Origin: Fimbriimonadaceae bacterium
Lineage (GTDB): Bacteria; Armatimonadota; UBA10988
Assembly (NCBI GenBank): GCA_020850355.1
Contig: JADZEX010000067.1
Coordinates: 1-64,000 of the forward strand
Length of the DNA stretch: 64,000 nucleotides
Direction of reading: 5' to 3'
A model generated the notes under the pieces. The model made no database searches and was not told the origin of the DNA. It was given only the letters and a program-made list of their open reading frames with translations. Positions 1 through 64,000 of this stretch are shown here, piece by piece (positions within the stretch are counted from its first letter, which is position 1; every line of letters starts with the position of its first letter). The translations under genes and the position numbers were made by a program.

Positions 1-2
1 GC

Positions 3-1166
3 GGCCGGGCAGGGGCTGACGCGAAGCAGGCCGACGAGTTCGCCCGCGGGATGCGGCCGAAGCTGGAAGCGGGCGGCGCCCGGCCGCCGACCACGGCGCT
101 GCTGCTGGCCTGCGAGGTGGGGCAGCGGGCCTACGAGATTCCCGACGAGCAGCACGGCGCGTTCACCTACTACCTGCTGCAGGGCCTGGCCGGCAAGGCC
201 AAGGCGGCCGACGGGGCGGTCACGCTGACCTCGCTGGCGGGCTACCTGCAGACCGAAGTCGTGGCCTGGGCGCAGCGCAACAACCGGCAGCAGACGCCGC
301 GGTTCGACAATCCGGGTTGTGGGGACTTCCCGCTGCTGCGGCCGGTCCGGGTGCAAGAGGTGCCCCTGGCGGCGACGTTGACGGTGACGACGATTCCGGC
401 GGGGGCGACGGTGAGCGTGGATGGGCAGCCGGTCGGCCAGACGCCGTTGACCGTGAAGCTGCCGTTGGCGGGCGGGCAGGCGCGGAAGGCGCGGGTGCAG
501 GTCAGTCTGACAGGCTACCTCGACCGCGCGGCCGACCTGGACCTGGCGCCTGGCGCGGCGGCCAACTGGGCGGCGCTGACGCTGGAGCGCGCGCCAACCA
601 CCGGCGCGGCGCCGCTGCCGGTAGGGACGCTGCCGTACACCGTGCCGGACTACCTGCAGCAGTGGGCGCAGCAACTGCCCACCAACCTGCCGATGCGGAT
701 CCGGGCGAAGGACGGCATGCCCGAAGTGCTGATCCCCGCCGGGAAGTTCTGGATGGGCAGCCCGGCGGGTGAAAAGGACCGCGAAGAGGACGAAGGTCCG
801 GAGAAGGAAGTCACGCTCAGTGCTTACTGGATCGACCAGCACGAGGTGACCAACGAGCAGTTTGCGAAGTTCCTGCAAGACCGCCAGCCGAAGCCGGAGG
901 AGCGGCAGGCCTGGTGCGCACTCGACGGCGAGAACGGTACCGCCTCAGAGTTGGGGTACGCCAGGGGTCAGTACCGCCCCAGAGCGGGCTGCGAGCGGTG
1001 GCCGGTGCGGTTCGTGAGTTGGCACGGGGCGAGCGCCTACGCGGAGTGGGTCGGGCGGCAACTGCCGACGGAGGCGCAGTGGGAGCGGGCGGCCCGGCGG
1101 GCACCGAGACGGTCTACCCGTGGGGGGACACCTGGGACGCCAAGATGGCCAACGGCGACCGGATGA
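3..1166 (+). CDS. Caspase-like / PEGA / FGE-sulfatase protein, 5'-truncated and frameshifted
   Basis: The reading frame is open at the left edge, so the gene starts outside the window. The first 110 or so codons look like the end of a caspase-like (peptidase C14) domain, with the stretch HGAFTYYLLQGLAGKA; the catalytic His and Cys would lie upstream. A PEGA domain follows (TIPAGATVSVDGQPVGQTPL), then the start of a formylglycine-generating-enzyme-type domain (VLIPAGKFWMGSPAGE, HEVTNEQFAKFL, LPTEAQWERAAR). At about position 1099 the FGE domain leaves this frame and continues in another one (next entry). This caspase + PEGA + FGE layout is known in bacterial signalling or surface proteins; the FGE part is usually not a true sulfatase activator. 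The exact function is unknown. Confidence 0.75.
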   Translation, partial: GRAGADAKQADEFARGMRPKLEAGGARPPTTALLLACEVGQRAYEIPDEQHGAFTYYLLQGLAGKAKAADGAVTLTSLAGYLQTEVVAWAQRNNRQQTPRFDNPGCGDFPLLRPVRVQEVPLAATLTVTTIPAGATVSVDGQPVGQTPLTVKLPLAGGQARKARVQVSLTGYLDRAADLDLAPGAAANWAALTLERAPTTGAAPLPVGTLPYTVPDYLQQWAQQLPTNLPMRIRAKDGMPEVLIPAGKFWMGSPAGEKDREEDEGPEKEVTLSAYWIDQHEVTNEQFAKFLQDRQPKPEERQAWCALDGENGTASELGYARGQYRPRAGCERWPVRFVSWHGASAYAEWVGRQLPTEAQWERAARRAPRRSTRGGTPGTPRWPTATG

Positions 1167-1438
1167 AGGCCATCGGCTCTTGCCCGCCGAACGCCTTCGG
1201 ACTGCTGGATGTGATCGGCAGCGTCGAGGAGTGGTGCCGCGATGTCTATGACACCGGCTGGTATGCCAATATGTCGCCCGTCGATCCGTGCAATGTGGCG
1301 AAGGATGGCGCTCGCGTGTGCCGGGGTGGCTCGTGGGACCTCTTTCCATGGAATCTGCGAGTGGCTGACCGCGGCGGGGACGCGCCGGGCGTTCGGGACG
1401 CCTACCTGGGCTTCCGCTGCGCGGCGCCCGCGCTGTAG
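1100..1438 (+). CDS. C-terminal part of the FGE-sulfatase domain in the shifted frame
   Basis: This frame carries the rest of the FGE domain: GTETVYPWGDTWDAKMANGD, then NAFGLLDVIGSVEEWCRD, RGGSWD and LGFRCA, all standard landmarks of the family. The preceding frame reads WERAAR and then turns to nonsense at the G run near 1099-1101. Adding one G there would join the two parts into one continuous domain. So this is a one-base deletion: either a sequencing or assembly error in a G-rich run, or a real inactivating mutation. There is no start codon with a ribosome binding site at this point, so it is not an independent gene. Confidence 0.75.
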   Translation, partial: GTETVYPWGDTWDAKMANGDRMKAIGSCPPNAFGLLDVIGSVEEWCRDVYDTGWYANMSPVDPCNVAKDGARVCRGGSWDLFPWNLRVADRGGDAPGVRDAYLGFRCAAPAL

Positions 1439-1449
1439 GGGCTACTGTG

Positions 1450-2391
1450 ATGCCTCCCAGGTGCCCTTCCGACTCCCCTTCCGACTCCCCCTCGCCGCCA
1501 GCGGAGAGGGGGCTGGGGGGTGAGGTCTCCGGCGCCTGGCCCACCACCCCCGCGGTCTGGTCCGCCCTCAAGCCGCTGGCCCGCGAGCTGCGCCGGGAGC
1601 CGACGCCCGCCGAGGAGACCCTCTGGCAACATCTCCGCAGCCGCCGGCTGGACGGCTTGCGGTTCCGCCGTCAGCATGCCATCGGGCCGTTCATTGTGGA
1701 CTTCTACTGCCACGAGGCGGCCCTGGTGGTGGAGTTGGACGGACCTATCCACGAGTACCAGCAGGCGGCCGACGCCGCGCGGCAGCAGTGGATCGAGGCG
1801 CGGGGGTGGCGGGTGATCCGCTTCACGAACGAGGAGGTGTTGGGGGAGATGGAGCGGGTGTTGGAGCGGATTCGGGGGGTGGCGAGGGGACGGGGAACCT
1901 CACCCCCCAGCCCCCTCTCCGCCGGCGGCGAGGGGGAGTCGGAGGCGGGCGTCAGGCGGCGGAACCTCACCCCCCAGCCCCCTCTCCGCCGGCGGCGAGG
2001 GGGAGTCAGAGGCGGGCGTCAGGCGGCGGAACCTCACCCCCCAGCCCCCTCTCCGCCGTCGGCGAGGGGGAGTCGGAGCCGCGCTGAAGAGGAGGCGGAG
2101 CCTCTGCCGCCCGGCTACGCCACCGCTGGCGTAGCGAGTCGGCCTCCCGTCCGATGCGCGGGCGTTCCGCCGTTACGGCCCCAACTCCAGCAGCCCCACG
2201 TTGTCCATCCGCGCCTCGCCCGTGGCGTCCGCCAGGCGGCAGGTCAGCGTTGCGGTGGTGGCCGTCGCCGGGGCGGTGAACTCCAGGACGACGCGCTCCC
2301 AGACCGTGTTGCCACCGCCCGCCACGAAGGGCTCCAGGCCGGGGACCGCCAGACTCAGCTCGACTTTGTCACCGGCCGCGGCAACGCGTAG
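1450..2391 (+). CDS. DUF559 (Vsr-like endonuclease fold) protein embedded in palindromic repeats
   Basis: Residues of about 30 to 145 form a clear DUF559 domain: REPTPAEETLWQHLRSRRL, then GLRFRRQHAIGPFIVDFYC, VVELDGPIHEY and RGWRVIRFTNEEV. This family shares the restriction-endonuclease-like fold of very-short-patch repair (Vsr) nucleases; its biological role is not established. The first 25 or so residues are encoded by an inverted repeat copy. Everything after about residue 145 is encoded by three tandem repeats and then by antisense sequence of the next gene, which overlaps by about 220 bases. The true C-terminus is therefore doubtful. A GTG codon overlaps just upstream at 1447. Confidence 0.65.
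   Translation: MPPRCPSDSPSDSPSPPAERGLGGEVSGAWPTTPAVWSALKPLARELRREPTPAEETLWQHLRSRRLDGLRFRRQHAIGPFIVDFYCHEAALVVELDGPIHEYQQAADAARQQWIEARGWRVIRFTNEEVLGEMERVLERIRGVARGRGTSPPSPLSAGGEGESEAGVRRRNLTPQPPLRRRRGGVRGGRQAAEPHPPAPSPPSARGSRSRAEEEAEPLPPGYATAGVASRPPVRCAGVPPLRPQLQQPHVVHPRLARGVRQAAGQRCGGGRRRGGELQDDALPDRVATARHEGLQAGDRQTQLDFVTGRGNA
1483..1526 (-). repeat. Inverted copy of the GC-rich palindromic repeat
   Basis: This stretch is close to the reverse complement of the repeat core found at 1894-2076 (the module ACCTCACCCCCCAGCCCCCT on the other strand). It lies inside the first codons of the DUF559 gene, so that gene is bracketed by repeats in opposite orientation. Confidence 0.75.
1894..2085 (+). 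repeat. Three tandem copies of a 67-bp palindromic GC-rich repeat
   Basis: Copies start at 1894, 1961 and 2028, exactly 67 bases apart; the third diverges after about 2076. Each begins with GGAACCTCACCCCCCAGCCC and contains a near-perfect palindrome (CCCCCTCTCC, GCCGGC, GGCGAGGGGG) able to form a stable hairpin. Because 67 is not a multiple of three, the same DNA is read in three different frames within the DUF559 reading frame, giving SPPSPLSAGGEG, LTPQPPLRRRRG and HPPAPSPPSARG in turn. Such translated repeats are common next to DUF559 genes in GC-rich genomes. Confidence 0.85.
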
Positions 2392-4440
2392 CCAGGCGGA
2401 GAGCTGGTAGCGGGTGCCAGGGCGGATGGTCACCGGCTGGCTGAGCGTGGCGTCGCCGCTGAGGCGGGCTTCGAAACGGCTGGTGCCGGTTGGGGCGTCG
2501 GCGTTGCCGGCGACGCGATTGCCCCAGCCGTTGCCGCCGACGACGGTCGGCGTGGTGGTGCCGCTGGCGGTCCAACCCTCCAGCGACCCGAACTCGAAAC
2601 AGCCGTGGCGCAAGTGGCTGAGGTACTGCAGGTCCGGCCGCTCCCAGACTGGCTCGTCGCGCGGTGGCGCGGCGAAGTCGTGGCCGACGGTGGGGAACGG
2701 CTGGCCTGCGTAGAGGATGCCGGGATCGGGTGGGGCGGCCCCGGTCAGACCGCGGACGGGCGTGCCGGTGCCGCGCGCTGGGCTTTCGGCGCGGAGCCGC
2801 AGGTCGAGCTGGTCAGGCGCCTGGGAGCCCGGATCGGCGGCCGCCAGGTTGCCCGCGGCGGTGGCGCTGGGCGGCAGTTTGAGCGGGGCGTTGAAGGCGT
2901 TGTTGAGCCAGCGGCAGCCGAACAGGTCGTTGCGGTGGCTGTGATCGAAGGTCGTGATGGCGTTGCGGCGGAGGTTGGTCTGATAGGCACTGTTGTGGGC
3001 GATCAGGTTGAAGTGGCCGGGATTGTTGATCTGCACCGGCATGTCTGGGATGTTGTAGATCAGGTTGTTGACAATCACCACGTTGTGGCTGCAGTGATCG
3101 AAGTAGATGCCCTCGCCGAGGCCGCCGGCGACGTTGTCATGGACGCGGTTCCAGCGGATTGTGGTGCCGCTGAAGTCGCCGTTGTGGCCGTAGGTGATGC
3201 CCAGATCGTGGGTCAGCCAGCCGGCGTAGGAGAGGTCGTTGTACTGGATCAGGCTCTCTTGCAGGCCGCCCACCGACAGCAGGTCGCGCCCGGAGTGGGC
3301 GACGGTGCAGCGGTGCACCACCTGCCGGCGACCGCTGAGCGCCAGGGTGCCGTTCCACATCCCGAGGTAGTCGCCGTCGTGGATGTGGCAGTTGAGCAGC
3401 TTGTTGTCCTGCCCGGCCAGCCGCACCACGCCGCCCGAGCTGTGGGCGAACTCGCAGTCGCGGGCGACAATGCGCTGCCCGGCCAGCACCACGGCCTGCC
3501 CGGTGAGGTCCTGCTGCCAGCTATGGGCGACCCACTCACCGCGGAGCCCTTCGAGGCGCAGGTCGGCGCTGGCGCCGTTGGTCAGCAGCCCGCCGCCGCG
3601 GAAGTGCATGCCCTGCAGCACCAGGTGGCGGCGGTCGCTGAGGTCGAAGCAGGCGGTGCGGCGCTTGGCCGTGATGGCCAGCGTGTTGGGGTCGGCGCCA
3701 CCCGGCGGCGACAACCAGACCCGTTGCGCCGCACGGTCGAACCACCATTCGCCCGGCGCATCGAGCGCGGCCCGCGTACCGATCAGCACATAGGGGCTGC
3801 CGGCTTTGGCGGTGTACCACTGCTCCTTCCATTTGCTGTCGAAGGTCAGCGTGTGGGTCGCCGGGTCGTAGGCCGTGACTGGGGCCGACCAGCAGATCCA
3901 CTGCGCGCCGCCGGCGCACCAGAGCGTGGCGCCGGTCCAGTCGGCGGCGGCGCCGGGCAGCGCCGGGTCGGTCAAGGTGGTGGCGTTGCCGGCCGTCGCC
4001 TTGGCGCGGGTGGGTTGGAGCAGCGTCCCGGCGTTGTTGGGCCAGCGCGCTTCGAGCAGCGGCTGGTCGCCGGCGAAGAGCTGCGTCCCGGCCCCCAGGT
4101 CCCAGGTCAGCGCCGCGCTCCAGAGACCGGCGGCTTCGCGCTGCCAGGGCCCCAGGGCGTCGGCGGCGTGGACGGTGGGGGCGGCTCCTGGGGCGGCGCG
4201 GAAGGTGATCGGCTGCCCCGCCGCGCCGTCCCGCGGCGGCCGCAGAGTCTCGCGGTAGATGCCGGCCTGGACCGTCACGAGGTCGCCCGGCTGAGCCGCC
4301 GCCGCGGCGCGGGCGAGGGTCCGAAACGGCCGCGCCGCCGAGCCCGGGCCGCCGTCGTCGCCGTTGGGAGCTGCCCAGTACTCGGTCGCCCCGGCGGCGG
4401 CCACCAACAACCCGGCGGCCACTGCTGCGTGCCAGACCAT
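2173..4440 (-). CDS. Secreted right-handed parallel beta-helix protein with C-terminal carbohydrate-binding-like domain
   Basis: The 755-residue product starts with a Sec signal peptide (hydrophobic to about residue 18, ATEYWAAP). Residues 20-70 carry the typical opening of secreted beta-helix proteins: NGDDGGPGSAARPFRTLARA and GDLVTVQAGIYRETL. Repeated short beta-helix turns follow up to about residue 560 (VLAGQRIVARDCEF, NKLLNCHIHDGDY, NNVIY-type turns). The last 150 residues (GCFEFGSLEGWTASG onward) resemble a beta-sandwich of the CBM4/9 type. The pectate-lyase-like fold suggests polysaccharide cleavage or binding at or outside the cell surface; I cannot name a substrate or catalytic residues. 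Its 3' end overlaps the DUF559 reading frame on the other strand. Confidence 0.8.
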   Translation of the reverse strand: MVWHAAVAAGLLVAAAGATEYWAAPNGDDGGPGSAARPFRTLARAAAAAQPGDLVTVQAGIYRETLRPPRDGAAGQPITFRAAPGAAPTVHAADALGPWQREAAGLWSAALTWDLGAGTQLFAGDQPLLEARWPNNAGTLLQPTRAKATAGNATTLTDPALPGAAADWTGATLWCAGGAQWICWSAPVTAYDPATHTLTFDSKWKEQWYTAKAGSPYVLIGTRAALDAPGEWWFDRAAQRVWLSPPGGADPNTLAITAKRRTACFDLSDRRHLVLQGMHFRGGGLLTNGASADLRLEGLRGEWVAHSWQQDLTGQAVVLAGQRIVARDCEFAHSSGGVVRLAGQDNKLLNCHIHDGDYLGMWNGTLALSGRRQVVHRCTVAHSGRDLLSVGGLQESLIQYNDLSYAGWLTHDLGITYGHNGDFSGTTIRWNRVHDNVAGGLGEGIYFDHCSHNVVIVNNLIYNIPDMPVQINNPGHFNLIAHNSAYQTNLRRNAITTFDHSHRNDLFGCRWLNNAFNAPLKLPPSATAAGNLAAADPGSQAPDQLDLRLRAESPARGTGTPVRGLTGAAPPDPGILYAGQPFPTVGHDFAAPPRDEPVWERPDLQYLSHLRHGCFEFGSLEGWTASGTTTPTVVGGNGWGNRVAGNADAPTGTSRFEARLSGDATLSQPVTIRPGTRYQLSAWLRVAAAGDKVELSLAVPGLEPFVAGGGNTVWERVVLEFTAPATATTATLTCRLADATGEARMDNVGLLELGP

Positions 4441-4500
4441 CGCCGTCTCCTGACCCGCCAGTTCGGCCGGCGAAGCCGGCTTCCTGCCGGCCGCGCGGCG

Positions 4501-4528
4501 TTGACAGGCCGGCCGGACATGCTACCGT
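4501..4528 (+). promoter_or_regulatory. Candidate sigma-70 promoter for the AICAR transformylase gene
   Basis: A perfect -35 box TTGACA (4501-4506) is followed after 16 bases by TACCGT (4523-4528). A Shine-Dalgarno-like GGGAGG (4535-4540) lies seven bases before the ATG at 4547. The -10 box is weak, and the predicted start site would leave a very short leader. Confidence 0.4.
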
Positions 4529-4546
4529 TGCGGCGGGAGGCTTGCG

Positions 4547-5713
4547 ATGACCACTCTGCCGCTGCGCTACGGAGTCAACCCGCACCAGGCCCCAGCCGAG
4601 GTGAGCTGCGCCAGCGGCTTGCCCTTCGAGGTGCTGAACGGCTCGCCCGGCTACATCAACCTGCTCGACGCCCTCAACGCCTGGCAACTGGTCGCCGAGC
4701 TGCAGCGCAGTCTGGGCCTGCCGGCGGCTGCCAGCTTCAAGCATGTCTCCCCGGCCGGAGCTGCCGTGGCGGTGCCGCTGACGCCCGAACTGCGGCGCGC
4801 CTACCTGCTCGACGAGGCGCCGCTCTCACCGCTCGCCGAGGCCTACGCCCGAGCCCGCGGGGCCGACGCGATGAGCAGCTTCGGCGACGCGGCCGCAGTC
4901 AGCGGCGTGGTCGATGTGACGCTGGCCGAGCTGCTGAAGCGCGAGGTCTCCGATTTGATCATCGCCCCCGGCTACGAGCCCGCGGCGCTGGAGATTCTGC
5001 GCGCCAAGAAGGGCGGCAAGTACGTCGTGCTGCAGATCGATCCGGGTTTCACCCCACCCGCGGTCGAGACCCGCACGGTGGGTGGGGTGGTCTTCGAGCA
5101 ACCCCGCAACGACAAGCCGTTGGACGCCGCGCTCTGGCGCAATGTCGTCACGGCGCGCCGCGACTTGCCCGAGACTGCCCAACGCGATCTGCTGGTGGCG
5201 ACCATCGCGCTGAAGTACACCCAGTCCAACTCCGTCAGTTACGCCCGCGACGGCCAGGTGATTGGCAACGGCGCCGGGCAACAGTCGCGGGTCCATTGCA
5301 CGCGGCTGGCCGGCGACAAGGCCGACGCCTGGTTCCTACGCCAGCACCCCCGCACGCTCGACCTGCGCTTTCGCGCCGGCATCAGCCGCGCCGAGAAGAA
5401 CAACGCCATCGACCGCTACCTGCTGCCCGAGCTGTCCGATGCCGAGGAGGCCGCCTGGCGCAGCGCCTTCGAAGTGGTTCCGGCCCGCTTCACGCCTGCC
5501 GAGCGCCGCGCCTGGCTGGACCAGCAGAAGGGCGTGGCGCTGAGCAGCGACGCCTTCTTCCCATTCCGCGACAACCTCGACCGTGCCGCCCGCAGCGGGG
5601 TGGAGTACGTCCTCCAACCAGGCGGCAGCCTGCGCGACGACGAAGTGATCGCCGCCGCCGACAGCTACGGCATGGTGATGGCCTTCAGCGGCGTGCGGTT
5701 GTTCCACCACTAG
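4547..5713 (+). CDS. Phosphoribosylaminoimidazolecarboxamide formyltransferase (stand-alone AICAR transformylase)
   Basis: The protein of 388 residues matches the transformylase half of PurH: LRYGVNPHQ at the N-terminus, the catalytic-site segment ASFKHVSPAGAAV, ARGADAMSSFGDAAAVSG, KYTQSNSV and the C-terminal VMAFSGVRLFHH. It would transfer a formyl group from 10-formyl-tetrahydrofolate to AICAR in purine synthesis. The IMP cyclohydrolase domain that normally precedes it in bifunctional PurH (about 510-520 residues) is absent, so IMP ring closure must be encoded elsewhere. Such stand-alone forms of about 390 residues exist in several phyla. The gene stands alone, with its own candidate promoter. 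Confidence 0.9.
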   Translation: MTTLPLRYGVNPHQAPAEVSCASGLPFEVLNGSPGYINLLDALNAWQLVAELQRSLGLPAAASFKHVSPAGAAVAVPLTPELRRAYLLDEAPLSPLAEAYARARGADAMSSFGDAAAVSGVVDVTLAELLKREVSDLIIAPGYEPAALEILRAKKGGKYVVLQIDPGFTPPAVETRTVGGVVFEQPRNDKPLDAALWRNVVTARRDLPETAQRDLLVATIALKYTQSNSVSYARDGQVIGNGAGQQSRVHCTRLAGDKADAWFLRQHPRTLDLRFRAGISRAEKNNAIDRYLLPELSDAEEAAWRSAFEVVPARFTPAERRAWLDQQKGVALSSDAFFPFRDNLDRAARSGVEYVLQPGGSLRDDEVIAAADSYGMVMAFSGVRLFHH

Positions 5714-5750
5714 ACACCCGGCCTACGGCGCCTGGCGCGATGCGCAGCGT

Positions 5751-5775
5751 CAGATTGACCCTTAGGGTCAATCTG
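5751..5775. promoter_or_regulatory. Perfect 11-bp inverted repeat, probable HigA operator
   Basis: CAGATTGACCC and GGGTCAATCTG are exact reverse complements separated by TTA. The left arm contains TTGACC, which could serve as a -35 box for the toxin gene just downstream. A symmetric operator overlapping the promoter fits autorepression by the HTH antitoxin encoded at 6114. No other inverted repeat of this quality occurs between 5713 and 5850. Confidence 0.7.
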
Positions 5776-5782
5776 TGGTAGC

Positions 5783-6100
5783 GTGGTAGTGGCGAAGGGC
5801 CGTTGGACGTCTGTGGACATCGTGATCCGCGACAAGAAGCTCCGCCGGGACTATCAGCGTCCCGATTGGCACCAGCCGGCCGTAGTGCGAGCGTTCGATG
5901 CCCTGCTCAGCGTGCTCGCGGCGGCCGCCACGCACGACGACGTGGTGGCTTTGCAGCAGTTCCGTATCCACGCCCTGGCGGGCGACCGCGCCGGACTGCT
6001 GGCGGCTCACCTGAGCGCCAACCAACGCGCGATCATCGCTCTGCGGAGCGATGCCGGCGGCCCGGATGTTGAGATCATCGAGGTGGTGGACTACCACTGA
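5783..6100 (+). CDS. higB: HigB-type (RelE superfamily) toxin
   Basis: The product shows the HigB/plasmid-killer pattern: IRDKKLRRDY near the start, FDALLSVLAAAATHDDVVAL, RIHALAGDRAGLLAAHLSANQRAIIALR and the closing EIIEVVDYH. HigB toxins are ribosome-dependent mRNA interferases. There is no ATG start. GTG at 5783 gives the longest form, but GTG at 5813 or 5822 would begin at the usual HigB start (MDIVIRDKK or MIRDKK) and would leave room for the promoter/operator upstream. The stop codon is 13 bases before the antitoxin ATG, with toxin first, the order typical of higBA. Confidence 0.8.
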   Translation: MVVAKGRWTSVDIVIRDKKLRRDYQRPDWHQPAVVRAFDALLSVLAAAATHDDVVALQQFRIHALAGDRAGLLAAHLSANQRAIIALRSDAGGPDVEIIEVVDYH

Positions 6101-6113
6101 AGGGAGGCTGGCG

Positions 6114-7226
6114 ATGGCGAACCGAGTGGGCTCCGTGGCTCCCGTCAGGCCGACGCCGCCCGGCGAGTTGCTTCGGGCGGAGCTGGCAGCCCGTGGTTGG
6201 ACGCAGGCCGAGTTGGCCGAGATCATGGGGCGACCGTTGGCCGCACTCAACCAGATCATCGGCGGCAAGAAGCAGGTCACTGCTGAGACCGCTGCGGAGC
6301 TGGGGCGGGCGCTGGGCACGACGGCGGAGTTGTGGCTGCGGCTGGAGGCGGCTTACCGACTCGGCCTGGCCGAAGCGCCGGCTGCCGAGCCGCGGCTGGC
6401 GGCGATCGCAGACCGGCGGGCGATGCGGGAGCGCGTGCCCTGCCTGAAGGAACTGCTCCAGCGGGGCTGGGTCGACCCCGATCCCACCGCCGGCAGCCTG
6501 ACGGACCGGGTCCTGCGGTTCTTTGCGGTGAGCAGCACCGACCAGCTCGAAGCCGCCTTGCAGGCGACGGCTTTCCGCCGGTCCGCTGGCGCGGCCACTC
6601 CCGGCGTGACGCTGGCGGCCTATGTGCGCGGCGTCGAACTGAGTGTCGTCGGCCAGTCCGTCGCGCCCTACTCGCGGCAGCAGCTCGAAACGGGCTTGCC
6701 GCAGTTGCTGGAGCTGTCTCAGACGGCCGAAGCCACGGCGCGGGTGCCGGCGACGTTAGGCGAGTTGGGCGTGCGCTTTGCCGTGGTGCCGACGCTGACG
6801 GGCGCCAAGGTCGACGGTGTGAGCCTGCACCGCGCCGATGGCCCGATCGTCGCCGTCTCGCTGCGGTACGACCGGCTGGACAGCTTCTGGTTCACGCTGC
6901 TGCACGAGTTGGCGCACCTCCTCCTGGGTCACGCCGACGATCAGGTGGACGAGGAGTTGGCGCCCTCGTCGGAGGACCCGCTGGAGCAGGCGGCCAATGA
7001 CCTCGCCTCCGCGTTGTTGCTGCCACCGGAGCGGTTCGAGGCCTTTGCCGTTGGTCTCTCGCGCGGCGCGACTCGTCGCGCCGTGCTCGAGTTCGCCCGC
7101 TCCGTGGGCCGCCACCCGAGTATCGTCGTCGGTCGGCTGCAGTGGTCTGGCGTGTTGCCCTACACCCATCTCAACCAGCTCAAGACCAAGGTGGCGGCCA
7201 CGCTGGCCAGTGCCGCGCCCGGTTAG
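6114..7226 (+). CDS. higA: HigA-family HTH antitoxin fused to an ImmA/IrrE metallopeptidase domain
   Basis: The ATG at 6114 follows a good ribosome binding site (AGGGAGG at 6101). Residues of about 12-75 are an XRE-type helix-turn-helix of the HigA type (PPGELLRAELAARGWTQAEL, GTTAELWLRLEAAYRL). The C-terminal half is an ImmA/IrrE peptidase domain with zinc motif HELAHLLLGH (His264, Glu265, His268). So the 370-residue protein combines DNA binding with a potential self-cleaving or partner-cleaving protease, a layout known in the XRE-COG2856 group. It should repress the operon through the palindrome at 5751 and neutralise HigB. Compared with short HigA antitoxins (about 100 residues) it is much longer. 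Confidence 0.85.
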   Translation: MANRVGSVAPVRPTPPGELLRAELAARGWTQAELAEIMGRPLAALNQIIGGKKQVTAETAAELGRALGTTAELWLRLEAAYRLGLAEAPAAEPRLAAIADRRAMRERVPCLKELLQRGWVDPDPTAGSLTDRVLRFFAVSSTDQLEAALQATAFRRSAGAATPGVTLAAYVRGVELSVVGQSVAPYSRQQLETGLPQLLELSQTAEATARVPATLGELGVRFAVVPTLTGAKVDGVSLHRADGPIVAVSLRYDRLDSFWFTLLHELAHLLLGHADDQVDEELAPSSEDPLEQAANDLASALLLPPERFEAFAVGLSRGATRRAVLEFARSVGRHPSIVVGRLQWSGVLPYTHLNQLKTKVAATLASAAPG

Positions 7227-7234
7227 CCCGGCCC

Positions 7235-10200
7235 CTACGGCGCCACCACGTGGCCGCTCGGCAGGTCGACGGCCACGAGGCTGTGAGGCGGCAAGGTCAC
7301 GGTGACCGCCGACCGCTGACAACCCACGGCACCGGCGCGGCGGAGGCCTGCGTCGTCCAGGTGCAGCGTGTGCCGGACGCCGTGCGCGGTGTCGTTGAGC
7401 AGCAGGATCTGATCGCGCAGCAGGGCTGCCGTGACGGTCGCCGTCGGGCTGCTGAGGTCGGGGGCGCCGAGCCGGCCCGGCAGCAGGTCGCCTGGCCGGT
7501 GGATCACCAACGCCGCGAGGGCGATCAGGTGCGGCAAGCTGCCACGACCGAACGGCGAGAGCAGGGTTGCGCCGCGGCCAAGCGGGCGGAGGCAGCGCTG
7601 GAGCGCTGGCAGGTCCAGTTGCGTGACCAACGGGGGCACCACCGGGGAGGTCGGTTCGGAGGTGCCCGCGGGCCACAGCTTGACGTGCCCGACCGCCAGT
7701 CCGAGGGTCCGGTGGTCGCCGCTCCCATCCACCGCGCTGGGCTGCCAGCCGACGGTGCGCAGCTCGAGACGGGCCCACGGTTGGCCGCCGAAGACGGCTG
7801 CGGGCAGCTCAACCTGCACGTCACAGAGCCGCTGGCCGGCGACCGTCGCGACCTGCTGGCCGTTGACCCAGAGACTCGCCGGGTCGGCCAGACGCCGGGG
7901 GTGGCGGGCCAGGCGGAGCTGCAGCGTCGCCCCGCGGCGCGGGTCCACCGGCAGGGTCAGCCCGGCGGTTGCGCCGGACCAGCGTTTGCGGACCGCGTCG
8001 ACCGGGCCGCCCCATTCCCAGTGCCCGCTCTCGGCGTTGTTCCAGGCGCTGCTCAGCACGGCCTCGTCGCCCGGCGCGCCGATCACGACGTACCACGGCT
8101 GCGGTGCCACAGGCTGGTAGCTCCAGCAGTCCGCGGCGGATGGGCGGGTGGGCCGGGAGACGAACAGCGCGGCGTCGACCGCGGGATCGCCCTCGACGCA
8201 CTCGACCGCCGGCAGGTCGGCGGCCAGCAGCAGGCCGCCCGCAGCGACCCAGTCGTGGACCAGGCGGAGCACGGCGGCCTCGACGACCTGGCCCTCGACC
8301 CAGATCAGGGTGTCATAGCGCGCCAGCGCGCCGTCGCGGATCAGCCGCTCGTCGACGATGTCCCAGTCGAAGCGCAGCCGCGCCGGCTCGGCGAAAGCGG
8401 TCAGCAACGGCGGGTTGACCTGCCCTGGCTGCAGCCGGTGGTCGGTCGTCGGGAAGAACAACGCTGCCCGGGTCAGCGAGTGCTGCCCGCGCAGGAAGCG
8501 GCCGTAGCGGCCGAACAGATCGGCCGCGTCGAGCAGGTTCTGGGGGTAGTCGAAGTACTCGCTGGTGCCGCTGGTGGCGTCTTTGAAGATCCGGGCGACC
8601 TCCTCGTCGCGGCTGACGCCCGACGGCGGCTCGGTGACCAGCGGCACCTGGTACTGCCTGGCGGCGCTGCTGAAGCGCCGGTAGAAGTAGTGCGGCAGCT
8701 TGCCGTGGGTCGACCGCACGGTGTACCCGGCAGCACGCGAGGCGGCGACATAGGCGGTGTAGTCGACCCCGTACATCACGCGCTCGCTGCCGAAGCCGAT
8801 CTTCACTTCGATCGGCAGCGCCGGGAAGTGGCGCCGGACGATGCCGGCGGCCTGCGCCGTGAAGGCCAGCATGGCGTCCTGGTACCAGTCCACGAAGTCG
8901 AGCCAGCGCCGGCGCGCGGCGCCGCGGGCAGCCGCCGGCAGGGCGGCCAGGGTGGCCGGGTCAGGCCCCTCGGTGGCCACCGCGGGTGGGTAGTCGACCG
9001 CCGCCGGGCTGGCGTAGCGGGTGCCCCAAGCGGCGTTGAGGCGGGCCAGGTCGCCGTGCCGGGCGAGCGCCCAGCGCCGGAAGTCGGCGCGGGCGAGCGG
9101 GTCACCGACCCAGAAGTCGGGGTGCTTGTGCGGTGCCGGGACCACCCAGTCAGCCATGCCAATGGGGTAGCCGGCCTCGCCGTAGTCGCAGATCAGCGAG
9201 AGGTAGACGCCTTTGACGCGCGGACCCAGGCGGGCTGCGAGCGCGGCGTAGTAGCGCTCGAAGAGCTGCGCCGTGGCCGGTGACCAGATGGATGGCGCCC
9301 AGGTGGTCTGGTCGTGCTGCAGGCAGCGCAGCGGCTGCCAGAGCGGGCTGGCGGTCGCCCAGGCGGGCGGGAAGTGCAACCATGGGTAGACCGTGTAGCC
9401 CATCCCGCGGCGTTCCAGTTCGGCGGCGTTGTGCTCGTAGTAGTCCCACCGCCAGTCGCCCTCGGTGGGCTCCAGCGGCAGCCAGCATTGGTAGTCCTCG
9501 ACGCTGCTGATGCCGGCAACGTCGCGCCAACTGTCGAGCATCGCCAGCGGGCCGTAGGGCGGCCGCGGCGCCGGCTCGCCCTGCGCGGCGGCCGTGATCA
9601 GGTTGACCGACAGGTTGCCCGTCTTGAGCGGGATCGGCAGCTTCCCAGCCCGCCGTGGCGCCGCCGGCTGGCGCGTCAGGTCACCCCAGGGCGCGGCGCG
9701 CGGACCGCCAATCTCGCGGGCGGGCGCCGCCCCGGCCAGCCAGTTGGCGTTGCTGCCCAGCACCGTTTGCGCGTTGCCCTGGACATCGCGGACGGTGACC
9801 CAGCCGAGCAATGCGGCACCGCGGGACTCCGCCAGATCGCAGGTCAGCTCGTTGTGACCCGGTTGCAGCAGGCCCGCCAGCGGCAGCCGCAGCGCCGGGT
9901 CCCAGCCGCTGGCGGCGCCGATCGGCTCGCCGTTCAGGCTGACTTCTGCACGGCCCTCCACAGCCAGGTGGAGCACCGGCTCGGTCCAGGTGTCGGCCGC
10001 CTCGAAGTGGGCACTCAAGCGGCCGTCGTAGGGCCGTACCAGCCAGTGGCAGGGCTCCGGCGGCGGCGCGACCTGCCGCAGGCAGAGCGCGTCGACGTAG
10101 ACCAGGAAGTCGTCCTCGCCGGTCTGTCGCCGCTGCGCGCAGCGCAGGGTCAGCGGCAGCTCCCCGGCCCGCAACTGGTAGGTGCCCACCAGCAGCCAAC

Positions 10201-10573
10201 CGAAGATGTCGCCGGGACCGTAGGGCGCCTCGACCGCCAGACCGGCCATCGTTCGCGCCCGGTACTCGCCGACCTGGACGCTGAACGGGCTGAGGTTGGC
10301 GCGGTCGGGGGCGGTCACGGCCAGCCGGACCTCCCACCAGCCGGCCGCCGGGAGCGCCGGCCGCCCGGTCGCGTGGTAGCCGCCGACCGGCGCCGCGGCG
10401 CGGGTCTGCAACTGCAAGATGGCGCTGCCGTAGCAGGGCTCGAAGGCCGCGTCGCGGCCGATGGTGGTGAAGGGGTGGTCGCGGCACGATTCACCCTCCA
10501 GCCAGACCTCGCCCGCCGGCCGCGGCGGGGCGAGCAGAGGCAGGGCGCAGAGCAGTCCCAGGTAGGCCGCCAT
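7235..10573 (-). CDS. Secreted GH42/GH14-like glycosidase with beta-sandwich domains
   Basis: I place the start at 10573, where AGGAGG precedes the ATG by five bases and a signal peptide begins (MAAYLGLLCALPLLAPP). The 1112-residue product has N-terminal jelly-roll-like regions (residues 20-300). A TIM-barrel region of GH42/GH14 appearance follows at about 340-700 (EPTEGDWRWDYYEHNAAELE, YTVYPWLHFPPAW, ICDYGEAGYP with a likely acid Glu). Next comes a glutamine-amidotransferase-like domain as in beta-galactosidase trimerisation domains (YDTLIWVEGQVV, GGLLLAADLPAV). C-terminal sandwich domains end the protein. It should hydrolyse an extracellular or periplasmic polysaccharide; the linkage cannot be read from the sequence. 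Only eight bases separate it from the upstream sulfatase, so they form an operon. Confidence 0.75.
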   Translation of the reverse strand: MAAYLGLLCALPLLAPPRPAGEVWLEGESCRDHPFTTIGRDAAFEPCYGSAILQLQTRAAAPVGGYHATGRPALPAAGWWEVRLAVTAPDRANLSPFSVQVGEYRARTMAGLAVEAPYGPGDIFGWLLVGTYQLRAGELPLTLRCAQRRQTGEDDFLVYVDALCLRQVAPPPEPCHWLVRPYDGRLSAHFEAADTWTEPVLHLAVEGRAEVSLNGEPIGAASGWDPALRLPLAGLLQPGHNELTCDLAESRGAALLGWVTVRDVQGNAQTVLGSNANWLAGAAPAREIGGPRAAPWGDLTRQPAAPRRAGKLPIPLKTGNLSVNLITAAAQGEPAPRPPYGPLAMLDSWRDVAGISSVEDYQCWLPLEPTEGDWRWDYYEHNAAELERRGMGYTVYPWLHFPPAWATASPLWQPLRCLQHDQTTWAPSIWSPATAQLFERYYAALAARLGPRVKGVYLSLICDYGEAGYPIGMADWVVPAPHKHPDFWVGDPLARADFRRWALARHGDLARLNAAWGTRYASPAAVDYPPAVATEGPDPATLAALPAAARGAARRRWLDFVDWYQDAMLAFTAQAAGIVRRHFPALPIEVKIGFGSERVMYGVDYTAYVAASRAAGYTVRSTHGKLPHYFYRRFSSAARQYQVPLVTEPPSGVSRDEEVARIFKDATSGTSEYFDYPQNLLDAADLFGRYGRFLRGQHSLTRAALFFPTTDHRLQPGQVNPPLLTAFAEPARLRFDWDIVDERLIRDGALARYDTLIWVEGQVVEAAVLRLVHDWVAAGGLLLAADLPAVECVEGDPAVDAALFVSRPTRPSAADCWSYQPVAPQPWYVVIGAPGDEAVLSSAWNNAESGHWEWGGPVDAVRKRWSGATAGLTLPVDPRRGATLQLRLARHPRRLADPASLWVNGQQVATVAGQRLCDVQVELPAAVFGGQPWARLELRTVGWQPSAVDGSGDHRTLGLAVGHVKLWPAGTSEPTSPVVPPLVTQLDLPALQRCLRPLGRGATLLSPFGRGSLPHLIALAALVIHRPGDLLPGRLGAPDLSSPTATVTAALLRDQILLLNDTAHGVRHTLHLDDAGLRRAGAVGCQRSAVTVTLPPHSLVAVDLPSGHVVAP

Positions 10574-10581
10574 CGCCCCTC

Positions 10582-12144
10582 CTACCCGGCCGTGCCTTCG
10601 CCGAGGCCGGCCCACGGCAAGGTCGAGCTGACTGGCCGGCCGACCACGAGCTGGCCGCCGGCGACGTAGCCTTCCGGCCGGTCTTGCAGCTCGCCGACCA
10701 GCCGTTGGCGCCAGGTGGTGACCTCGGCGGGGCGCGCTGCGGCCAGGTCGTGGCGGTCGGTCGGGTCGCTGACCAGGTCGAAGAGCTGCTCGCGGCCGCT
10801 CTGCGAGAACCAGATGTAGCGCTGGCGGCCGTCGGTCAGCCAGTGGTTGCTGAGCGGCCCGGCGGCGTGCTCACCGTGCAGCCACGGCCGCCACGCCGGC
10901 TGCTCGCCGCGGGTGAACGGCAGCAGACTGGCACCGTCCAGACCGGCGGGCCGCGGCAGCCCGGCCAGGTCGCAGAAGGTCGGGAAGATGTCGCGCAGCG
11001 CGACCGGCCGGTCGACCACCGTGCCGGCCCCGGCCTGCTGCGGCAGACGGAGCAGCAACGGCACCCGGGCGGAGGCGTCGTAGGGCAGCGACTTGGCGAC
11101 ATGATGGTGGTCGAAGAGCATCTCGCCATGGTCGGCGACGAAGCAGATCGCGGTGTTGTCCAGCACGTTGTGCTCGTAGAGTGTCATCACCAGCCGGTTG
11201 AGCTGGTGATCGATATGGCTGAGTTGGGCGTAGTAGGCCCGCCGGGCGAGGTCGATCTCGTCGGCCGACTGGGGCACCGGGCTGTCGAAACCGCGCTGCG
11301 GCGGCAACTGATGATCGACCCAGTCGCCCAGGTTGATCGGCGGCAGGGACTTCCGCAGGTAACGGTCGAGGCACCAGCGCGGCGGATCCAGCGGGGGATG
11401 CGGGCGGTGGAAGCTGGCCATCAGGAAGAACGGCTTGCTGGTGTCCCGGCGGCGTAGGAAGTCGATGGACTCGGTGACCACCCAGGACGAGGGATGCAGC
11501 AGGTCGTCGTAGGTCCAGGGCCGCACGGCGTAGCCGTTGCAGCCGAGCCCGGTGTCGATGTGGTCGGCGTAGCCGCTGCCGAGGCGCTGGCGCAGCCAGA
11601 CGGTGTAGTCGTCGATCTGCCCGAACTCCGGCCACTGCCGGCGCTCGAAGTGGGTGTAGCCGTCGTGCAGCACGACGTTGTGGAAGCCCAGCAGATTGCG
11701 CGGCGGGTGCACGTGCATCTTGCCGACGCAGGTGGTGTGGTAGCCGCCGGCCGCCAGCGTCCCGGCGAGGGTCGTGGCATAGCGCCAGGGCACCCCATCG
11801 CGGTAACCGACGAAGCCGTTGTGGCGGGGGCTAAGCCCGGTGAACAGCGCGGCGCGCGCGGCGATGCAGCTTGGACAGGCGGCGTAGGCCTGTGTGAAGC
11901 GGGTGCCGCTGCGGGCCAGCAGGTCGAGGTGCGGGGTCTCGACAGTCGGGTGGCCGGCCACGCCGAGCGCGTCGCCGCGCCACTGGTCGACCACAAGCAG
12001 CAGCAGATTCGGACGTTCGGTGGGCACGGCGGACTCCTCCGGGCGCGGCGAGCGGCTCGCCTGGCTGGCGGCGGGCCGCGGGGCGAGACCACCCAGGGCG
12101 GCGGCACCGACGGTGGCCAGGAACTGCCGGCGAGCGGTGGACAT
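10582..12144 (-). CDS. Tat-exported type I sulfatase
   Basis: Start at 12144: AGGAG precedes the ATG and a Tat signal begins (TARRQFLATVGAAALGG). The mature domain opens with RPNLLLLVVDQWRGDALG, the metal-binding start of alkaline-phosphatase-superfamily sulfatases, followed by TPHLDLLARSGTRFTQAY. The active-site segment reads CPSCIAARAALFTGL: Cys-x-Ala-Ala-Arg in place of the classical Cys-x-Pro-Ser-Arg. Further family marks are GKMHVHPP, FVADHGEML and HGEHAAG. The Cys would need conversion to formylglycine. It probably desulfates a sulfated glycan handled together with the glycosidase downstream, with which it is co-transcribed. The 520-residue length is normal for the family. Confidence 0.85.
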   Translation of the reverse strand: MSTARRQFLATVGAAALGGLAPRPAASQASRSPRPEESAVPTERPNLLLLVVDQWRGDALGVAGHPTVETPHLDLLARSGTRFTQAYAACPSCIAARAALFTGLSPRHNGFVGYRDGVPWRYATTLAGTLAAGGYHTTCVGKMHVHPPRNLLGFHNVVLHDGYTHFERRQWPEFGQIDDYTVWLRQRLGSGYADHIDTGLGCNGYAVRPWTYDDLLHPSSWVVTESIDFLRRRDTSKPFFLMASFHRPHPPLDPPRWCLDRYLRKSLPPINLGDWVDHQLPPQRGFDSPVPQSADEIDLARRAYYAQLSHIDHQLNRLVMTLYEHNVLDNTAICFVADHGEMLFDHHHVAKSLPYDASARVPLLLRLPQQAGAGTVVDRPVALRDIFPTFCDLAGLPRPAGLDGASLLPFTRGEQPAWRPWLHGEHAAGPLSNHWLTDGRQRYIWFSQSGREQLFDLVSDPTDRHDLAAARPAEVTTWRQRLVGELQDRPEGYVAGGQLVVGRPVSSTLPWAGLGEGTAG

Positions 12145-12210
12145 GGACGCTCCTGCGGCTGAATGCGCCAACCGCGGCGCGGTTCCTGCCGTGCGGTGGC
12201 GCCGCAAGAC

Positions 12211-12219
12211 TGGTATGAT
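12211..12219 (+). promoter_or_regulatory. Extended -10 promoter element for the B12-binding photosensor-like gene
   Basis: TGG followed by TATGAT (12214-12219) is an extended -10 element (TGnTATGAT) lying about 60 bases before the ATG at 12277, in the gap between two divergent genes. I see no good -35 box, as expected for extended -10 promoters. Confidence 0.45.
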
Positions 12220-12276
12220 GGCGTGGCGATTCGACAGGCACAGCGACAGGGGCGGGAAAGGGCCAGGCAGCGGGGC

Positions 12277-13350
12277 ATGGACGCTGACATTGGGCGGCAA
12301 GCGGCGACGCGGATCCGGTTGGACCAGTGGACCCTGGCGGTGCATGCCGTCGAGCGGCAGTACGCCGCGCAGCCGCAGTTGTGGGGCCGGTACGGCAGCA
12401 GTGGTCTGGAGGCCAGCCGCCGCGACACGGCGGCGACGCTGAACTACCTCGCGGCGGCGCTCGATGCGCTGGACCCAGGCGTCTTCCGCTGCTACGCCGT
12501 CTGGCTCCGTGACCTGTTGGTCAGCCGCGACCTGGGTGGCGAGCTGACCACGCACTTCGACGTCCTGCGCAATGTGCTGGGCGAACGCCTGCCCGCCCGC
12601 GAAGCGGCCCTGGCCGGGTACTACCTCTCCGAGGCGGCTGGCGCGCTGGCCGCTCCCACCGCACCACCCGAGCCGCCGGCGACCGGCCGCGATCCATGGG
12701 CCGAGCTACGTCAGAACTGGCTCGACCGGCTGCTGGCCGCGGACCGCCGGGGGGCTCTGGACCTGGTTCGGAGCGCCGTGCAGGGCGGCACCAGCGTGGC
12801 GGAGCTGTACCTGCAGGTGTTCCAGCCGGGCCTGCGCGAAGTTGGCCGGCTGTGGCATCTCAGCCGGGTCACGGTGGCCCACGAGCACTACGTCTCCGCG
12901 GCGACTGGCTGGCTGATGGGGCAGTTGCAGGCGCACGCCCCGACCGAGCCGGTCCACGGCCGGCGTTTCGTGGGGCTCTGTGTGGACGACGAGTTGCACG
13001 AACTGGGCCTGCGGATGGTCTGCGACTTCTTCGACTGGGCCGGCTGGGAGACGCACTTCCTGGGCGCCCGGACGCCGCGGCGCAGCGTGCCGCCGCTGGT
13101 CGAGGCGCTGCAGCCGGAGGTCGTCGGGATCTCCTGCACGCTGCCGATCCATGTCAGTTACTGCCGCGAGTTGGTGGCCGCCCTGCGCGCCAGCCCGGCC
13201 GGGCGGCAGGCCGTGGTGCTGGTCGGTGGGCAGGCCTTGCTGGCGCATCCTGGGCTGGCCCACCAGATCGGCGCCGACGCTGTCGGCAGCGATGCCGCCA
13301 GTGCCGTCAGCCAGGCCGAGCAACTGCTGGCAGCGCGCACCGCGGCTTGA
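12277..13350 (+). CDS. Cobalamin-binding protein with CarH-type light-sensing signature and no MerR domain
   Basis: The 357-residue protein has an all-helical N-terminal domain (about residues 1-125; DTAATLNYLAAALDALDPGV), a Pro/Ala linker, then a four-helix cobalamin cap and a Rossmann B12-binding domain. The cap carries Trp193-His194, nine residues between Trp193 and Glu203, then Glu203-His204. This is the W(x)9EH signature of the photoreceptor CarH, including the His that forms the light adduct. The B12 domain has Glu239-Leu-His241-Glu-Leu-Gly244, the ExHxxG variant used by CarH instead of DxHxxG. CarH normally has an N-terminal MerR DNA-binding domain; here it is replaced. Its output is therefore unknown, perhaps protein-protein contact. 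The ATG at 12277 is the only good start; divergent from the sulfatase operon. Confidence 0.8.
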   Translation: MDADIGRQAATRIRLDQWTLAVHAVERQYAAQPQLWGRYGSSGLEASRRDTAATLNYLAAALDALDPGVFRCYAVWLRDLLVSRDLGGELTTHFDVLRNVLGERLPAREAALAGYYLSEAAGALAAPTAPPEPPATGRDPWAELRQNWLDRLLAADRRGALDLVRSAVQGGTSVAELYLQVFQPGLREVGRLWHLSRVTVAHEHYVSAATGWLMGQLQAHAPTEPVHGRRFVGLCVDDELHELGLRMVCDFFDWAGWETHFLGARTPRRSVPPLVEALQPEVVGISCTLPIHVSYCRELVAALRASPAGRQAVVLVGGQALLAHPGLAHQIGADAVGSDAASAVSQAEQLLAARTAA

Positions 13351-13375
13351 CGCGAGGCCGCCGCCGGGGTATCGT
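13347..13375 (+). promoter_or_regulatory. Sigma-70 promoter whose -35 box contains the upstream stop codon
   Basis: TTGACG (13347-13352), a 17-base spacer, then TATCGT (13370-13375). The TGA inside the -35 box is the stop codon of the B12-binding gene. Transcription should begin near 13382, about 20 bases before the transaldolase ATG. Confidence 0.5.
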
Positions 13376-13401
13376 GCCAGCGGCAGCGATGAGGTAGTGG
13401 C

Positions 13402-14067
13402 ATGAAGATCTTCCTGGATACCGCGGTGCTCGACGAGATCCGCGAAGTCGCTTCTTGGGGCATTCTCGACGGCGTCACCACCAACCCGTCCCTGGCCGCC
13501 AAGGCCGGCCGGCCGTTCGAGCGCAACATCCGTGAGATCGCCGAGATCGTCGGCGAGCGCGGCACGGTGTCGGCCGAGACCGTCAGCACCGACGCCGCCG
13601 GGATGTTGCAGGAAGCCCGCCTCGTGACGAGCTGGGCCGGCAACATCGTCGCCAAGATTCCGTTTGGCGCCGAGGGTCTGAAGGCCGTCCGGCTGTGCGT
13701 CCAGGAGGGGATTCGCTGCAACGTCACGCTGATCTTCTCGGCGATGCAGGGGCTGCTGGCGATGAAGGCCGGCGCCTACTACATCTCGCCGTTCGTCGGC
13801 CGGATCGACGACGGTGGCCAGAACGGCATGGAGTGCGTCGAGCAGCTCTGCAAGCTGAAGAAGCTGTACGGCTTCGAGACGGCGGTGCTGTCGGCCAGCC
13901 TGCGCACCACCAACCACCTGATCGACTCCGCCCTGGCCGGCGCCGACATCGCGACGATGCCCTACAGCGTCTTGACGAAGGCCATCGGCCACCCGCTGAG
14001 CCGGGAAGGGCTGGCCAGCTTCTTGAAGGACTGGGCGACGATCCCCGAGGAGATGCGGCCGTTCTAG
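13402..14067 (+). CDS. Fructose-6-phosphate aldolase / TalC-type transaldolase
   Basis: The 221-residue protein is the short transaldolase subfamily: MKIFLDTAVLDEI, GILDGVTTNPSLAAK, AKIPFGAEGLKAV with the Schiff-base Lys in the AKIPF strand, NVTLIFSAMQGLLA, YISPFVGRIDD and PYSVLTKAIGHPL. These enzymes act on fructose 6-phosphate, dihydroxyacetone and glyceraldehyde 3-phosphate, or as transaldolase in the non-oxidative pentose phosphate pathway; the two activities cannot be told apart here. Length matches the family (about 215-220). It has its own promoter and ends at a strong hairpin terminator. Confidence 0.9.
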   Translation: MKIFLDTAVLDEIREVASWGILDGVTTNPSLAAKAGRPFERNIREIAEIVGERGTVSAETVSTDAAGMLQEARLVTSWAGNIVAKIPFGAEGLKAVRLCVQEGIRCNVTLIFSAMQGLLAMKAGAYYISPFVGRIDDGGQNGMECVEQLCKLKKLYGFETAVLSASLRTTNHLIDSALAGADIATMPYSVLTKAIGHPLSREGLASFLKDWATIPEEMRPF

Positions 14068-14087
14068 GCCTGCCCGGGGCCGTTTCA

Positions 14088-14117
14088 CGCGCCGGCCCGG
14101 CCGTCCGGGCCGGCGCG
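14088..14117. terminator. Bidirectional hairpin terminator between convergent genes
   Basis: A perfect 13-bp stem (CGCGCCGGCCCGG / CCGGGCCGGCGCG) with a CCGT loop sits between the stop codons of two convergent genes. There is no clear T-run, so it may work without a U tract or as a 3'-end stabiliser. Confidence 0.7.
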
Positions 14118-14130
14118 GCAGTTGGGGGGC

Positions 14131-15261
14131 TCAGTCGGCCAGCAGCAGCGCCAGCTTGAGCTCCCACCAGGCCGTCTCGGTGGCCTGCCAGGTGGCCAGC
14201 AGGCGCTCCTCAGCGGCGATGTCGCGCGCCGTGGTGGGGCCGCTGCCCGCAGCCTGCAGCCACTGCTGCAGCAACGCCAGCCGGGCGGCCTGGGCCTGCG
14301 CCAGGGCCGGTCGCGCGGCGACGGCGGCGGCCACCGTCCGGAGGGCCGCGGGATCGGCACCTTGCAGGCTGCGCGGGGTGCAGTCGGCGGCCTCGATGGC
14401 GGCCATCGCCTGCGTGGCGCGCTTCGCGAAGGTCTTCAGCACACTGGCGTTGGGCTGGCCGGGGAACTCCCAGAGGGCCAGCCGCAGGCGGGTCGTGCCG
14501 GGGGTCAGGGACAGGTTGAGGCTGCACGGATAGGCTTCCGCGACGAGCCTGGCGGTGGCCACGGCGGACGGTTGCCAGGCCACCGCGCAGGGCCCCTCGC
14601 CCTCACCGCGGGCGACGTCGAAGACCTCGTCGTAGAGCACACACCAGGCCGCCGCGGCGCCCGGCCAGGTCTGCTCCTGCCCCTGCGCCACGGTCCCTGC
14701 CGCGGTGCGCATCCGGCGGGCGCCGTCGCGCTGGTGCCAGCTTGTGAAATAGCTCGGGTAGGCCCGCAGCAGCACGTCGACCGCGCCGCCAGGCTGCCGC
14801 GGCTGCAGATCGATCTGCAGCGCCAGATGGTCGCTGCCGTCGACGCCAACGAAGCGGTAACGCAGGCTGCCGAAGTCGCCGTGCCAGACCAGGTCCAGGA
14901 TGCCGCGGGGACCGTCCTCGACCACCGCGATGCTGCTCAGTGGTCCGGTGTCGAGGCGCTGGCCGGCGAGCCGGGTCTCGATGAAGCCGCCGCCGTACCA
15001 GTTCTCGGTGCTGGGTGAGGGCAGCCCGACCGGGCCTTCGCCGACGTCGCCGAAGCTCGGGTCGGCCGGGTTGATGGTCCGGTTGTAGCGCACGGCGTAG
15101 GGCACCGCCAACCCGCCGAACCGCGCGTCGCAGGAGCGGCGGAGTTGCCCGGCGTACTGCGCGCCGCTGCGGGGGGACTCGTTCCAGGGCGTCAGATCGA
15201 CGCCTGCGCCCTCTGCCGGACCGAGTAGCAGGGCCGCCAGCCAGCCGTGGTACCAACGCAT
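14131..15261 (-). CDS. Secreted protein of unknown function
   Basis: I place the start at 15261, where GGGAG precedes the ATG and a short signal-peptide-like N-terminus begins (MRWYHGWLAALLLGPAEG). The 376-residue product reads as a beta-rich domain to about residue 270: PYAVRYNRTINPADPSFGDV, NWYGGGFIETRL, DHLALQIDLQPRQPGG, YPSYFTSWHQRDGARRM, RLALWEFPGQPNASVL. An Ala/Gln-rich helical C-terminus follows. I do not recognise the family. The phrases resemble lyase-associated or heparinase-like beta-sandwich proteins of polysaccharide-degrading bacteria, but this is only an impression. It faces away from manC across a 110-base divergent gap. Confidence 0.65.
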   Translation of the reverse strand: MRWYHGWLAALLLGPAEGAGVDLTPWNESPRSGAQYAGQLRRSCDARFGGLAVPYAVRYNRTINPADPSFGDVGEGPVGLPSPSTENWYGGGFIETRLAGQRLDTGPLSSIAVVEDGPRGILDLVWHGDFGSLRYRFVGVDGSDHLALQIDLQPRQPGGAVDVLLRAYPSYFTSWHQRDGARRMRTAAGTVAQGQEQTWPGAAAAWCVLYDEVFDVARGEGEGPCAVAWQPSAVATARLVAEAYPCSLNLSLTPGTTRLRLALWEFPGQPNASVLKTFAKRATQAMAAIEAADCTPRSLQGADPAALRTVAAAVAARPALAQAQAARLALLQQWLQAAGSGPTTARDIAAEERLLATWQATETAWWELKLALLLAD

Positions 15262-15370
15262 CGTCCGCTCCCGAGCGGTCCTTCGCGGGCCGCTGTTACG
15301 ATCCTGCCACGCCGGCGCAGTCGCCGAGCGGCGCGCCGCGTCACCGTTAAGGGCGAGGTCTCGAGCGGGC

Positions 15371-16438
15371 ATGGCAACGCATGTGGTGATTCTGGCAGGC
15401 GGTTCGGGCACGCGGCTCTGGCCGCTCTCCAGGCGCCGCGCGCCGAAGCAGTTCCAGCCGCTGGTGACGCAGCGCAGCCTGATTCAGGAGACCTTCGACC
15501 GCGTCCGGCCGCTGGCCGACCCGGCGCAGATTTGGGTCGCCACCACCAGCGAGCTGGTCGAGCTGTGTCGCGAACACCTGCCCGAGGTGCCGGCGGGCAA
15601 TCTGCTGGTCGAGCCGGCGCTCCGCAACACCGGCCCGGCCATCGGCTATGCCACGGCGCGCATCCTGGCCGACGATCCCGGCGCGGTGGTGGTGACGATC
15701 CACTCCGACCACGTGATCGGCCTGCCGGCGAGATTCCGCGAGGCGCTGCGGCTGGCTTGCGCGGCCGTTGCGGCAACGCCGGACTGCCTGTTGACGATTG
15801 GCATCGCGCCGACTTGGGGCAATCCGGGCTTCGGGTACATCAAGGCCCCCGGCGGCGGGTCGGGCGAGGAGTTGGCGGTGGTGCCGGTGGAGCGCTTCGT
15901 GGAGAAGCCCAGCCCGGCGGTCGCCGCGCAGTACGTCGAGTCCGGGCAGTACTACTGGAACGCCGGCTACTTCGTCTTCCGCGCCGCCACGATGCGCGCT
16001 GCCATTGCCCGCCACGACGCCGCGCTGGCGGCGCTGCTGGCGCAACTCGGCACGGCCAGCGCGGCCGAGGTCAGTGCCCGTTACCCAGATTGCCGCAGTG
16101 TGCCGATCGACCAACTGGTCTTCGAGCCCGAGAGCGCCGCCGGCCGGGTGGCGACGATTCCGGCGGCGCTGGAGTGGGACGATCTCGGGAGCTGGAAAAC
16201 CCTCCGCGATGTGCTCTGCCGCTGGCACGCGGTGCCAGCGGTGACCCGCGGTGAGGTGGCTCTGGTGGACTCGCCGCGGTCGCTGGTCTACGCCCACGAC
16301 AAGCTGGTGGCGCTGGTCGGTTGCGAGGATCTGATCGTCGTGGACACCCCAGACGCGCTGCTGATCTGCCGCGCCGACCGCAGTGAGGACGTGCGCGAGG
16401 CGCTCGCCGCCCTGGACCCTGGGGATCCCCGCCGGTGA
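15371..16438 (+). CDS. manC: Mannose-1-phosphate guanylyltransferase
   Basis: The N-terminus HVVILAGGSGTRLWPLSR is the GTP-binding nucleotidyltransferase signature, followed by APKQFQPLV, the sugar-phosphate site PALRNTGPAIGYA, HSDHVIG, GNPGFGYIKA, FVEKPS and EWDDLGSWKTL. The enzyme makes GDP-mannose from mannose 1-phosphate and GTP in the cytoplasm, feeding glycan and exopolysaccharide synthesis. The 355 residues match the form without a fused phosphomannose isomerase domain. It fits with the MBOAT acylation pair and glycosyltransferase elsewhere in the window. GTG or ATG choices upstream are not needed. Confidence 0.92.
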   Translation: MATHVVILAGGSGTRLWPLSRRRAPKQFQPLVTQRSLIQETFDRVRPLADPAQIWVATTSELVELCREHLPEVPAGNLLVEPALRNTGPAIGYATARILADDPGAVVVTIHSDHVIGLPARFREALRLACAAVAATPDCLLTIGIAPTWGNPGFGYIKAPGGGSGEELAVVPVERFVEKPSPAVAAQYVESGQYYWNAGYFVFRAATMRAAIARHDAALAALLAQLGTASAAEVSARYPDCRSVPIDQLVFEPESAAGRVATIPAALEWDDLGSWKTLRDVLCRWHAVPAVTRGEVALVDSPRSLVYAHDKLVALVGCEDLIVVDTPDALLICRADRSEDVREALAALDPGDPRR

Positions 16439-16441
16439 GGG

Positions 16442-16470
16442 TTGGCCGCCGCGCCAAACGGCGGTAGACT
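16442..16470 (+). promoter_or_regulatory. Candidate sigma-70 promoter for the panC-nad genes
   Basis: TTGGCC (16442-16447), a 17-base spacer and TAGACT (16465-16470), four of six consensus matches in each box. It lies directly after the manC stop and 18 bases before the panC ATG at 16488. Confidence 0.4.
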
Positions 16471-16487
16471 GCCGCCGCGAGAGAGCG

Positions 16488-17369
16488 ATGCAGCAGTTCA
16501 GCGACCCGGATCACCTACGCACTGCGGCCCGTGGCTGGCGCCGCGAAGGGCGCCGGATCGGCTTCGTGCCGACGATGGGCAACCTCCACGAGGGGCACCT
16601 CTCGCTGCTCCGCCGCGCCGCGGCCGAGTGCGACGTGGCGCTGCTCAGCGTCTACGTCAATCCGAAGCAGTTCGGGCCGCAGGAAGACTTCGCCAACTAC
16701 CCGCGGACTCTGGCCGAGGACCTCGCGCTGGCCGCCAGCGCCGGCTGCAGCGACGTCTTCGTGCCGACCGACGCGACCATCTATCCCCCCGGCTTCGCCA
16801 CCAGCGTAACCGTCGCCGGGCTGACCGAGCCGCTCTGCGGCCGGTCCCGGCCGGGTCACTTCGCCGGGGTCACGACCGTCGTCGCGAAGCTGTTCTGCCT
16901 GGTCGTCCCCGACCGCGCCTACTTCGGCGAAAAGGACTACCAGCAACTGCAGGTGATCCGCCGCCTGACGGCCGATCTCGGGTTGGGCACCGAGGTGGTC
17001 GGCTGCCCGATTGTCCGCGAAGCGGACGGCCTGGCGATGAGCAGTCGCAATCGCTACCTCAATCCGGCCGAGCGCGCCGCGGCGGTCTGCCTCTCGCGGG
17101 CCATCGCCGCCGCGCAGCGTGTGGCGGCCGACGGTGCAGACGCCGCCGAGACCATCCTGGCGGCGGCCCAGATCGTGCTGGCGCGGCAGCCGTTGGCGCG
17201 GATCGATTACCTGGAGCTGGTCAATCCCGAGACGCTGCAGCCGTTGGCGCGGCTGGATCGCCCGGCGCGGCTGATTCTGGCGGTCCAGGTCGGCCCTGCG
17301 CGGCTGCTGGACAACGGTCCTATCGAGCCGGCCGAAAGCAAACCGGGGCCGCTCCTTTCTCTGAGCTGA
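16488..17369 (+). CDS. panC: Pantothenate synthetase
   Basis: The ATG at 16488 is chosen because it starts at the family's usual N-terminus. Motifs: GFVPTMGNLHEGHLSLLRRA (ATP-binding HxGH), VSVYVNPKQFGP, LCGRSRPGHFAGVTTVVAKL, FGEKDYQQLQVIRRL and the KMSKS-like AMSSRNRYL. The enzyme condenses pantoate with beta-alanine using ATP, the last step to pantothenate and so to coenzyme A. The 293-residue length is normal. It is followed after 11 bases by nadX, giving a small cofactor-biosynthesis operon. Confidence 0.95.
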   Translation: MQQFSDPDHLRTAARGWRREGRRIGFVPTMGNLHEGHLSLLRRAAAECDVALLSVYVNPKQFGPQEDFANYPRTLAEDLALAASAGCSDVFVPTDATIYPPGFATSVTVAGLTEPLCGRSRPGHFAGVTTVVAKLFCLVVPDRAYFGEKDYQQLQVIRRLTADLGLGTEVVGCPIVREADGLAMSSRNRYLNPAERAAAVCLSRAIAAAQRVAADGADAAETILAAAQIVLARQPLARIDYLELVNPETLQPLARLDRPARLILAVQVGPARLLDNGPIEPAESKPGPLLSLS

Positions 17370-17380
17370 AGGAGCCAACC

Positions 17381-18193
17381 ATGGGCAACCGCCTGCAAGT
17401 GGGCGTCGTCGGCGCCGGGGCCATCGGCACCGTGATCAGCCGAGCGCTCACCGACGGCAGCATCGCGGCGGAGCTGGCCGGCGTCTGCGAGGTCAACCCC
17501 GCCGCCCGCGAGGCGCTGACCAGCGCGCTCGGCGTTGCGCCGCGCTTCCTGCCGCTCGACGAGTTGGCGGCAGCAGCCGACGTGATCGTCGAGGCGACCG
17601 CCAAGAGTGTCGCCCCAACGGTGATCGAGACCGCGCTGCGGGCTGGCGCCGACGTCGTGGTGCTGAGCGTCTCGGCGTTGTTGGAGCGCGAGGATCTGGT
17701 GGCGCTGGCCGCCGCGCAGGGCCGTCGGATTCTGGTTCCGACGGGCGCCATCGCCGGTCTCGACGCGCTGCGGGCCGCGGCCGTCGCCGGTGTCGAGGAG
17801 GTGACTTTGACTACCACCAAACCGCCGGCCGGCCTGTCCGGGGCGCCGGGGGTGGTCGCCAGCGGGATCGACCTGGCCACCTTGACCGCCCCGACGGTGC
17901 TCTTCGAGGGCTCCGCCCGCGAGGCCACCGCGGCCTTCCCCGCCAATGTCAACGTCGCCGCCGCGCTGGCGCTGGCGGGCATCGGGGCGGCCCGGACTCG
18001 GGTCCGGGTGGTCTGTGACCCGACCTCCAGCCGCAACCGCCACGAAATCCAGATCCGCGGCGCCGCGGGCGAGGTGCAGGTGACCGTTGACAACGTGCCG
18101 TCGCCGGCCAACCCGAAGACCAGCTACCTGGCGGCGCTCTCGGCCATCGCCCTGCTGCAACGCCTGACCGCACCGTTGGTGGTGGGATCATGA
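17381..18193 (+). CDS. nadX: L-aspartate dehydrogenase
   Basis: The ATG at 17381 follows an AAGGAG site. The protein has a Rossmann N-terminus (VGVVGAGAIGTVISRAL), VIVEATAKSVAPTV, VPTGAIAGLDALRAA, TTTKPPAGL, FPANVNVAAALALAGIG and DNVPSPANPKTSYLAA, all typical of aspartate dehydrogenases (about 265-270 residues; here 270). It oxidises L-aspartate to iminoaspartate with NAD(P), replacing L-aspartate oxidase (NadB) at the head of de novo NAD synthesis. This makes the pathway independent of oxygen. The last four bases overlap the start of nadC (ATGA), so translation is coupled. NadA is not in this window. Confidence 0.9.
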   Translation: MGNRLQVGVVGAGAIGTVISRALTDGSIAAELAGVCEVNPAAREALTSALGVAPRFLPLDELAAAADVIVEATAKSVAPTVIETALRAGADVVVLSVSALLEREDLVALAAAQGRRILVPTGAIAGLDALRAAAVAGVEEVTLTTTKPPAGLSGAPGVVASGIDLATLTAPTVLFEGSAREATAAFPANVNVAAALALAGIGAARTRVRVVCDPTSSRNRHEIQIRGAAGEVQVTVDNVPSPANPKTSYLAALSAIALLQRLTAPLVVGS

Positions 18194-19026
18194 GCTACGA
18201 CCTGCGCGACAGTCTGCGGGGCTGGCTGGCCGAGGACCTGGGTCCTGGCGACGTCACGACGACCGCCTGCGTGCCGGCCGCGACCCGCGCCAGCGGCGTG
18301 CTGGTCGCCAAGGCCGCGGGCGTGGTCAGCGGCTTGGAGCCGGCCGGGCTGGTCTTCGAGCTGCTCGACACCGCAGTCGACTGGCGCCCGACGGTCGTCG
18401 ACGGGGCGGCCGTGGCACCCGGTGCGGTCTTGGCCGAGCTGTCCGGTCCGGCCCGGGCCTTGCTCAGCGGCGAGCGGCTGGCGCTCAATCTGTTGCAGCG
18501 GCTGAGCGGCGTGGCGACCCTCACGCGGCGCTTCGTCGACGCGGTCGGCGCCCGGCCGGTGGCGGTGCTCGATACCCGCAAGACCACCCCGGGGCTGCGG
18601 CTGCTCGAGAAAGCCGCCGTGCGCCACGGCGGGGGCCGTAACCACCGCTTTGCGCTCTACGACGGCTGCCTCATCAAGGACAACCACATCATCGCGGCTG
18701 GGGGCATCACTGCGGCGGTGCAGGCGGCTCGGGCCGCGTTGGCGCACACGTTGATCGTCGAGATTGAGGTGGAGTCCCTGCCGCAACTGGACGAAGCTCT
18801 GGCCGCCGGGGCACAAGCGTTGCTGCTGGACAACATGCCGTTGGACCTGCTGCGCCAGGCGGCGGCGCGGGCGCGGGGGAGGGCCTGGACCGAAGCGTCG
18901 GGCGGCGTCACCTTGGAGAGTATCGCGGCCGTCGCCGCGACCGGCGTCGACGCGGTTTCGGTCGGTGCGCTGACCCACTCGGCGCCGGCGCTGGACATCA
19001 GTTTGGACCTCCAGATCGCCCGCTGA
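18190..19026 (+). CDS. nadC: Quinolinate phosphoribosyltransferase (nicotinate-nucleotide pyrophosphorylase)
   Basis: Motifs run in family order: LAEDLGPGDVTTTACVP, the long helix segment LSGERLALNLLQRLSGVATL, DTRKTTPGLRLLEKAAVRHG, GGGRNHRFALYDGCLIKDNH, IVEIEVESLPQLDEAL, LLLDNM and VGALTHSAPALDISLDL. The enzyme turns quinolinate and PRPP into nicotinate mononucleotide, the first pyridine nucleotide of NAD synthesis. The 278 residues are normal for the family. Start overlaps the nadX stop by four bases. Confidence 0.95.
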   Translation: MSYDLRDSLRGWLAEDLGPGDVTTTACVPAATRASGVLVAKAAGVVSGLEPAGLVFELLDTAVDWRPTVVDGAAVAPGAVLAELSGPARALLSGERLALNLLQRLSGVATLTRRFVDAVGARPVAVLDTRKTTPGLRLLEKAAVRHGGGRNHRFALYDGCLIKDNHIIAAGGITAAVQAARAALAHTLIVEIEVESLPQLDEALAAGAQALLLDNMPLDLLRQAAARARGRAWTEASGGVTLESIAAVAATGVDAVSVGALTHSAPALDISLDLQIAR

Positions 19027-19060
19027 CGGGGCGGACCGTTGAATGAGGAGTGGTGAACGT

Positions 19061-19444
19061 ATGGAACGGACCTTGGCCATCCTGAAGCCCGACTGCGTGC
19101 GCCGCGGGCTGCTCGGCACCGTGATCAGCCGGATCGAGGCGGAGAGCTTCCGGATCGTCGCGGCACGGCTGCGGCACTTCACGGCGGCGCAGGCCGAGGG
19201 CTTCTACGCGGTGCATCAGGGCAAGGGCTTCTTCCCGCTGCTGATCGAGTTCATGACCTCCGGGCCGTGCCTGACCCTGATCCTCGAACGCGACGACGCG
19301 ATCAACCACTGGCGGAACGTGCTGGTCGAGCTGCGGCAGACCTACACCAGCGACCTCACCGAGAACCTCTGCCACGGTAGCGACGCGCCCGAGACCAGCG
19401 CATTCGAGTGCGGCTACCTGTTCGCCGGCTGCGAGTTGCGCTGA
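19061..19444 (+). CDS. ndk: Nucleoside diphosphate kinase
   Basis: The ATG at 19061, rather than one six codons upstream, begins at the conserved MERTLAILKPDCVRRGLLG, with AGGAG at 19046. The phospho-accepting His is in NLCHGSDAPETSAFEC. The enzyme balances nucleoside triphosphate pools by moving the gamma-phosphate of ATP to other NDPs. The product is 127 residues; canonical NDKs are 140-150, and here the segment before the active site is shorter. The next gene starts one base after its stop. Confidence 0.92.
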   Translation: MERTLAILKPDCVRRGLLGTVISRIEAESFRIVAARLRHFTAAQAEGFYAVHQGKGFFPLLIEFMTSGPCLTLILERDDAINHWRNVLVELRQTYTSDLTENLCHGSDAPETSAFECGYLFAGCELR

Positions 19445-19445
19445 C

Positions 19446-20573
19446 GTGGCGCCCAACTACGCGGTGCTGCGGGAGCAGGCGGGTTTCGCCTGGTCGGTCA
19501 GCGCCAGTGTCTACGCCTACCTCGAGCTGGCGGCGGTGCCGCTGCATGACTACTTCCGGCGGCCGAGCGCCAGTGTCGAAGCGTACCGCGTCGGTCGCGC
19601 CCGAACACGGGAGCTGTTCGGGCCAGGCGTCGCGCTGCCCGGACCCTGCACGCCGCACATCAGCTATGGTCATGTCAACTGCCTGGGCAGCGAGTTGGTC
19701 TTCCCGCAGGGCGGCGAGGTTGGCCAACGGCCGATCCACGAGTCGCTGGCGGCCGGGACCACGCATCTGGCCGAGCCGCTCGACTGGACGCAGGCCGGGC
19801 TGTGGCCCGCCCAACAGGCCTGTCGCGAGGAGCTGCGGGCCGCCTTCCCCGGCGAGTCCGTCGGCTGGGGCTTCGGACACGAGGGCCCGCTGACGACGGC
19901 CTTCGAGTTGCGGGGGCACGACCTCTGGGCCGACCTGCTCGACGACCCGCCGGCGGGCCGGTCGTACCTCGCGGCGGTCGCGGCCAGCGTCGTCGACTAC
20001 CGGCGGGCCGTGGCGCGGCTGGATGGTCAGGCCTTCCCGGCGGCCAGCGCGGGAATGTGCGACGACTGCGCCAGCTTCATCCCGCCGCGGCTGCTCGGAG
20101 AGTTGGTGCTGCCCTGCTGGGAGCAGCTCTACCAGGGCGTCACGACGGGCGCGCGCAGTCTGCACGCCGAGGACTTCCGGCCCGAGCAGCTCTGGATCCT
20201 GGAGGCGGCCGGCCTCAGCAGCTTCGACCCGTCCATCTCGCACCGCCTCTCACCGGCCATTCTGGCGCGGGCGACGCGGGTGCCGTTCGCCTGGCGGCTG
20301 GGCTCCTTCGAGATGCTCAACCTCAGCCTGACCGCGGTCCGGGAGTTCGTCTTCCAGGCCGCCGCCGACGGCGCCAGTCGGGTCTTTGTGGTGCTTGAGG
20401 CGAACCTCTGCCGCGGCGACGGGCCGGCCAAGGTGGCCGCCTTCCAGGCGGCCTGCCAGGACGTCGCGGCGCGGTTGCAGGCCGGCGAACCACGCTCGGC
20501 GCTGGCCGCCGAGGTACGTCCCGACAGCCGGCTGGCGACCTGGGACCGCTGGTGGGAAGGCTCCCCGGGCTGA
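19446..20573 (+). CDS. Uroporphyrinogen decarboxylase-fold protein of unknown substrate
   Basis: The 375-residue product starts at a GTG one base after ndk. It resembles the URO-D/MtaA/MetE-type TIM barrel: SYGHVNCLGSELVF, WGFGHEGPLTTAFELRG, AGMCDDCASFIPPRL, SLHAEDFRPEQLWILEAAG and SFDPSISHRLSP. The GMCDDC stretch recalls segments of corrinoid methyltransferases, but no complete HxC...C zinc site is evident. It is unlikely to be the haem enzyme, because the N-terminal substrate Arg motif (RQAGR) of HemE is absent. It could be a methyltransferase linked to the corrinoid genes at 54-58 kb. Sure of the superfamily, not of function. Confidence 0.65.
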   Translation: MAPNYAVLREQAGFAWSVSASVYAYLELAAVPLHDYFRRPSASVEAYRVGRARTRELFGPGVALPGPCTPHISYGHVNCLGSELVFPQGGEVGQRPIHESLAAGTTHLAEPLDWTQAGLWPAQQACREELRAAFPGESVGWGFGHEGPLTTAFELRGHDLWADLLDDPPAGRSYLAAVAASVVDYRRAVARLDGQAFPAASAGMCDDCASFIPPRLLGELVLPCWEQLYQGVTTGARSLHAEDFRPEQLWILEAAGLSSFDPSISHRLSPAILARATRVPFAWRLGSFEMLNLSLTAVREFVFQAAADGASRVFVVLEANLCRGDGPAKVAAFQAACQDVAARLQAGEPRSALAAEVRPDSRLATWDRWWEGSPG

Positions 20574-20578
20574 GCCGC

Positions 20579-21625
20579 TTACGGCCGAGCAGCCAACTCG
20601 CTCAGGACCACCGCGGCCAGGCTGCGCGAGAAGGCCGCGGCGCCGACATCGTTCATATGCCCGCCGTCGTAGTAGGCCTCGAGTGCGAGGCCAGCAGCCA
20701 GGTTGTCGCGGCATCGCCAGACCCGGTCGGCTCCCCGGATGCCGTCGACCGCCCGGTCGAACCAGGCCAGGGCGCCAGGGCGACGCTGCTCGACCAGGTC
20801 CAAGTACGGCCGGGTCGGCGGCATCGTGACAACCACGGTGCGCAGTCCGTCGGCCTTGGCAAGCGCCAGGAACTGCTCCAGTTGCCGGAAGCGAAAGTCG
20901 CTCGCACGGTAGTTGACGTAGTGGGCCTGGACCACGCTGAGCAACTGAAGCTCGCTCGGCAACTCAACGTGCGGCGTCGGGCCCGGAATGTGGCTGGACT
21001 CCGGAATGCGCCGTCCGTCGGGCAACTCTGGCAAGCTGGCTGGGAGGCGCCGGCCCAGGCTGGTGGCAAACTGCCGCAAGGGCTGTTGCGCATCGCAAGT
21101 CCGCCAGAAGTAGCCGGTGAGCAGACTGAGGCGGTTGCCGCCGTCGAAGAGCCGCCAGCGGGTCGGCAAGTCGGCGTACCGGCGATCCCGCGGGTTGACG
21201 CCGAAGCCGGCGTTGACATGCCAGTTGTCAATCCCGATCACCGCCACCATGGCCTGCCGTAGCTTGGCGCGGGACTCGCGGTAGACGACCCAGGCGTCGA
21301 ACGGCGTGCCGGCGCTGATGGCCAGGTTGTAGACGCTCGCCTGGGCCACGCCGAGCTCGGCGGCGAGGACCGCCGGCACCAGATCAATCTGAGCGCGTGA
21401 GCTGCCAAACAGCAGCACCGTCGGCGCTGGCGACGGGTCGATCAAGTCCCGCTGCAACCGCCAGAGCGGAGCGGCTTCACCTTTGGCATCCCAGTTCCAG
21501 AGCCAGTCCTGGCGAGCCAGTCCAAACTCCACCAGGACCAGCAGAGCGACCGCCACCAACCCCGCGTGAGGGATCGGGATGCGCTCGGCCAGCGTCTCAG
21601 AACTGAAAATAGATGAACGGGGCAT
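20579..21625 (-). CDS. SGNH-hydrolase-like membrane-anchored protein, partner of the MBOAT acyltransferase
   Basis: One N-terminal membrane segment (AGLVAVALLVLVEFGLA) anchors a periplasmic SGNH domain. The nucleophile block reads VLLFGSSRAQIDLVP, the middle block VAVIGIDNWHVN, and the Asp/His pair is in YYDGGHMNDVGA near the C-terminus. Such DltD/AlgX/AlgJ-like proteins hand acyl groups from a membrane MBOAT protein to a polysaccharide. The gene overlaps the 3' end of the MBOAT gene by 29 bases, so the two are translated together. I infer O-acetylation of an exopolysaccharide or cell-wall polymer. Confidence 0.8.
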   Translation of the reverse strand: MPRSSIFSSETLAERIPIPHAGLVAVALLVLVEFGLARQDWLWNWDAKGEAAPLWRLQRDLIDPSPAPTVLLFGSSRAQIDLVPAVLAAELGVAQASVYNLAISAGTPFDAWVVYRESRAKLRQAMVAVIGIDNWHVNAGFGVNPRDRRYADLPTRWRLFDGGNRLSLLTGYFWRTCDAQQPLRQFATSLGRRLPASLPELPDGRRIPESSHIPGPTPHVELPSELQLLSVVQAHYVNYRASDFRFRQLEQFLALAKADGLRTVVVTMPPTRPYLDLVEQRRPGALAWFDRAVDGIRGADRVWRCRDNLAAGLALEAYYDGGHMNDVGAAAFSRSLAAVVLSELAARP

Positions 21626-23000
21626 TGACGTTCGGCCTCAGTGTGATGATCGCCAGGACCAGCAGTGCGTAGACCACGCCGCGGATCCAGGTGGGCCAGG
21701 AGTGCATCGCCTCGGGGCGGCTTTGGCGGTGCTGCGGCAGGTCAACCAGCAAGAGCAGCACCAGGGCGTAGAGCGGCTCGCGACGGAAGCCCTGCAGCAG
21801 GCCCCCGTGCCAGTGCAAGATGCCGCCCAGGTAGCTGATCGCGCCTTCCAGCGTATGGGCCCGGAAGAAGACCCAGGACAAGCCCACCACCGCCATGGTG
21901 CCAGCCCAGCAGAGCAGTTGCCGGGGCCGGCTGCGCGACGGGACGGTCTTGCGGCGGTCACCGGCCACCGCCCGGTGGACGGCCAAGGCGATGCCTTGGA
22001 TGCCGCCCCAGATCACGAAGTTCCAGGACGCGCCGTGCCACAGGCCACCCAGCAGCATCGTCAGCATCAGGTTGCGGTAGACGAACCAGGTCGGTCCGCG
22101 GTTGCCGCCGAGTGGAATGTAAAGGTAGTCGCGGAGCCAGCGCGAGAGCGAGATATGCCAGCGGCGCCAGAAGTCCGTGATGTCGGTGGCCAGGTAGGGC
22201 TGCCGGAAGTTCTCGATCAGCTCGATGCCCATCATGCGGCTGATGCCGCGGGCCATGTCGGTGTACCCGGCGAAGTCGCCATAGACTTGCAGCGCGAACA
22301 TCAACAGGCCTTGGAGCAACTGAAAGCTCGATTGCCCCCCAGGATCGCTGAACACCGCGTCGACCTGGCCGGCGAGCATGTCCGCAATCGCCACTTTGCG
22401 GACCATCCCGATCAGGATCAGGAGCGCCCCCGACCGCAGCATGGCAGCGGTCACGCGGCGCGGCACGGCCAGTTGGGGCAGCAGGTCGTGCGTGCGCTGA
22501 ATCGGGCCAGCCACGAGGTGCGGGAAGTAGGCCACATACAGCGCGAAGGTCACGAAGTCGCGACAGGGAGCCGCGTCGCGGCGGTAGATGTCGATGGTGT
22601 AGGCCATCGCCTGGAAGGTGTAGAAGCTGATCCCAACCGGCAGCACGACGTTCAGGACCGGCAGGTGCGGATGGAACCCCAGGCCATGCAGCACGGCATT
22701 GGCCGAATCGACGAAGAAGTTGAAGTACTTGAAGCAGCCCAGAATCCCCAGGTTGACGACGATGCTCGCGGTCACCAGCCGCCGTCGCTGGTGGCCTTCA
22801 CGATGCTCCATGGCCAGGCCGATGCAGTAGTCGATGACCGTCGAGGCGAGCAGCAGAAACAGAAAGCGCCAGTTCCAGCAGGCATAGAAGTACCACGACA
22901 CCAGCAGCAGCATGACGTTCTGGGCGCGGTGGTTGAGGCGGAGGTAGAGCGTATAGACCAGCAGAAAGAAGAGCGCGAATTGCCCGGTATTGAAGAGCAT
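21597..23000 (-). CDS. MBOAT-family membrane O-acyltransferase (AlgI/DltB type)
   Basis: The 467-residue polytopic protein starts MLFNTGQFALFFLLVYTLYL and runs through about 10-12 hydrophobic segments, with SWYFYACWNWRFLFLLL, GISFYTFQAMAYTIDIYR, FPHLVAGPI, FWRRWHISLSRWLRDYLYIP and the catalytic-His block GGLWHGASWNFVIWGG. These are the standard AlgI/DltB landmarks. It moves acyl groups across the inner membrane for polysaccharide acylation, with the SGNH protein encoded immediately downstream. A recognisable promoter lies 30-58 bases upstream of the ATG. Confidence 0.92.
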   Translation of the reverse strand: MLFNTGQFALFFLLVYTLYLRLNHRAQNVMLLLVSWYFYACWNWRFLFLLLASTVIDYCIGLAMEHREGHQRRRLVTASIVVNLGILGCFKYFNFFVDSANAVLHGLGFHPHLPVLNVVLPVGISFYTFQAMAYTIDIYRRDAAPCRDFVTFALYVAYFPHLVAGPIQRTHDLLPQLAVPRRVTAAMLRSGALLILIGMVRKVAIADMLAGQVDAVFSDPGGQSSFQLLQGLLMFALQVYGDFAGYTDMARGISRMMGIELIENFRQPYLATDITDFWRRWHISLSRWLRDYLYIPLGGNRGPTWFVYRNLMLTMLLGGLWHGASWNFVIWGGIQGIALAVHRAVAGDRRKTVPSRSRPRQLLCWAGTMAVVGLSWVFFRAHTLEGAISYLGGILHWHGGLLQGFRREPLYALVLLLLVDLPQHRQSRPEAMHSWPTWIRGVVYALLVLAIITLRPNVNAPFIYFQF

Positions 23001-23029
23001 CGTCGTGGCAGGCCCCTGGGCCCCTGCAG

Positions 23030-23058
23030 ATTATGGCGCCTTTCCGGATGACGGTCAA
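23030..23058 (-). promoter_or_regulatory. Sigma-70 promoter of the MBOAT-SGNH operon
   Basis: On the minus strand TTGACC (23058-23053), a 17-base spacer and CATAAT (23035-23030). Start of transcription near 23023 leaves a leader of about 23 bases before the ATG at 23000. Confidence 0.55.
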
Positions 23059-23143
23059 CCCGCCAGCCTGGCGCCCAGGGCGGAGTCAGGAACGAGCCCA
23101 CCGGGTCCGGTACCTCGAACTACCACGCCCGGGGAGTGACACG

Positions 23144-23416
23144 ATGGGCCAGGGGCAGCATCGCGGGTTGGTGGACTATCTGCAGGCGGGGCTGGACCCG
23201 CGCGGACGACAGGGCCGGCAGTGCGCTTGGGGAACGCTGTTGGTGCTGGTGGCGGCGGCGGGCTGCACGGCGCCGGTGGTGCTGGCGATCCTGCGCAACA
23301 TGCTGCTCGCGGCGACGGTCGCGCGACGCTGGCGAGAGAGCTACGCGGCCCTGTGTCGCTGGGCCGTCGCCGCTACCAGCCAGGCCTTACGGTTGGTCGG
23401 GTGGTGCAGTTCTTGA
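23144..23416 (+). CDS. Possible small membrane protein, unknown
   Basis: In the 478-base gap between two minus-strand genes, a 90-codon frame begins at an ATG preceded by GGGGAG. It predicts one hydrophobic segment (about residues 29-54, LLVLVAAAGCTAPVVLAILR) followed by a basic, Trp-rich tail. I recognise no family. The rest of the gap holds the MBOAT promoter and nothing else I can identify. It may not be a real gene. Confidence 0.35.
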   Translation: MGQGQHRGLVDYLQAGLDPRGRQGRQCAWGTLLVLVAAAGCTAPVVLAILRNMLLAATVARRWRESYAALCRWAVAATSQALRLVGWCSS

Positions 23417-23477
23417 TTTCGCCCTGGCCTGGCGCTGCACGAGTCGGCCCACCTCGCAGAGAGAGGCGCCGCCCTGC

Positions 23478-25307
<1,830 letters not shown>

Positions 25308-25337
25308 CGGGTCCTACATTCTGAGGGTGTTCCCCAC

Positions 25338-25421
25338 AGTATACGGGCGGTGCGTCAAATCAACGTCAAGAATGCCCCGTGGGGTGTCAGGGAACCGCAC
25401 CCCGGCAGCCACAGGTAGAAT
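25338..25421. promoter_or_regulatory. Divergent promoter region of typA and malate dehydrogenase
   Basis: On the minus strand TATACT (25343-25338) is a strong -10 box for typA, about 30 bases from its start; TTGAC-type words lie upstream but at poor spacing. On the plus strand TAGAAT (25416-25421) is a candidate -10 for the gene at 25490, with no good -35. Confidence 0.35.
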
Positions 25422-25489
25422 CAGCGGCGCGCTCCGCCAGCCGTCGGGCGGAGCCGTCGCCGGTGCGGGGCGTCACGGAGGAGAATGGC

Positions 25490-26500
25490 ATGTACTTGAC
25501 TTCCGAGAAGGTCGCCGTGCTCGGCGCGGCCGGCGCGATCGGCTCGAACTTGGTGCAGACGCTGCTGGCCAGCGGCACCGCCCACCAGATCGCGCTCTAC
25601 GACCCCTTTGCCACCGGCTTGGAGGGCACGGCCGAGGAGATTTGGCACTGCGGCTTTGCCGACCCGCGGATCACCTGGACCACCGACGTCGCCGAGGCAC
25701 TGGCGGGCGCCAGGTTCATCATCAGCTCGGGCGGGGCGCCCCGCAAGGACGGCATGACCCGCGAGGACCTGCTCCGCGGCAACTGCGAGATCGCCAAGGA
25801 GCTCGGCGAGAACATCAAGCGCTACGCGCCGCAGGCGGAGTTCGTGGTGGTGATCTTCAACCCGGCCGACATCACCGGGTTGACGGTGCTGGTCCATAGC
25901 GGCCTGCAGCCCGGCCGCGTCTCGACCCTCGCCGCGCTCGACAGCACGCGCCTGCAGACCGCTCTGGCGCAGCACTTCGGCGTGCTGCCGGAGGCCGTCA
26001 CTGGCTGCGCCACCTACGGCGGCCACGGCGAGAAGATGGCCGTCTTCAAGGGTGGCATCGCCGTCGCCGGGACCGCGCTGACCGCTGTCCTGGCCGGCGC
26101 CGCGGTGAACGGCCGGGCGCTCGACGCCACGGAGTGGGCGGCGATTGTCGAGCACGTCCGCGACGGTGGAGCCCGGATCATCAAGCTGCGCGGCCGCAGC
26201 AGCTTCCAGTCGCCCTCGCAGCAGAGCATCTTCATGCTCCGCGGCTACCTCGGGCAGCCCTACAGCCTGCCCTGCGGGGCCTATCTCGACCGCGATCCGT
26301 GGCACCACGTGATGATGGCGATGCCGACCACCTTCGGGCCGCAAGGCCTGGAGTGGACCGCGCCGACCGGCGACGCCGCCGATCTGGCGGCGCTCCAGGA
26401 CAGCTACCAGCATGTCGCCGCGCTGCGGGACCAGGTGATTGGCATGGGCCTGCTGCCGCCGCTGGCCGACTGGGGCAAGGTCAACCCGCACCTCGGCTGA
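25490..26500 (+). CDS. mdh: Malate/lactate dehydrogenase family protein, probably malate dehydrogenase
   Basis: The ATG at 25490 is preceded by GGAGGAG. The Rossmann start is [19 protein letters not shown]; the substrate loop reads [20 protein letters not shown] with two Arg residues, then [20 protein letters not shown] and the catalytic-His block [14 protein letters not shown]. The Arg-rich loop and NPAD favour malate over lactate. It would interconvert malate and oxaloacetate with NAD. The 336 residues are slightly longer than bacterial MDH (310-330), with insertions near the C-terminal [11 protein letters not shown]. It ends at a strong terminator. Confidence 0.85.
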
Positions 26501-26519
26501 TCGCAGGCCAGAATCAACA

Positions 26520-26556
26520 CAACGCGCCAGCCGTGGTCGTCGCGGCTGGCGCGTTG
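26520..26556. terminator. Bidirectional terminator between mdh and grpE
   Basis: A perfect 14-bp stem (CAACGCGCCAGCCG / CGGCTGGCGCGTTG) with a nine-base loop lies 20 bases after the mdh stop and 23 bases from the end of the convergent grpE. A short GTTG/CTTG follows instead of a T-run. Confidence 0.8.
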
Positions 26557-26578
26557 CTTGGGTCCGACGCGCGCAGGT

Positions 26579-27202
26579 TCAGGCGGACTCGTCGAGCGGT
26601 TCGTAGGCCACCGCCACGCGGGCTGGTCGGATCACCCGGCCGTGGAGCCGGAAGCCCTTCTCCAGGACCGCCGCGATGGCGCCATCGGCGAGCTCTGCGG
26701 TGGCCGGCTGCCGCAGCATCGCCTCGTGCAGCTCGGGATCGAAAGGCTCGCCGACGGCGGCGGGGATCTCCTCGACGCCGTTGCCGTTGAGGAAGTTGCC
26801 GAGTTGGCGCGCCACCAGGTCCAACCCGCGCGCCATCGACTCCACGGTGGCGTCCTCGGTCGCCGCCTGCAACCCGCGCGAGGCGCTGTCGAGGACCGGC
26901 AGCAGCTCCATGATGAAGCGCTCGTTGGCCCGCTGCACCGCCACGCGCTGCTGCTCGGTCGCCCGCTTGCGCTGGTTGTCGGCCTCCGCCAGCGCCCGCA
27001 GATAGCGGTCGTGCCAGTCGGGCTCTGCCGCGACTGCCGCCAGTTCCACCTCGACCGGATCGTCGGCTGCCGGCTCCACCGGCTCCAGGTCGACGCCGGC
27101 CTCGGCCGCCGCCGCGGTGGGCGGCTCGGGCGACGTGCTGGGGACGCGAGTGCCCGGCGGCACCCAGATGCCATCAAACTGCTGCGGACCGTTCCCGGCC
27201 AT
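26579..27202 (-). CDS. grpE: GrpE nucleotide exchange factor
   Basis: The acidic, Pro/Ala-rich N-terminus (about 60 residues) is followed by the long coiled coil (RYLRALAEADNQRKRATEQQ, ANERFIMELLPVLDSASRGL) and the C-terminal beta domain with its signature (EKGFRLHGRVIRPARVAVA). GrpE releases ADP from DnaK in the heat-shock chaperone cycle. No dnaK or dnaJ lies nearby, which is unusual because grpE is often beside them. It follows the DAHP synthase gene on the same strand by 28 bases and has GGAGGAGG before the start. Confidence 0.95.
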   Translation of the reverse strand: MAGNGPQQFDGIWVPPGTRVPSTSPEPPTAAAAEAGVDLEPVEPAADDPVEVELAAVAAEPDWHDRYLRALAEADNQRKRATEQQRVAVQRANERFIMELLPVLDSASRGLQAATEDATVESMARGLDLVARQLGNFLNGNGVEEIPAAVGEPFDPELHEAMLRQPATAELADGAIAAVLEKGFRLHGRVIRPARVAVAYEPLDESA

Positions 27203-27230
27203 CGATCCTCCTCCGTCGGGTCGGCTGCCC

Positions 27231-28232
27231 TCAGTAGGCGTAGCGCGGCACCTGGTCGAGCCCAGCCATCAGCTTCTCGAACGCTGGGAAGTCCAGCGAT
27301 TGCGCGCCATCGCTGACGGCTTTCGAGGGGTTGGGGTGGATTTCCAGCATCAGCATGTCGGCCCCGGCCGCGACCGCCGCCCAGGTGATCGGTGGCACCA
27401 GGTCGCGGTCGCCGACCGCGTGCGACGGGTCGATCGCCACCGGCAGGTGCGTCAGGCGCTTCAACACGGGCACGGCGTTGATGTCCAGGGTGTTGCGGGT
27501 GGCCGTCTCGAAGGTCCGGATGCCGCGCTCGCAGAGCACGATCTTGTCGTTGCCCTGACTGGCGATGTACTCAGCGGCGTTCAGGAACTCGTCGATGGTC
27601 GCCGCCAGTCCGCGCTTCAGGAAGACCGGGCGGTCGCACTTGCCGACCTCGAACAGCAGCGCGAAGTTCTGCATGTTGCGGGCGCCGATTTGCAGCATGT
27701 CGCAGTACTCGGCGCAGACCTCGACGTTGCGGGGGTCCATCACCTCGCTGACGATGGCCAGCCCGGTCCGGCGGCGCGCCTCGGCCAGCAGTTGCAGGCC
27801 TTCGACCCCCATGCCCTGGAAGCTGTAAGGCGAGCTGCGCGGTTTGAAGGCCCCGCCGCGCAGCATCGTGGCGCCGGAACGCTTGACGACCTCGGCGCAG
27901 GCCAGGATCTGCTCTTCGTTCTCGACGGCACAGGGCCCCGCCGCGACGGTGATGGTCGGGCCGCCGACCAAGGCGCCGCCGCAGTCGAAGCTGGACGGCT
28001 CGCGCTGCGCCTTGGCGACGAGCTTGTAAGGCTGGTCGATCAACTGCACCTTGGCGACGCCGTCGAACGACTCGAAGTGTTCCTTGAGCTGCCCGGGGTG
28101 CTTGCCAACGACGGCCACCACACTGAGGTGGGCGCCGATGATGGGGTGCGGGGTGAACCCGCAACGCTCGACTTCGGCGATTACCGCCTGCGTCTGTGCG
28201 GGCGAGGCGCCCGTTTCCATGATCACAATCAC
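27231..28232 (-). CDS. aroF: 3-deoxy-7-phosphoheptulonate synthase (DAHP synthase, type I beta)
   Basis: A ferredoxin-like regulatory N-terminus (MIVIMETGASPAQTQAV, about 70 residues) precedes the TIM barrel with AAGPCAVENEEQI, GGAFKPRSSPYSFQG, SEVMDPRNVE, LKRGLAATIDEFLNAAEYI, LCERGIRTFE, AIDPSHAVGDRD and LEIHPNPSKAVSDGAQSL. It condenses phosphoenolpyruvate and erythrose 4-phosphate, the first step of the shikimate pathway; the N-terminal domain commonly gives feedback control by Tyr or Phe. The start codon is GTG and overlaps the mnmA stop by four bases (GTGA). The pheA gene at 58.6 kb belongs to the same pathway. Confidence 0.95.
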   Translation of the reverse strand: MIVIMETGASPAQTQAVIAEVERCGFTPHPIIGAHLSVVAVVGKHPGQLKEHFESFDGVAKVQLIDQPYKLVAKAQREPSSFDCGGALVGGPTITVAAGPCAVENEEQILACAEVVKRSGATMLRGGAFKPRSSPYSFQGMGVEGLQLLAEARRRTGLAIVSEVMDPRNVEVCAEYCDMLQIGARNMQNFALLFEVGKCDRPVFLKRGLAATIDEFLNAAEYIASQGNDKIVLCERGIRTFETATRNTLDINAVPVLKRLTHLPVAIDPSHAVGDRDLVPPITWAAVAAGADMLMLEIHPNPSKAVSDGAQSLDFPAFEKLMAGLDQVPRYAY

Positions 28233-29329
28233 GAGACTGACCCTTCCAGGGGTACGGCCGCAATCACGCCTCCGGCCAGCACCCGATCCTCCCCATCATA
28301 CAACACCGCCGCCTGACCCGGCGCGATTCCCCGCAGTGGTTCGTCGAAGGTCAACTCGGCGCTGCTCCCGGTGACCTCGTAGCGCACGGCCACCGGCGCC
28401 ATGTGGGCCCGCAACTGGGCCGCGGCGCGGCCGGCGGGGTGGGGCGCGGCGCTGACCCAGTGCCAGGCCTCGACCTGGCAGCGCCGCCGGCCGGTGGCCG
28501 CGGTGGGGGCCACCACCACCTCGTTGCGGTCCGCCCGCAGCTCCACCACGAACAACCGCTCGCCGGTCGCCAGGCCGAGCCCGTGGCGCTGGCCGATGGT
28601 GAAGCCCGGCAGGCCCTGGTGTTGCCCGAGCACCGTCCCGGCCAGATCGACGATCGGTCCCGGCCGGACCGCCTGCGGCGCCTGACGCCGCACAAACTCG
28701 GCGTGCTGCCCGGCGGCCACGAAACAGATCTCCTGGCTCTCCGGCTTCGCCGCCACGGGCAGCCCCAGGGCGGTGGCCAGCTCGCGGATCTGCGGCTTGG
28801 TGTAAGCCCCCAGCGGGAACCGCGCCAGCGCCAGTTGCGGCTGCGTCAGCGGGTAGAGCACATACGACTGGTCCTTCGCCGCGTCCCGCCCGCGGCGCAG
28901 CTCCCAGCGGCCCGCCGCGGCCTGCCACTGCGCCTGGGCGTAGTGCCCGGTCGCGATGCAGTCGCAGCCCAGCGCCTGGGCCTGCTCCAAGAACGTGGCG
29001 AACTTGATGTGCTGGTTGCAGCGAATGCACGGATTCGGCGTCCGGCCGCGGGTGTACTCGGCCACGAAGTCGGCGATCACCAGCCGCTCGAACTCCGCCC
29101 CGTGGTTCAGCACATGATGCGGGATGCCCAGCCGGTCGGCGACGCGGCGGGCGTCGTGGACCTCGCTCAAGCCACAGCAAGCCCGGCTGGCCTCCCAGTC
29201 GCCGTGGCTGGAGCCGAGCCGCATCGTGAAGCCGTGGACCTCGTAACCCTGCCGGCAGAGCAGCGCCGCGGCGACGGCGCTGTCGACGCCGCCACTCATC
29301 GCCACCGCCACCCGTTGCCCAACAGCCAT
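28229..29329 (-). CDS. mnmA: tRNA-specific 2-thiouridylase
   Basis: The ATG at 29329 begins at the family N-terminus MAVGQRVAVAMSGGVDSAVA, the PP-loop. The two catalytic cysteines are in TPNPCIRCNQHIKF and ESQEICFVAAGQH; KDQSYVLYPL and GFTIGQRHGLGLATGE follow. MnmA adds sulfur to U34 of tRNAs for Lys, Glu and Gln. The 366 residues are normal. Longer upstream extensions are possible in frame but lack homology. It overlaps the DAHP synthase start by four bases, an uncommon pairing. Confidence 0.95.
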   Translation of the reverse strand: MAVGQRVAVAMSGGVDSAVAAALLCRQGYEVHGFTMRLGSSHGDWEASRACCGLSEVHDARRVADRLGIPHHVLNHGAEFERLVIADFVAEYTRGRTPNPCIRCNQHIKFATFLEQAQALGCDCIATGHYAQAQWQAAAGRWELRRGRDAAKDQSYVLYPLTQPQLALARFPLGAYTKPQIRELATALGLPVAAKPESQEICFVAAGQHAEFVRRQAPQAVRPGPIVDLAGTVLGQHQGLPGFTIGQRHGLGLATGERLFVVELRADRNEVVVAPTAATGRRRCQVEAWHWVSAAPHPAGRAAAQLRAHMAPVAVRYEVTGSSAELTFDEPLRGIAPGQAAVLYDGEDRVLAGGVIAAVPLEGSVS

Positions 29330-29335
29330 GGCCTC

Positions 29336-29413
29336 ATGGTTGGTGGGAAGCCGCGATCCGTCAAGGCGCGCTGGCTGGCGGTGCTTGACGGCGGCCGGCT
29401 GAGCGGGCAGACT
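29336..29413. promoter_or_regulatory. Back-to-back TTGACG promoters between mnmA and the DinB-like gene
   Basis: Plus strand: TTGACG (29385-29390), 17 bases, CAGACT (29408-29413). Minus strand: TTGACG (29364-29359), 17 bases, AACCAT (29341-29336), which would start transcription at or next to the mnmA ATG and give a leaderless mRNA. The -35 boxes are good, the -10 boxes weak. Confidence 0.3.
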
Positions 29414-29429
29414 TGCGCTGGAGAACCTG

Positions 29430-29927
29430 ATGACCCGCGACGAGGTGCGCCACCTCTGGGGCCTCACCGCCAGTGCGATTGTGGCCAAGGCCAAGCTGCT
29501 GGACGAGGCCACGCCGAAGCTGGACGAGCCGTTTTGGAGTGGCACCTTCGACGGACCGCAGGGCCCGCTCGAAGAGCAGGCGATGACCCTGCGAGAGACC
29601 TTGGTGCATCTCTGCATCGCCCTCTGGGAGGTCCCCCGGGCGTTGGTCGAGGGCACTGGCTTCGAGCCGGTCAAGGAGGCTTCGGCCGCGCTCCAGGGCA
29701 GCTCCATCGCCAACCTGCAGGCGGCCCTGGCCGAGCGCGAGGCGAAGCTGCTGGCGTGGCTCGAGACGCTCAGCACGGAGCGCCTGGCGGAGGTCGTCGA
29801 GACGCCCCTGGGGGCCAAGTCGGTCGGTGAAGTGCTGCTCTTCACTGCCCTCCACGCGACGCATCACAAGGGGCAGTTGATGCAGTTGCTGCGCCTCAGC
29901 GGGGTGCGGCCCGGTCGCTTTTTCTGA
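29430..29927 (+). CDS. DinB-family four-helix protein
   Basis: The 165 residues fit a DinB-like four-helix bundle with the three metal-binding His positions: LRETLVHLCIALW for the first, and ALHATHHKGQLMQLLRLSG for the last two. DinB-like proteins belong to the DinB/YfiT superfamily that includes metal-dependent thiol transferases; the substrate of this one is unknown. It is divergent from mnmA and followed after 20 bases by a Trm112-like gene. Confidence 0.8.
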   Translation: MTRDEVRHLWGLTASAIVAKAKLLDEATPKLDEPFWSGTFDGPQGPLEEQAMTLRETLVHLCIALWEVPRALVEGTGFEPVKEASAALQGSSIANLQAALAEREAKLLAWLETLSTERLAEVVETPLGAKSVGEVLLFTALHATHHKGQLMQLLRLSGVRPGRFF

Positions 29928-29947
29928 GTCGGGTGAAGGAGCTGGGC

Positions 29948-30205
29948 ATGGCTCTCGATGCGGAACTGCTGGCGATCCTGGTGTGTCCCGAGACGCACCA
30001 GCCGCTGACCGTGGCGGCCGATGAGCTGGTCGCCAACCTGAACTCCCAGATCGCTGCCGGCAGCCTGGTCAGTCGGAGCGGTGAGACCATTACCGAACCG
30101 CTCGACGGCGGCCTGGTGCGGCAGGATGGCACCGTGCTCTACCCGGTGCGCGACGAGATCCCCGAGATGCTGATCGACAGTCAGATCGCCCTCCCGCCGG
30201 CCTGA
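29948..30205 (+). CDS. Trm112-family small protein lacking the usual cysteines
   Basis: The ATG at 29948 has AAGGAG eight bases ahead. The 85 residues follow the Trm112 pattern: LLAILVCPETHQPLTVA, VLYPVRDEIPEMLIDSQI. Standard Trm112 zinc-ribbon proteins have CPxCK and a further Cys pair; here only one Cys remains (VCPETH). In bacteria these small proteins have no settled role; eukaryotic Trm112 activates methyltransferases. Spacing of 27 bases to the next gene suggests co-transcription. Confidence 0.75.
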   Translation: MALDAELLAILVCPETHQPLTVAADELVANLNSQIAAGSLVSRSGETITEPLDGGLVRQDGTVLYPVRDEIPEMLIDSQIALPPA

Positions 30206-30231
30206 GCCGGCGGGAGCCGCGGAGGGGCGCC

Positions 30232-32652
30232 ATGACCTGGTTCGCGGTGGCCTGTCTGCTGACCCTCGCCGAGACCCCGGCCTGGGTGCCCCTGGCGCCC
30301 TGCGAGGCCGGCGACGAGCCGTGGGGCGGCAGCAACGCCCCCGGCCCCGCGCCGCCGCGCGACGGGCAGCCGGTGACCGCCCTCCGACTCGGCCTCGGGC
30401 GCACCCCGGTGGTCGATTCGCCGGCCCTCTTGCAGGGCTGGCAGGAGGTCGCGGCGCTGCGCTTCTGGCTGCACAACGCCGAGCCGCGGAGCTGGTCGCT
30501 GGCGCTGATTCTGGTCGGCACCGGCAACGGCTACCAACTGACCACCGTGCCGCTCGACTTCGCCGGCTGGCGGCAGATCACCTTGCCCATCGAGTCCTTC
30601 AAGCAAGTCCGTGAAGCGACCCTGCGCGAGGCCCAGCGGTTCGGGTTCCGCGCCCAGGGCTACGGTCAGCCCGCGCTGTCGCCGGAGCTGGTGCTCTGGT
30701 TCGACCAGCTCGAAGTGCAACCGCGGCCGGGAAGCAAGCTCGTGTTGACCAATAGCCTCGAGGCCAACGAAGCCGCCTGGCGCAAGCTGGCCGCCGAGGG
30801 CAATGCGCTCGCCGCGTTGCTGGCCGCGGCCTACGCCCAGCCGCTGCCGAGCTTCAGCGCGCCGGAGCCACCGACCAATGCCTGGACCTACCGCGGCGTG
30901 GCCGAGCGGCTGCTCAGTCTGACCTGGGCCGCGACCGACCCGGCCTCCCCGCACCGCGGGCGGGCCGACCTGGTCGATCACGCCGTGGCGGTCACCAGTT
31001 GGCTGGTCGCGCGGGCGGATCCTGAAGGCTGGTGGTGGCAGCCGGGCACGCTCACCGGCGACCCGAACGTCAACCGCTTCACCCTCGGGCCGCTGCTGGA
31101 CGCCGTGCGGGGGCTCCGCACCACCGCGGCCGGCGCCGCTGCCTGGCCGCGCTGGCAGGATCGCCTGAACGCCTGCGTCGAGTTGCAGCGACGCGCCTAC
31201 CAGGGCCAGGTGGCCTGGGACTGGGGTGGGCTGGCGGCTGGCGAGTACGCCAACCAGGATGTCTACTACGTGCTCCTGATGGAGCTCAGCGCGCAGCTCT
31301 GGGAGCGGCCGGCGGACCGGCAGTTGGCCCGCGAGATGTTGCGCCGGGTGGCCAGCAACCTGCTGCCCGACGGCGCGATCCACTACATTGGCGTCGAGAT
31401 GGAGTCGCCGATTTACCATGCGCTGGACCTGATCATCATCGGGCGGTACGCCACCCTGACCGCCGACCCGGCGGCGCTGCAACTGCTCCGCGACACCAGC
31501 AGCTACTACCCGCTGACCTGTTCGGCCGAGGGCTATCCCGAGAGCTGGAGCGACGTCTGGTGGAAGCAGAACTGGGGCTTGCCCTGGCGCGACGGCCTGA
31601 TCGTCGCCGCCGGCGCAATCGCTGACGCCCGCCACCGGCACCTGCTGTGGCAGAACCTGCGGCGCCAGCCGCCGGCGCTGCAGGACCTCGGGACGACCTA
31701 CGCGCTGCCCTACTGGCCGGGCCTCGACCAGGGCGCAGCGCCGCCGGCCCGGTGGGTCGCCGCCGACCGCAACATCCGTGGTCTGCGGGGCCGGCAGGAC
31801 GACTGGTACTTCGGCGTCACCCAGGGCCGCGGTCTGCGCAACAGCTTCGTCGGCGCGATGCTCACGGCGCCAGCACGCTTGCAGCCGCTGCTGGCCGCCT
31901 TCCGAGGGGCGCAGGTCGAGGTGGCGGTGAGCGACCAGCCGCGCGGGAACCTGACCCTTTCGCAGATCGACGACCGTACCGCCCTGGCCCGGCAGGGCGA
32001 CCAGGCCGTCGCGGTTGCGGTCCGCTACCGCCTGCAGCCGCGGTTGATCAATGGTGTGCCGACGCCCGCCACACCGGACACGCCGTGGCAGGTGACGCAG
32101 CTCTGGCGCGCCGCCGGCGACGGCATCGTCGGTGGCGTCGCCGTCGAGGCGGTCGCTGACACGCCGGCGCGGAGTGTCGTGGTGCGGCTGGCCCTGGGGC
32201 CGCAGCGACCGGTCGAGCTGGACGGCCAGTGGACCTGCGGGCCGCTGCAGATCAAGCTGCTACAGACCTTTGGGACGGTCTCGGTGCAGCCTGTGCCGCA
32301 CTACACCACGCCGTTGGAGCAGACCTGGCCGGGCTTGGAGCTGCGCGCCGAGCTGACCGGTGCACGGGCCGGCCAGCGCTGGTTGGCCGCCTGCTGGCTC
32401 GGCCCGCCCGGCGCCCAGCCGCCGCGGGAGTGGCTGTGGCTGCCGGCCGAGGCCGGCTTCGCTTGCCAGATGGCCGATGGTCGGCGGTGTGGTTTGTTGT
32501 ACAATCCCGGCAGCCGCGCCCGGACCGACCGCCTCCCCGGCGCCGCAGGGCTGGGCTGGCTGGGCGAAGAGGGTCGCCCGGTCGCCGGCCGCCAAGGCGC
32601 GGCTGGCTGGGAGTTTGAGACGCCGGCCGGGGGCTGTCTGCTCTGGCAGTAG
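30232..32652 (+). CDS. Secreted alpha/alpha-toroid plus beta-sandwich protein, polysaccharide-lyase-like
   Basis: The 806-residue protein has a signal peptide (MTWFAVACLLTLAETPAW). Residues 20-165 look like a carbohydrate-binding beta-sandwich (ALRFWLHNAEPRSWSLALIL, FAGWRQITLPIESF). Residues 190-520 are helical with Trp/Tyr-rich, lyase-like phrases: DPEGWWWQPGTLTGDPNVNR, YANQDVYYVLLMELSAQLWE, SSYYPLTCSAEGYPESWSDV. The C-terminal half is beta-rich (WYFGVTQGRGLRNSFVGAML, PWQVTQLWRAAGDGIVGGVA). This order (toroid then sandwich) recalls PL8-type or heparinase-like lyases, but I cannot identify catalytic Tyr, His or Asn with confidence. The next gene, an outer-membrane barrel, is 49 bases away. 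Confidence 0.6.
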   Translation: MTWFAVACLLTLAETPAWVPLAPCEAGDEPWGGSNAPGPAPPRDGQPVTALRLGLGRTPVVDSPALLQGWQEVAALRFWLHNAEPRSWSLALILVGTGNGYQLTTVPLDFAGWRQITLPIESFKQVREATLREAQRFGFRAQGYGQPALSPELVLWFDQLEVQPRPGSKLVLTNSLEANEAAWRKLAAEGNALAALLAAAYAQPLPSFSAPEPPTNAWTYRGVAERLLSLTWAATDPASPHRGRADLVDHAVAVTSWLVARADPEGWWWQPGTLTGDPNVNRFTLGPLLDAVRGLRTTAAGAAAWPRWQDRLNACVELQRRAYQGQVAWDWGGLAAGEYANQDVYYVLLMELSAQLWERPADRQLAREMLRRVASNLLPDGAIHYIGVEMESPIYHALDLIIIGRYATLTADPAALQLLRDTSSYYPLTCSAEGYPESWSDVWWKQNWGLPWRDGLIVAAGAIADARHRHLLWQNLRRQPPALQDLGTTYALPYWPGLDQGAAPPARWVAADRNIRGLRGRQDDWYFGVTQGRGLRNSFVGAMLTAPARLQPLLAAFRGAQVEVAVSDQPRGNLTLSQIDDRTALARQGDQAVAVAVRYRLQPRLINGVPTPATPDTPWQVTQLWRAAGDGIVGGVAVEAVADTPARSVVVRLALGPQRPVELDGQWTCGPLQIKLLQTFGTVSVQPVPHYTTPLEQTWPGLELRAELTGARAGQRWLAACWLGPPGAQPPREWLWLPAEAGFACQMADGRRCGLLYNPGSRARTDRLPGAAGLGWLGEEGRPVAGRQGAAGWEFETPAGGCLLWQ

Positions 32653-32701
32653 CCGAACCGGTGGGGGCGGCCGGCGGGGGACCCTAGAGGGGAGTGGTGT
32701 G

Positions 32702-33448
32702 ATGCGAACAGCGTGGTTGGTCTGGGTCTGTGTCGCCAGCCTGGCCAATGCCGCGACCGAGGGCGGGGCGACGGCTCAGGTCGAGGTCGGTCTGGTGGGC
32801 AACTACGTCCGGCGCGGCGAGCTGCTCGGCCCGGCTGGGGCAGTCGCCAGCCTGACCTGGCGCAAGAACCTCAGCGAGCTGTGGGACTTCCAGCTCAGCG
32901 CCAGCACCTACCTGCAACTGGACCAGGCGCAGGGCCTCGGTGACAGCGTCTACGATGTCGGCGTGGTAGTCCGCCCGAGTTGCCTGGGGCCGGCCACGCT
33001 GGCCTTGGGCTGGGTCTACAACGACCGCGACAACACGCCCGGCGACGGCAAGTTCCTGGGCGATGACACGAGCGAGTTCTACGTCGGGCTCGACTTCCCC
33101 CGCTGGCCAGGCCGGCCGTGGATCTACTGGAGCTACGACTACGACCGGGGCGACGGGCGCTACAACGACCTGGTCGGCAGCTACGTCACGCTCGGTGCGG
33201 CCCACACCTGGCCGATCGAGGGGGTTGGCAGTTTCGATCTCGGCGCCCGGCTGGGTCTCGACTGGGGGCGCGGCATCGACCTCTACAACGACCTGCTGAT
33301 CCGCACCGCCGTAAACTTTGACCTCGCCCCGGGTCTGACCTTCGGGCCGAGCGTCGACTGGTGGCTGCCGTCGCACCAGGTCAACCCCACGGCCCGCAGT
33401 CTGAAGCCGGTACTGGGTTGCGGCTTCCGTTACAGCGCCAGCTACTGA
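32702..33448 (+). CDS. Outer-membrane beta-barrel protein, porin-like
   Basis: The ATG at 32702 starts a signal peptide (MRTAWLVWVCVASLANAA). The 230-residue mature part alternates short amphipathic strands with Gly/Asp-rich turns (VEVGLVGNYVRRGELLG, FQLSASTYLQLDQAQG, PWIYWSYDYDRGDGRYN, SFDLGARLGLDWGRG) and ends in an aromatic strand finishing SASY, as in outer-membrane barrels. Probably about ten strands, possibly exporting or importing oligosaccharide released by its neighbour. It is the clearest sign of an outer membrane here. Its last seven bases overlap the end of the convergent MBL-fold gene. Confidence 0.75.
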   Translation: MRTAWLVWVCVASLANAATEGGATAQVEVGLVGNYVRRGELLGPAGAVASLTWRKNLSELWDFQLSASTYLQLDQAQGLGDSVYDVGVVVRPSCLGPATLALGWVYNDRDNTPGDGKFLGDDTSEFYVGLDFPRWPGRPWIYWSYDYDRGDGRYNDLVGSYVTLGAAHTWPIEGVGSFDLGARLGLDWGRGIDLYNDLLIRTAVNFDLAPGLTFGPSVDWWLPSHQVNPTARSLKPVLGCGFRYSASY

Positions 33449-35235
33449 CCGACCACCTGGTAGTCGCCAGCGCCGCGCAGGTAGCACTCGACCAGCTCGC
33501 CCCAGCGCGCGCCGTTGACGGTGAGGTCGAAGGTCGGCATCGCCATGCCGGCCAGGTCGGGGGCGTGGAAGACGAAGGGCAGCCGGGCCTGCTCCCCCGG
33601 CGACACGCTGACCGGCCGCGGGTGGACCTCGCCGCTGACCCCCGCCGGGAGCCGTGCGACGACCTCGTACTCCAGCGCGTGGGGGTACGGATTGGTCAGC
33701 ACCAGTTCCACGGCGCAGGCGGCCGTCGCGGGCTGCACGTAGGGCTGCGCGTAGGCCAGGTGCGGGCTGTGGTGCCGTTCGAGGCAACCGTCGGGCGCCA
33801 ACTGCCGCATCAGCGCCGCGACTTCATGGCTCCAGGCGACGATCGCCTCGAAGTCGGCGCGGCGGTACTCGAAGGGCTGCAAGTGGCTCGCCAGGATCCA
33901 ATCCGGCGCCAGCCGCAGCACCAGCTCGGCCGATTGTCGCCAGAGGTCGGGATGGCTGCCGTTGAAGCCGCACTGCCCGCCGGTGCCGCCCCACTGCTGC
34001 GCGGGGTAGAAGTTGTCACCCGCCAGCAGGACCCGCCGGCCATCGACCTCCAGGGCGTAGGCCGCGTGGTAGTCGGTCTGGCCGGGGAACCACCAGGCGG
34101 TCAACTCGTACTCCTGCCAGCGCACGGTCTCGCCGTCGGCCAGCGCCCGGTCGACGCGGGCCGGGAAGTTGTGCAGCCAGGGCCGCGCGAGCTGGTAGGG
34201 CTGCTCGAGTCCCGGGACCAGCCGCGCCTGGGCCCAACACTCCAGCGGCTGCCGTTGCCGCAGGTCGCTGGTGCCCATCACGTGATCGCAGTGGATATGC
34301 GTGATCAGCGCCACCTCGATCGGTCGCTCGCCGAGCGCCGCGCGCAGGCTATCGTGGAACGCTGGCGGCAGCAGGCAGGGGACGTCAACCAGCAGCAGCG
34401 GGCCGGCGTCGCTGACCAGCAGGTAGCTGTTGTTCCAGACCCAGAGGTGCGGGCTGAGCTGCAGGAAGGTGTTGGCGTGCGGCCGGATCAGCCGCCGCGC
34501 GGCGGGCCGGCCGGGGACGATGGTGTCCTTCAGGTCGGCCAACCGGCGCAGCCTCGCGATGGTCAGGTCGCAGGCCGCGGTGACCTCGCCGCTGGTGACC
34601 GGGCCGTGGGCCGGGCAGAGCCGGTCCGGCCGCAGATTGCGCAAGGCGCACAGCGTGTCGGCCGCCAGGCGCGCCCCGGCGCCGGTGTAATGGTCGGTCT
34701 CCAGGCACCAGGCCTCGTGGACCCGTCCCGCCGAGTGCAGCGCGTCGCCACAGAACAGCGTCGCGCCGCCCGGGCCGTCGACCCGTAAGGCGACCTGGTG
34801 CGCGGCGTGGCCGGGGGCGCTGAAGACCTGCAGGTCCCACGGCCCCAGGGCGAGGAGTTGGAAGTGTAGCAGGTCGCAGGGCGGGTCGGCCAGCGGGTGG
34901 GGCGGGTGGAAGTCGGCCGGGTAGGCGAAATCGCATGGCGAGATCTTGCGGAAATCGGCGCGTCGGGAGGGGTCGAGCAGGTCGCGGGCCGCGGCGGGGA
35001 AGTGCAATGGCAGACCCGCGGCGAGCGCTCGGTCGAGGCCCTGACACTGGTCGCGGTGGACATGCGTGAAGAAGATCCCGGCGACCGTGGTGACGCCCAG
35101 CTCGGCCAGGTGGTCCAGCACGGCGCCGCTGCCGAAGTCGATCAGCCAGGCGCGCGGGCCGTCGCAGAGGGCATAGACGTTGCATGTGTCCGGGAAGCGA
35201 TAGAGGCCCTCGGAGACCGGCTGCCAAACACTCAT
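33442..35235 (-). CDS. Tandem metallo-beta-lactamase-fold hydrolase
   Basis: The ATG at 35235 has GGAG seven bases upstream. Two MBL domains follow in one chain. The first (residues 1-230) has THVHRDQCQG, where the final His of HxHxDH is Gln, plus FSAPGHAAHQVAL and FCGDALHSAG. The second (about 245-480) has an intact THIHCDHVMG, WWFPGQTDYHAAYAL and LLAGDNFYP. A beta-sandwich C-terminus (LVLTNPYPHALEYEVVARLP) completes the 597 residues. No signal peptide is seen, so it should be cytoplasmic. Substrate unknown. The first site may have altered metal binding. Confidence 0.8.
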   Translation of the reverse strand: MSVWQPVSEGLYRFPDTCNVYALCDGPRAWLIDFGSGAVLDHLAELGVTTVAGIFFTHVHRDQCQGLDRALAAGLPLHFPAAARDLLDPSRRADFRKISPCDFAYPADFHPPHPLADPPCDLLHFQLLALGPWDLQVFSAPGHAAHQVALRVDGPGGATLFCGDALHSAGRVHEAWCLETDHYTGAGARLAADTLCALRNLRPDRLCPAHGPVTSGEVTAACDLTIARLRRLADLKDTIVPGRPAARRLIRPHANTFLQLSPHLWVWNNSYLLVSDAGPLLLVDVPCLLPPAFHDSLRAALGERPIEVALITHIHCDHVMGTSDLRQRQPLECWAQARLVPGLEQPYQLARPWLHNFPARVDRALADGETVRWQEYELTAWWFPGQTDYHAAYALEVDGRRVLLAGDNFYPAQQWGGTGGQCGFNGSHPDLWRQSAELVLRLAPDWILASHLQPFEYRRADFEAIVAWSHEVAALMRQLAPDGCLERHHSPHLAYAQPYVQPATAACAVELVLTNPYPHALEYEVVARLPAGVSGEVHPRPVSVSPGEQARLPFVFHAPDLAGMAMPTFDLTVNGARWGELVECYLRGAGDYQVVGQ

Positions 35236-35300
35236 CACCAACTCCGCGGCGACCTGTAACAGAACACCGCGGCGGCGTCAAGCTGCCGCTGAGGAGCATC

Positions 35301-36329
35301 ATGGACGACCGGATCATCGACCTGCGCAGCGACACGGTGACCCGCCCGACGGCGGCGATGCGCGCCGCGATGGCCGCGGCCGAGGTCGGCGACGACGTCC
35401 TGGACGGCGATCCGACGACGATCCGGCTGCAGGAGCGGGTGGCCGCGCTGGTCGGCCAGCAGGCGGCGCTGCTGGTGCCGTCGGGCACGATGGGCAATCT
35501 GCTGGCGACGCTGACCCACACCCGGCCCGGCGACGAACTGATCGTCGAACGGCGCAACCATGTTGTCGAGTTCGAGGGCAACGGGGTCACCGCGCTGGCC
35601 GGCGTGCTGCCCTTGCCGCTGGACGGCCACCGCGGCCACCTCACCGCGGCCCAGGTCGGCGCGTTGCTCGGGGAGCTGATCCCCCGCGGACCGCGGCCGA
35701 CGCTGCTGTGGCTGGAGAACACCGCCAACCTGGCCGGTGGGACGGTGCAGACGGTGGCCGAGACGCGGGCCTTGAGCGAGCTGGCGCGGCAGCAGCGGCT
35801 GGCGGTGCATCTCGATGGTGCCCGGCTGTGGCACGCCGCGGCCGCCACGGGGGTGGCCCCGGCGGCCTACGGCGCGCTCTGCGACAGCGTGATGTGTTGC
35901 CTCAGCAAGGGCCTCTGCTGCCCGGTCGGCTCGCTGCTCTGCGGCTCCCGCGAGTTCGTCGCCGCGGCCCACGAACTGCGTCGGCGGGTCGGCGGCGGGA
36001 TGCGTCAGAGCGGCGTCCTGGCGGCTGCCGGCCTGGTCGCCCTCGAGCAGCAGTTGGAGCGGCTGCCGGAAGACCACCACCGCGCCCGCCGCCTGGCGGC
36101 CGCGCTGGCCGAGTTGCCAGGTTTGACGGTGGAGCTGGAGAGCGTCGAGACGAACATCGTCTGGTTCCACTGCGCCGACCCGAGCTGGCCGCGGCGCTGT
36201 GCCGAGGCGGGCGTGCGGTTCGTGGCGATGGGCGCCGGGCGCTGCCGCGCAGTGACCCACGCCGAGATTGACGAGGCCAGCCTGCACGAGGCGCTGCGCC
36301 GCCTGCGGGGCCTGCCGGTCAACGGTTGA
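35301..36329 (+). CDS. ltaE: Low-specificity L-threonine aldolase
   Basis: The ATG at 35301 gives the family N-terminus DRIIDLRSDTVTRPTAAM, followed by AEVGDDVLDGDPTTIRLQER, VPSGTMGNLLATLTH, ENTANLAGGTVQ, HLDGARLWHAAAATG and the PLP Lys in CCLSKGLCCPVGSLL. The enzyme cleaves L-threonine or L-allo-threonine to glycine and acetaldehyde. The 342 residues are normal. The TTGA at its stop doubles as the -35 box of the next promoter. Confidence 0.92.
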   Translation: MDDRIIDLRSDTVTRPTAAMRAAMAAAEVGDDVLDGDPTTIRLQERVAALVGQQAALLVPSGTMGNLLATLTHTRPGDELIVERRNHVVEFEGNGVTALAGVLPLPLDGHRGHLTAAQVGALLGELIPRGPRPTLLWLENTANLAGGTVQTVAETRALSELARQQRLAVHLDGARLWHAAAATGVAPAAYGALCDSVMCCLSKGLCCPVGSLLCGSREFVAAAHELRRRVGGGMRQSGVLAAAGLVALEQQLERLPEDHHRARRLAAALAELPGLTVELESVETNIVWFHCADPSWPRRCAEAGVRFVAMGAGRCRAVTHAEIDEASLHEALRRLRGLPVNG

Positions 36330-36354
36330 CGGCCCCTCGGCGTCGCCCTATAAT
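36326..36354 (+). promoter_or_regulatory. Near-consensus sigma-70 promoter, -35 overlapping the ltaE stop codon
   Basis: TTGACG (36326-36331), exactly 17 bases, perfect TATAAT (36349-36354). The TGA in the -35 box is the threonine aldolase stop codon. Start of transcription near 36361 leaves about 26 bases before the GTG at 36387. This is the best promoter in the window and should drive the M24-like and histidine kinase genes. Confidence 0.8.
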
Positions 36355-36386
36355 GCCGCTCAAACGCAGTATCCAAGCGGGTTTGC

Positions 36387-37493
36387 GTGACCTGGGAGCG
36401 TGACGTGCCGCAGCTTCTGGCAGCCAAGTTGGCGCGGGTGCGAGAGTACTTGCAGCGGGAAGCCCTCGACGCCGTGGTGGTGTCGCGGATCGACAATCTG
36501 TTCTGGCTGTGCCGGGCCGATACGCACGTCGGCCTGAACAGCGAGGCCGGCGTCGCCGCGCTGGTCGTGACGGCCGAGGCCGCAACGCTGGTCACCAGCA
36601 ACATCGAGGCACCTCGGTTGCAGCAGGAGGAGTTCGCCGTCTTCGGCTTGCCGCTGGTCAGCTTCCCGTGGTTCGAGGGCAGCACCGAGGCGGCGCTGGC
36701 GCCGCTGCTGGCGGGCTGCGGCGCGGTGGGCAGCGACACGCCAGCGCCGGGCCGGCAGTTGGTGAACCTGGCACCGCTGCGCTACCGGCTGTTCGAACCC
36801 GAGTTGACAGCTTACCGCGCGCTGGGCCACGAGGTCGGCGCGGCGGTCGGCCAGGTGGCACGCGAACTGCAGCGCGGTGAGACCGAGTTCGCGGTCGCTG
36901 GCCGGCTGTCGGCCGCGCTGCTGACGCGGGAGGTCACCCCGGTAGTCCTGCTGGTCGCCGCCGACCAGCGGCTGCGGGCCTACCGCCACCCGATCCCGAC
37001 GGCCCAACGGATCGACGAGCGAGTGATGTTGGTGGCAGTCGGGCGCCGCCAGGGGCTGACCGTGGCGGTCACCCGCCTGGTCAGCTTCGGACCGCTGAGC
37101 GATGATCTGCGCCGGCGCCACGCGGCGGTCACCGCAGTCGACGCGGCCTTCATCGCGGCGACGGTGCCAGGCGCGCCGGTCGCCAGCGTCTTCGCCGCCG
37201 GGGTGGCGGCTTACGGCGCGCAGGGCTACCCGGACGAGTGGCAACTGCACCACCAGGGCGGGGCGACGGGCTACGCCGGGCGGGACTACCGGGCGACCTT
37301 CCAGAGCACCGAGGTGGTCCAGCCGGGCCAGGCCTTTGCCTGGAACCCGTCGATCGCGGGAACCAAGTCGGAGGACACCATCCTGGCCTTGGAGAGCGGC
37401 CCGGAGGTGATTTCGGCCAGTCCCGACTGGCCGCTGCTGCCGGCCGAGGCCGGTGGCGTGCGGACCGCGCGGCCCGATTGGCTGGTCCGCTGA
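36387..37493 (+). CDS. M24 (creatinase/prolidase-fold) protein without the usual metal ligands
   Basis: The start is a GTG at 36387. The N-terminal half is the creatinase N-domain (RVREYLQREALDAVVVSRI, NLFWLCRADTHVGL), the C-terminal half the pita-bread domain (QLHHQGGATGYAGRDYR, QAFAWNPSIAGTKSEDTIL). In metal-dependent M24 peptidases the ligands are two Asp, one His and two Glu. Here the region that should read D-x-G...D-x-T is VAVGRRQGLTVAVTRLVSFG, without Asp. So a binuclear metal site is unlikely; it could be a metal-free hydrolase like creatinase or a binding protein. It shares a promoter with the sensor kinases that follow at 17 bases. Confidence 0.75.
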   Translation: MTWERDVPQLLAAKLARVREYLQREALDAVVVSRIDNLFWLCRADTHVGLNSEAGVAALVVTAEAATLVTSNIEAPRLQQEEFAVFGLPLVSFPWFEGSTEAALAPLLAGCGAVGSDTPAPGRQLVNLAPLRYRLFEPELTAYRALGHEVGAAVGQVARELQRGETEFAVAGRLSAALLTREVTPVVLLVAADQRLRAYRHPIPTAQRIDERVMLVAVGRRQGLTVAVTRLVSFGPLSDDLRRRHAAVTAVDAAFIAATVPGAPVASVFAAGVAAYGAQGYPDEWQLHHQGGATGYAGRDYRATFQSTEVVQPGQAFAWNPSIAGTKSEDTILALESGPEVISASPDWPLLPAEAGGVRTARPDWLVR

Positions 37494-37510
37494 AGCGACT
37501 GGAGAGGCCG

Positions 37511-39043
37511 GTGCGCGAGGCAGCCGCAACAGCTCTGGCAGCGCCTGACAAAGAGGCCCTCGAGTGGGCCGCGGCCGCGGCGCGTCTGGGTGGTTTCGAG
37601 CGCTGCCTGTTGCTCCGCTCCGAGGGCGCTACGCTGTGGGAGTATCCCAGCAGCGACGACGGGCTGCGGCTGCCGGTTGACGGGAGCTTCAGTGGGCGCT
37701 GCCTGAGTGGCGCGCGGGCGCAGTTTGCCGACTCCGCCGGCGATGCCCTGCATCCCCGGGAGCGTGCCGTACTGCGCGGCTGCAACGCCGACTATTGGGT
37801 CGCCCTGCCGGTGCTGGCAGCCAGCGGCGAGCCCTCGGGCGTGGTCGTCGGGCTGCGCCGTACCCCATTGGGCGTCGGCACCGGCGAACAAGAGCGCCTG
37901 ATGCTCTCCCTGCTGGCCGAGCATCTGGCCCTGATCTGGCGCAATGCCGACCTGGAACAGGCCCTGCTGGCCGCGCGCGAGCGGCGGCGCGAGTTGGAAG
38001 CCGAGTCCGCGGGGCTCTTGCAGAGCTTCCGCACGGCGGCCCTCGTACTGACGCCGGACCACCATATCGAAGCCGCCAATCAGGCTGCGGCCGGTCTGCT
38101 CGGGTTCGAGTTGGCGTCCGCCCGGGGTGAGTTGCTGACCACTGCCGCGAAGCACCAGGCGATCGCCGAGCTGATCACCACGGTCGACGCCACCGGCGGC
38201 GGCGAACTGCCAGCCGTGACGCTCGGCGACGAGGCCAAGACGGCCGTCGAGCTGCGGATCCACCCGGTCTTCGACAGTCGCGGCGAGCTGCGCCGGCGGG
38301 TCGTGGTGATCGAAGACACCACGCGCCAGAAGCAGGCAGACGCCCTCAAGACCGAGTTCGTGATGATGATCTCCCACGAGCTGCGGACGCCACTGACCAG
38401 CATCAAGGCCTTTGCCTCGACCCTCTTGCGGGACGACCTGGGGAGCCTCGCCGACCAACGCGAGTGGCTGCAGATCATCGACCGCGAGTGCGACCGGCTG
38501 ACCGCGCTGGTCAACGACCTGCTGGCCATCTCGCGCCTCGAGTCGGGCCAGAAGCTGCCGATGCAGTTCACCGAGTTCGACCTGGTGCCGCTGCTGCGCG
38601 AGGTCGTCGCGGCGCAGCGGGAGCACGCCACCAAGCACAGCTTCGAGCTGGCGCTGCCGGAGCGTCTGACTGCCGAGGCCGATGCCGAGAAGGTCCGGCA
38701 GATCTTCGCGAACCTGGTGAACAACGCCGTGAAGTACAGCCCGCGCGGCGGCTGCGTCACGGTCGCCGCCGCCGAACGCGGGGCGCAGGTCGAGATCAGC
38801 GTGCGCGACGAAGGAGTTGGCATCCGGGTGGAGCATCTCGACTTGATTTTCGAGAAGTTCTTTCAGGTCGACGGCTCCAGCACGCGCCGCGTCGGCGGGA
38901 CCGGGCTCGGCCTCTACCTGACACGGCGGCTGGTCGAAGCGCACGAGGGACGGATTTGGGTGGAGAGCGAGCCGGGCGCGGGGTCGACCTTCGTGGTGGC
39001 GCTGCCGCGACGGCGACATGTCCGGGATCGACTGGGGACCTGA
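37511..39043 (+). CDS. Sensor histidine kinase (GAF-PAS-HisKA-HATPase), soluble
   Basis: The GTG at 37511 follows GGAGAGG and the previous stop. No membrane segment is present. Residues 1-150 look like a GAF domain (GSFSGRCLSGARAQFADSAG, YWVALPVLAASGEPSGVVV). A short coiled coil and a PAS domain follow (170-270; FRTAALVLTPDHHIEAANQA). The H-box is FVMMISHELRTPLTSIKAF with His289. ATP-site boxes: NLVNNAVKYSPRG, VRDEGVGI, GGTGLGLYLTRRL. It should autophosphorylate in response to a cytoplasmic signal. No response regulator is adjacent, so the partner is elsewhere. The next gene, a related kinase, starts four bases later. Confidence 0.92.
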   Translation: MREAAATALAAPDKEALEWAAAAARLGGFERCLLLRSEGATLWEYPSSDDGLRLPVDGSFSGRCLSGARAQFADSAGDALHPRERAVLRGCNADYWVALPVLAASGEPSGVVVGLRRTPLGVGTGEQERLMLSLLAEHLALIWRNADLEQALLAARERRRELEAESAGLLQSFRTAALVLTPDHHIEAANQAAAGLLGFELASARGELLTTAAKHQAIAELITTVDATGGGELPAVTLGDEAKTAVELRIHPVFDSRGELRRRVVVIEDTTRQKQADALKTEFVMMISHELRTPLTSIKAFASTLLRDDLGSLADQREWLQIIDRECDRLTALVNDLLAISRLESGQKLPMQFTEFDLVPLLREVVAAQREHATKHSFELALPERLTAEADAEKVRQIFANLVNNAVKYSPRGGCVTVAAAERGAQVEISVRDEGVGIRVEHLDLIFEKFFQVDGSSTRRVGGTGLGLYLTRRLVEAHEGRIWVESEPGAGSTFVVALPRRRHVRDRLGT

Positions 39044-39047
39044 GGCG

Positions 39048-40772
39048 ATGACCACCTCCGACGGTTTCGATAACCAGGACCCGCCGGCCGGCCAGGACGA
39101 GCTGGCCCGGTTGCGGGCCGAGCTGGCGCGGGTGCAGAACGAGAACGACAAGCTCAAGAACGAGCTGGCCTCGCGCGCCCCGACGCCGCCGGAAGGCGCC
39201 GAGAAGGGTGCCCTGGCCGAGAACACCCTGCTGATCAGCGAGGTTGAGGTGCGCGGGGCGATCGCCCGCCAGTTGCGCAACGGGGCCCGCCTGCTGCAGG
39301 CCAGTCGCTGCGTCTACCTGCTGTTCGACAGTCGCGACGACCTGGTCGCGCAGCGGCCAGCGCTGGGGCTCGATGAGGAGCAGCTCGGGTTGTTCCGTTG
39401 CCGCACCGACCGCGGGGTGTCGGGCGAGGTCTTCCGGACGCGCAAGCCGGTGCGGATCGACGACCTCGATGACGCGCGCGCCGCAGAGGAGCCGTTGGCC
39501 GCCATCGGCTGCACCAACGGCATCTCGGTGCCGCTGTTGATCCAGATCCGCGACGAAGAGAACCGCGTGATCGACTCCAAGGCGATTGGAGTGATGTGGG
39601 TCATGAACCGCCGCGGCTCGGGCAAGTTCAGCGACGACGACGTGCGCCTGCTGACCGTCTTCGCCCGGCAGGTCGCCGCGGTGGTCGCCACCGCCGAGTA
39701 CTTCCGCGAGCTGACCCGGCAGAAGCAGACGTTGGTCGACACCCTCGAGAACCTCCCCGCCGGGATCGTCTTCGTCGGGCTCGACGAGCGCATCCAGTTG
39801 ATCAACGGCACCGCCCGCAAGCTCTTCGGGATCGCGGCCGACCGGGGCGTGGGCGAGCAGTACTACCGCGTGATGGCACACCAGCAGACCTGTGAGGTGC
39901 TGGGGGCGTCGCTGCGCGAAGACGAGGACAAGATCGCCAAGGCGCCGTTCGAGATCGAGGAAGAGGAGCGCGTCTATCAGATCCAGGCGGCCCGCGTCCG
40001 CGGCGGCGACGACGCCCTCAACGGGGTGGTCGCCGTGTTCGACGACGTCACCGAGATGCAGCGTCTGGATCAGATGAAGCAGGAGTTCGTGCAGACCTTC
40101 ACGGCCGAGTTGCTCGGCCCGTTGGCCAGCATTCACGGCTTCACGCAGATGCTGCAACGGATCGAGCCGGACGAGTTCGACGGCCTGATGCGGCGTGAGA
40201 TCCACGGTGTGATCGGCGACGAGTGCCAGCGGCTGCGGCGCCACATTCAGGACCTGCTGAACGTCTCGCGGCTGGAACAGGGCATCAAGCTGCACCTCAA
40301 CCTGTCGCAGATCGATCTCGCCGGCCTGGTCCGGCGGGTCGTCGAGCACGAGGCCAGTGTCGCGCGGCGGCACCAGTTCGAGCTCGAGCTGCCCGCCGAC
40401 CTGCCCGCCATCGTCGGTGACGAGCCGCGGCTGGAGGAAGTCTTCTTCAACCTCGTCAGCAACGCCATCAAGTACATGCCCGATGGCGGACCGGTCAAGG
40501 TGGTGGTCGGCCGGGAGAACGGCAACGTCCGGGTGGCCGTCACGGACCGCGGGCCGGGGCTGGCCAAGGAACTCCACGAGGCGGTTTTCCAGAAGTTTGC
40601 ACGGGTCCAGCAAAGCGATGACCGGGTGCGGGCCGGGCGGGGCATCGGGCTGTTCATCTCGCGCTTCTTCGTCGAGGCTCATGGCGGGCAGATCGGGCTC
40701 GACAGCGAGGTCGGGCAGGGCTCCACGTTCTGGTTCCGCGTGCCGTTGCAGGCGGCCACCAAAGAGGGTTGA
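39048..40772 (+). CDS. GAF-PAS histidine-kinase-like protein with degenerate H-box (pseudo-kinase)
   Basis: A coiled coil of about 45 residues (LRAELARVQNENDKLKNEL) precedes a GAF domain (residues 55-215; GVSGEVFRTRKPVRIDDLDD), a PAS domain (about 225-335; TLENLPAGIVFVGLDERIQL) and a HisKA/HATPase core. The H-box, which should read SHELRTPL, is TAELLGPL: Ala353 stands where the phospho-accepting His should be. The ATP site is intact (NLVSNAIKYMPDGG, TDRGPGL, GRGIGLFISRFF). So it may bind ATP but cannot autophosphorylate normally; a role as regulator or heterodimer partner of the preceding kinase is likely. An earlier in-frame ATG lies at 39018, inside the previous gene. Confidence 0.88.
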   Translation: MTTSDGFDNQDPPAGQDELARLRAELARVQNENDKLKNELASRAPTPPEGAEKGALAENTLLISEVEVRGAIARQLRNGARLLQASRCVYLLFDSRDDLVAQRPALGLDEEQLGLFRCRTDRGVSGEVFRTRKPVRIDDLDDARAAEEPLAAIGCTNGISVPLLIQIRDEENRVIDSKAIGVMWVMNRRGSGKFSDDDVRLLTVFARQVAAVVATAEYFRELTRQKQTLVDTLENLPAGIVFVGLDERIQLINGTARKLFGIAADRGVGEQYYRVMAHQQTCEVLGASLREDEDKIAKAPFEIEEEERVYQIQAARVRGGDDALNGVVAVFDDVTEMQRLDQMKQEFVQTFTAELLGPLASIHGFTQMLQRIEPDEFDGLMRREIHGVIGDECQRLRRHIQDLLNVSRLEQGIKLHLNLSQIDLAGLVRRVVEHEASVARRHQFELELPADLPAIVGDEPRLEEVFFNLVSNAIKYMPDGGPVKVVVGRENGNVRVAVTDRGPGLAKELHEAVFQKFARVQQSDDRVRAGRGIGLFISRFFVEAHGGQIGLDSEVGQGSTFWFRVPLQAATKEG

Positions 40773-40773
40773 G

Positions 40774-41223
40774 ATGCGTATCGCGATTGGTGCCGACCAC
40801 GCCGGGTATGTCCTCAAAGACGCCCTGCAGGCGGCCTTCCCGGAAGTCGAGTGGACCGATTGCGGGACCGACGGGTTGGCCTCTTGTGACTACCCCGACT
40901 TCGCCTTCGCGGTCGCCCGGGCGGTCGCGCTGGGCGAAGTGGACGCCGGGCTGCTGGTCTGCGGCACGGGGGTCGGCATGTCGCTGGCCGCCAACCGGGT
41001 GCCCGGGATCCGGGCCGCCTGTTGCAGCGAACCCTACACCGCGCGGCTGGCGCGGGATCACAACGACGCCAACGTGCTCTGCCTGGGCTCGCGAGTGATC
41101 GGTGAAGGCGTCGCCGAGGACATCGTACGGGTCTGGCTGGAGACCCCCTACAGCGGCGGGGAGCGGCATCAACGGCGGCTCGACAAGATCGCGGCGGCCG
41201 AGGCGGGAGGCGCCGGGCGATGA
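40774..41223 (+). CDS. rpiB: Ribose-5-phosphate isomerase B
   Basis: The 149-residue protein matches RpiB throughout: MRIAIGADHAGYVLKDAL, VEWTDCGTDGLASCDYPDFA, the catalytic Cys in LVCGTGVGMSLAANRVPGIR, and ARDHNDANVLCLGSRVIG. It interconverts ribose 5-phosphate and ribulose 5-phosphate. The ATG overlaps the end region of the kinase gene (stop two bases upstream), and its own stop overlaps the wecB start by four bases (ATGA). Together with the transaldolase at 13.4 kb it belongs to pentose phosphate metabolism. Confidence 0.95.
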   Translation: MRIAIGADHAGYVLKDALQAAFPEVEWTDCGTDGLASCDYPDFAFAVARAVALGEVDAGLLVCGTGVGMSLAANRVPGIRAACCSEPYTARLARDHNDANVLCLGSRVIGEGVAEDIVRVWLETPYSGGERHQRRLDKIAAAEAGGAGR

Positions 41224-42371
41224 GCTTGAGGCACGTCGCGGTGGCCTTCGGGACGCGGCCGGAGGCGGTCAAGATGGCGCCGCTGGTGCAGGCCCTGCGG
41301 GCCGACTCGCGGTTCCGCTGCTCCTGCATCGTCACCGCGCAGCACCGCGAGATGCTCGACCAGGTGCTGGCCGTGTTCGGCATCACCCCCGACGCCGACC
41401 TCGACCTGATGCGGCCAGGTCAGCAACTGGCCGACCTCACCGCGCGGGTGCTGACCGAGTTGACCCCCGTGTTGCGGGCCGACCGGCCCGATCTGGTGCT
41501 GGTGCAGGGCGACACGACCACCGTGCTGGCGGCCTCCTTGGCAGCCTTCTACGAGCAGATTGCGGTCGGTCATGTCGAGGCGGGTCTGCGGACCGGCGAC
41601 CGCTACAACCCCTTTCCCGAAGAGATCAACCGTCGCCTGACCGGCCGCCTGGCGACCCTGCATTTCGCGCCGACCGACTGGGCCGCGGGCAACCTGCGGG
41701 CGGAAGGGGTCGCTCCCGACAGCATCTACCTCACCGGCAACACCGTGATCGACGCCCTGCAACAGGTCGCCGCGGGCGAGCAGCCGTGGCCCGACGATGT
41801 CGACCCAGCGGCGCTCACCGGCCGACGCCTGCTGTTGGTCACGGCCCACCGCCGCGAGAACCTGGGCGAGCCGCTGCAGGCGATCTGCCAGGCGCTGCGC
41901 GACATCGTCACCGCGGAGCCCGAGACGGCGCTGCTCTTTGCGATGCACCGCAATCCGGCGGTGCGCCAAACCGTCCGCGACGTGCTGGGCGACCTGCCGC
42001 GGGTGCAGTTGATCGAGCCGCCCGACTACTTCGCATTCGTCGGCCTGATGCGGCGCGCGACGCTGATCTTGACCGACTCCGGCGGGATTCAAGAAGAGGC
42101 GCCGGCGCTCGGCAAGCCGGTGCTGGTGCTGCGGCGGACCACTGAGCGGCCCGAAGGCGTCGATGCCGGCACGGCGCGGCTGGTCGGCACCGACCGCGCG
42201 GCGATCGTCGCGGCGGCGCTGCAACTGCTGCGCGATGCGAACGCCTGGCGGGCCATGGCCCAGGCGGTCAATCCTTACGGTGACGGCCGCGCCGCGCAAC
42301 GCATCGTGGAGGCGCTGGCGCATCACAGCGGACTGGGTCCCCGGCCTGCGGACTTCACGGTAACCCGATGA
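41220..42371 (+). CDS. wecB: UDP-N-acetylglucosamine 2-epimerase (non-hydrolysing)
   Basis: Key segments: VAFGTRPEAVKMAPLVQAL, TAQHREMLDQVLAVF, VQGDTTTVLAASLAAFY, HVEAGLRTGDRYNPFPEEIN, TAHRRENLGEPLQAI and LTDSGGIQEEAPALGKPVL with the UDP-binding EE. The enzyme makes UDP-ManNAc for surface glycans. The 383 residues fit. It sits in a translationally coupled run with rpiB and is followed 17 bases later by uppP, which suggests a cell-envelope operon. Confidence 0.95.
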   Translation: MSLRHVAVAFGTRPEAVKMAPLVQALRADSRFRCSCIVTAQHREMLDQVLAVFGITPDADLDLMRPGQQLADLTARVLTELTPVLRADRPDLVLVQGDTTTVLAASLAAFYEQIAVGHVEAGLRTGDRYNPFPEEINRRLTGRLATLHFAPTDWAAGNLRAEGVAPDSIYLTGNTVIDALQQVAAGEQPWPDDVDPAALTGRRLLLVTAHRRENLGEPLQAICQALRDIVTAEPETALLFAMHRNPAVRQTVRDVLGDLPRVQLIEPPDYFAFVGLMRRATLILTDSGGIQEEAPALGKPVLVLRRTTERPEGVDAGTARLVGTDRAAIVAAALQLLRDANAWRAMAQAVNPYGDGRAAQRIVEALAHHSGLGPRPADFTVTR

Positions 42372-42387
42372 CCGACCCGAGGAATGC

Positions 42388-43233
42388 ATGACCTTCTGGC
42401 AAGCGCTGCTCCTGGGGCTGCTGCAGGGGCTGGGCGAGTTCCTGCCGATCAGCAGCTCCGGTCACCTCAAACTGGCCGAGCACTTCTTCCGGCTGCCCAA
42501 CCCGGAGTTGTTGCTGCCGTTCGATGTGCTGCTGCACTTGGGCACCCTGCTGGCGGTACTGGTCTACTTCCGGCAAGATGTGAGGGAGATGGCCGGCAGC
42601 CTGTTGGGCAGCCTGCGGCTGCTCCGCCGCGGCGGCTGGGCGGCGCTGGCGAACTACCCCAGCGCGCGGCGTAGTTGGCTGATCCTGGTCAGCCTGCTGC
42701 CGACTGGCGCCCTGGCGGTGCTGCTGCGCGACCAGGCCGACTTTCTGGCGGCTTCGCCCTACTTCGTGGCGGCGATGCTGCTGGTCACCGGCTGTCTTAA
42801 CTGGTACGCCGACCGCTGCAGCCGACAGCGCGAGGGCGGCCTCTGCGCCGATGACCTGTCGCCGCGCCAGGCGGCGCTGATCGGCACCGCGCAGGGCATC
42901 TCAGCGGTCTTCCGGGGGGTCTCGCGGAGCGGCTCGACCATCACCACCGGCCTGGCCCTGGGGCTCGACGCCACCGAGGCGCCGCGGTTCTCGTTCCTGA
43001 TGGCCATCCCGGCGGTGGCGCTGGCCGCGCTGGTCGAGGTCCCCAAGCTGTTCGGCAGTGAGGTGGTCAACCCGACTTGTATGCTCGCCGGCTTTGTCGC
43101 CGCTGCCCTGACCGGTTACGCAGCGGTGGCGGTGGTGCTGCAGGTGGCCCGCCGGCGCCGGCTGCGGTACTTCGCCTACTACACTTGGACAGTCGGCGTG
43201 CTGGCCCTGCTGCTGCTGGCGGCCGGCTTCTGA
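42388..43233 (+). CDS. uppP: Undecaprenyl-diphosphatase
   Basis: The polytopic 281-residue protein carries the two BacA/UppP signatures: LLQGLGEFLPISSSGHLKL near the N-terminus (Glu-rich motif) and GVSRSGSTITTGLALGLD (PGxSRSG-like motif, here GVSRSG). About eight membrane segments are visible. It recycles undecaprenyl diphosphate to the lipid carrier used for peptidoglycan and surface polysaccharides. Position between wecB and an LD-carboxypeptidase fits an envelope-biogenesis operon. Confidence 0.93.
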   Translation: MTFWQALLLGLLQGLGEFLPISSSGHLKLAEHFFRLPNPELLLPFDVLLHLGTLLAVLVYFRQDVREMAGSLLGSLRLLRRGGWAALANYPSARRSWLILVSLLPTGALAVLLRDQADFLAASPYFVAAMLLVTGCLNWYADRCSRQREGGLCADDLSPRQAALIGTAQGISAVFRGVSRSGSTITTGLALGLDATEAPRFSFLMAIPAVALAALVEVPKLFGSEVVNPTCMLAGFVAAALTGYAAVAVVLQVARRRRLRYFAYYTWTVGVLALLLLAAGF

Positions 43234-43243
43234 GGAGGATCCG

Positions 43244-44182
43244 ATGATGGCCTGGCGCTGGCCACTGGCGCTGCCTCCTGGCGGCACAATCGGCGTGCCG
43301 GCGCCGTCGGGACCGGTCGTGCCGGAGCAACTCGACCGCGGTGTGGCGGCGCTGCAAGCGCGCGGTTACCGTGTCAAGTTGGCGCCCAGCGTGCTGGCCA
43401 GGTGGCACTATCTGGCTGGCGACGACGCCACCCGGGCCGCCGAGCTGCAGGCGCTCTGGGCGGACCCAGAAGTCGACGCGGTCTGGTGCGCCCGCGGCGG
43501 CTACGGGCTGACCCGGCTGCTCGACCGGCTCGACTGGACGGTCTTGCAGCGGCCCCTGCCGCTGATCGGATACAGCGACATCACGGCCCTCCAGCTTGCA
43601 CTCCTGGCGCGCGTCGGGCTGATCAGCTACAGCGGGCCGATGGTCGCCTCGGGCTACGGCTACGGGCGCGCCGACGGCGTCGATCCGGAGACCTCCCGGC
43701 TGCTCTGGCCCTGGCTGGAACCGGGACCGCGCCCGACCGCCATCCGCAACCCGGACGACGAACCGCTGCAGGTCTGGCGGCCGGGCAGCGCGACGGGGCC
43801 CCTGGTCGGGGGCTGTCTGACCCTGGTGGCCAACCTGGTCGGCACGCCCTACCTGCCGTCGCTGCAGGGCGCCGTGCTGCTGCTGGAAGATGTCGACGAG
43901 CGCGACTACCGGATCGACCGCTACCTGTCGCAGCTCCGCCTGGCCGGGGTCGTCGATCAGATCAGCGGCCTGGTGCTCGGCGAGTTCACCGACTGCTTCG
44001 ACGACGACAGCGCGCCGTTGCGTGAGATCGTTACGCAGTGGCTCGGCGACCGTGACATTCCGGTGCTGGCTGGCCTCCGCTACGGGCACCTGGCGCGCCG
44101 TTGCACGGTCCCGCTGGGCGCTGCCGTACGGGTCAACACGGCCCCGGCCGCGATCACTTTGGAGGCTGCGCCAGGCCCTTGA
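43244..44182 (+). CDS. LD-carboxypeptidase (peptidase S66)
   Basis: The 312-residue protein has the S66 layout: PPGGTIGVPAPSGPVVPEQL, CARGGYGLTRLLDRLDW, the nucleophile Ser in LIGYSDITALQLAL, the Glu in LLLEDVDERDYRIDRYLSQL and the His in LRYGHLARRCTVPLG. Such enzymes trim the terminal D-alanine from L,D-linked muropeptide tetrapeptides during peptidoglycan recycling. It lacks a signal peptide and is cytoplasmic. It follows uppP by ten bases; its TGA stop lies in the -35 box of the next promoter. Confidence 0.9.
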   Translation: MMAWRWPLALPPGGTIGVPAPSGPVVPEQLDRGVAALQARGYRVKLAPSVLARWHYLAGDDATRAAELQALWADPEVDAVWCARGGYGLTRLLDRLDWTVLQRPLPLIGYSDITALQLALLARVGLISYSGPMVASGYGYGRADGVDPETSRLLWPWLEPGPRPTAIRNPDDEPLQVWRPGSATGPLVGGCLTLVANLVGTPYLPSLQGAVLLLEDVDERDYRIDRYLSQLRLAGVVDQISGLVLGEFTDCFDDDSAPLREIVTQWLGDRDIPVLAGLRYGHLARRCTVPLGAAVRVNTAPAAITLEAAPGP

Positions 44183-44207
44183 CGACGGCGCGGCATCGTG
44201 GTACGTT
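44179..44207 (+). promoter_or_regulatory. Sigma-70 promoter with -35 box over the preceding stop codon
   Basis: TTGACG (44179-44184), 17 bases, TACGTT (44202-44207). The TGA at 44180-44182 is the stop codon of the LD-carboxypeptidase gene. A GGGAGG ribosome site precedes the next ATG at 44252. Confidence 0.5.
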
Positions 44208-44251
44208 CGCCCGCCGCGGCCCCCCGCGGGGGCGGTGGGAGGTGAGCAGAC

Positions 44252-45247
44252 ATGGCACGACCCGTTACCCTCTTCGTCGGTCAGTGGGCCGACCTCGACA
44301 GCGAGACGATGTTCGCCAAGGCCAGGTCGTTCGGCTACGACGGCGTCGAGCTGGCCTGTTGGGGCGACTTCTTCGACGTGCGGCAAGCCGCCGCCGACCA
44401 GGCCTATTGCGATGCCCGCTGGGCGCTGCTCAAGAAGCACGGCCTGAGCTGCTATGCCATCAGCAATCACCTCGCCGGTCAGGCGGTCTGCGACCCGATC
44501 GACGAGCGGCACCAGCAGATTCTGCCGCCGCACGTCTGGGGCGACGGCGATCCCGAGGGCGTCCGCCAGCGGGCCGCCGAGGAGATGATCACCACCGCGC
44601 GAGCCGCTGCGAAGTTCGGTGTGAAGGTCGTCAACGGCTTCACCGGCAGCAGCATCTGGCACAAGCTGTACTTCTTCCCGCCCACCTCCGCCGCCGATGT
44701 CGAGGCCGGGATGCGCGACTTTGCGGCGCGCTGGAAGCCAATCCTGGATGTCTTCCAGGAGCTCGGTGTGAAGTTCGCCCTGGAAGTCCATCCGACCGAG
44801 ATCGCCTACGATTTGTGGTCGACCCAGATGGCGCTCGAAGCGATCGACTACCACCCGGCCTTCGGGTTCAACTTCGACCCGTCCCACCTGCGCTGGCAAC
44901 TGGTTGATCCAGTCAAGTTCATCAACCGCTTCGGGGACCGGATCTTCCACGTCCACATCAAGGACGCCATTGTGACGCTCGATGGCGAGAGCGGGATTCT
45001 GGCCAGCCACCTGCAGTTCGGCGACCATCGCCGCGGCTGGGACTTCCGGTCGCCGGGGCGTGGCGACATCAACTTCGAGGAGATCATCCGGGCGCTCAAC
45101 CGCATCAACTACCAGGGGCCGCTGAGCGTGGAGTGGGAAGACTCCGGCATGGACCGCGAGCACGGCGCGCGCGAAGCTGCCGAGTTCGTCAAGAAGCTCG
45201 ACTTCGCGCCGTCGGCGATCGCCTTCGACGGGCAGTTCGACCGCTAG
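44252..45247 (+). CDS. Sugar phosphate isomerase/epimerase-like TIM-barrel protein
   Basis: The 331-residue product is an AP-endonuclease-2/xylose-isomerase-like barrel. Metal-ligand candidates lie at the usual strand ends: Glu in [13 protein letters not shown], Asp and His in [13 protein letters not shown], His in [11 protein letters not shown] and Glu in [11 protein letters not shown]. The N-terminus ([16 protein letters not shown]) and [15 protein letters not shown] are usual for the sugar phosphate isomerase/epimerase family of heterotrophs. The exact sugar is unknown. It has its own promoter and a strong terminator, so it is a single-gene unit. Confidence 0.85.
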
Positions 45248-45266
45248 GGTCGACCCGCAGGTTGCT

Positions 45267-45305
45267 CCACCGGCGCCGGCCCTGGCTCGGCGCCGGTGGC
45301 CATTT
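45267..45305 (+). terminator. Rho-independent terminator
   Basis: A perfect 11-bp stem (CCACCGGCGCC / GGCGCCGGTGG) with an 11-base loop lies 20 bases after the stop codon and is followed by CCATTTTGG, a short T-run. Confidence 0.85.
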
Positions 45306-45318
45306 TGGGGAGACGCGG

Positions 45319-46095
45319 ATGCGTGACACCATCCTCTCCGAGCTGACTGCCCTCGCCACCGCCGAGGGCGTGCGGCTGCTCTACGCCGTCGAGTCCGGCA
45401 GCCGCGCCTGGGGCTTTGCGTCGACCGACAGCGACTGGGACGTGCGGTTCCTGTACGTCCGGCCGACCGAGTGGTACCTGACGGTCGACCTCGACGAGCG
45501 GCGCGACGTGCTGGAGCGGCCGATCAGCGGGGACCTGGACCTCAACGGCTGGGACTTCCGGAAGGCCCTGCGGCTGCTCCGGAAGTCCAACCCGGTGCTG
45601 CTGGAGTGGTTGCACTCGCCGTTGGTCTACCACGCCAGCGAGCCGCTGCTGACCCGTCTGCGCGCCGTTGCGGCGACCTGCTTCGCGCCGTCGGCCGGGC
45701 TCTACCACTACCTGCACATGGCCGAAGGCAACTTCCGCGAGTACCTCCGCGGCGAGACGGTGCGGCTCAAGAAGTACCTCTACGTGATCCGCCCGCTGCT
45801 GGCGATGCGCTGGATCGAGCGCCACGCCACGCCGCCGCCGGTGCTCTTCGAGGCTCTGCTGGCCGACGACCCGGAGCCGGCCGGGAGTCCCTTCCGGCAG
45901 GCCCTGGCCGAGCTGCTGGAGCGCAAGATGGCCGGCGGCGAGCTGCTCGGCGGCCCGGCGGTGCCTCCGCTGCACGACTTCATCACCCGCGAACTCGAGC
46001 GCTGTCGCGCTCAACGGCCCAGCGCCCCCGGCACCGGACCGCGGGTCGAGGCGCTCAACGAGCTGTTCCGCGACGTGCTGGCGGGTCACCTCTGA
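45319..46095 (+). CDS. Predicted nucleotidyltransferase (RlaP/YcgL-like, pfam10127 type)
   Basis: The ATG at 45319 opens a polymerase-beta-like nucleotidyltransferase domain: LYAVESGSRAWGFASTDSDW followed by DVRFLY, with the GS motif and the two Asp metal ligands. Further family phrases are SGDLDLNGWDFRKALRLLRK, NPVLLEWLHSPLVY, VRLKKYLYVIRPLLAMRWIE. The family includes RNA-repair-associated nucleotidyltransferases, but no RNA ligase lies nearby, so its substrate is open. The 258 residues are normal. It sits alone between a terminator and a convergent ABC transporter operon. Confidence 0.85.
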   Translation: MRDTILSELTALATAEGVRLLYAVESGSRAWGFASTDSDWDVRFLYVRPTEWYLTVDLDERRDVLERPISGDLDLNGWDFRKALRLLRKSNPVLLEWLHSPLVYHASEPLLTRLRAVAATCFAPSAGLYHYLHMAEGNFREYLRGETVRLKKYLYVIRPLLAMRWIERHATPPPVLFEALLADDPEPAGSPFRQALAELLERKMAGGELLGGPAVPPLHDFITRELERCRAQRPSAPGTGPRVEALNELFRDVLAGHL

Positions 46096-46123
46096 GCAGC
46101 CAGCCAGCACACTCCGGCGGCAC

Positions 46124-46948
46124 TCAACCGTCGCGCTTCAGCCGCCCGGTTCGGCGGGCGTAACGTTCGGCTTTGCCGAATAGCCAGACCCCGAGCGGCA
46201 TCAGCAGCATGCCCAGCAGCAGCAACGCCAGGATGCAGGGCCAGAGCTGCCGCAGCGGCGCGCCATCCAAGAGCGCTGCGCGCATGCCCTGTAGGACGTA
46301 GGTGGCTGGCGAGAACTGACTCAGCCAGCAGAGCGCCCGCGGCAGCACGTCGACGGGGTAGTAGACGCCGGAGATCACCAGCAGCAGCGACTGGATCACC
46401 TGAACCACCTGCACGCCCTTCTCGGGATAGAGCAGCGGCAGCACGGCGCCCACCATGCCGAGAGCACTGAACGACAGACTGGCGGCCAGCAGCACGCCGG
46501 CCGCTCCGAGGAGGTTAGCGCCGCTGAGGTCGAGGTGGAAGCAGGCCGCTACCGCCGCCAGAATCACCGCGGTCTGCAGAAAGCCGTAGAGCAGCGAGAA
46601 CAGCGTCGTGCCGACCAGGTGCGTGAAGCGTGAGATCGGCGCCATCAAGGTGTACTCGATGGTGCCCTCCCAGCGCTCCCACTGAATCGTCTCGCTGACC
46701 AGCGTGAAGACCACGCTCAGGTAGCCCCAGACCAGGGTACCGGTCAGCAGATAGAGAATCAGGTGCTGCGTGTCGACCCGCTGCCCGGAGATGCGCTCCA
46801 TGCCGGCCCCGATGAAGGTCACCGACAAGGCATTGGCGATGCTGTAGATCAGCCAGACGACCTCCCAGCCCCAGTACCGCTTGACGAGGTGTACATTCCG
46901 CTCGACGAAGGCGTAGGCCGCCCGCGTTTCATGGCGCCAAGACCACAT
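46124..46948 (-). CDS. ABC-2 type transporter permease
   Basis: The ATG at 46948 has GGAG eight bases upstream; a GTG lies one codon earlier. Six membrane segments are visible in the 274 residues, with the ABC-2 landmarks VWLIYSIANALSVTFIGAGM, FTLVSETIQWERWEGTIEYT and YPVDVLPRALCWLSQFSPAT. It should form the channel of an exporter for a drug, lipid or polysaccharide with the ATPase encoded upstream, which it overlaps by 20 bases. The basic C-terminus (AERYARRTGRLKRDG) faces the cytoplasm. Confidence 0.9.
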   Translation of the reverse strand: MWSWRHETRAAYAFVERNVHLVKRYWGWEVVWLIYSIANALSVTFIGAGMERISGQRVDTQHLILYLLTGTLVWGYLSVVFTLVSETIQWERWEGTIEYTLMAPISRFTHLVGTTLFSLLYGFLQTAVILAAVAACFHLDLSGANLLGAAGVLLAASLSFSALGMVGAVLPLLYPEKGVQVVQVIQSLLLVISGVYYPVDVLPRALCWLSQFSPATYVLQGMRAALLDGAPLRQLWPCILALLLLGMLLMPLGVWLFGKAERYARRTGRLKRDG

Positions 46949-47837
46949 CACTGCTCTCCACGGCGTCCTCGGACGCCGCCTCGTCGGCGCTCTGCAGGCT
47001 GTGGCCAGTGAGCGCCAGGAAGACGTCTTCCAGGGTCGGCGGCGACCCGCCAGTGGTGCTGGCGACCCGCTGCTTCAGTTCGGCCGGGGTGCCCTCCGCC
47101 ACGATGCGGCCAGCGTCGATGATGGCCACCCGATCACACAGGGCGTCCGCCTCGAGCATGTCGTGGGTGGTCAGAATCACCGTCGCGTGGTGGTCGCGCC
47201 GGAGCGCCTCGACCAGTCCCTGCACCTCGCGCTTGGAGCGCGGATCCAGGCCGGTCGTGGGCTCATCCAGCAGCAGCAGCACCGGCGCCGTGAGGAGTGC
47301 TCGGGCGATGGCCACCTTCTGTTGCATACCGCGCGACATCTGCTCCATCGGCTGCCACAGACTCGCCTCGCGCAGGCCCAGCCGCCGCAAGATGCCGAGC
47401 GCCTCCTGCCGCGCCCGGTTGGCCGGCAAGCCGTACAGCCGGGCGCCGAAGAGCAGGTTCTCCAGCGGCGACAGCTTCTTGAAGAACGACGCTTCGACCG
47501 AGACCCGGTTGATCAGCCGCCGGATCTCCAGTTCGTGCCGCGCCAGATCCAGCCCGAGCACCTCGACGCTGCCGCTGTCGGGCAAGACCAGCGTGGCGAT
47601 CACGCGGATTAGGGTGGACTTACCCGAGCCGTTGGGCCCCAGCACGCCGAAGATCTCGCCGCGCCGGACCTGCAGACTGACCTTGTCGAGTGCGCACACC
47701 GGCCCGCTGCGGCCCTCGGCGGTGTCATGGCGGACGCCGTCCTGGACCGGCGCGTTCGCCTGCCACGGCCAGCGGAACGGCCGGAAGGTCTTGCTGACGG
47801 CGGCGACCCGCAACGCCCAGGTGGTGGGTTCAGACAT
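46929..47837 (-). CDS. ABC transporter ATP-binding protein of the ABC-2 exporter class
   Basis: I choose ATG 47837; longer in-frame starts add 28 residues without homology. Walker A is GVLGPNGSGKSTLIRV, Walker B VLLLLDEPTTGLDP, and the signature is QMSRGMQQKVAIARAL, where LSGGQ is replaced by MSRGM, as seen in a DrrA/NatA-like subgroup. A 35-residue insertion (FRWPWQANAPVQDGVRHD) lies before the core beta strand, unusual for the family. The gene overlaps its permease. A 328-base leader without another long gene lies upstream, holding a 21-codon ORF (separate entry). Confidence 0.92.
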   Translation of the reverse strand: MSEPTTWALRVAAVSKTFRPFRWPWQANAPVQDGVRHDTAEGRSGPVCALDKVSLQVRRGEIFGVLGPNGSGKSTLIRVIATLVLPDSGSVEVLGLDLARHELEIRRLINRVSVEASFFKKLSPLENLLFGARLYGLPANRARQEALGILRRLGLREASLWQPMEQMSRGMQQKVAIARALLTAPVLLLLDEPTTGLDPRSKREVQGLVEALRRDHHATVILTTHDMLEADALCDRVAIIDAGRIVAEGTPAELKQRVASTTGGSPPTLEDVFLALTGHSLQSADEAASEDAVESSDVVLAP

Positions 47838-47975
47838 TGCTCTTCCCGTACGCGGAAGCCCAGTCCAAGAGACCTGGGGAGGTGTTCCGCGACCAGGGAG
47901 CGAGCCATCAGACAGCCACATCCAGCCGCGGAGTCCGGTGAAGCACGAACCCGCGGGTGATCGGCAACGGAGGAC

Positions 47976-48041
47976 CTACAGGTGGTCGAGCAGGCAGATC
48001 ACGAGGGCACGTACCGCGTGCGCGTGTTTTGAAAACACCAT
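47976..48041 (-). CDS. Candidate 21-residue leader peptide ORF upstream of the ABC transporter
   Basis: In the 328-base stretch before the ABC ATPase, an ATG at 48041 is preceded by a strong AAAGGAG ten bases away and reads 21 codons to a TAG. The peptide begins MVFSKHAHAVRALV and ends ICLLDHL: basic N-terminal half, hydrophobic C-terminal half. Its first codons contain a short palindrome (GTGTTT, TGA, AAACAC). It could be a translated leader that controls the transporter, or a small protein. The rest of the stretch shows no other gene. Confidence 0.4.
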   Translation of the reverse strand: MVFSKHAHAVRALVICLLDHL

Positions 48042-48066
48042 GTTCCGCCAGCTCCTTTCCGAGAGT

Positions 48067-48101
48067 GACCGTAGCCTAGCACGGTCGGTCAAGACTAGCA
48101 A
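48067..48101 (-). promoter_or_regulatory. Candidate promoter and overlapping inverted repeat before the ABC transporter leader
   Basis: Minus strand: TTGCTA (48101-48096), 17 bases, TAGGCT (48078-48073). An inverted repeat GACCGT (48067-48072) and ACGGTC (48081-48086) brackets the -10 box and could bind a regulator. Both boxes are only partial matches to consensus. Confidence 0.3.
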
Positions 48102-48164
48102 GCGGTGGGCGATACTCTAACCGAAGGGCCTGTCGACCGCAGGCCCGGCCAGGGCGGGAGGCCG

Positions 48165-49283
48165 ATGTCCGACCTGAACTCACCGCTGGTCGTCCACCTC
48201 GTCCACTCCCTGGGGTGGGGTGGCCTGGAACGGGTCGTGCTCGACCTCTGTCGCTCGACGGCGGCGCTGGGTTGGCGGTCGGCGGTCGTCAGTCTGAGCA
48301 ACGACATCCCCCGGCAGGCGCAGTTCGCGGCCTTTGGGGTGCCGGTGGAGGTGGTGCCACAGCGCGGCCTGGATGCCAGCCTGCCGTGGCGGCTGGCGAC
48401 GCGACTGCGAGCGCTGGGTGCCGCCGTGGTCCAGGCGCACAACTTCGGGCGGTACTTCTACGGCGGTCCGGCGGCGCGGCTGGCCGGGCTGGCCAGCCTC
48501 TACACCGAGCACAGCAACACGCTGCCGCACGAGCGGGCGTTGCTGTTGGCCCAGCCGCTGCTGTCGCGGTTGGCCGGGCGGGTGGTGGCGGTCAGCGAGA
48601 CGGTCCGCAGCACGCTGATCGCGGCCCACGGCCTGGCGCCGGAGCGCGTGCGGACGATCCCCAACGGCATCGACACAGCGGTCTACGCCTCGGGTCAGGG
48701 CCCGACCTGGCGACAGCGCCACGGCCTGGCCGCGGCCACCCCGCTGGTGGTCCACGTCGGTCGGCTGGTGGCGGTCAAGAACCAGGCGCTGCTGCTGCAG
48801 GCCTTCGCGCGGCTCCACGGCGATCCGCCGCCGGTGCTGCTGATGGCCGGCGACGGCGAGCTGCGCGGCGCGCTGCAACGGCTATCCGGCGAGTTGGGGA
48901 TTGCCGACCGGGTGCGCTGGCTGGGCGTCTGTGACGACGTGGCCGACGTCCTGGCGGCGGGCGATCTGTTCGCCCTGAGCAGCACCAGCGAGGGGCTGCC
49001 GCTGGCCATCTTGGAGGCCTTCGCCGCCGGGCGGCCGGTGGTCGCGACGGCTGGCGCCGGCAAGGACCTGGTCACCGCGGCGACCGGGTTGCTGACGCCA
49101 ACCGGCGCTGTGGAACCGTTCGCGGCCGCCCTGCAGCAGCTCTTGGACGATCCCCAGCGGCGTCGGGAGATGGGCCAGCAGGCCGCCCAGACGGCGGCGC
49201 GGCGGTACTCGCTACGGGCGATGGCGACCGCCTACGCCGCCGTCTACGAGGACTTGCTCAGAGCTTCTCGAGACACCAGGTGA
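48165..49283 (+). CDS. Glycosyltransferase family 4 protein
   Basis: The 372-residue GT-B enzyme starts VVHLVHSLGWGGLERVVLDL. It has SLYTEHSNTLPHERAL, AVSETVRSTLIAAHGLAPER, IPNGID, VVHVGRLVAVKNQALLLQAF and the nucleotide-sugar site LSSTSEGLPLAILEAFAAGRP with its ExxxxxxxE Glu pair. It should transfer a sugar from a nucleotide donor onto a surface polysaccharide or lipid. The 5' leader holds a small hairpin (GGGCCTG, CAGGCCC at 48126-48146). Its last 26 bases overlap the end of the convergent hydrolase gene. Confidence 0.9.
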   Translation: MSDLNSPLVVHLVHSLGWGGLERVVLDLCRSTAALGWRSAVVSLSNDIPRQAQFAAFGVPVEVVPQRGLDASLPWRLATRLRALGAAVVQAHNFGRYFYGGPAARLAGLASLYTEHSNTLPHERALLLAQPLLSRLAGRVVAVSETVRSTLIAAHGLAPERVRTIPNGIDTAVYASGQGPTWRQRHGLAAATPLVVHVGRLVAVKNQALLLQAFARLHGDPPPVLLMAGDGELRGALQRLSGELGIADRVRWLGVCDDVADVLAAGDLFALSSTSEGLPLAILEAFAAGRPVVATAGAGKDLVTAATGLLTPTGAVEPFAAALQQLLDDPQRRREMGQQAAQTAARRYSLRAMATAYAAVYEDLLRASRDTR

Positions 49284-50202
49284 GCAGCTTCTGGGCCACT
49301 TCCTCGCCGGGCAGTTGATGACCCGACGGCAGCCAGATCTTCTCCAACGGTTCGCCCACCGCCGCGGCGTGCAAGGTGTCGGCGCAGCGCTTCGGGATGA
49401 TCTCGTCGTTCGTCGCGTTCATCAAGAGGATCGGCCGCTTGCCGAGGCGCGACGCGAAGTTGACCGGGTCGATCGGATCGAGCAGCGGGCGCAGCGTCTC
49501 CCAGTCGGTGTTCGGGTTGGCGTCGCGGACGGCCTTCACGAAAGGTGCCGGGGACTCGCGCAGCAAGCTGATCCAGTCGCCGCCGCCGACGGCCAGCATG
49601 GCGGTCTTGATCTTCGGTTCGAGGGCCGTCAGGATGGTGCCCTGCATCGCACCCATGCTCATCCCCGCGACGCCGACGCGCGTGGCATCGAGTTCTGGGC
49701 GCGTCGCCAGGTAATCCATCGCCACGCGGTAGTCGATCACGGTCTGCGTGAAGACGGCCTGCAACGCCTGCGGGTCACCCACGACGTTCTTGCCTTCGAC
49801 TCGTCGCGTCCCATGGTATTGCGCGTCGAGCGCCAGGATGGCCATTTCGACGCCAAACATCGCGAGCATCGGGGCTGCCTGCACGAAGTCGTCTTTGCTG
49901 CCGCCGAGGCCGTGCAGCGCCAGCAGCACGGGGAGCTTCTTCTGGCTCGGCGGGATCATCAGGTAGCCGCTGACCTTCTGGTCCTTGGCGCTGTAGAACT
50001 CGATGCTGTCGACCTTCGTGCCGCCCTCGTTGGTAGTGCGGAGGACTTCCACCATCGCGGGTGTGTCGGGTTTCTCGTACAGCGCGGCGTACTTGGCGTA
50101 GGTGGCGTCGTCGCACGGCTGGCGCAGCTCGGCTTGCCCCAAGGCGACCTGCGCGGCAAACAGCAGCAGCCAGCCGGCACGGGCGACGGTAGCTCGGTGC
50201 AT
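49258..50202 (-). CDS. Secreted alpha/beta hydrolase (dienelactone hydrolase/acetyl-xylan-esterase-like)
   Basis: The ATG at 50202 starts a signal peptide (MHRATVARAGWLLLFAAQVALG). The mature domain is an alpha/beta hydrolase: PVLLALHGLGGSKDDFVQ (oxyanion region), the nucleophile elbow GVAGMSMGAMQG, the acid Asp in MNATNDEIIP and the catalytic His in LPSGHQLPGE. The 314 residues fit single-domain esterases. Exported location suggests deacylation of polysaccharide side groups or similar esters. Earlier in-frame starts would extend into the promoter region of the divergent sigma factor gene. Confidence 0.85.
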   Translation of the reverse strand: MHRATVARAGWLLLFAAQVALGQAELRQPCDDATYAKYAALYEKPDTPAMVEVLRTTNEGGTKVDSIEFYSAKDQKVSGYLMIPPSQKKLPVLLALHGLGGSKDDFVQAAPMLAMFGVEMAILALDAQYHGTRRVEGKNVVGDPQALQAVFTQTVIDYRVAMDYLATRPELDATRVGVAGMSMGAMQGTILTALEPKIKTAMLAVGGGDWISLLRESPAPFVKAVRDANPNTDWETLRPLLDPIDPVNFASRLGKRPILLMNATNDEIIPKRCADTLHAAAVGEPLEKIWLPSGHQLPGEEVAQKLLTWCLEKL

Positions 50203-50334
50203 CTCAATCTCCCCGGAGACAAAGCGTCGGACACGTAGGATGATAACGCGTCCGGCGGCCGGGAGTTTCAGGATCCGCGGTGGTTTTGAAGAAGTCGCCG
50301 CGGTGGGGCGTTCGAACAGGGTGACAGGGCCCGT

Positions 50335-50910
50335 ATGAGTGACCCGACGAGGTCCGAGGATCTGGCGTTGGTGCGGCGGGTGCAGCGCGGCGACGCGGCC
50401 GCGCTGGACCTGTTGGTGGAGCGCTATCACGGCCCGCTGAGCCAGTTTCTGGAGCGGCTACTGGGCGACGCCGAGACGGCGCGCGAGGTGACTCAGGAGA
50501 CCTTCTTGCGGATGATGGGCGCGGTGGCGCGGTACCAGCCGCGAGCCAAGTTCAGCACCTGGCTCTACACGATCGCCACCAACCTGGCGCGCGATGAGCT
50601 GCGGCGCCGGCAGACGCGGGCGTCGCGGGCGACCGAGCTGGATGACGCCGACCGCGAGCCGCTGGCCGAGCCGCCGACGCCGTTGGCCGAGGCCGCGCTG
50701 GCGCAGCTCGAGCGAGACGACATCCGGCGGGCCCTGCGGTCGCTCTCGGCGGACCACCGCGAGGCGGTCGTGCTGCACTACTACCAGGGCCTCAGCTACA
50801 AAGAGATCGCGTCGGTCTGCGGCTGCACGGTGGGCACCGTCGGTTCGCGGATTCACTATGCCGTGCGCCACCTGCGGCGGCATCTCGGGGTGCAGGAGCA
50901 AGCTGAATGA
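50335..50910 (+). CDS. ECF-type RNA polymerase sigma factor
   Basis: The 191 residues contain region 2 (LVRRVQRGDAAALDLLVERY, TQETFLRMMGAVARYQPRAK, FSTWLYTIATNLARDELRRR) and region 4 (LRSLSADHREAVVLHYYQGL, SYKEIASVCGCTVGTVGSRI), separated by an acidic linker. Such factors direct polymerase to stress or envelope genes. The stop overlaps the next start by four bases (ATGA), coupling it to a membrane protein that is probably its anti-sigma factor. Confidence 0.93.
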   Translation: MSDPTRSEDLALVRRVQRGDAAALDLLVERYHGPLSQFLERLLGDAETAREVTQETFLRMMGAVARYQPRAKFSTWLYTIATNLARDELRRRQTRASRATELDDADREPLAEPPTPLAEAALAQLERDDIRRALRSLSADHREAVVLHYYQGLSYKEIASVCGCTVGTVGSRIHYAVRHLRRHLGVQEQAE

Positions 50911-51557
50911 ACCGCTGGCAACGTCGCTGGGCCGAGCGCCACCTGGCCGCCTACTACGCCGGCCGGCTCAGCAGCCGGCAGCGCCGCCGGCTGGCCGGCT
51001 GGCTGGAGGCCGATCCAGAGCTGCAGGCTCTGGCGCAGTGGCACACTCAACTGGGTGCGCTGCTGCGGACCCAGGACCCGGCCGCGCCGCCGGACTCGGC
51101 CGCCCAACTGGCGTTGCAGGCCCGGTTGCGGCAGGAACTGCGCCCCCTGGCCGTGGCCCGGCTGTGGCGGCCATCGGTGGCGGCCGCGGCCGCTCTGGCG
51201 CTGTTTGCGGGCGGCTGCCTGACCGGCGCCGCGGCCTTCCCCCGACAGGTCGAACGGGCGGTCGTGCAGACGGTGGTCAAGGAAGTCCCGGTTGAGCGCC
51301 GGGTGGTGGTCGAGAAGCCAGTCAAGGTGATTCAGAAAGTGCCGGTGACGGTGAGAGTGCCGGTCGAGAAGGTGGTGACCCGCTGGCGGACCCGCACGCT
51401 GGTACGGACGCAGGTGGTCTACCGCAGCCGCGGCGACCGCGGCCGCGGGGCGCCGGCCCGGGCCGCGGTGCCGGTGGTGCAGGTTCGCAGCAGCGAGTCG
51501 CACCAGGCCCTGGCGGCACTGCCCGGCGGCGAACGACCAGCGGCGGTGGACTTTTGA
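50907..51557 (+). CDS. Membrane protein, probable anti-sigma factor without a zinc motif
   Basis: The product of 216 residues has an N-terminal cytoplasmic part with RHLAAYYAGRLSSRQRRRL, reminiscent of anti-sigma domains but without the HxxxCxxC zinc motif. One membrane segment follows (about residues 91-112, SVAAAAALALFAGGCLTGAA). The extracytoplasmic part is a striking repeat of Val, Lys and Pro (VKEVPVERRVVVEKPVKVIQ), resembling stalk-like KVxV repeats. Gene order and overlap with the sigma factor are the main argument for anti-sigma function; sequence alone does not prove it. Confidence 0.7.
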   Translation: MNRWQRRWAERHLAAYYAGRLSSRQRRRLAGWLEADPELQALAQWHTQLGALLRTQDPAAPPDSAAQLALQARLRQELRPLAVARLWRPSVAAAAALALFAGGCLTGAAAFPRQVERAVVQTVVKEVPVERRVVVEKPVKVIQKVPVTVRVPVEKVVTRWRTRTLVRTQVVYRSRGDRGRGAPARAAVPVVQVRSSESHQALAALPGGERPAAVDF

Positions 51558-52834
51558 TGCGCCGACGCTGGCCCGGCCTGGGCCTGCTGGCGCTGCTGCC
51601 GCTGCTGCCGCTGCGGGCGGCCGAGGTGCCCGAGGAGCTGTTCTTCGGTGTCGCCGGGCTGCAGCGGCGGATGCTGCTGACACCGCCGCAGCGCGTGCAG
51701 TCGGGGAGCCTGACCGTCGAGCTGCTGGAGGTCGACTCGTTGGTCACCGCCAGCGAGCCGCAGGTGCGCCTGCTGCTGCGCTGCCGCCAGGGCGGGCCCA
51801 GCGCCACGCCGTTGGTGGTGGTCGGCGAGGTCTACGCGCTGGACGAGGCCGGTCGCGAGCTGCCGGCGCGGAGCCGGCAGAGCTATCAGCAGGGCGAGGT
51901 CTCGTGGGTCGTGGTGACGCTGCCGGCGGCCCGGCGGCTGAGCCTGTTCAGCACCGCGCTGGGGCCAGCCCCGCGAGAGGAGCAGCGCACCGAGCGCCTG
52001 CCCTTGACGGCCGGCAGCAGCGCCGAGTGGCCGGCGGTCGGCCTGCGCGGCGAGCTGGCGCTGCTGCGACAGGAGCGCACGCGGCTGCCGCTGGCGAGCG
52101 AGGCGCCGCCGCTCTATCGCGGTCTCGATTCGACGGCCCTGCGCAGCGAGGATCCCCCGGAGCCGAGTGGCGATAGCAGCTTTGTGACGCTCCGCCTGGC
52201 GACCCTCGGGCCGCTCGAATCGCCGGTCGGCTGGCGGCTGGCCAACCTGCGGCTGACCGCCGGGCAGCAGGTGGTGCAGGACTGGCGCTACCGGCGCCTG
52301 TTGTGGCGGCCCGACTGGGGGGCCTGGCTGGGCGCCAAAGGGCGCGACTGGGAGAGCAGCGCCGAGGCCACGCCGCGGCGTGGGGTGCTGCTCGAGTCCC
52401 TGGTCGCGGGCGGGCCGGGCGAACTGGCGGGGCTACGGGTCGGCGACGTGCTGCTAACCGCGGCCGGCCTGCCCTTGCCGGATGCCTACGGACTGGGCGA
52501 ACTGGTGCGGACCCAGGCCCCCGGCGCCGTGCTGCGCTGCGAGGTCTGGCGCGACGGGCGACGGCTGCCGGTGACCATTCGCCTGGGCGGCCGAGAGCTG
52601 TGGCCGGATCTCGATGAGGTCGAGTTCAAGGAAGCCTGGACGCGGCTCGGCGGCGGGGAGCAGGCGGTGCTCAGCCTGTGGGACTGGCAGACCTGGGCGC
52701 CGCTGCCGGGCGACCTCGCCCCGACTGCGCTGGAGCTGGTCTTCAGCCGGCTGCAACCCGTCGCCCAGACGCAGTTTGTGCTCCGCAATATCCCGTTGCA
52801 GGCGCCTCAGTCGTCGTCGAAGAGCAACAACTGA
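51557..52834 (+). CDS. Secreted PDZ-domain protein linked to the ECF sigma factor
   Basis: The ATG overlaps the TGA of the preceding gene (TGATG). A signal peptide (LGLLALLPLLPLRAAEV) is followed by an uncharacterised beta-rich region to about residue 260 and a PDZ domain at about 270-345 (GVLLESLVAGGPGELAGLRV, GDVLLTAAGLPLPDAYGLGE). No protease domain (no HDS triad) is present. As third gene of a coupled sigma/anti-sigma operon it may sense envelope proteins or scaffold a protease that cleaves the anti-sigma. Its last 28 bases overlap the convergent DUF1848 gene. Confidence 0.8.
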   Translation: MRRRWPGLGLLALLPLLPLRAAEVPEELFFGVAGLQRRMLLTPPQRVQSGSLTVELLEVDSLVTASEPQVRLLLRCRQGGPSATPLVVVGEVYALDEAGRELPARSRQSYQQGEVSWVVVTLPAARRLSLFSTALGPAPREEQRTERLPLTAGSSAEWPAVGLRGELALLRQERTRLPLASEAPPLYRGLDSTALRSEDPPEPSGDSSFVTLRLATLGPLESPVGWRLANLRLTAGQQVVQDWRYRRLLWRPDWGAWLGAKGRDWESSAEATPRRGVLLESLVAGGPGELAGLRVGDVLLTAAGLPLPDAYGLGELVRTQAPGAVLRCEVWRDGRRLPVTIRLGGRELWPDLDEVEFKEAWTRLGGGEQAVLSLWDWQTWAPLPGDLAPTALELVFSRLQPVAQTQFVLRNIPLQAPQSSSKSNN

Positions 52835-53781
52835 TCGCGGTGGGGGTCCTCCTGGCCGGTGGCCAGGGCCAGGAGCTGCGGCCCGCTGAGCGCCGTCAGG
52901 CGGGCCGGGCGCCAGAGCAGCAGGTCGTCGGGGCGATGCTCCCGGCGGCGCTTCTCGGCCGCCGCCCGGCTGCGGTTGGCGTAGCAGTAGAGGCAGCCGG
53001 TGGGGCAGGTGTCGTAAACTCCGATGTCGACGCTGGCGAAGCAGCCACAGCGGTCGCGATGCGGCCGCCGCGGGAGCAGCAACGACTTCCCGGCGAGGCG
53101 TTCCAGGCGGGCCAAATCGATGCACGCGGCGTCGTCGAGTCCGGCACACAGCAGCTCGCGCTGCGCACAGACCGTCAGTCGCAGGCCCTCCTGCCGGGCG
53201 AGGTCCGCCAGTTGTAGCAGCAGTTCGCGTTTCGCCTCCAGCGCCGGGTCCTCGAAGGTGAACCCGTTGGCCAGCCCGCCGGCGCGCAGTTGGCTGCTGG
53301 TCTTGCGGTAGAAGTGCGTGAACGAGACCACCACCTCGTCGGCGATCCCTGACAGCGCGCCGGCCAGTCGGGCGAAGTTGGCGAGGTGCCAGGCCGGCGG
53401 GGTCAGCGACGTCACCAGCAAGGGGTCGTAGCGCCAGACGAGGGACCCGGCGCCGCAGCAGTCGACGACCTCGCGGCAGAGCGCGGTGGCCCGCTCCGGT
53501 GCGGCGCCGTGGCTCTCCAAGGCGCGTGGGTAGGCGGTCAGGCTGTACTGCACGACGCACGGCAGCCCGTCGGCTCGCAGCCGCTGCAAGACCGGCATGA
53601 AGGGCGCGCTGTTGCGGGTCCAGAAGACGAAACCCTGCACCTCCGGCGCGTGCAGCGCGACCCGCCGCAGGCCACTGTCGAAAGGGTTCGGCACGAGGCA
53701 GAACCCGGCCTGGTACCGCCGCTCGAACCAGCGGCTGTAGTACGCCGGAATGTCGGTGCGGTAGCTTGCCGAGACGATCAC
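52807..53781 (-). CDS. DUF1848 protein with Fe-S cluster-like cysteines
   Basis: I place the start at a GTG (53781) with GGAG six bases ahead, where the conserved N-terminus begins (VIVSASYRTDIPAYYSRWFE); a TTG 17 codons upstream is the alternative. Family phrases: FCLVPNPFDSGLRRVAL, VFWTRNSAPFMPVL, WRYDPLLVTS and the C-terminal cysteine cluster CGCFASVDIGVYDTCPTGCLYCYAN. This last cluster resembles an Fe-S-binding site; the family is related to radical-SAM-like enzymes, function unknown. The 324 residues are usual. It converges on the PDZ gene. Confidence 0.85.
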   Translation of the reverse strand: MIVSASYRTDIPAYYSRWFERRYQAGFCLVPNPFDSGLRRVALHAPEVQGFVFWTRNSAPFMPVLQRLRADGLPCVVQYSLTAYPRALESHGAAPERATALCREVVDCCGAGSLVWRYDPLLVTSLTPPAWHLANFARLAGALSGIADEVVVSFTHFYRKTSSQLRAGGLANGFTFEDPALEAKRELLLQLADLARQEGLRLTVCAQRELLCAGLDDAACIDLARLERLAGKSLLLPRRPHRDRCGCFASVDIGVYDTCPTGCLYCYANRSRAAAEKRRREHRPDDLLLWRPARLTALSGPQLLALATGQEDPHRDQLLLFDDD

Positions 53782-53905
53782 CCGCCGCTCCAACCGGCAG
53801 TTCGCGGTCCGCCTGCCCCGTCCTTTCGACAACCTCGACGCATCAGGGCTGGCTAATGAGTTGCAGCGAGGTGGGGCGCGGGCGCACTGTGCAGAGGAGG
53901 CGCGG

Positions 53906-55009
53906 ATGACACCACGGGAGCGATTCCTGGCCTGCTACCGGTTTCAGCCGGTGGACCACGTGCCGGATCGCGAGTTTGGCTACTGGGACGACACGCTGCG
54001 GGTCTGGTGGGACCAGGGCCTGCCGCGCTGGGTCACCCACAACGGCCTGGCTGACCATTACTTCAAGTTCGAGCCGCGGGGCGGCGTGCCGCTGAACGTC
54101 GGTCTCCAGCCGGGGTTCGCCACCGAGGTGATGGAGACGCACGAGCGCTACCAGATCATCCGCGACGGCAATGGCGTGCTGCTGAAGCAGTTCACCGACG
54201 GCTCGAGCTCCATCCCACACTACCTGGAGTTCCCGCTTCAGACGCGCGCCGACTGGGAAGAGAAGTTCCTGCCGCGGCTGCAACTGGACCGCCTCTATCC
54301 GAGCAACTGGGAGCAGCTCAAGACGCGTTGGATGGAGCGCGAGTACCCGCTCGGCATCTCCTGCGGCAGCCTCTACGGCTGGTTGCGCAACTGGATGGGC
54401 CTGGAGGGCATCAGCATCGCGATTGGGACCGACCCGGCCTGGGTCGATGCGATGATGGAGCACCTCTGCCAGTTGACCTGTGCCGTGATTGCCCGCGCCG
54501 CGGCGGAGGTGGAGCTCGACTTCGCGACGTTCTGGGAGGATATGTCGGCGAACCACGGTCCGCTGATCTCACCAGCGATGTTCCGACGCCACATGACGCC
54601 GCGGTTGAAGCGCATCACCGACCTGCTGCGCGACCACGGTGTCGGGATCTTCGTGGTCGACAGCGATGGCAACATCAACCAGATTGTGGAGCCCTGGCTG
54701 GAGGGAGGCGTGAACTGCATGTTCCCCCTCGAGATCAACGGGGACAGCGATCCGGTCAAGCTGCGGGCGCGGTACGGGCAGCGGGTTCTGCTGAAGGGTG
54801 GGGTGGACAAGAACGCCCTGCGCGCTGGCCGGGCGGCGATCGACGCGGAGTTGGAGCGCATCGCGCCGGTGGTGGCGACCGGCGGTTACGTGCCGACCGT
54901 CGACCACCGGGTCCCACCAGACGTGACCTACGAGGACTACCTGTACTATCTGCGGGCGAAGCGGGAGCGGTTTGGGATCCCCGACCCCGGATTCGCGGAC
55001 GCCCCGTGA
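53906..55009 (+). CDS. URO-D-fold protein of the corrinoid methyl-transfer cluster
   Basis: The ATG at 53906 follows GAGGAGG. The 367-residue product has MTPRERFLACYRFQPVDHVP, RGGVPLNVGLQPGF, GSLYGWLRNWMGLEGISIAI, FWEDMSANHGPLISPAMFRR, GIFVVDSDGNINQIVEPWLE and GGYVPTVDHRVPPDVTYEDY. In MtaA-type enzymes the zinc ligands are His-x-Cys-Gly and a later Cys; here the equivalents read DSDG and TVDH, so no zinc site. This non-zinc URO-D subfamily is abundant in polysaccharide-degrading and acetogenic-like bacteria with corrinoid genes, and may demethylate an unknown substrate. First gene of the cluster. Confidence 0.8.
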   Translation: MTPRERFLACYRFQPVDHVPDREFGYWDDTLRVWWDQGLPRWVTHNGLADHYFKFEPRGGVPLNVGLQPGFATEVMETHERYQIIRDGNGVLLKQFTDGSSSIPHYLEFPLQTRADWEEKFLPRLQLDRLYPSNWEQLKTRWMEREYPLGISCGSLYGWLRNWMGLEGISIAIGTDPAWVDAMMEHLCQLTCAVIARAAAEVELDFATFWEDMSANHGPLISPAMFRRHMTPRLKRITDLLRDHGVGIFVVDSDGNINQIVEPWLEGGVNCMFPLEINGDSDPVKLRARYGQRVLLKGGVDKNALRAGRAAIDAELERIAPVVATGGYVPTVDHRVPPDVTYEDYLYYLRAKRERFGIPDPGFADAP

Positions 55010-55144
55010 TCGGGACCAGAGCGGCCCGAAAAGTCCACAAGGAATCGTTGATTCGACAGGCAGGAAGGCAGCAGGCGCTGGGGAAACCCAGCGGTGCCGC
55101 GCGGGCGGAGGCCGGCGTGGTTTCGGATGTAAGGAGGCTTCTCG
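55010..55144 (+). promoter_or_regulatory. Structured leader between the URO-D gene and the corrinoid protein gene
   Basis: The 135-base spacer is unusually long inside the cluster and contains a clean hairpin: GCTGGG, GAAA, CCCAGC (55077-55092), a six-pair stem closed by a GNRA tetraloop. A second small hairpin reads GAATC, GTT, GATTC (55042-55054). It ends in AAGGAGG, the ribosome site of the next gene. I find no B12-box consensus, so I do not call a cobalamin riboswitch; a regulatory leader or processing site is possible. Confidence 0.35.
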
Positions 55145-55777
55145 ATGGCTGATTTCGCCGCAATGCAGGAAGCGGTGATCAAGGGCAACCTCGGCGAGGC
55201 GACGCGCCTCACGCAGGAGGCCTTGGACGGCGGAACCGCGCCGGCCGCAATCGTCAATGAGGGACTGATCCCTGGGATGCTGGTGGTCGGTGAGCGCTTC
55301 AAGAACAACGAGTACTATGTTCCGGAAGTGCTGATCGCCGCGCGCGCCATGAAAGGCGCGATGGCGCTGGTGCAGCCGCATCTCAAGGAAGGCGACATCG
55401 AGCCGCTCGGCACGGTCGCCATCGGCACGGTGCAGGGCGACTTGCATGACATCGGCAAGAACCTCGTGGCGATGATGCTCGAGGGCGCCGGCTACAAGAT
55501 CGTCGACCTCGGCGTGGACGTCTCGCCGGAGAAGTTCATCGACGCCGTGCAGTCGCAGGGAGTCACGGTGATCGCGCTGTCGGCGCTGCTGACGACCACC
55601 ATGCCCTCCATCGGCAAGACCATCGAGGCGCTCAACGCCGCGGGTCTGCGCGAGAAGGTCACGGTGATCATCGGCGGTGCCCCGGTCACCGAGGCGTATC
55701 GTAAGGAAGTCGGCGCCGACGCCTACGCTCCCGACGCGGGGAGCGCGGTCGAAGCGCTGAAGGGCCTGGCCGCCTAG
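55145..55777 (+). CDS. Corrinoid carrier protein (MtaC/MttC/MtbC type)
   Basis: The protein of 210 residues has the two expected parts: a helical cap (EAVIKGNLGEATRLTQEALD, IVNEGLIPGMLVVGERFKNN, YYVPEVLIAARAMKGAM) and a B12-binding Rossmann domain with GTVQGDLHDIGKNLVAMML, where Asp99-x-His101-x-x-Gly104 is the DxHxxG motif whose His coordinates cobalt. VIALSALLTTTMPSIGKTIE and IIGGAPVTEAYRKEVGADAY complete it. It carries a methyl group on cobalt between methyltransferases. Length and order are typical of stand-alone carriers in methanol, methylamine and O-demethylase systems. AAGGAGG lies nine bases before the ATG. Confidence 0.95.
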   Translation: MADFAAMQEAVIKGNLGEATRLTQEALDGGTAPAAIVNEGLIPGMLVVGERFKNNEYYVPEVLIAARAMKGAMALVQPHLKEGDIEPLGTVAIGTVQGDLHDIGKNLVAMMLEGAGYKIVDLGVDVSPEKFIDAVQSQGVTVIALSALLTTTMPSIGKTIEALNAAGLREKVTVIIGGAPVTEAYRKEVGADAYAPDAGSAVEALKGLAA

Positions 55778-55786
55778 TTGCGCGCT

Positions 55787-55836
55787 AGCCCCGCGGGTCG
55801 CGCTCTGCTGCGGCGACGGGCGCGGTCCGCGGGGCT
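55787..55836 (+). other. Long inverted repeat between corrinoid protein and MtaA-like genes
   Basis: AGCCCCGCGG (55787-55796) and CCGCGGGGCT (55827-55836) are exact reverse complements around a 30-base loop that itself can pair (GTCGC...GCGAC). It begins ten bases after the corrinoid protein stop. No T-run follows; it could be an intercistronic stabiliser or attenuator that makes the carrier more abundant than the enzymes. Confidence 0.5.
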
Positions 55837-55929
55837 CTCCACTGGTCGTGTCGGCTCGCTGCCGGTCTACCGGCGGCGACGGTTGGTTGGTGCCTGCTGG
55901 TCCACCGAGTCCTAAGGTTGGAGGTCCCG

Positions 55930-57291
55930 ATGGCCGTCTCTCCCCGTGAACTGCTGCACGCTGCGCTGCACCGGCAACCCACCGCGCGCACGCCCTGGGT
56001 GCCGTACGTCGGCTGCCACGGCGGGCGGCTGATTGGGCGGAGCGCCGAGGAGTATCTGCGCAGCGCCGAGTTGATCGCTTACGGGGTCGCCACCGCGGCA
56101 CAGCGCTACCGCGCCGATGGCGTGCCGGTCGTCTTCGACCTGCAGATCGAGGCCGAGGCGCTGGGCTGCGAACTCGCCTGGTCGGAGGAGAATCCACCGG
56201 CGGTGATCTCGCACCCGCTGGCCCGCGGTACCCAGCTCGCGGATCTGGCGGTGCCCACCGCGGAGTCCGGTCGGCTGCCGATCGTGCTCGACGCGATCCG
56301 CCAGGCCCGCCGGCAGGTCGGTGACGAGGTCAGCCTGTTCGGCCTGATCACCGGCCCGTTCACCCTCGCCCTGCACCTCCTGGGGCCTGACATCTTCATG
56401 CAGATGTTCGACCAGCCGGAGCAGATTCAGGCGTTGATGCAGTTCACTCAGGAAGTCGGCCGGGCCGTCGCGGCGCTCTACATCGAGGCCGGCTGCGATG
56501 TCATCGCGGTGGTTGACCCGATGACCAGCCAGATCTCGCCGGGCCACTTCGAGGAGTTCGTGACCGCGCCAGCGCGCGCCATCTTCGCCGATCTGCGGCA
56601 GCGTGGCGTGCCCGGCTGCTTCTTCGTCTGCGGCGACGCGCAGCGCAACCTCGGCAAGATGGCCGAGTGCGGCCCGGAGGCGGTGTTTGTCGACGAGCAG
56701 ATCGATCTCGTGGCGATGGGCGAGATCGCCCGCCAGCACAACGTCGCCTTCGGCGGCAACATCCCGCTGACCACCGTGATGCTGTTCGGCAGCCAGGACG
56801 ACAACCGGCGCGCGGCGCGGGCCTGTCTCGACCAGGGTGGGGCGACCGGGTTCATCTTGGCGCCCGGCTGCGACATCCCCTACGCCGTGCCGCCCGAGAA
56901 CCTCGCGGCGATTGCCGAGGTCGTGCATGGCGAACACTCTGGCGTCGTGGCGGCCGGGGCCAGCACAGCGGTTGAGGTCGAGCTGCCCGACTACGCGACG
57001 CTCGGCCACGTGCAGGTCGACATCTTCACCCTCGACTCGGCGGCCTGCGCGCCGTGTCAGTACATGGTCGCGGCGGTCGAGAAGATCCTGCCGGAGTTCG
57101 CTGACAAGGTGCAGTGGAACGAGCTGAAGCTGAAGAGCCCCGAGACCGTCGCGCTGATGGGTGCGGTCGGGGTGACCTCGATTCCGTCGATTGCCATCGA
57201 CGGCGAGGTGGCTTTCAGCAGCCTGATTCCCGAACTCCGCGTGCTCCGCGACGCGGTGCGTGATAAGCTGTCGGCGAAGAGTCTGATCTAG
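55930..57291 (+). CDS. MtaA/MtbA-like URO-D methyltransferase fused to a thioredoxin-like CxxC domain
   Basis: ATG 55930 has GGAGG upstream. Residues 1-345 match MtaA/MtbA (methylcorrinoid:coenzyme M type) enzymes: DGVPVVFDLQIEAEALGCEL, LFGLITGPFTLALHLLG, DVIAVVDPMTSQISPGHFEE, and GFILAPGCDIPYAVPPENLA with the conserved zinc Cys. The HxCG zinc motif reads FVCG: Phe232 replaces the His, Cys234 is kept. Residues 365-450 form a thioredoxin-like domain (VQVDIFTLDSAACAPCQYMV with Cys373-Ala-Pro-Cys376, GVTSIPSIAIDGEV with a cis-Pro). A fused redox domain is unusual for MtaA proteins of about 340 residues. The methyl acceptor is unlikely to be coenzyme M in a bacterium. Confidence 0.85.
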   Translation: MAVSPRELLHAALHRQPTARTPWVPYVGCHGGRLIGRSAEEYLRSAELIAYGVATAAQRYRADGVPVVFDLQIEAEALGCELAWSEENPPAVISHPLARGTQLADLAVPTAESGRLPIVLDAIRQARRQVGDEVSLFGLITGPFTLALHLLGPDIFMQMFDQPEQIQALMQFTQEVGRAVAALYIEAGCDVIAVVDPMTSQISPGHFEEFVTAPARAIFADLRQRGVPGCFFVCGDAQRNLGKMAECGPEAVFVDEQIDLVAMGEIARQHNVAFGGNIPLTTVMLFGSQDDNRRAARACLDQGGATGFILAPGCDIPYAVPPENLAAIAEVVHGEHSGVVAAGASTAVEVELPDYATLGHVQVDIFTLDSAACAPCQYMVAAVEKILPEFADKVQWNELKLKSPETVALMGAVGVTSIPSIAIDGEVAFSSLIPELRVLRDAVRDKLSAKSLI

Positions 57292-57304
57292 CGGAGCCGA
57301 CAGG

Positions 57305-58180
57305 ATGCGGATCGATTTGCGGGAGCGCCTGGCCAGCGGCCGGGCGTTGGTCGTGGACGGGGCGACGGGCACGCAGCTCCAGGCGCGGGGGCTGCCCGCC
57401 GGGGCCTGCAGCGAGGGCTGGAATCTGGACCATCCCGACGCGGTCCGCGCGGTCGCTGCGGCCTACGCGGCGGCTGGCAGCGATCTGGTCTACAGCAACA
57501 GCTTCGGCGGCAACCCCTGGCGGTTGGCGCATCACGGGCTGGAGGGAGAGCTGGCGGCCCTCAACCGGCGGGCGGCCGAGCTGGCCCGCGAAGGCGTCGG
57601 CGACGACGTCTATGTCGCTGGCAGCATGGGCCCGACCGGCGACTTCCTGGCCCCCCTCGGCCTGCTGGAACCAGCGGCGGTGGAAGCGGCCTACGGCCAG
57701 CAGGCCGCCGCGCTGGTGGCCGGTGGTGCCGACGCCATCGTCTGCGAGACCTTCGCCGCCCTCGACGAACTGAGCGCCGCGGTGCGCGGTGCGCGGGCCG
57801 CCGTGGAGGTGCCGATCGTCGCGTCACTGACTTACGGTCGCGGTGGCCGGACGATGATGGGGGTCACCGCGACCGACGCCGTGCTGGCGCTGGTCGAGGC
57901 TGGGGCCGAGGTGATCGGTCTCAACTGCGGCGACGACCTGGAGGTCGTGCCGCTGGTGCTCGCCGCCTACCGTGCCACGGTGCCGGAGCTGCCGGTGCTG
58001 ATCAAGCCGAACGCCGGGATGCCGGCCATCGTCGCTGGGACGCCGGTCTGGCCGGTCGCGCCGGCGGAGTTCGGGCAGCTCGCGGCGGGTTGGCGCGCCG
58101 CGGGGGCCACGCTGCTAGGCGGCTGCTGCGGCACCAGCCCGGAGCATCTGGCGGCCGTCGCGGCCGCCGTGCGCCGCTAG
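57305..58180 (+). CDS. Zinc-dependent homocysteine S-methyltransferase
   Basis: The 291-residue protein equals the N-terminal module of MetH/BHMT/MmuM: ALVVDGATGTQLQARGL, DLVYSNSFGGNPWRLAHHGL, AGSMGPTGDFLAPLGLLEPA, ADAIVCETFAALDEL, and the three zinc Cys in VIGLNCGDD and LLGGCCGTSPEH. It would methylate homocysteine to methionine. It lacks the folate-, B12- and AdoMet-binding parts of MetH, so the methyl donor is probably the corrinoid protein encoded 1.5 kb upstream. Start follows the previous stop by 13 bases. Confidence 0.9.
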   Translation: MRIDLRERLASGRALVVDGATGTQLQARGLPAGACSEGWNLDHPDAVRAVAAAYAAAGSDLVYSNSFGGNPWRLAHHGLEGELAALNRRAAELAREGVGDDVYVAGSMGPTGDFLAPLGLLEPAAVEAAYGQQAAALVAGGADAIVCETFAALDELSAAVRGARAAVEVPIVASLTYGRGGRTMMGVTATDAVLALVEAGAEVIGLNCGDDLEVVPLVLAAYRATVPELPVLIKPNAGMPAIVAGTPVWPVAPAEFGQLAAGWRAAGATLLGGCCGTSPEHLAAVAAAVRR

Positions 58181-58191
58181 CTGTCGGCCAG

Positions 58192-58214
58192 GCCGGGCCG
58201 CCCGGCGGCCCGGC
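58192..58214 (+). terminator. GC-rich hairpin after the methyltransferase cluster
   Basis: GCCGGGCCGCC and GGCGGCCCGGC pair across a very short loop, 12 bases after the homocysteine methyltransferase stop. There is no T-run; it may end or stabilise the cluster transcript. Confidence 0.4.
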
Positions 58215-58251
58215 GACCGCTGGCCCCGCGCCGCAGAACTGAGGAACCCCC

Positions 58252-58545
58252 ATGGTTGAGCATCTGGTCTTGTTCAAGCTCCACAACGACGCCACCCCGG
58301 CCCAGGTCGAGGCGATGCTGCAGGCGCTGCGGGCGCTGCCGACGCAGATCGACACCATCCGCGAGCTGAGCTGCGGCCACAACTTCTGTGACCGCAGCAA
58401 CGGCCACCAGGTTGGGCTGCGCGTGTTGTTCGACGACCGCGCCGGCCTGGAGGTCTACGCACCGCATCCGGCCCACACCGGCTGCGTGGCGACCTGCATC
58501 AAGCCGATCCTGGAGCAGGTCACGGTCGTCGACTACGAGTGCTGA
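58252..58545 (+). CDS. Dabb (stress-responsive alpha/beta barrel) domain protein
   Basis: The 97 residues show the Dabb pattern: MVEHLVLFKLHNDATPAQVE, LRALPTQIDTIRELSCGHNF, FDDRAGLEVYAPHPAHTGCV, ILEQVTVVDYEC. These small dimeric ferredoxin-like proteins occur in many pathways; the role here is unknown. The spacing (72 bases from the methyl-transfer cluster, with a hairpin between) leaves open whether it is co-transcribed. It converges on pheA nine bases away. Confidence 0.85.
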   Translation: MVEHLVLFKLHNDATPAQVEAMLQALRALPTQIDTIRELSCGHNFCDRSNGHQVGLRVLFDDRAGLEVYAPHPAHTGCVATCIKPILEQVTVVDYEC

Positions 58546-58553
58546 CGGCTGCT

Positions 58554-59618
58554 TCAGACCGCTTTCGGATAGCTCCCCAGGACCTTCGCCGAGAGCGTCA
58601 CGCTCTCGATGGCGGCGAGGGCTTGCTGCACCTGCTCGTCCTGGAGGTGGCCCTCGACGTCGATGAAGAAGACGTACTCGAAGGGCGCCACCGGGCTCGG
58701 CCGGGACTCGATCAGCGTCATGTTGAGGCCGCTCTCGCCGAGGATGCCCAGCGCCTGCACGAGCGTGCCCGGCTGGTGCGACAGGGCCAGCAGCAGCGAG
58801 GTCTTGTCGGACCCGGTCGGGGCGGGCGGCTCCGGACCCAGCGCGAAGAAGCGGGTGCGGTTGTCGGCGCGGTCTTCGATGTTGACCGCCAGGGCTGGGA
58901 TGCCGTACACCGCCGAGGCCAGCTCCGGCCCAATCGCCGCGGCATTCGGCTCGTCGAGCGCCCGCTTGACGCCGTCGGCGGTCGAGTTGACCGGCACTTG
59001 CGCGGCGTTCGGCAGGTTCGTCCGCAGCCAGTGCCGACACTGGTCGAGCGCGACATCCTTCGAGTAGACCGTGTTCACGCGCGGCAGTTGGGGTGCCCGC
59101 GAGAGCAGGCAATGGTGAATGTCGAAGTAGTGCTCGCTCTGAATCGTCAGCCGGTACTCAGCCAGCAGATCGAGCACCTCGCGGATGGTGCCGGCGGTGC
59201 TGTTCTCGACGGGCACCAGGGCATGATCGGCCCACTTTCGGCGGACCGCCTCGAAGATGCTGCGGAAGTCCGGCTGCGGCAGGTAGCTGGCGGAGGCCCC
59301 AAAGACGTTGCGGGCGGCGATGTCGGTGAAGGTACCGAGCGGGCCGAGGAAGGCGACGGTGCGCGGCTGCTGCAGATTGAGGCAGCCGGCAATCACCTCG
59401 CGGAAGACGGACACCGCCGATTGGCGCGGGAACTTGCCAAGATCGGAATTGGCGATACGATCCAGAATCCAGCGCTCTCGTTCGGGATCGAAGAAGGGCA
59501 GGCCCTCGGCGCGTTTGACTTCGCCCACGGCCACCGCCACTTCGGCGCGCTGCTTGAGGAGCGCGATGATCTGGTCGTCCAGGTGATTCAGCTGACGGCG
59601 CAGGTCTGCCAGGGACAT
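58554..59618 (-). CDS. pheA: Bifunctional chorismate mutase / prephenate dehydratase
   Basis: ATG 59618 gives the chorismate mutase start (LADLRRQLNHLDDQIIALLK). Prephenate dehydratase follows from about residue 92 (TVAFLGPLGTFTDIAARNVF, LVPVENSTAGTIREVLDLLA, CRHWLRTNLPNA, NRTRFFALG). A C-terminal ACT domain (TSLLLALSHQPGTLVQALGI, LIESRPSPVAPFEYVFFIDV) should bind Phe for feedback control. The enzyme makes phenylpyruvate from chorismate. The 354 residues fit the P-protein. A strong promoter with a palindrome lies just upstream. Confidence 0.95.
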   Translation of the reverse strand: MSLADLRRQLNHLDDQIIALLKQRAEVAVAVGEVKRAEGLPFFDPERERWILDRIANSDLGKFPRQSAVSVFREVIAGCLNLQQPRTVAFLGPLGTFTDIAARNVFGASASYLPQPDFRSIFEAVRRKWADHALVPVENSTAGTIREVLDLLAEYRLTIQSEHYFDIHHCLLSRAPQLPRVNTVYSKDVALDQCRHWLRTNLPNAAQVPVNSTADGVKRALDEPNAAAIGPELASAVYGIPALAVNIEDRADNRTRFFALGPEPPAPTGSDKTSLLLALSHQPGTLVQALGILGESGLNMTLIESRPSPVAPFEYVFFIDVEGHLQDEQVQQALAAIESVTLSAKVLGSYPKAV

Positions 59619-59631
59619 ACGGCGAACTCGC

Positions 59632-59670
59632 AATGGCGCCATTCTAGCCAGGGCGTCGACGCGGTGTCAA
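59632..59670 (-). promoter_or_regulatory. pheA promoter with a 12-bp palindrome over the start site
   Basis: Minus strand: perfect TTGACA (59670-59665), 18 bases, TAGAAT (59646-59641). The perfect palindrome AATGGCGCCATT (59632-59643) covers the end of the -10 box and the predicted start of transcription, so it is a candidate operator. Confidence 0.65.
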
Positions 59671-59683
59671 GAACGGAGCATTC

Positions 59684-60493
59684 ATGTCGCTGAAGATGCC
59701 GGCCGACCAGTGGGTCAAATGCGCCAACTGCAAGGAGCTGGTCTACCGCAAGGAGTTCGAGAAGCTCCTGCGGGTCTGTCCGATGTGCAACCACCACCAG
59801 CGCCTGCGGGCGTCGGAGCGCATCGCGATGGTCGCCGACCCCGGCAGCTTCCGCGAGCACGATGCCACGGTGATCTCGGCCGACCCGCTGGGCTTCCCGG
59901 AGTACGCCGAGAAGCTCGACAGCACCCGCGCGGTGACCGGCATGAACGAGGCTGTGGTCTGTGGCGAGGCGACGCTGGAGGGTTACCCGGTGCAGCTCGG
60001 CGTGATGGACCACCACTTCCGCGCTGGCAGCATGAGTGCCGCGGTCGGCGAGAAGGTCCGCCGCGTCTTTGCGCGGGGCACTGACAAGCGCCAGGCCGTC
60101 CTGCTGTTCATCGCCTCGGGCGGGGCGAGGGTCCATGAAGGGCTGCACGGGCTGATGCAGATGGCCAAGACCTCGGCCGCCATCGCGCGCTTTCAGACTA
60201 GCGGCCGGCCCTACCTGGTGGTGCTGACCGATCCATCGATGGCCGGCGTACTGGCCAGCTACGCCTCGCTGGGCGATGTGATTCTGGCCGAGCCGGGGGC
60301 CGTGATCGGGTTCACCGGCCCGCGGGTGATGGAGCAGACCGTCCGGGTCAAGTTGCCGCCAGGGCATCAGACGGCGGAGTTTCAGATGGACCACGGCATG
60401 GTCGACATGGTCATCGACCGCGTCAAGCTGCGCCCGACCCTGCGTTCGCTGCTGCGCGGCATGGTCGGCGTGCTGCCACGCAAGGGAGCCTGA
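59684..60493 (+). CDS. accD: Acetyl-CoA carboxylase carboxyltransferase subunit beta
   Basis: The N-terminal zinc ribbon is clear (VKCANCKELVYRKEF, RVCPMCNHHQRL; Cys13, Cys16, Cys32, Cys35). The carboxyltransferase core follows: FREHDATVISADPLGFP, VQLGVMDHHFRAGSMSAAVG, LLFIASGGARVHEGLHGLMQ, VVLTDPSMAGVLASYASLGD, GAVIGFTGPRVMEQTV. With AccA it moves the carboxyl group from biotin to acetyl-CoA, giving malonyl-CoA for fatty acid synthesis. accA starts two bases after its stop. Confidence 0.97.
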   Translation: MSLKMPADQWVKCANCKELVYRKEFEKLLRVCPMCNHHQRLRASERIAMVADPGSFREHDATVISADPLGFPEYAEKLDSTRAVTGMNEAVVCGEATLEGYPVQLGVMDHHFRAGSMSAAVGEKVRRVFARGTDKRQAVLLFIASGGARVHEGLHGLMQMAKTSAAIARFQTSGRPYLVVLTDPSMAGVLASYASLGDVILAEPGAVIGFTGPRVMEQTVRVKLPPGHQTAEFQMDHGMVDMVIDRVKLRPTLRSLLRGMVGVLPRKGA

Positions 60494-60495
60494 CG

Positions 60496-61494
60496 ATGCG
60501 CCACATCCCGCTGGAGCAGCCGCTGATCGATCTGCTGGACACCCGCGCGACGCTCGAAGAGGAGTTGCTGGCGCTGCAGGACGCCGCCGCCACGGGTGAG
60601 GATGTGCTGGCGCGGCGACAAGACGTCGAGGCCCGCCTGGGTGCGCTGGGTGACGAGTACACCCGGTTGCGCGACGACCTTTTCAGCAGCCTGACGCCAC
60701 TCGACAAGGTGCAGTTGGCGCGCCACCCCGACCGGCCCTATGCCCTCGATTACGTCAGCTACCTGGTCAGCGACTGGTGCGAGCTGCACGGCGACCGCCG
60801 CTTCGCCGACGACGGGGCCATCATCGCCGGCTTTGGCGTCTTCGGCGGGCAGCAGCCGATTGCCGTGGCCGGTCACCAGAAGGGCCGCAACGTCGCCGAG
60901 CGGAAGGCCCGCAACATGGGGATGCCCGGGCCGTCGGGCTACCGCAAGGCGGTCCGCGTGATGCAACTGGCCGGCCGCCTGGGCCATCCGGTGCTGACCT
61001 TCATCGACACCGCTGGCGCGGCCTGCACGCCCGAAGCGGAGGAACTTGGCATCAGTGAGGCCCTGGCCACCTCGCAGCTCGAGATGGCTCGCCTGCCGGT
61101 GCCGGTGATCGCGACGGTGATCGGCGAAGGCGGCTCGGGCGGCGCGATTGCGCTCGGCGTCGCCGACCACATCATCATGCTGGATTACAGCTACTACTCG
61201 GTGATCTCACCGGAGGGTTGTGCCAGCATCATCTGGCGCGATGCGACCCGCTTTGGTGAAGCCGCCGAAGCGCTGCGGCTGTCGGCCAGCGATGCGCTGT
61301 CTTTTGGCTTCTGCGACGAGGTCCTCAGCGAGCCGCCGGGCGGTGCGCACCACGACCCGGCCGCGATGGCGCTGCGCCTCGAAGAGGCCATCGGCGCAGC
61401 GCTCCAACGGCTGCAGGCGCTGACGCCGGCGCAACTGGTGGAGCAGCGCTACGAGAAGTTCGCCCGCATGGGCCGTTTCCTCGAGACGGCCTGA
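60496..61494 (+). CDS. accA: Acetyl-CoA carboxylase carboxyltransferase subunit alpha
   Basis: A coiled-coil N-terminus (QPLIDLLDTRATLEEELLAL) precedes the CT-alpha core: QLARHPDRPYALDYVSYLVS, GDRRFADDGAIIAGFGVFGG, GHQKGRNVAERKARNMGMPG, FIDTAGAACTPEAEELGISE, VIGEGGSGGAIALGVADHII and EGCASIIWRDATRFGEAAEA. The 332 residues are normal. It acts with AccD, encoded directly upstream; together they form the carboxyltransferase heterotetramer. The two genes are one transcription unit ending at a hairpin shared with the convergent gene. Confidence 0.97.
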   Translation: MRHIPLEQPLIDLLDTRATLEEELLALQDAAATGEDVLARRQDVEARLGALGDEYTRLRDDLFSSLTPLDKVQLARHPDRPYALDYVSYLVSDWCELHGDRRFADDGAIIAGFGVFGGQQPIAVAGHQKGRNVAERKARNMGMPGPSGYRKAVRVMQLAGRLGHPVLTFIDTAGAACTPEAEELGISEALATSQLEMARLPVPVIATVIGEGGSGGAIALGVADHIIMLDYSYYSVISPEGCASIIWRDATRFGEAAEALRLSASDALSFGFCDEVLSEPPGGAHHDPAAMALRLEEAIGAALQRLQALTPAQLVEQRYEKFARMGRFLETA

Positions 61495-61513
61495 CCAGCC
61501 GCTGCCTCAGGCC
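61488..61513. terminator. Hairpin formed by the two convergent stop codons
   Basis: GGCCTGA (61488-61494, containing the accA stop) and TCAGGCC (61507-61513, containing the stop of the LivF-like gene on the other strand) are exact reverse complements around a 12-base loop. Short but symmetric, so it may end both transcripts. Confidence 0.45.
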
Positions 61514-62274
61514 GCGTCGACCGTTTCCAAGCCGAAGGTGAACTGCCGCCGCAGCGCCGGGTCGGCGCGCAGGTGGGCCGTGCTGGCGCTGGCCACCAGG
61601 CGGCCGTTGACCAGCAGCACACAGCGGTCGGCCACTTCCAGGGCCAGCGGCACGTTCTGCTCGACCAGCAGCACCGCCGCGCCGGTCGCGTCACGCGTCG
61701 CCCGCACCTGCTCCACGGCAGCCCGCGCAAGCCGCGGGGCCAGCCCGATGCTGGGTTCGTCAACCAGCAGCAGGCGTGGTTGGGCGAGCAGCGCCATGGC
61801 GATCGCCAGTTGCTGCTTCTGACCCCCGGACAACGTGCCGGCCCGCTGCCGCTCGTGTCCGGCCAGGTCGGGGAAGCGCTGCAGCGCGGCCTGCCGGGCG
61901 TCGGCGGTGACGCTGCCGGGGGGCCAGGCGGCCGCCGCCACGGTCAGGTTGTCGGCCACCGTCAGCGGGCCGAAGACCTGCCCGCCTTGCGGCAGGTAGG
62001 CGATCCCGCGGCGCAGACACTCCGCCGGCCGCCGCCCGGTGATGGCTTCACCACCGAACTGGACCGCTCCCGCGGTGATCGGTGCCAGTCCGCAGACGGC
62101 CTTCAGGACGGTCGACTTGCCAGCGCCATTGGGGCCGAGCAGTGCGACGATCTCCGCGGGGCCGACGCGCAGGTCAACCTCGCGGAGAATCGTGCGCCTG
62201 ACATAGGCGGCGCTGACACCGACCAGCTCCAGCAGCGCCGGCGCCGCCACGGTCACGGCGTCGGCCGGGTCCAC
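61507..62274 (-). CDS. LivF-type ABC transporter ATP-binding protein
   Basis: The 255-residue ATPase has Walker A LLGPNGAGKSTVLKAV, Q-loop phrase IAYLPQGGQVFGPLTV, signature GTLSGGQKQQLAIAMALLAQ, Walker B RLLLVDEPSIGLAP and H-loop region VLLVEQNVPLALEVADRC. It resembles LivF, the second ATPase of branched-chain amino acid or amide importers. No permease, binding protein or LivG is present in this window. The start codon is GTG with a weak ribosome site, 22 bases inside the end of the lipoprotein gene, which suggests coupled translation with an unrelated partner. Confidence 0.85.
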   Translation of the reverse strand: MDPADAVTVAAPALLELVGVSAAYVRRTILREVDLRVGPAEIVALLGPNGAGKSTVLKAVCGLAPITAGAVQFGGEAITGRRPAECLRRGIAYLPQGGQVFGPLTVADNLTVAAAAWPPGSVTADARQAALQRFPDLAGHERQRAGTLSGGQKQQLAIAMALLAQPRLLLVDEPSIGLAPRLARAAVEQVRATRDATGAAVLLVEQNVPLALEVADRCVLLVNGRLVASASTAHLRADPALRRQFTFGLETVDAA

Positions 62275-63878
62275 TGGGCACAGACCTGTTGCGGCGTGTC
62301 CGGGTTCAGAATGGTCTGCAGCAGGCTGGTCTCGAGCAGGTGCAGGTTGGCCGGAATCCGCGTCCCGGCCGGCGGCAGCAGGCCGTTGCTGGTGATCACC
62401 ACCAGGAAGCCGTCGGTCTCGTAGATCCGGCCGCGCGCGCTGGGCGAGCTGACCTCCACCCGGCCGGACGCGGCGCCCCCGTCGGTGGTCAACTGGAAGG
62501 TCGCGTCCGGGTTGATCTGCAGCACATCCGGCGTGCCGATGTTGGGCGTCAGGTGGTCGGGATCGGGTCCGGTCTGGTTTTCGGTCCAGGTCCCTACCAG
62601 CAGCCGGGCGCCGTCGTCCTCGGGCGGGTTCGGCGGGCCGTCGATGTTGCTGACGCTGAACTGTAGCAGTCGCCGGGTCGGCTCGGTGACGCCAGCGCTG
62701 ACGAACTCCAGCCGGACCAGGTAGACCTGGGCGTAGGAGTGCGGGTTGCCGGGCACCGTGACGTTGGCGCTGAACCAGTCGCCCGCAGCGGTCATGTCAA
62801 AGTCGTCGAACTCCTCGTCGCCGTTGGGCGTCGACAGCGCCACCCGGGCCAGTCCTTCGACCGCCTCGCCCTCGGGGTCGCGCACCTGGGCCTGCACCGC
62901 CACCGTGCCGCCCTGGAAGGGCAGCGTCTGCGGCAGCACGCGGGCCTGCAGGATCACCGGCGGCCGGTCGGCGCCGGCCACCGGGCTGGGCAGCAGGGTC
63001 AGGTCGAGCTCGCTGGTCGCGCCGCCCTGCACATCAATCTCCTCGAAGTCGGGCTCGAACCCGCCAGCCACGACGCGCAGTTCGGCGGTGCCGATCGGCA
63101 CATCGGTCAGCGTCACGGTGTTGCCGCTGACCGTCACGGCGCGATCGGCATCGCCGGTGAAGTCCTCCGGCGGCAGCGCCGTGTTGACGCGGGCCTGCTC
63201 GACGCCGTTGAACAGCAGCGCCGCGCGGGTCACCGGGTCCGAGAAGACGCTGACCACGACGGTGCCGAAGCTCTCGTCCGCGGCATCTTCGACGATCGCC
63301 GCGAGGGCCTCTTCGTCGGTGGTGATGTCGACCTCGTCATCCAGCTCATCGAGTTTCGCGTCGGCAATCTGCTCCAGCGCGGCGACCTGCGAGTCGGTGA
63401 CCGGCTGGTCGGTGCCGCGGTTCTCCAGGATACTCGCGGCGACGGTGCTGGTCGGCGTGATGTTGCGCTGCTTCTCTTCGCCGGCCGCGCCGAAGCTGAT
63501 GGCGCCGCGCAGGACCCGATTCGAATCGAACGGATCGGTGGCGACGACCAGCAGCGGCACGTTGATGGGCAGGCCATCCAGGCGGTAGAACCCGCGGGCG
63601 TCGGCTTGGGTGGTGGCGACGGGCGTGTCGCCCGGGGTGCGGGGCAGCACGAAGACCCGGATCAGAGCATGGGGGATGCTGGTGTCACCGGTCGCCGTCT
63701 GCCGCCCGCGCGAGGGCACGAAGACGAAGCCGTCCATCGCTGAAGCGCTGCGGGACGGCTCGCCGATCAGGCCGTCGCTGCCGCCGCCGTTGGCGCTGCA
63801 ACCGACCGACAGCGCCCCGGCCGCCAGCAGCAGCGCCAGACCGTAGCGCCGGACCCGTCCGAGCTGAGCTCCACCCAT
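62253..63878 (-). CDS. Large secreted lipoprotein with carboxypeptidase-regulatory-like domains
   Basis: ATG 63878 has TTGGAG upstream. The signal ends in a lipobox-like AGALSVGC (Cys at about residue 27), so the mature protein should be lipid-anchored. Residues 45-125 read like a transthyretin-like/carboxypeptidase regulatory domain (HALIRVFVLPRTPGDTPVAT, TQADARGFYRLDGLPINVPL). The middle is acidic (DAKLDELDDEVDITTDEEAL). A further beta-sandwich region (ILQARVLPQTLPFQGGTVAV) and a C-terminal lipocalin-like stretch (LLVGTWTENQTGPDPDHL, LQINPDATFQLTTDGGAASG) follow. It is probably a surface or periplasmic binding protein; function unknown. Confidence 0.75.
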   Translation of the reverse strand: MGGAQLGRVRRYGLALLLAAGALSVGCSANGGGSDGLIGEPSRSASAMDGFVFVPSRGRQTATGDTSIPHALIRVFVLPRTPGDTPVATTQADARGFYRLDGLPINVPLLVVATDPFDSNRVLRGAISFGAAGEEKQRNITPTSTVAASILENRGTDQPVTDSQVAALEQIADAKLDELDDEVDITTDEEALAAIVEDAADESFGTVVVSVFSDPVTRAALLFNGVEQARVNTALPPEDFTGDADRAVTVSGNTVTLTDVPIGTAELRVVAGGFEPDFEEIDVQGGATSELDLTLLPSPVAGADRPPVILQARVLPQTLPFQGGTVAVQAQVRDPEGEAVEGLARVALSTPNGDEEFDDFDMTAAGDWFSANVTVPGNPHSYAQVYLVRLEFVSAGVTEPTRRLLQFSVSNIDGPPNPPEDDGARLLVGTWTENQTGPDPDHLTPNIGTPDVLQINPDATFQLTTDGGAASGRVEVSSPSARGRIYETDGFLVVITSNGLLPPAGTRIPANLHLLETSLLQTILNPDTPQQVCAQWTRPTP

Positions 63879-64000
63879 GATCGTCTCCAAACTGCCGCCC
63901 GCCGCCGGCGGCGAGGTGCCGGTATTATGCCGCGTCGCCGGCCGCCCGCCGCCTGAACGTTTGCTTACCGCGTCGCCTGCAGGCCTACGGCGGCGCCGTC
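63879..64000. other. Upstream region of the lipoprotein gene at the window edge
   Basis: This 122-base end piece contains CATAAT on the minus strand (63928-63923), a possible -10 box for the lipoprotein gene, but no -35 box at normal spacing. I see no gene in the remaining bases; the next one must lie beyond the window. Confidence 0.3.

Follow-up and report, generated by a model that had tools for sequence, protein, structure and literature searches.

We identify the 357-amino-acid product of the gene at 12277..13350 (+ strand) of the window, that is, the whole 64 kb stretch of DNA analysed here, as a standalone photocobilin in which a globin precedes the cobalamin-binding domain, an assignment that draws on comparison with its relatives and with characterised photoreceptors. 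The protein is likely to be a photoreceptor in which green light operates an adenosylcobalamin (AdoCbl)-dependent dimer switch, with a probable bilin as second chromophore and an output exerted in trans. It is a new orphan photocobilin, ordinary in kind and with useful specifics.

Domain composition and light-signature residues

The open reading frame, its strand and its coordinates are confirmed. The GC content by codon position (0.77/0.52/0.88) follows the pattern of a coding frame and full-length relatives exist in Azospirillum (about 39% identity across 90% of the length), hence the gene is considered real; its start at 12277 matches the starts of the nearest relatives. An extended −10 promoter had been proposed from the letters alone, and TGGTATGAT at 12211..12219 (+), assigned by consensus only, is the sole extended −10 match in the 64 kb (0.12 expected), without a matching −35.

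The C-terminal part consists of a four-helix cap (B12-binding_2, residues 146–210, 12712..12906, +; Pfam 8.9e-12) and a Rossmann B12-binding domain (residues 230–337, 12964..13287, +; 1e-15), both above cut-off. The cap carries G190-x-x-W193-H194 and E203-H204, the adenosyl-facing light signature, and the Rossmann domain carries the lower-ligand motif E239-L-H241-E-L-G244. W193-H194, E203-H204 and E239-x-H241-xx-G244 were verified by residue index and their spacing matches Thermus CarH, in which Trp131, His132, Glu141, His142 and His177 are the equivalents of W193, H194, E203, H204 and H241; all five are there. In the family of 15 members, window copy included, W193, E203, H204 and H241 are invariant. 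Each of the 15 has the W-x9-EH motif at the equivalent position, and it is missing from the corrinoid methyltransferase proteins examined and from MetH, which argues against a chance occurrence. Four light-signature motifs have been published, GxxW, EH, GxxH and GxxxP (PMC11796333), three of which are matched here (GxxW at G190, EH, and GxxxP at G263-P267), while DxxH replaces GxxH. The Gly that D238 replaces is kept in 12 of the 15 members; the idea that D238 is unique to the window protein was dropped, as the relatives in genomes G623 and G357 have N or R there.

The sequence-only reading had described a CarH-type AdoCbl sensor domain on a protein without a DNA-binding domain, and this stands: the adenosyl pocket and lower-ligand residues are present, and Pfam gives no match to an HTH or MerR DNA-binding domain in the window protein. 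Orthology to CarH is rejected, given the missing MerR/HTH domain and a score of 45.5 bits against the CarH equivalog model NF052513 (cut-off 400 bits). In a phmmer search of the PDB, the best matches of the window protein are to SasPcob (8j2w/8j2x, 7e-20), followed by CtMerR (8jbs, 8e-17) and AbPcob (8j2y, 1.2e-15), with Thermus thermophilus CarH weaker at 2.6e-4 to 4.3e-4.

The N-terminal region (approximately residues 1–125, 12277..12651, +) is identified as a photoglobin, a phycobiliprotein-type globin, and thus a probable second chromophore (light-absorbing) domain. This assignment is based on a family profile, the window sequence alone being too diverged: residues 1–136 alone match no Pfam family and reach only E 0.29 against the PDB. 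A profile of nine N-terminal regions matches allophycocyanin best (2.5e-7), and also phycocyanin, the globins of SasPcob (3e-6) and AbPcob (2.3e-5), and smURFP (2.5e-5); Pfam Phycobilisome matches four of the nine members, at best with 6.2e-11. These matches to phycobiliproteins and the SasPcob globin contradict the earlier deduction from the N-terminal 125 residues that the output must be new; the profile search proposed with it, run with the family profile, gives a phycobilin-type globin shared with photocobilins. Single-sequence AlphaFold models (pLDDT 42 for the full protein, 54 for residues 1–136) are too poor for testing the fold, and the top Foldseek match of the 1–136 model, allophycocyanin 1b33 (E 0.54, TM 0.29), is weak and not counted as evidence.

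Against SasPcob, the family profile matches both domains in swapped order (3e-44 overall, 8e-5 for the globin part). In the numbering of the SasPcob paper, which is the chain index +6 as verified with Trp61 and Glu71-His72, Asp270 aligns with D50 and Trp296 with W76 of the window protein, both invariant in the 15 members. Asp270 and Trp296 are biliverdin contacts, Asp270 being described as a bilin-ring contact (PMC10979010). Where phycobiliproteins have C-x-R-D, the window protein has S47-R48-R49-D50 and hence no CxRD with a chromophore-attaching Cys; the attachment position (three residues before D50; Cys84) is Ser here, whereas the four copies from Azospirillum, the two from Skermanella and those of G084 and G623 have Cys.

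The assignment as a globin-first standalone photocobilin follows from the globin profile matches and from D50 and W76 falling on biliverdin contacts. Three features by which photocobilins are recognised were found: a B12 domain (cap and Rossmann, W-x-EH, E/DxH), a photoglobin in the same chain (through the family profile) and equivalents of Asp270 and Trp296. The architecture itself is already known, since both domain orders are published, some photocobilin groups having the AdoCbl domain N-terminal and others C-terminal (Zhang et al. 2024, PMC10979010). SasPcob of Saccharothrix syringae (8J2W/8J2X, PMC10979010) shares both domains, the W/EH/ExH residues and the lack of a fused output, whereas its domain order is reversed, it has Gln where the window protein has His after the signature Trp, and it has the Gly of GxxH where the window protein has D238. 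AbDPcob, a photocobilin-diguanylate cyclase from an Acidimicrobiaceae bacterium (8J2Y), shares the CBD and photoglobin; however, its chain includes a GGDEF domain and its biliverdin Asp is replaced by His, while the window protein keeps the Asp and has no fused enzyme. T. thermophilus CarH (5C8A-F) shares W-x9-EH, ExHxxG and the His after Trp (equivalent to His132), but carries a MerR domain that the window protein lacks. BBAG-2/photoglobins are likewise bilin-binding globins linked with B12-binding proteins and have no CxRD motif, but they are separate globins with a heme oxygenase association in the genome (PMC10151467). The Azospirillum and Skermanella proteins named ‘cobalamin-dependent protein’ (for example WP_109331679.1 and WP_203101805.1) have the same length, order and key residues, at 35–40% identity; they differ in having Cys at the Cys84 place and Gln, Met or Thr for His194, and a kinase adjoins the Azospirillum copies.

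The residue following the signature Trp is, in TtCarH, the His that comes to serve as second axial ligand; this position is Gln in SasPcob, Tyr in AbDPcob and Arg in CtMerR (PMC11796333). Among the 15 family members, His is found there in the window copy only (His194), making it the one member whose sequence would allow a possible CarH-type bis-His light state.

Relatives, neighbouring genes and output

Full-length co-linear relatives are found on Azospirillum and Skermanella megaplasmids (33–40% identity over 86–90% of the query) and in five further genomes of the same phylum; a sample of 400 genomes from the phylum to which an Anaerolineales genome belongs yielded three more genomes with such relatives. 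None was found in three same-family genomes and one same-order genome, and a scan of genome contigs returned two distant corrinoid proteins only. In the tree, the window protein joins Skermanella weakly (82/92) on a long branch, a placement not used as evidence. Other combinations of B12-binding domains were also seen. Fusions of an ArsR-like HTH to a B12-binding domain are common in the phylum (loci L012–L017, L019–L021 and L027; Pfam-confirmed in L012, L015, L019 and L021, the others by eye), and those at L017, L019 and L021 contain W-x9-EH and could be light-responsive regulators. At L070, L075, L086 (and L087), from the sampled genomes of the Anaerolineales phylum, a B12 protein with a CarH-like W-H...EH directly precedes a gene encoding as many as three phycobilin-type globin domains in tandem, that is, a split photocobilin with several globins.

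For 12 of the 15 photocobilin genes of the family, the next downstream gene encodes a histidine kinase or a diguanylate cyclase and in several cases overlaps the photocobilin gene (loci L048, L049, L050, L051, L090, L091, L092, L093, L038, L039, L042 and L043). The neighbour is a HisKA kinase in G084, G253, G079, G080, G081, G592 and the four Azospirillum records, a HisKA_2 kinase in G357 and an unfused GGDEF diguanylate cyclase in G623. Despite their differing catalytic domains, most of these effectors have in common an N-terminal helix, RLNNELAxxQRxLAKxN, with a weaker match in G253 and G592. This suggests that the helix may be a docking element, although such helices may be common in kinases; the idea is consistent with published in-trans action, as Zhang et al. 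report AdoCbl photolysis, monomerisation and in-trans activation of a separate diguanylate cyclase for photocobilins (PMC10979010). A protein partner had been among the outputs suggested for the window protein, and the effector genes adjoining most relatives favour it.

No effector gene adjoins the window copy or the two Skermanella copies, and no RLNNELAxxQRxLAKxN protein was recognised in the rest of the window's genome, where the candidates returned as motif-profile matches are ordinary PAS/GAF-type kinases without the helix and were rejected. Two consecutive PAS/GAF histidine kinase frames lie in the window at 37106–40769; at 24 kb from the photocobilin gene and of ordinary type, they were also set aside as effectors. 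The description of the gene as standing alone holds in that the protein has no fused output domain. A same-strand transaldolase/fructose-6-phosphate aldolase gene (TAL_FSA, 13402..14067, +) begins 51 bp downstream. This gene, possibly cotranscribed with the photocobilin gene, occupies the place of the kinase or diguanylate cyclase of most relatives; no terminator-like site was found in 12100–14200. The divergent sulfatase gene upstream (10585..12147, −; PF00884, 1.2e-45) is outside the photocobilin system. Farther along the window, 53861–58177 is likely a corrinoid methyl-transfer cluster, in which an MtbC-type corrinoid protein (55145–55774) lies between two probable UroD-type genes and a probable homocysteine methyltransferase gene, all names but that of the corrinoid protein being assigned by eye. 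In the same genome (G000), contig C65 carries at approximately 68–75 kb a cluster of four genes with B12-binding domains, their frames measuring about 495–645 aa (L052).

Chromophore supply and alternative explanations

AdoCbl can be made in the organism, since its genome encodes a PduO-type adenosyltransferase (1.4e-47). The heme oxygenase family PF01126 is absent from the nine photocobilin genomes searched, namely that of the window (G000) and G084, G253, G079, G080, G081, G623, G357 and G592, four of which are 98–100% complete; control genomes gave matches, showing that the search works. PF01126 is found in only eight of 291 genomes of the phylum, none of them a photocobilin genome, so its absence is the norm and no specific signal by itself. 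A HugZ-type match above cut-off is also lacking in the window's genome, and no PHY-domain phytochrome, sought as a sign of bilin use, was found; these negative results count against the biliverdin part of the favoured mechanism. The invariant bilin Asp would then reflect either bilin uptake, a non-canonical enzyme, another tetrapyrrole or a different role of this Asp.

It is accordingly a serious contender, to which we give somewhat less than even weight, that the protein is a green-light AdoCbl switch only, with the globin serving as a packing or docking domain and carrying no bilin in this organism. This variant of the favoured mechanism differs from it on the bilin. The missing heme oxygenase in the nine genomes, including the four nearly or fully complete ones, and the Ser at the phycobiliprotein attachment place are in line with it, as is AbPcob, which binds biliverdin poorly yet switches enzyme activity (PMC10979010); W76 could be kept through corrin contact alone. 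The invariance of D50 in the 15 members points the other way, SasPcob Asp270 being the described bilin-ring contact.

That the protein senses the level of AdoCbl or a redox state rather than light is improbable. As photolability of AdoCbl is common to many proteins, a biological light role is not proven by the signature residues on their own, and B12 is used by other proteins of the genome; however, the adenosyl pocket, through which photolysis leads to loss of the dimer in CarH and SasPcob, is made up of W193 and E203-H204, and the fusion to a bilin-type globin points to light. Action on the adjoining sugar-phosphate aldolase/transaldolase or its pathway is very improbable: the common strand, the 51 bp gap and the lack of a terminator-like site would allow cotranscription, but the pairing is not seen beside relatives with annotated or called neighbours. 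A role as corrinoid carrier of a methyltransferase is rejected, as its NCBIfam MtbC/MtgC matches (9.5e-11) are far below the cut-offs (41.6 versus 350 bits), W-x9-EH is missing in the carrier proteins examined, no methyltransferase gene adjoins and the globin domain would be left unexplained.

Proposed mechanism and implications

For the favoured photocobilin mechanism, the domain composition, the conserved residues, the effector neighbours of relatives and the lack of such a neighbour here are seen in the sequences, and the photochemistry, dimer switch, bilin coupling and trans output are modelled on characterised photocobilins and CarH. In the dark, the C-terminal domain would bind AdoCbl base-off via His241, with W193 and E203-H204 surrounding the adenosyl group, and the AdoCbl-bound protein would form a head-to-tail dimer. 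Green light would break the Co–C bond, shifting the E203-H204 helix and splitting the dimer. The N-terminal globin is predicted to pack beside the corrin, where D50 and W76 probably hold a linear tetrapyrrole that would widen the usable light towards red. The change between monomer and dimer would be read in trans by an effector protein and not through DNA binding. Points against this mechanism are the missing heme oxygenase, the DxxH in place of GxxH, the dependence of the globin assignment on the family profile and the lack, in this genome, of a recognised effector gene with the shared helix.

More tentatively, and as an idea about which we are rather doubtful, globin-first photocobilins may be detachable light-sensing subunits for interchangeable effectors (HisKA, HisKA_2, diguanylate cyclase), reached via the RLNNELAxxQRxLAKxN helix, and rely on a tetrapyrrole that is imported or of another kind, or on none at all, in organisms with no biliverdin made by known heme oxygenases. 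The window copy would be an orphan whose CarH-like His194 could give rise to a bis-His light state not known from photocobilins.

The analysis settles the identity of the N-terminal domain and assigns the protein to an established family of photoreceptors. Its relatives, for which a candidate partner gene and helix can be named, make signalling by standalone photocobilins testable, as well as photoglobin function without heme oxygenase and a CarH-type light state arising from His194 in a photocobilin, all of which are relevant for red/green optogenetic tools.

Follow-up and report, generated by a model that had tools for sequence, protein, structure and literature searches.

Four consecutive genes at positions 53906-58180 of an Armatimonadota genome, all on the + strand, appear to encode a corrinoid methyl-transfer module. 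They lie in the window, i.e. the whole stretch of 64 000 nucleotides that was analysed. In the preferred reading, which is given a probability of about 0.58, a URO-D-fold protein (UROD1) demethylates a non-thiol donor, a stand-alone corrinoid protein (CorrP) carries the methyl group and a homocysteine S-methyltransferase (PF02574) passes it to homocysteine. An earlier note, made from the letters of the DNA, had listed four genes in a row and proposed such a module. All four were recovered on one strand using Pfam and NCBIfam models, and the proposal is supported by domains, motifs, recurrent neighbourhood and co-occurrence. The gene content, motifs, fold, neighbourhoods and co-occurrence were observed directly.

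Genes and proteins of the cluster

The four genes are separated by 135, 152 and 13 bp, in that order, and the first three (UROD1, CorrP and MtaA-Trx) are preceded by AGGAGG- or GGAGG-type sites. UROD1 (53906..55009, + strand) is a divergent URO-D-fold protein (PF01208, 1.4e-9), and its putative role as a methyl donor:corrinoid methyltransferase (MT1) is proposed from this match, the AF2 fold, the motifs and the adjacency to CorrP. The AF2 model (pLDDT 94.4) forms a URO-D barrel that is roughly equidistant from UroD (Z 22.5, 3.8 Å) and MtaA (Z 20.1, 4.2 Å). Identity with HemE was rejected, as the NCBIfam hemE model gives no match. Residues W210-E211-D212, D252-x-D254-G255 (D-[CS]-D-G) and D333-H334 are invariant in 22 UROD1 relatives. 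The direct profile link between UROD1 and MtaA-Trx is weak (hhalign probability 27%); the pockets were compared in the wider superfamily alignment. In this alignment, which is approximate, D-[CS]-D-G of UROD1 falls on the His-x-Cys of MtaA and D-H on the second Cys. The term 'non-zinc', used for this protein in the earlier note, thus needs refinement: D-[CS]-D and D-H occupy the MtaA zinc positions. According to PMC10418091, S-methyltransferases of the URO-D superfamily are recognised by His-Cys-Cys and O-methyltransferases by a substitution with carboxylates. Because carboxylates replace His-Cys-Cys in UROD1, the protein reads as a non-thiol enzyme under this rule and, judged from its zinc-site residues, looks like a non-thiol methyltransferase. 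No NCBIfam model of the MtvB/OdmB/MtoB clade matched the cluster proteins. CdmB and the O-demethylases are absent from the PDB matches, which does not count against kinship.

CorrP (55145..55777, + strand) matches PF02607 (4e-22) and PF02310 (2.3e-27). Its motif is complete, DLHDIG (residue 99) -41- SAL -28- GG (residue 177), and is of the base-off/His-on type, in agreement with the stand-alone corrinoid (B12) carrier with DxHxxG described earlier. The nearest NCBIfam model is corrin_MtgC_2, with a score under the cut-off of that model.

MtaA-Trx (55930..57291, + strand; PF01208, 4.6e-66) combines an MtaA-like URO-D methyltransferase with a C-terminal thioredoxin-like domain. Residues 1-337 carry the MtaA fold and the AF2 model is closest to MtaA 4ay8 (Z 41.9, 2.0 Å over 327 residues). 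The thioredoxin-like domain (57010..57288, + strand, residues ~361-453) matches Thioredoxin_3 (6.6e-5) and NF047660 (1.7e-10) and contains an invariant CAPC (373-376). The zinc His of MtaA is replaced by Phe in every member, and both zinc Cys are retained (F-x-C...C); a second MtaA-like protein of the same genome (C38:170381) has the canonical HICG...C. The nearest NCBIfam model, mtaA_cmuA, gives 180 bits, and its curated cut-off of 235.4 is not reached. Membership of the MtaA/MtbA family (SCMT) was rejected on the zinc motif and this cut-off, although the fold matches. The protein is not a true HemE (92.6 bits versus a hemE cut-off of 303). MtaA-Trx is probably a second methyltransferase acting on CorrP, with a thiol or thioether as its likely partner, whether as loader or unloader: the fusion could load CorrP from a methyl-thiol or unload it to a thiol.

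The fourth gene (57305..58180, + strand) adjoins MtaA-Trx at 13 bp and encodes the proposed acceptor enzyme (MT2). The PF02574 match (2.1e-63) and the intact zinc triad C208/C274/C275 agree with the zinc homocysteine methyltransferase of the earlier note. A small Dabb gene (stress-responsive A/B barrel; PF07876, 2.1e-25) follows on the same strand (58252..58545) and is possibly the last gene of the cluster transcript. This gene and the thioredoxin-like domain of MtaA-Trx had been overlooked previously.

Neighbourhoods, co-occurrence and genome inventory

Outside the window, the complete set of CorrP, UROD1, MtaA-Trx and PF02574 was found only in genomes G184 and G185, which belong to another family. 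G002, of the same family as the source, retains UROD1, CorrP and MtaA-Trx up to the contig end; G001 retains CorrP and MtaA-Trx. Joint conservation of the four genes, suggested earlier as a check, is partial: the whole set is rare, and the UROD1-CorrP and UROD1-PF02574 pairs are more widespread. UROD1 orthologues extend into Latescibacterota, Poribacteria, Chloroflexota, Aerophobetes, Bacillota, Omnitrophota and further groups, a phylum count that is approximate because assignments come from the titles of MAG records and contigs may be misbinned.

In a set of 80 UROD1 loci, CorrP was found nearby in 15 (0.2 expected), RACo in nine, DUF1638 in seven, PF02574 in four (0.59 expected, P 0.003; only modest evidence alone) and PF00809 with MTHFR in three. 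PF02574 and PF00809 never occur together at any of these loci. UROD1 lies beside PF02574 in the window, in G184/G185 and G006, and in Latescibacterota (L183), Bacillota (L214 and L224) and Aerophobetes (L187); it lies beside PF00809 and MTHFR at L178/L040, L198/L046 and L182. At L239/L240 a CmuA-like fusion adjoins UROD1. In nine families, with 28 genomes between them, CorrP is located at most 12 kb from the best UROD1-class gene. The UROD1-CorrP neighbourhood exceeds chance, since related gene pairs adjoin in many genomes. Most Armatimonadota UROD1 orthologues sit at a distance from CorrP. In many families a CorrP-RACo pair is embedded in a block resembling coaBC, metK, priA, def and fmt (names taken from sequence starts), distant from any single URO-D gene, as expected of a shared carrier. 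In family f21, MtaA-Trx occurs apart from CorrP and without PF02574, with a CobW GTPase alongside in nine loci and often with a divergent AraC-type regulator containing a PocR-like domain.

Among 291 Armatimonadota genomes, the UROD1 class was present in 155 and RACo in 153, and 147 had a strong stand-alone CorrP. All three were found together in 145 genomes and none of them in 135; the remaining 11 were mixed. In family f14 all three are present in the same 12 of 102 genomes and the other 90 have none; the agreement is likewise perfect in the other varying families, f9 (7/17 genomes) and f23 (1/7). Kinship is not accounted for in the hypergeometric and rank P values, and the agreement within mixed families is the better argument. 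Co-occurrence could in part come from a common anaerobic lifestyle. URO-D copy number, determined in 61 genomes, is 0-2 without RACo and ranges from 3 to at least 28 with RACo, with no overlap.

The source genome (6.67 Mb, 117 contigs, 95% complete) contains 45 URO-D matches versus one stand-alone carrier and one RACo. The latter (PF14574, C28:49699) lies outside the cluster, on contig 28, and answers the suggestion of the earlier note to look for a RamA/RACo-type reactivase elsewhere in the genome. The three PF02607 proteins are MetH, CorrP and a CarH-like protein (12196-13350). Three PF02574 proteins were found, MetH among them. The PF00809 search of the source genome returned only DHPS, MetH and one sub-threshold match, with no separate MtgD-type pterin module; relatives G055 and G015 carry a PF00809 module apart from MetH. 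No CdhC/acetyl-CoA synthase was found in eight genomes tested, the source genome included, and an acetogenic fate of the methyl group was rejected on this basis. No scored URO-D protein of the source genome scores like a true HemE (1e-120 or stronger in relatives that have HemE). Most of the paralogues are dispersed, with no CorrP nearby, and the neighbours of the ~40 other URO-D genes did not point to any shared substrate.

Proposed methyl transfer and alternative readings

In the proposed mechanism, UROD1, whose pocket is rich in carboxylates where MtaA has His-Cys-Cys, would move a methyl group from an O- or N-methyl donor to Co(I) of CorrP. Methyl-CorrP would then methylate homocysteine via the PF02574 enzyme, giving methionine. 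Oxidised CorrP would be re-reduced by RACo, encoded on the other contig, and the CAPC domain of MtaA-Trx may serve thiol redox. CorrP would probably also act as a common hub for many of the ~44 remaining URO-D proteins. We infer each reaction, its direction, the donor and this hub role.

Two suggestions of the earlier note gain support: a URO-D-fold protein that demethylates the substrate, now a likely donor methyltransferase, and homocysteine as the likely acceptor (PF02574 with its zinc triad). Its argument that a URO-D protein stands in for a missing MtvB-type enzyme does not hold, as MtvB, OdmB, VdmB, MtoB and CdmB themselves belong to the URO-D superfamily (PMC13222342). Because URO-D-fold donor enzymes are an established kind, the puzzle of the missing substrate enzyme is removed. 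MtaB and MttB were not found among the cluster genes. As for a methylated sugar or aromatic ether as the donor, no finding here points that way. Besides the rarity of the whole set, the distance of most UROD1 orthologues from CorrP and a possibly common anaerobic lifestyle, two further points count against the preferred reading. A full MetH is encoded in the source genome, so that methionine synthesis can do without the cluster, and PF02574 enzymes can use donors other than methyl-CorrP, e.g. betaine or S-methylmethionine.

It is unlikely, though worth considering, that the cluster recycles methyl-sulfur or methyl-selenium compounds in the manner of type 1 mlp clusters. MtaA-Trx would then demethylate a methyl-thiol or -selenol onto CorrP, the PF02574 enzyme would form methionine and UROD1 would be accessory. 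The close structural match of MtaA-Trx to MtaA (Z 41.9), its two zinc Cys and its CAPC domain fit such a role, and mlp clusters, which combine MtaA-like proteins, a corrinoid protein and a reactivase, have been proposed to supply methionine (PMC10418091). However, type 1 requires Mlp2 and Mlp3 with His-Cys-Cys, and the cluster lacks a reactivase and has a single MtaA-like protein, in which the site reads Phe-Cys-Cys; moreover, it is UROD1, and not MtaA-Trx, whose presence follows that of CorrP across 155 genomes.

Another reading, improbable in our judgement, is that of loose neighbours: UROD1, CorrP and MtaA-Trx would use another acceptor (e.g. a small thiol via MtaA-Trx), and the PF02574 protein would be an ordinary betaine or S-methylmethionine enzyme. 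In methanogens MtaA acts on the acceptor side and methylates a thiol, MtaA-Trx of family f21 is followed by the CobW GTPase with no PF02574, and the PF02574 domain alone leaves the donor unfixed. Against this stand the 13 bp spacing, the identical set in G184/G185, the proximity of UROD1 and PF02574 in three further phyla and the alternation of PF02574 with a PF00809 acceptor. That UROD1 and most URO-D paralogues are lyases or decarboxylases, merely present in anaerobes with CorrP and RACo, would suit the scattering of most paralogues away from CorrP and a UROD1 fold that matches true UroD as well as MtaA (Z 22.5 versus 20.1), but is very improbable given the near-perfect three-way co-occurrence (mixed families included), the position of CorrP directly beside UROD1 in many families and phyla and the lack of any overlap in URO-D copy number between genomes with and without RACo.

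With somewhat less than an even chance, the methyl-transfer reading extends further: Armatimonadota and other little-studied phyla would possess dozens of URO-D-fold demethylases with differing substrates, served by one carrier and one RACo, and this hub, genome-wide in scale, would harvest methyl groups and deliver them to homocysteine or folate. UROD1 would be one of these demethylases, with the MtaA-thioredoxin fusion as a novel kind of partner. Through the single carrier and reactivase, the ~45 URO-D genes found here, and up to dozens in relatives, gain one testable function. If true, B12 enzymes of anaerobic bacteria would demethylate many methylated compounds, on a much broader scale than expected from the few substrates known so far, and the URO-D and MttB donor families would have become linked, each on its own, to the same exits towards homocysteine and folate.

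Comparison with known systems

A search of openly accessible papers gave no description of the cluster or of the URO-D expansion in Armatimonadota. The cluster shares with corrinoid MT1/MT2 systems a corrinoid protein with the base-off/His-on motif and a RACo in the genome. With type 1 mlp clusters it has in common URO-D-superfamily proteins, a corrinoid protein, a reactivase and a proposed methionine link. Mlp proteins, however, are MtaA-like with His-Cys-Cys. The UROD1 class is rich in carboxylates and stands much further off, Phe-Cys-Cys is found in MtaA-Trx, and RACo lies outside the cluster. Assignment to type 1 mlp was rejected: the cluster has no His-Cys-Cys site, no Mlp2 and Mlp3 pair and no reactivase. 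MtaA-Trx resembles the MtaA/MtbA methylcobamide:coenzyme M methyltransferases in its fold and two zinc Cys, and differs in the Phe at the zinc His position, the C-terminal thioredoxin domain and a score below the mtaA_cmuA cut-off. As in CmuA (chloromethane), an MtaA-like domain would work with a corrinoid domain, but in the window these are encoded by separate genes and the MtaA-like protein is fused to thioredoxin instead.

URO-D-fold O-demethylases and haloalkane demethylases act on methoxy-aromatics or haloalkanes and use an H4F/H4MPT-type MT2 (PMC13222342, PMC8630106). By description, MtvB, OdmB, VdmB, MtoB and CdmB resemble the cluster in having a URO-D-superfamily MT1, in some cases lacking zinc, and a separate corrinoid protein; they differ in their H4F/H4MPT-type MT2, in place of which the cluster would use PF02574.

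The closest worked example, by analogy, is MtgBCDE of Ruegeria pomeroyi, in which donor enzymes share the corrinoid protein MtgC with modules for homocysteine (PF02574) and folate (PF00809); as many as seven donor paralogues have been noted (PMC12478193). As in this split methionine synthase/demethylase, a stand-alone carrier would be common to a donor methyltransferase and a PF02574 module, here one with the zinc Cys triad encoded in the same cluster as the corrinoid protein. The PF00809 and MetF-type module (in relatives) and the several donor paralogues per carrier are further likenesses. The Ruegeria donor enzyme belongs to PF06253 (MttB family), and no such MtgB-type protein is found among the cluster proteins, where the donor enzyme would have the URO-D fold (PF01208). 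The source genome also differs in having no above-cut-off PF00809 partner beyond MetH and DHPS, an additional MtaA-Trx, and MetH as well. URO-D-fold donor enzymes and the MtgBCDE-type homocysteine exit are both known already; the cluster would be a variant with URO-D donors on that exit.

Neighbours of the proposed corrinoid methyl-transfer genes

Genes encoding DUF1638 proteins (PF07796) were repeatedly found next to those of UROD1 (the divergent URO-D-fold protein), CorrP (the stand-alone corrinoid carrier) and RACo (the corrinoid reactivase), at L046, L058, L164, L176, L182, L183, L195, L198, L239, L240 and L242. This recurrent proximity suggests that DUF1638 is a so far unrecognised component of corrinoid methyl transfer. 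Many Armatimonadota families have CorrP and RACo within a conserved gene block whose other members, judged by sequence, are coaBC-, metK-, priA-, def- and fmt-like (L157, L160, L166, L173 and further CorrP loci).

Other genes in the window and its genome

The UROD1 gene is divergently oriented from a DUF1848 gene (PF08902; window 52807-53793, minus strand), whose product contains the cysteine motif CPTGCLYCYA. This arrangement is also kept in a genome of the same family (G002, L039). A second B12-binding protein (window 12196-13350, plus strand; PF02607 and PF02310) has a CarH-like C-terminal part, and its N-terminal 170 residues or so received no domain assignment; the protein may be a B12-dependent regulator. 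Elsewhere in this genome, a second MtaA-like URO-D protein (L079:8373-9383, i.e. C38:170381) carries the canonical zinc motif HICG...C, and its gene is immediately preceded by another URO-D gene.

MtaA-Trx loci and fusion proteins

In family f21 of the Armatimonadota, the gene of MtaA-Trx (MtaA-like, with a C-terminal thioredoxin-like domain; L139-L148) is followed by a CobW-type GTPase gene in nine loci, and metal loading of the MtaA-like domain by this GTPase is possible. Five of these loci contain a divergent AraC-type regulator; the one tested has a PocR-like domain. Two kinds of fusion were encoded close to UROD1. A Latescibacterota MAG has PF00809-MTHFR-DUF5981 (L182:6296-8827), and L239 has a CmuA-like fusion of MtaA with an MtaC-type corrinoid protein (L239:10436-12286), similar to one at L240.
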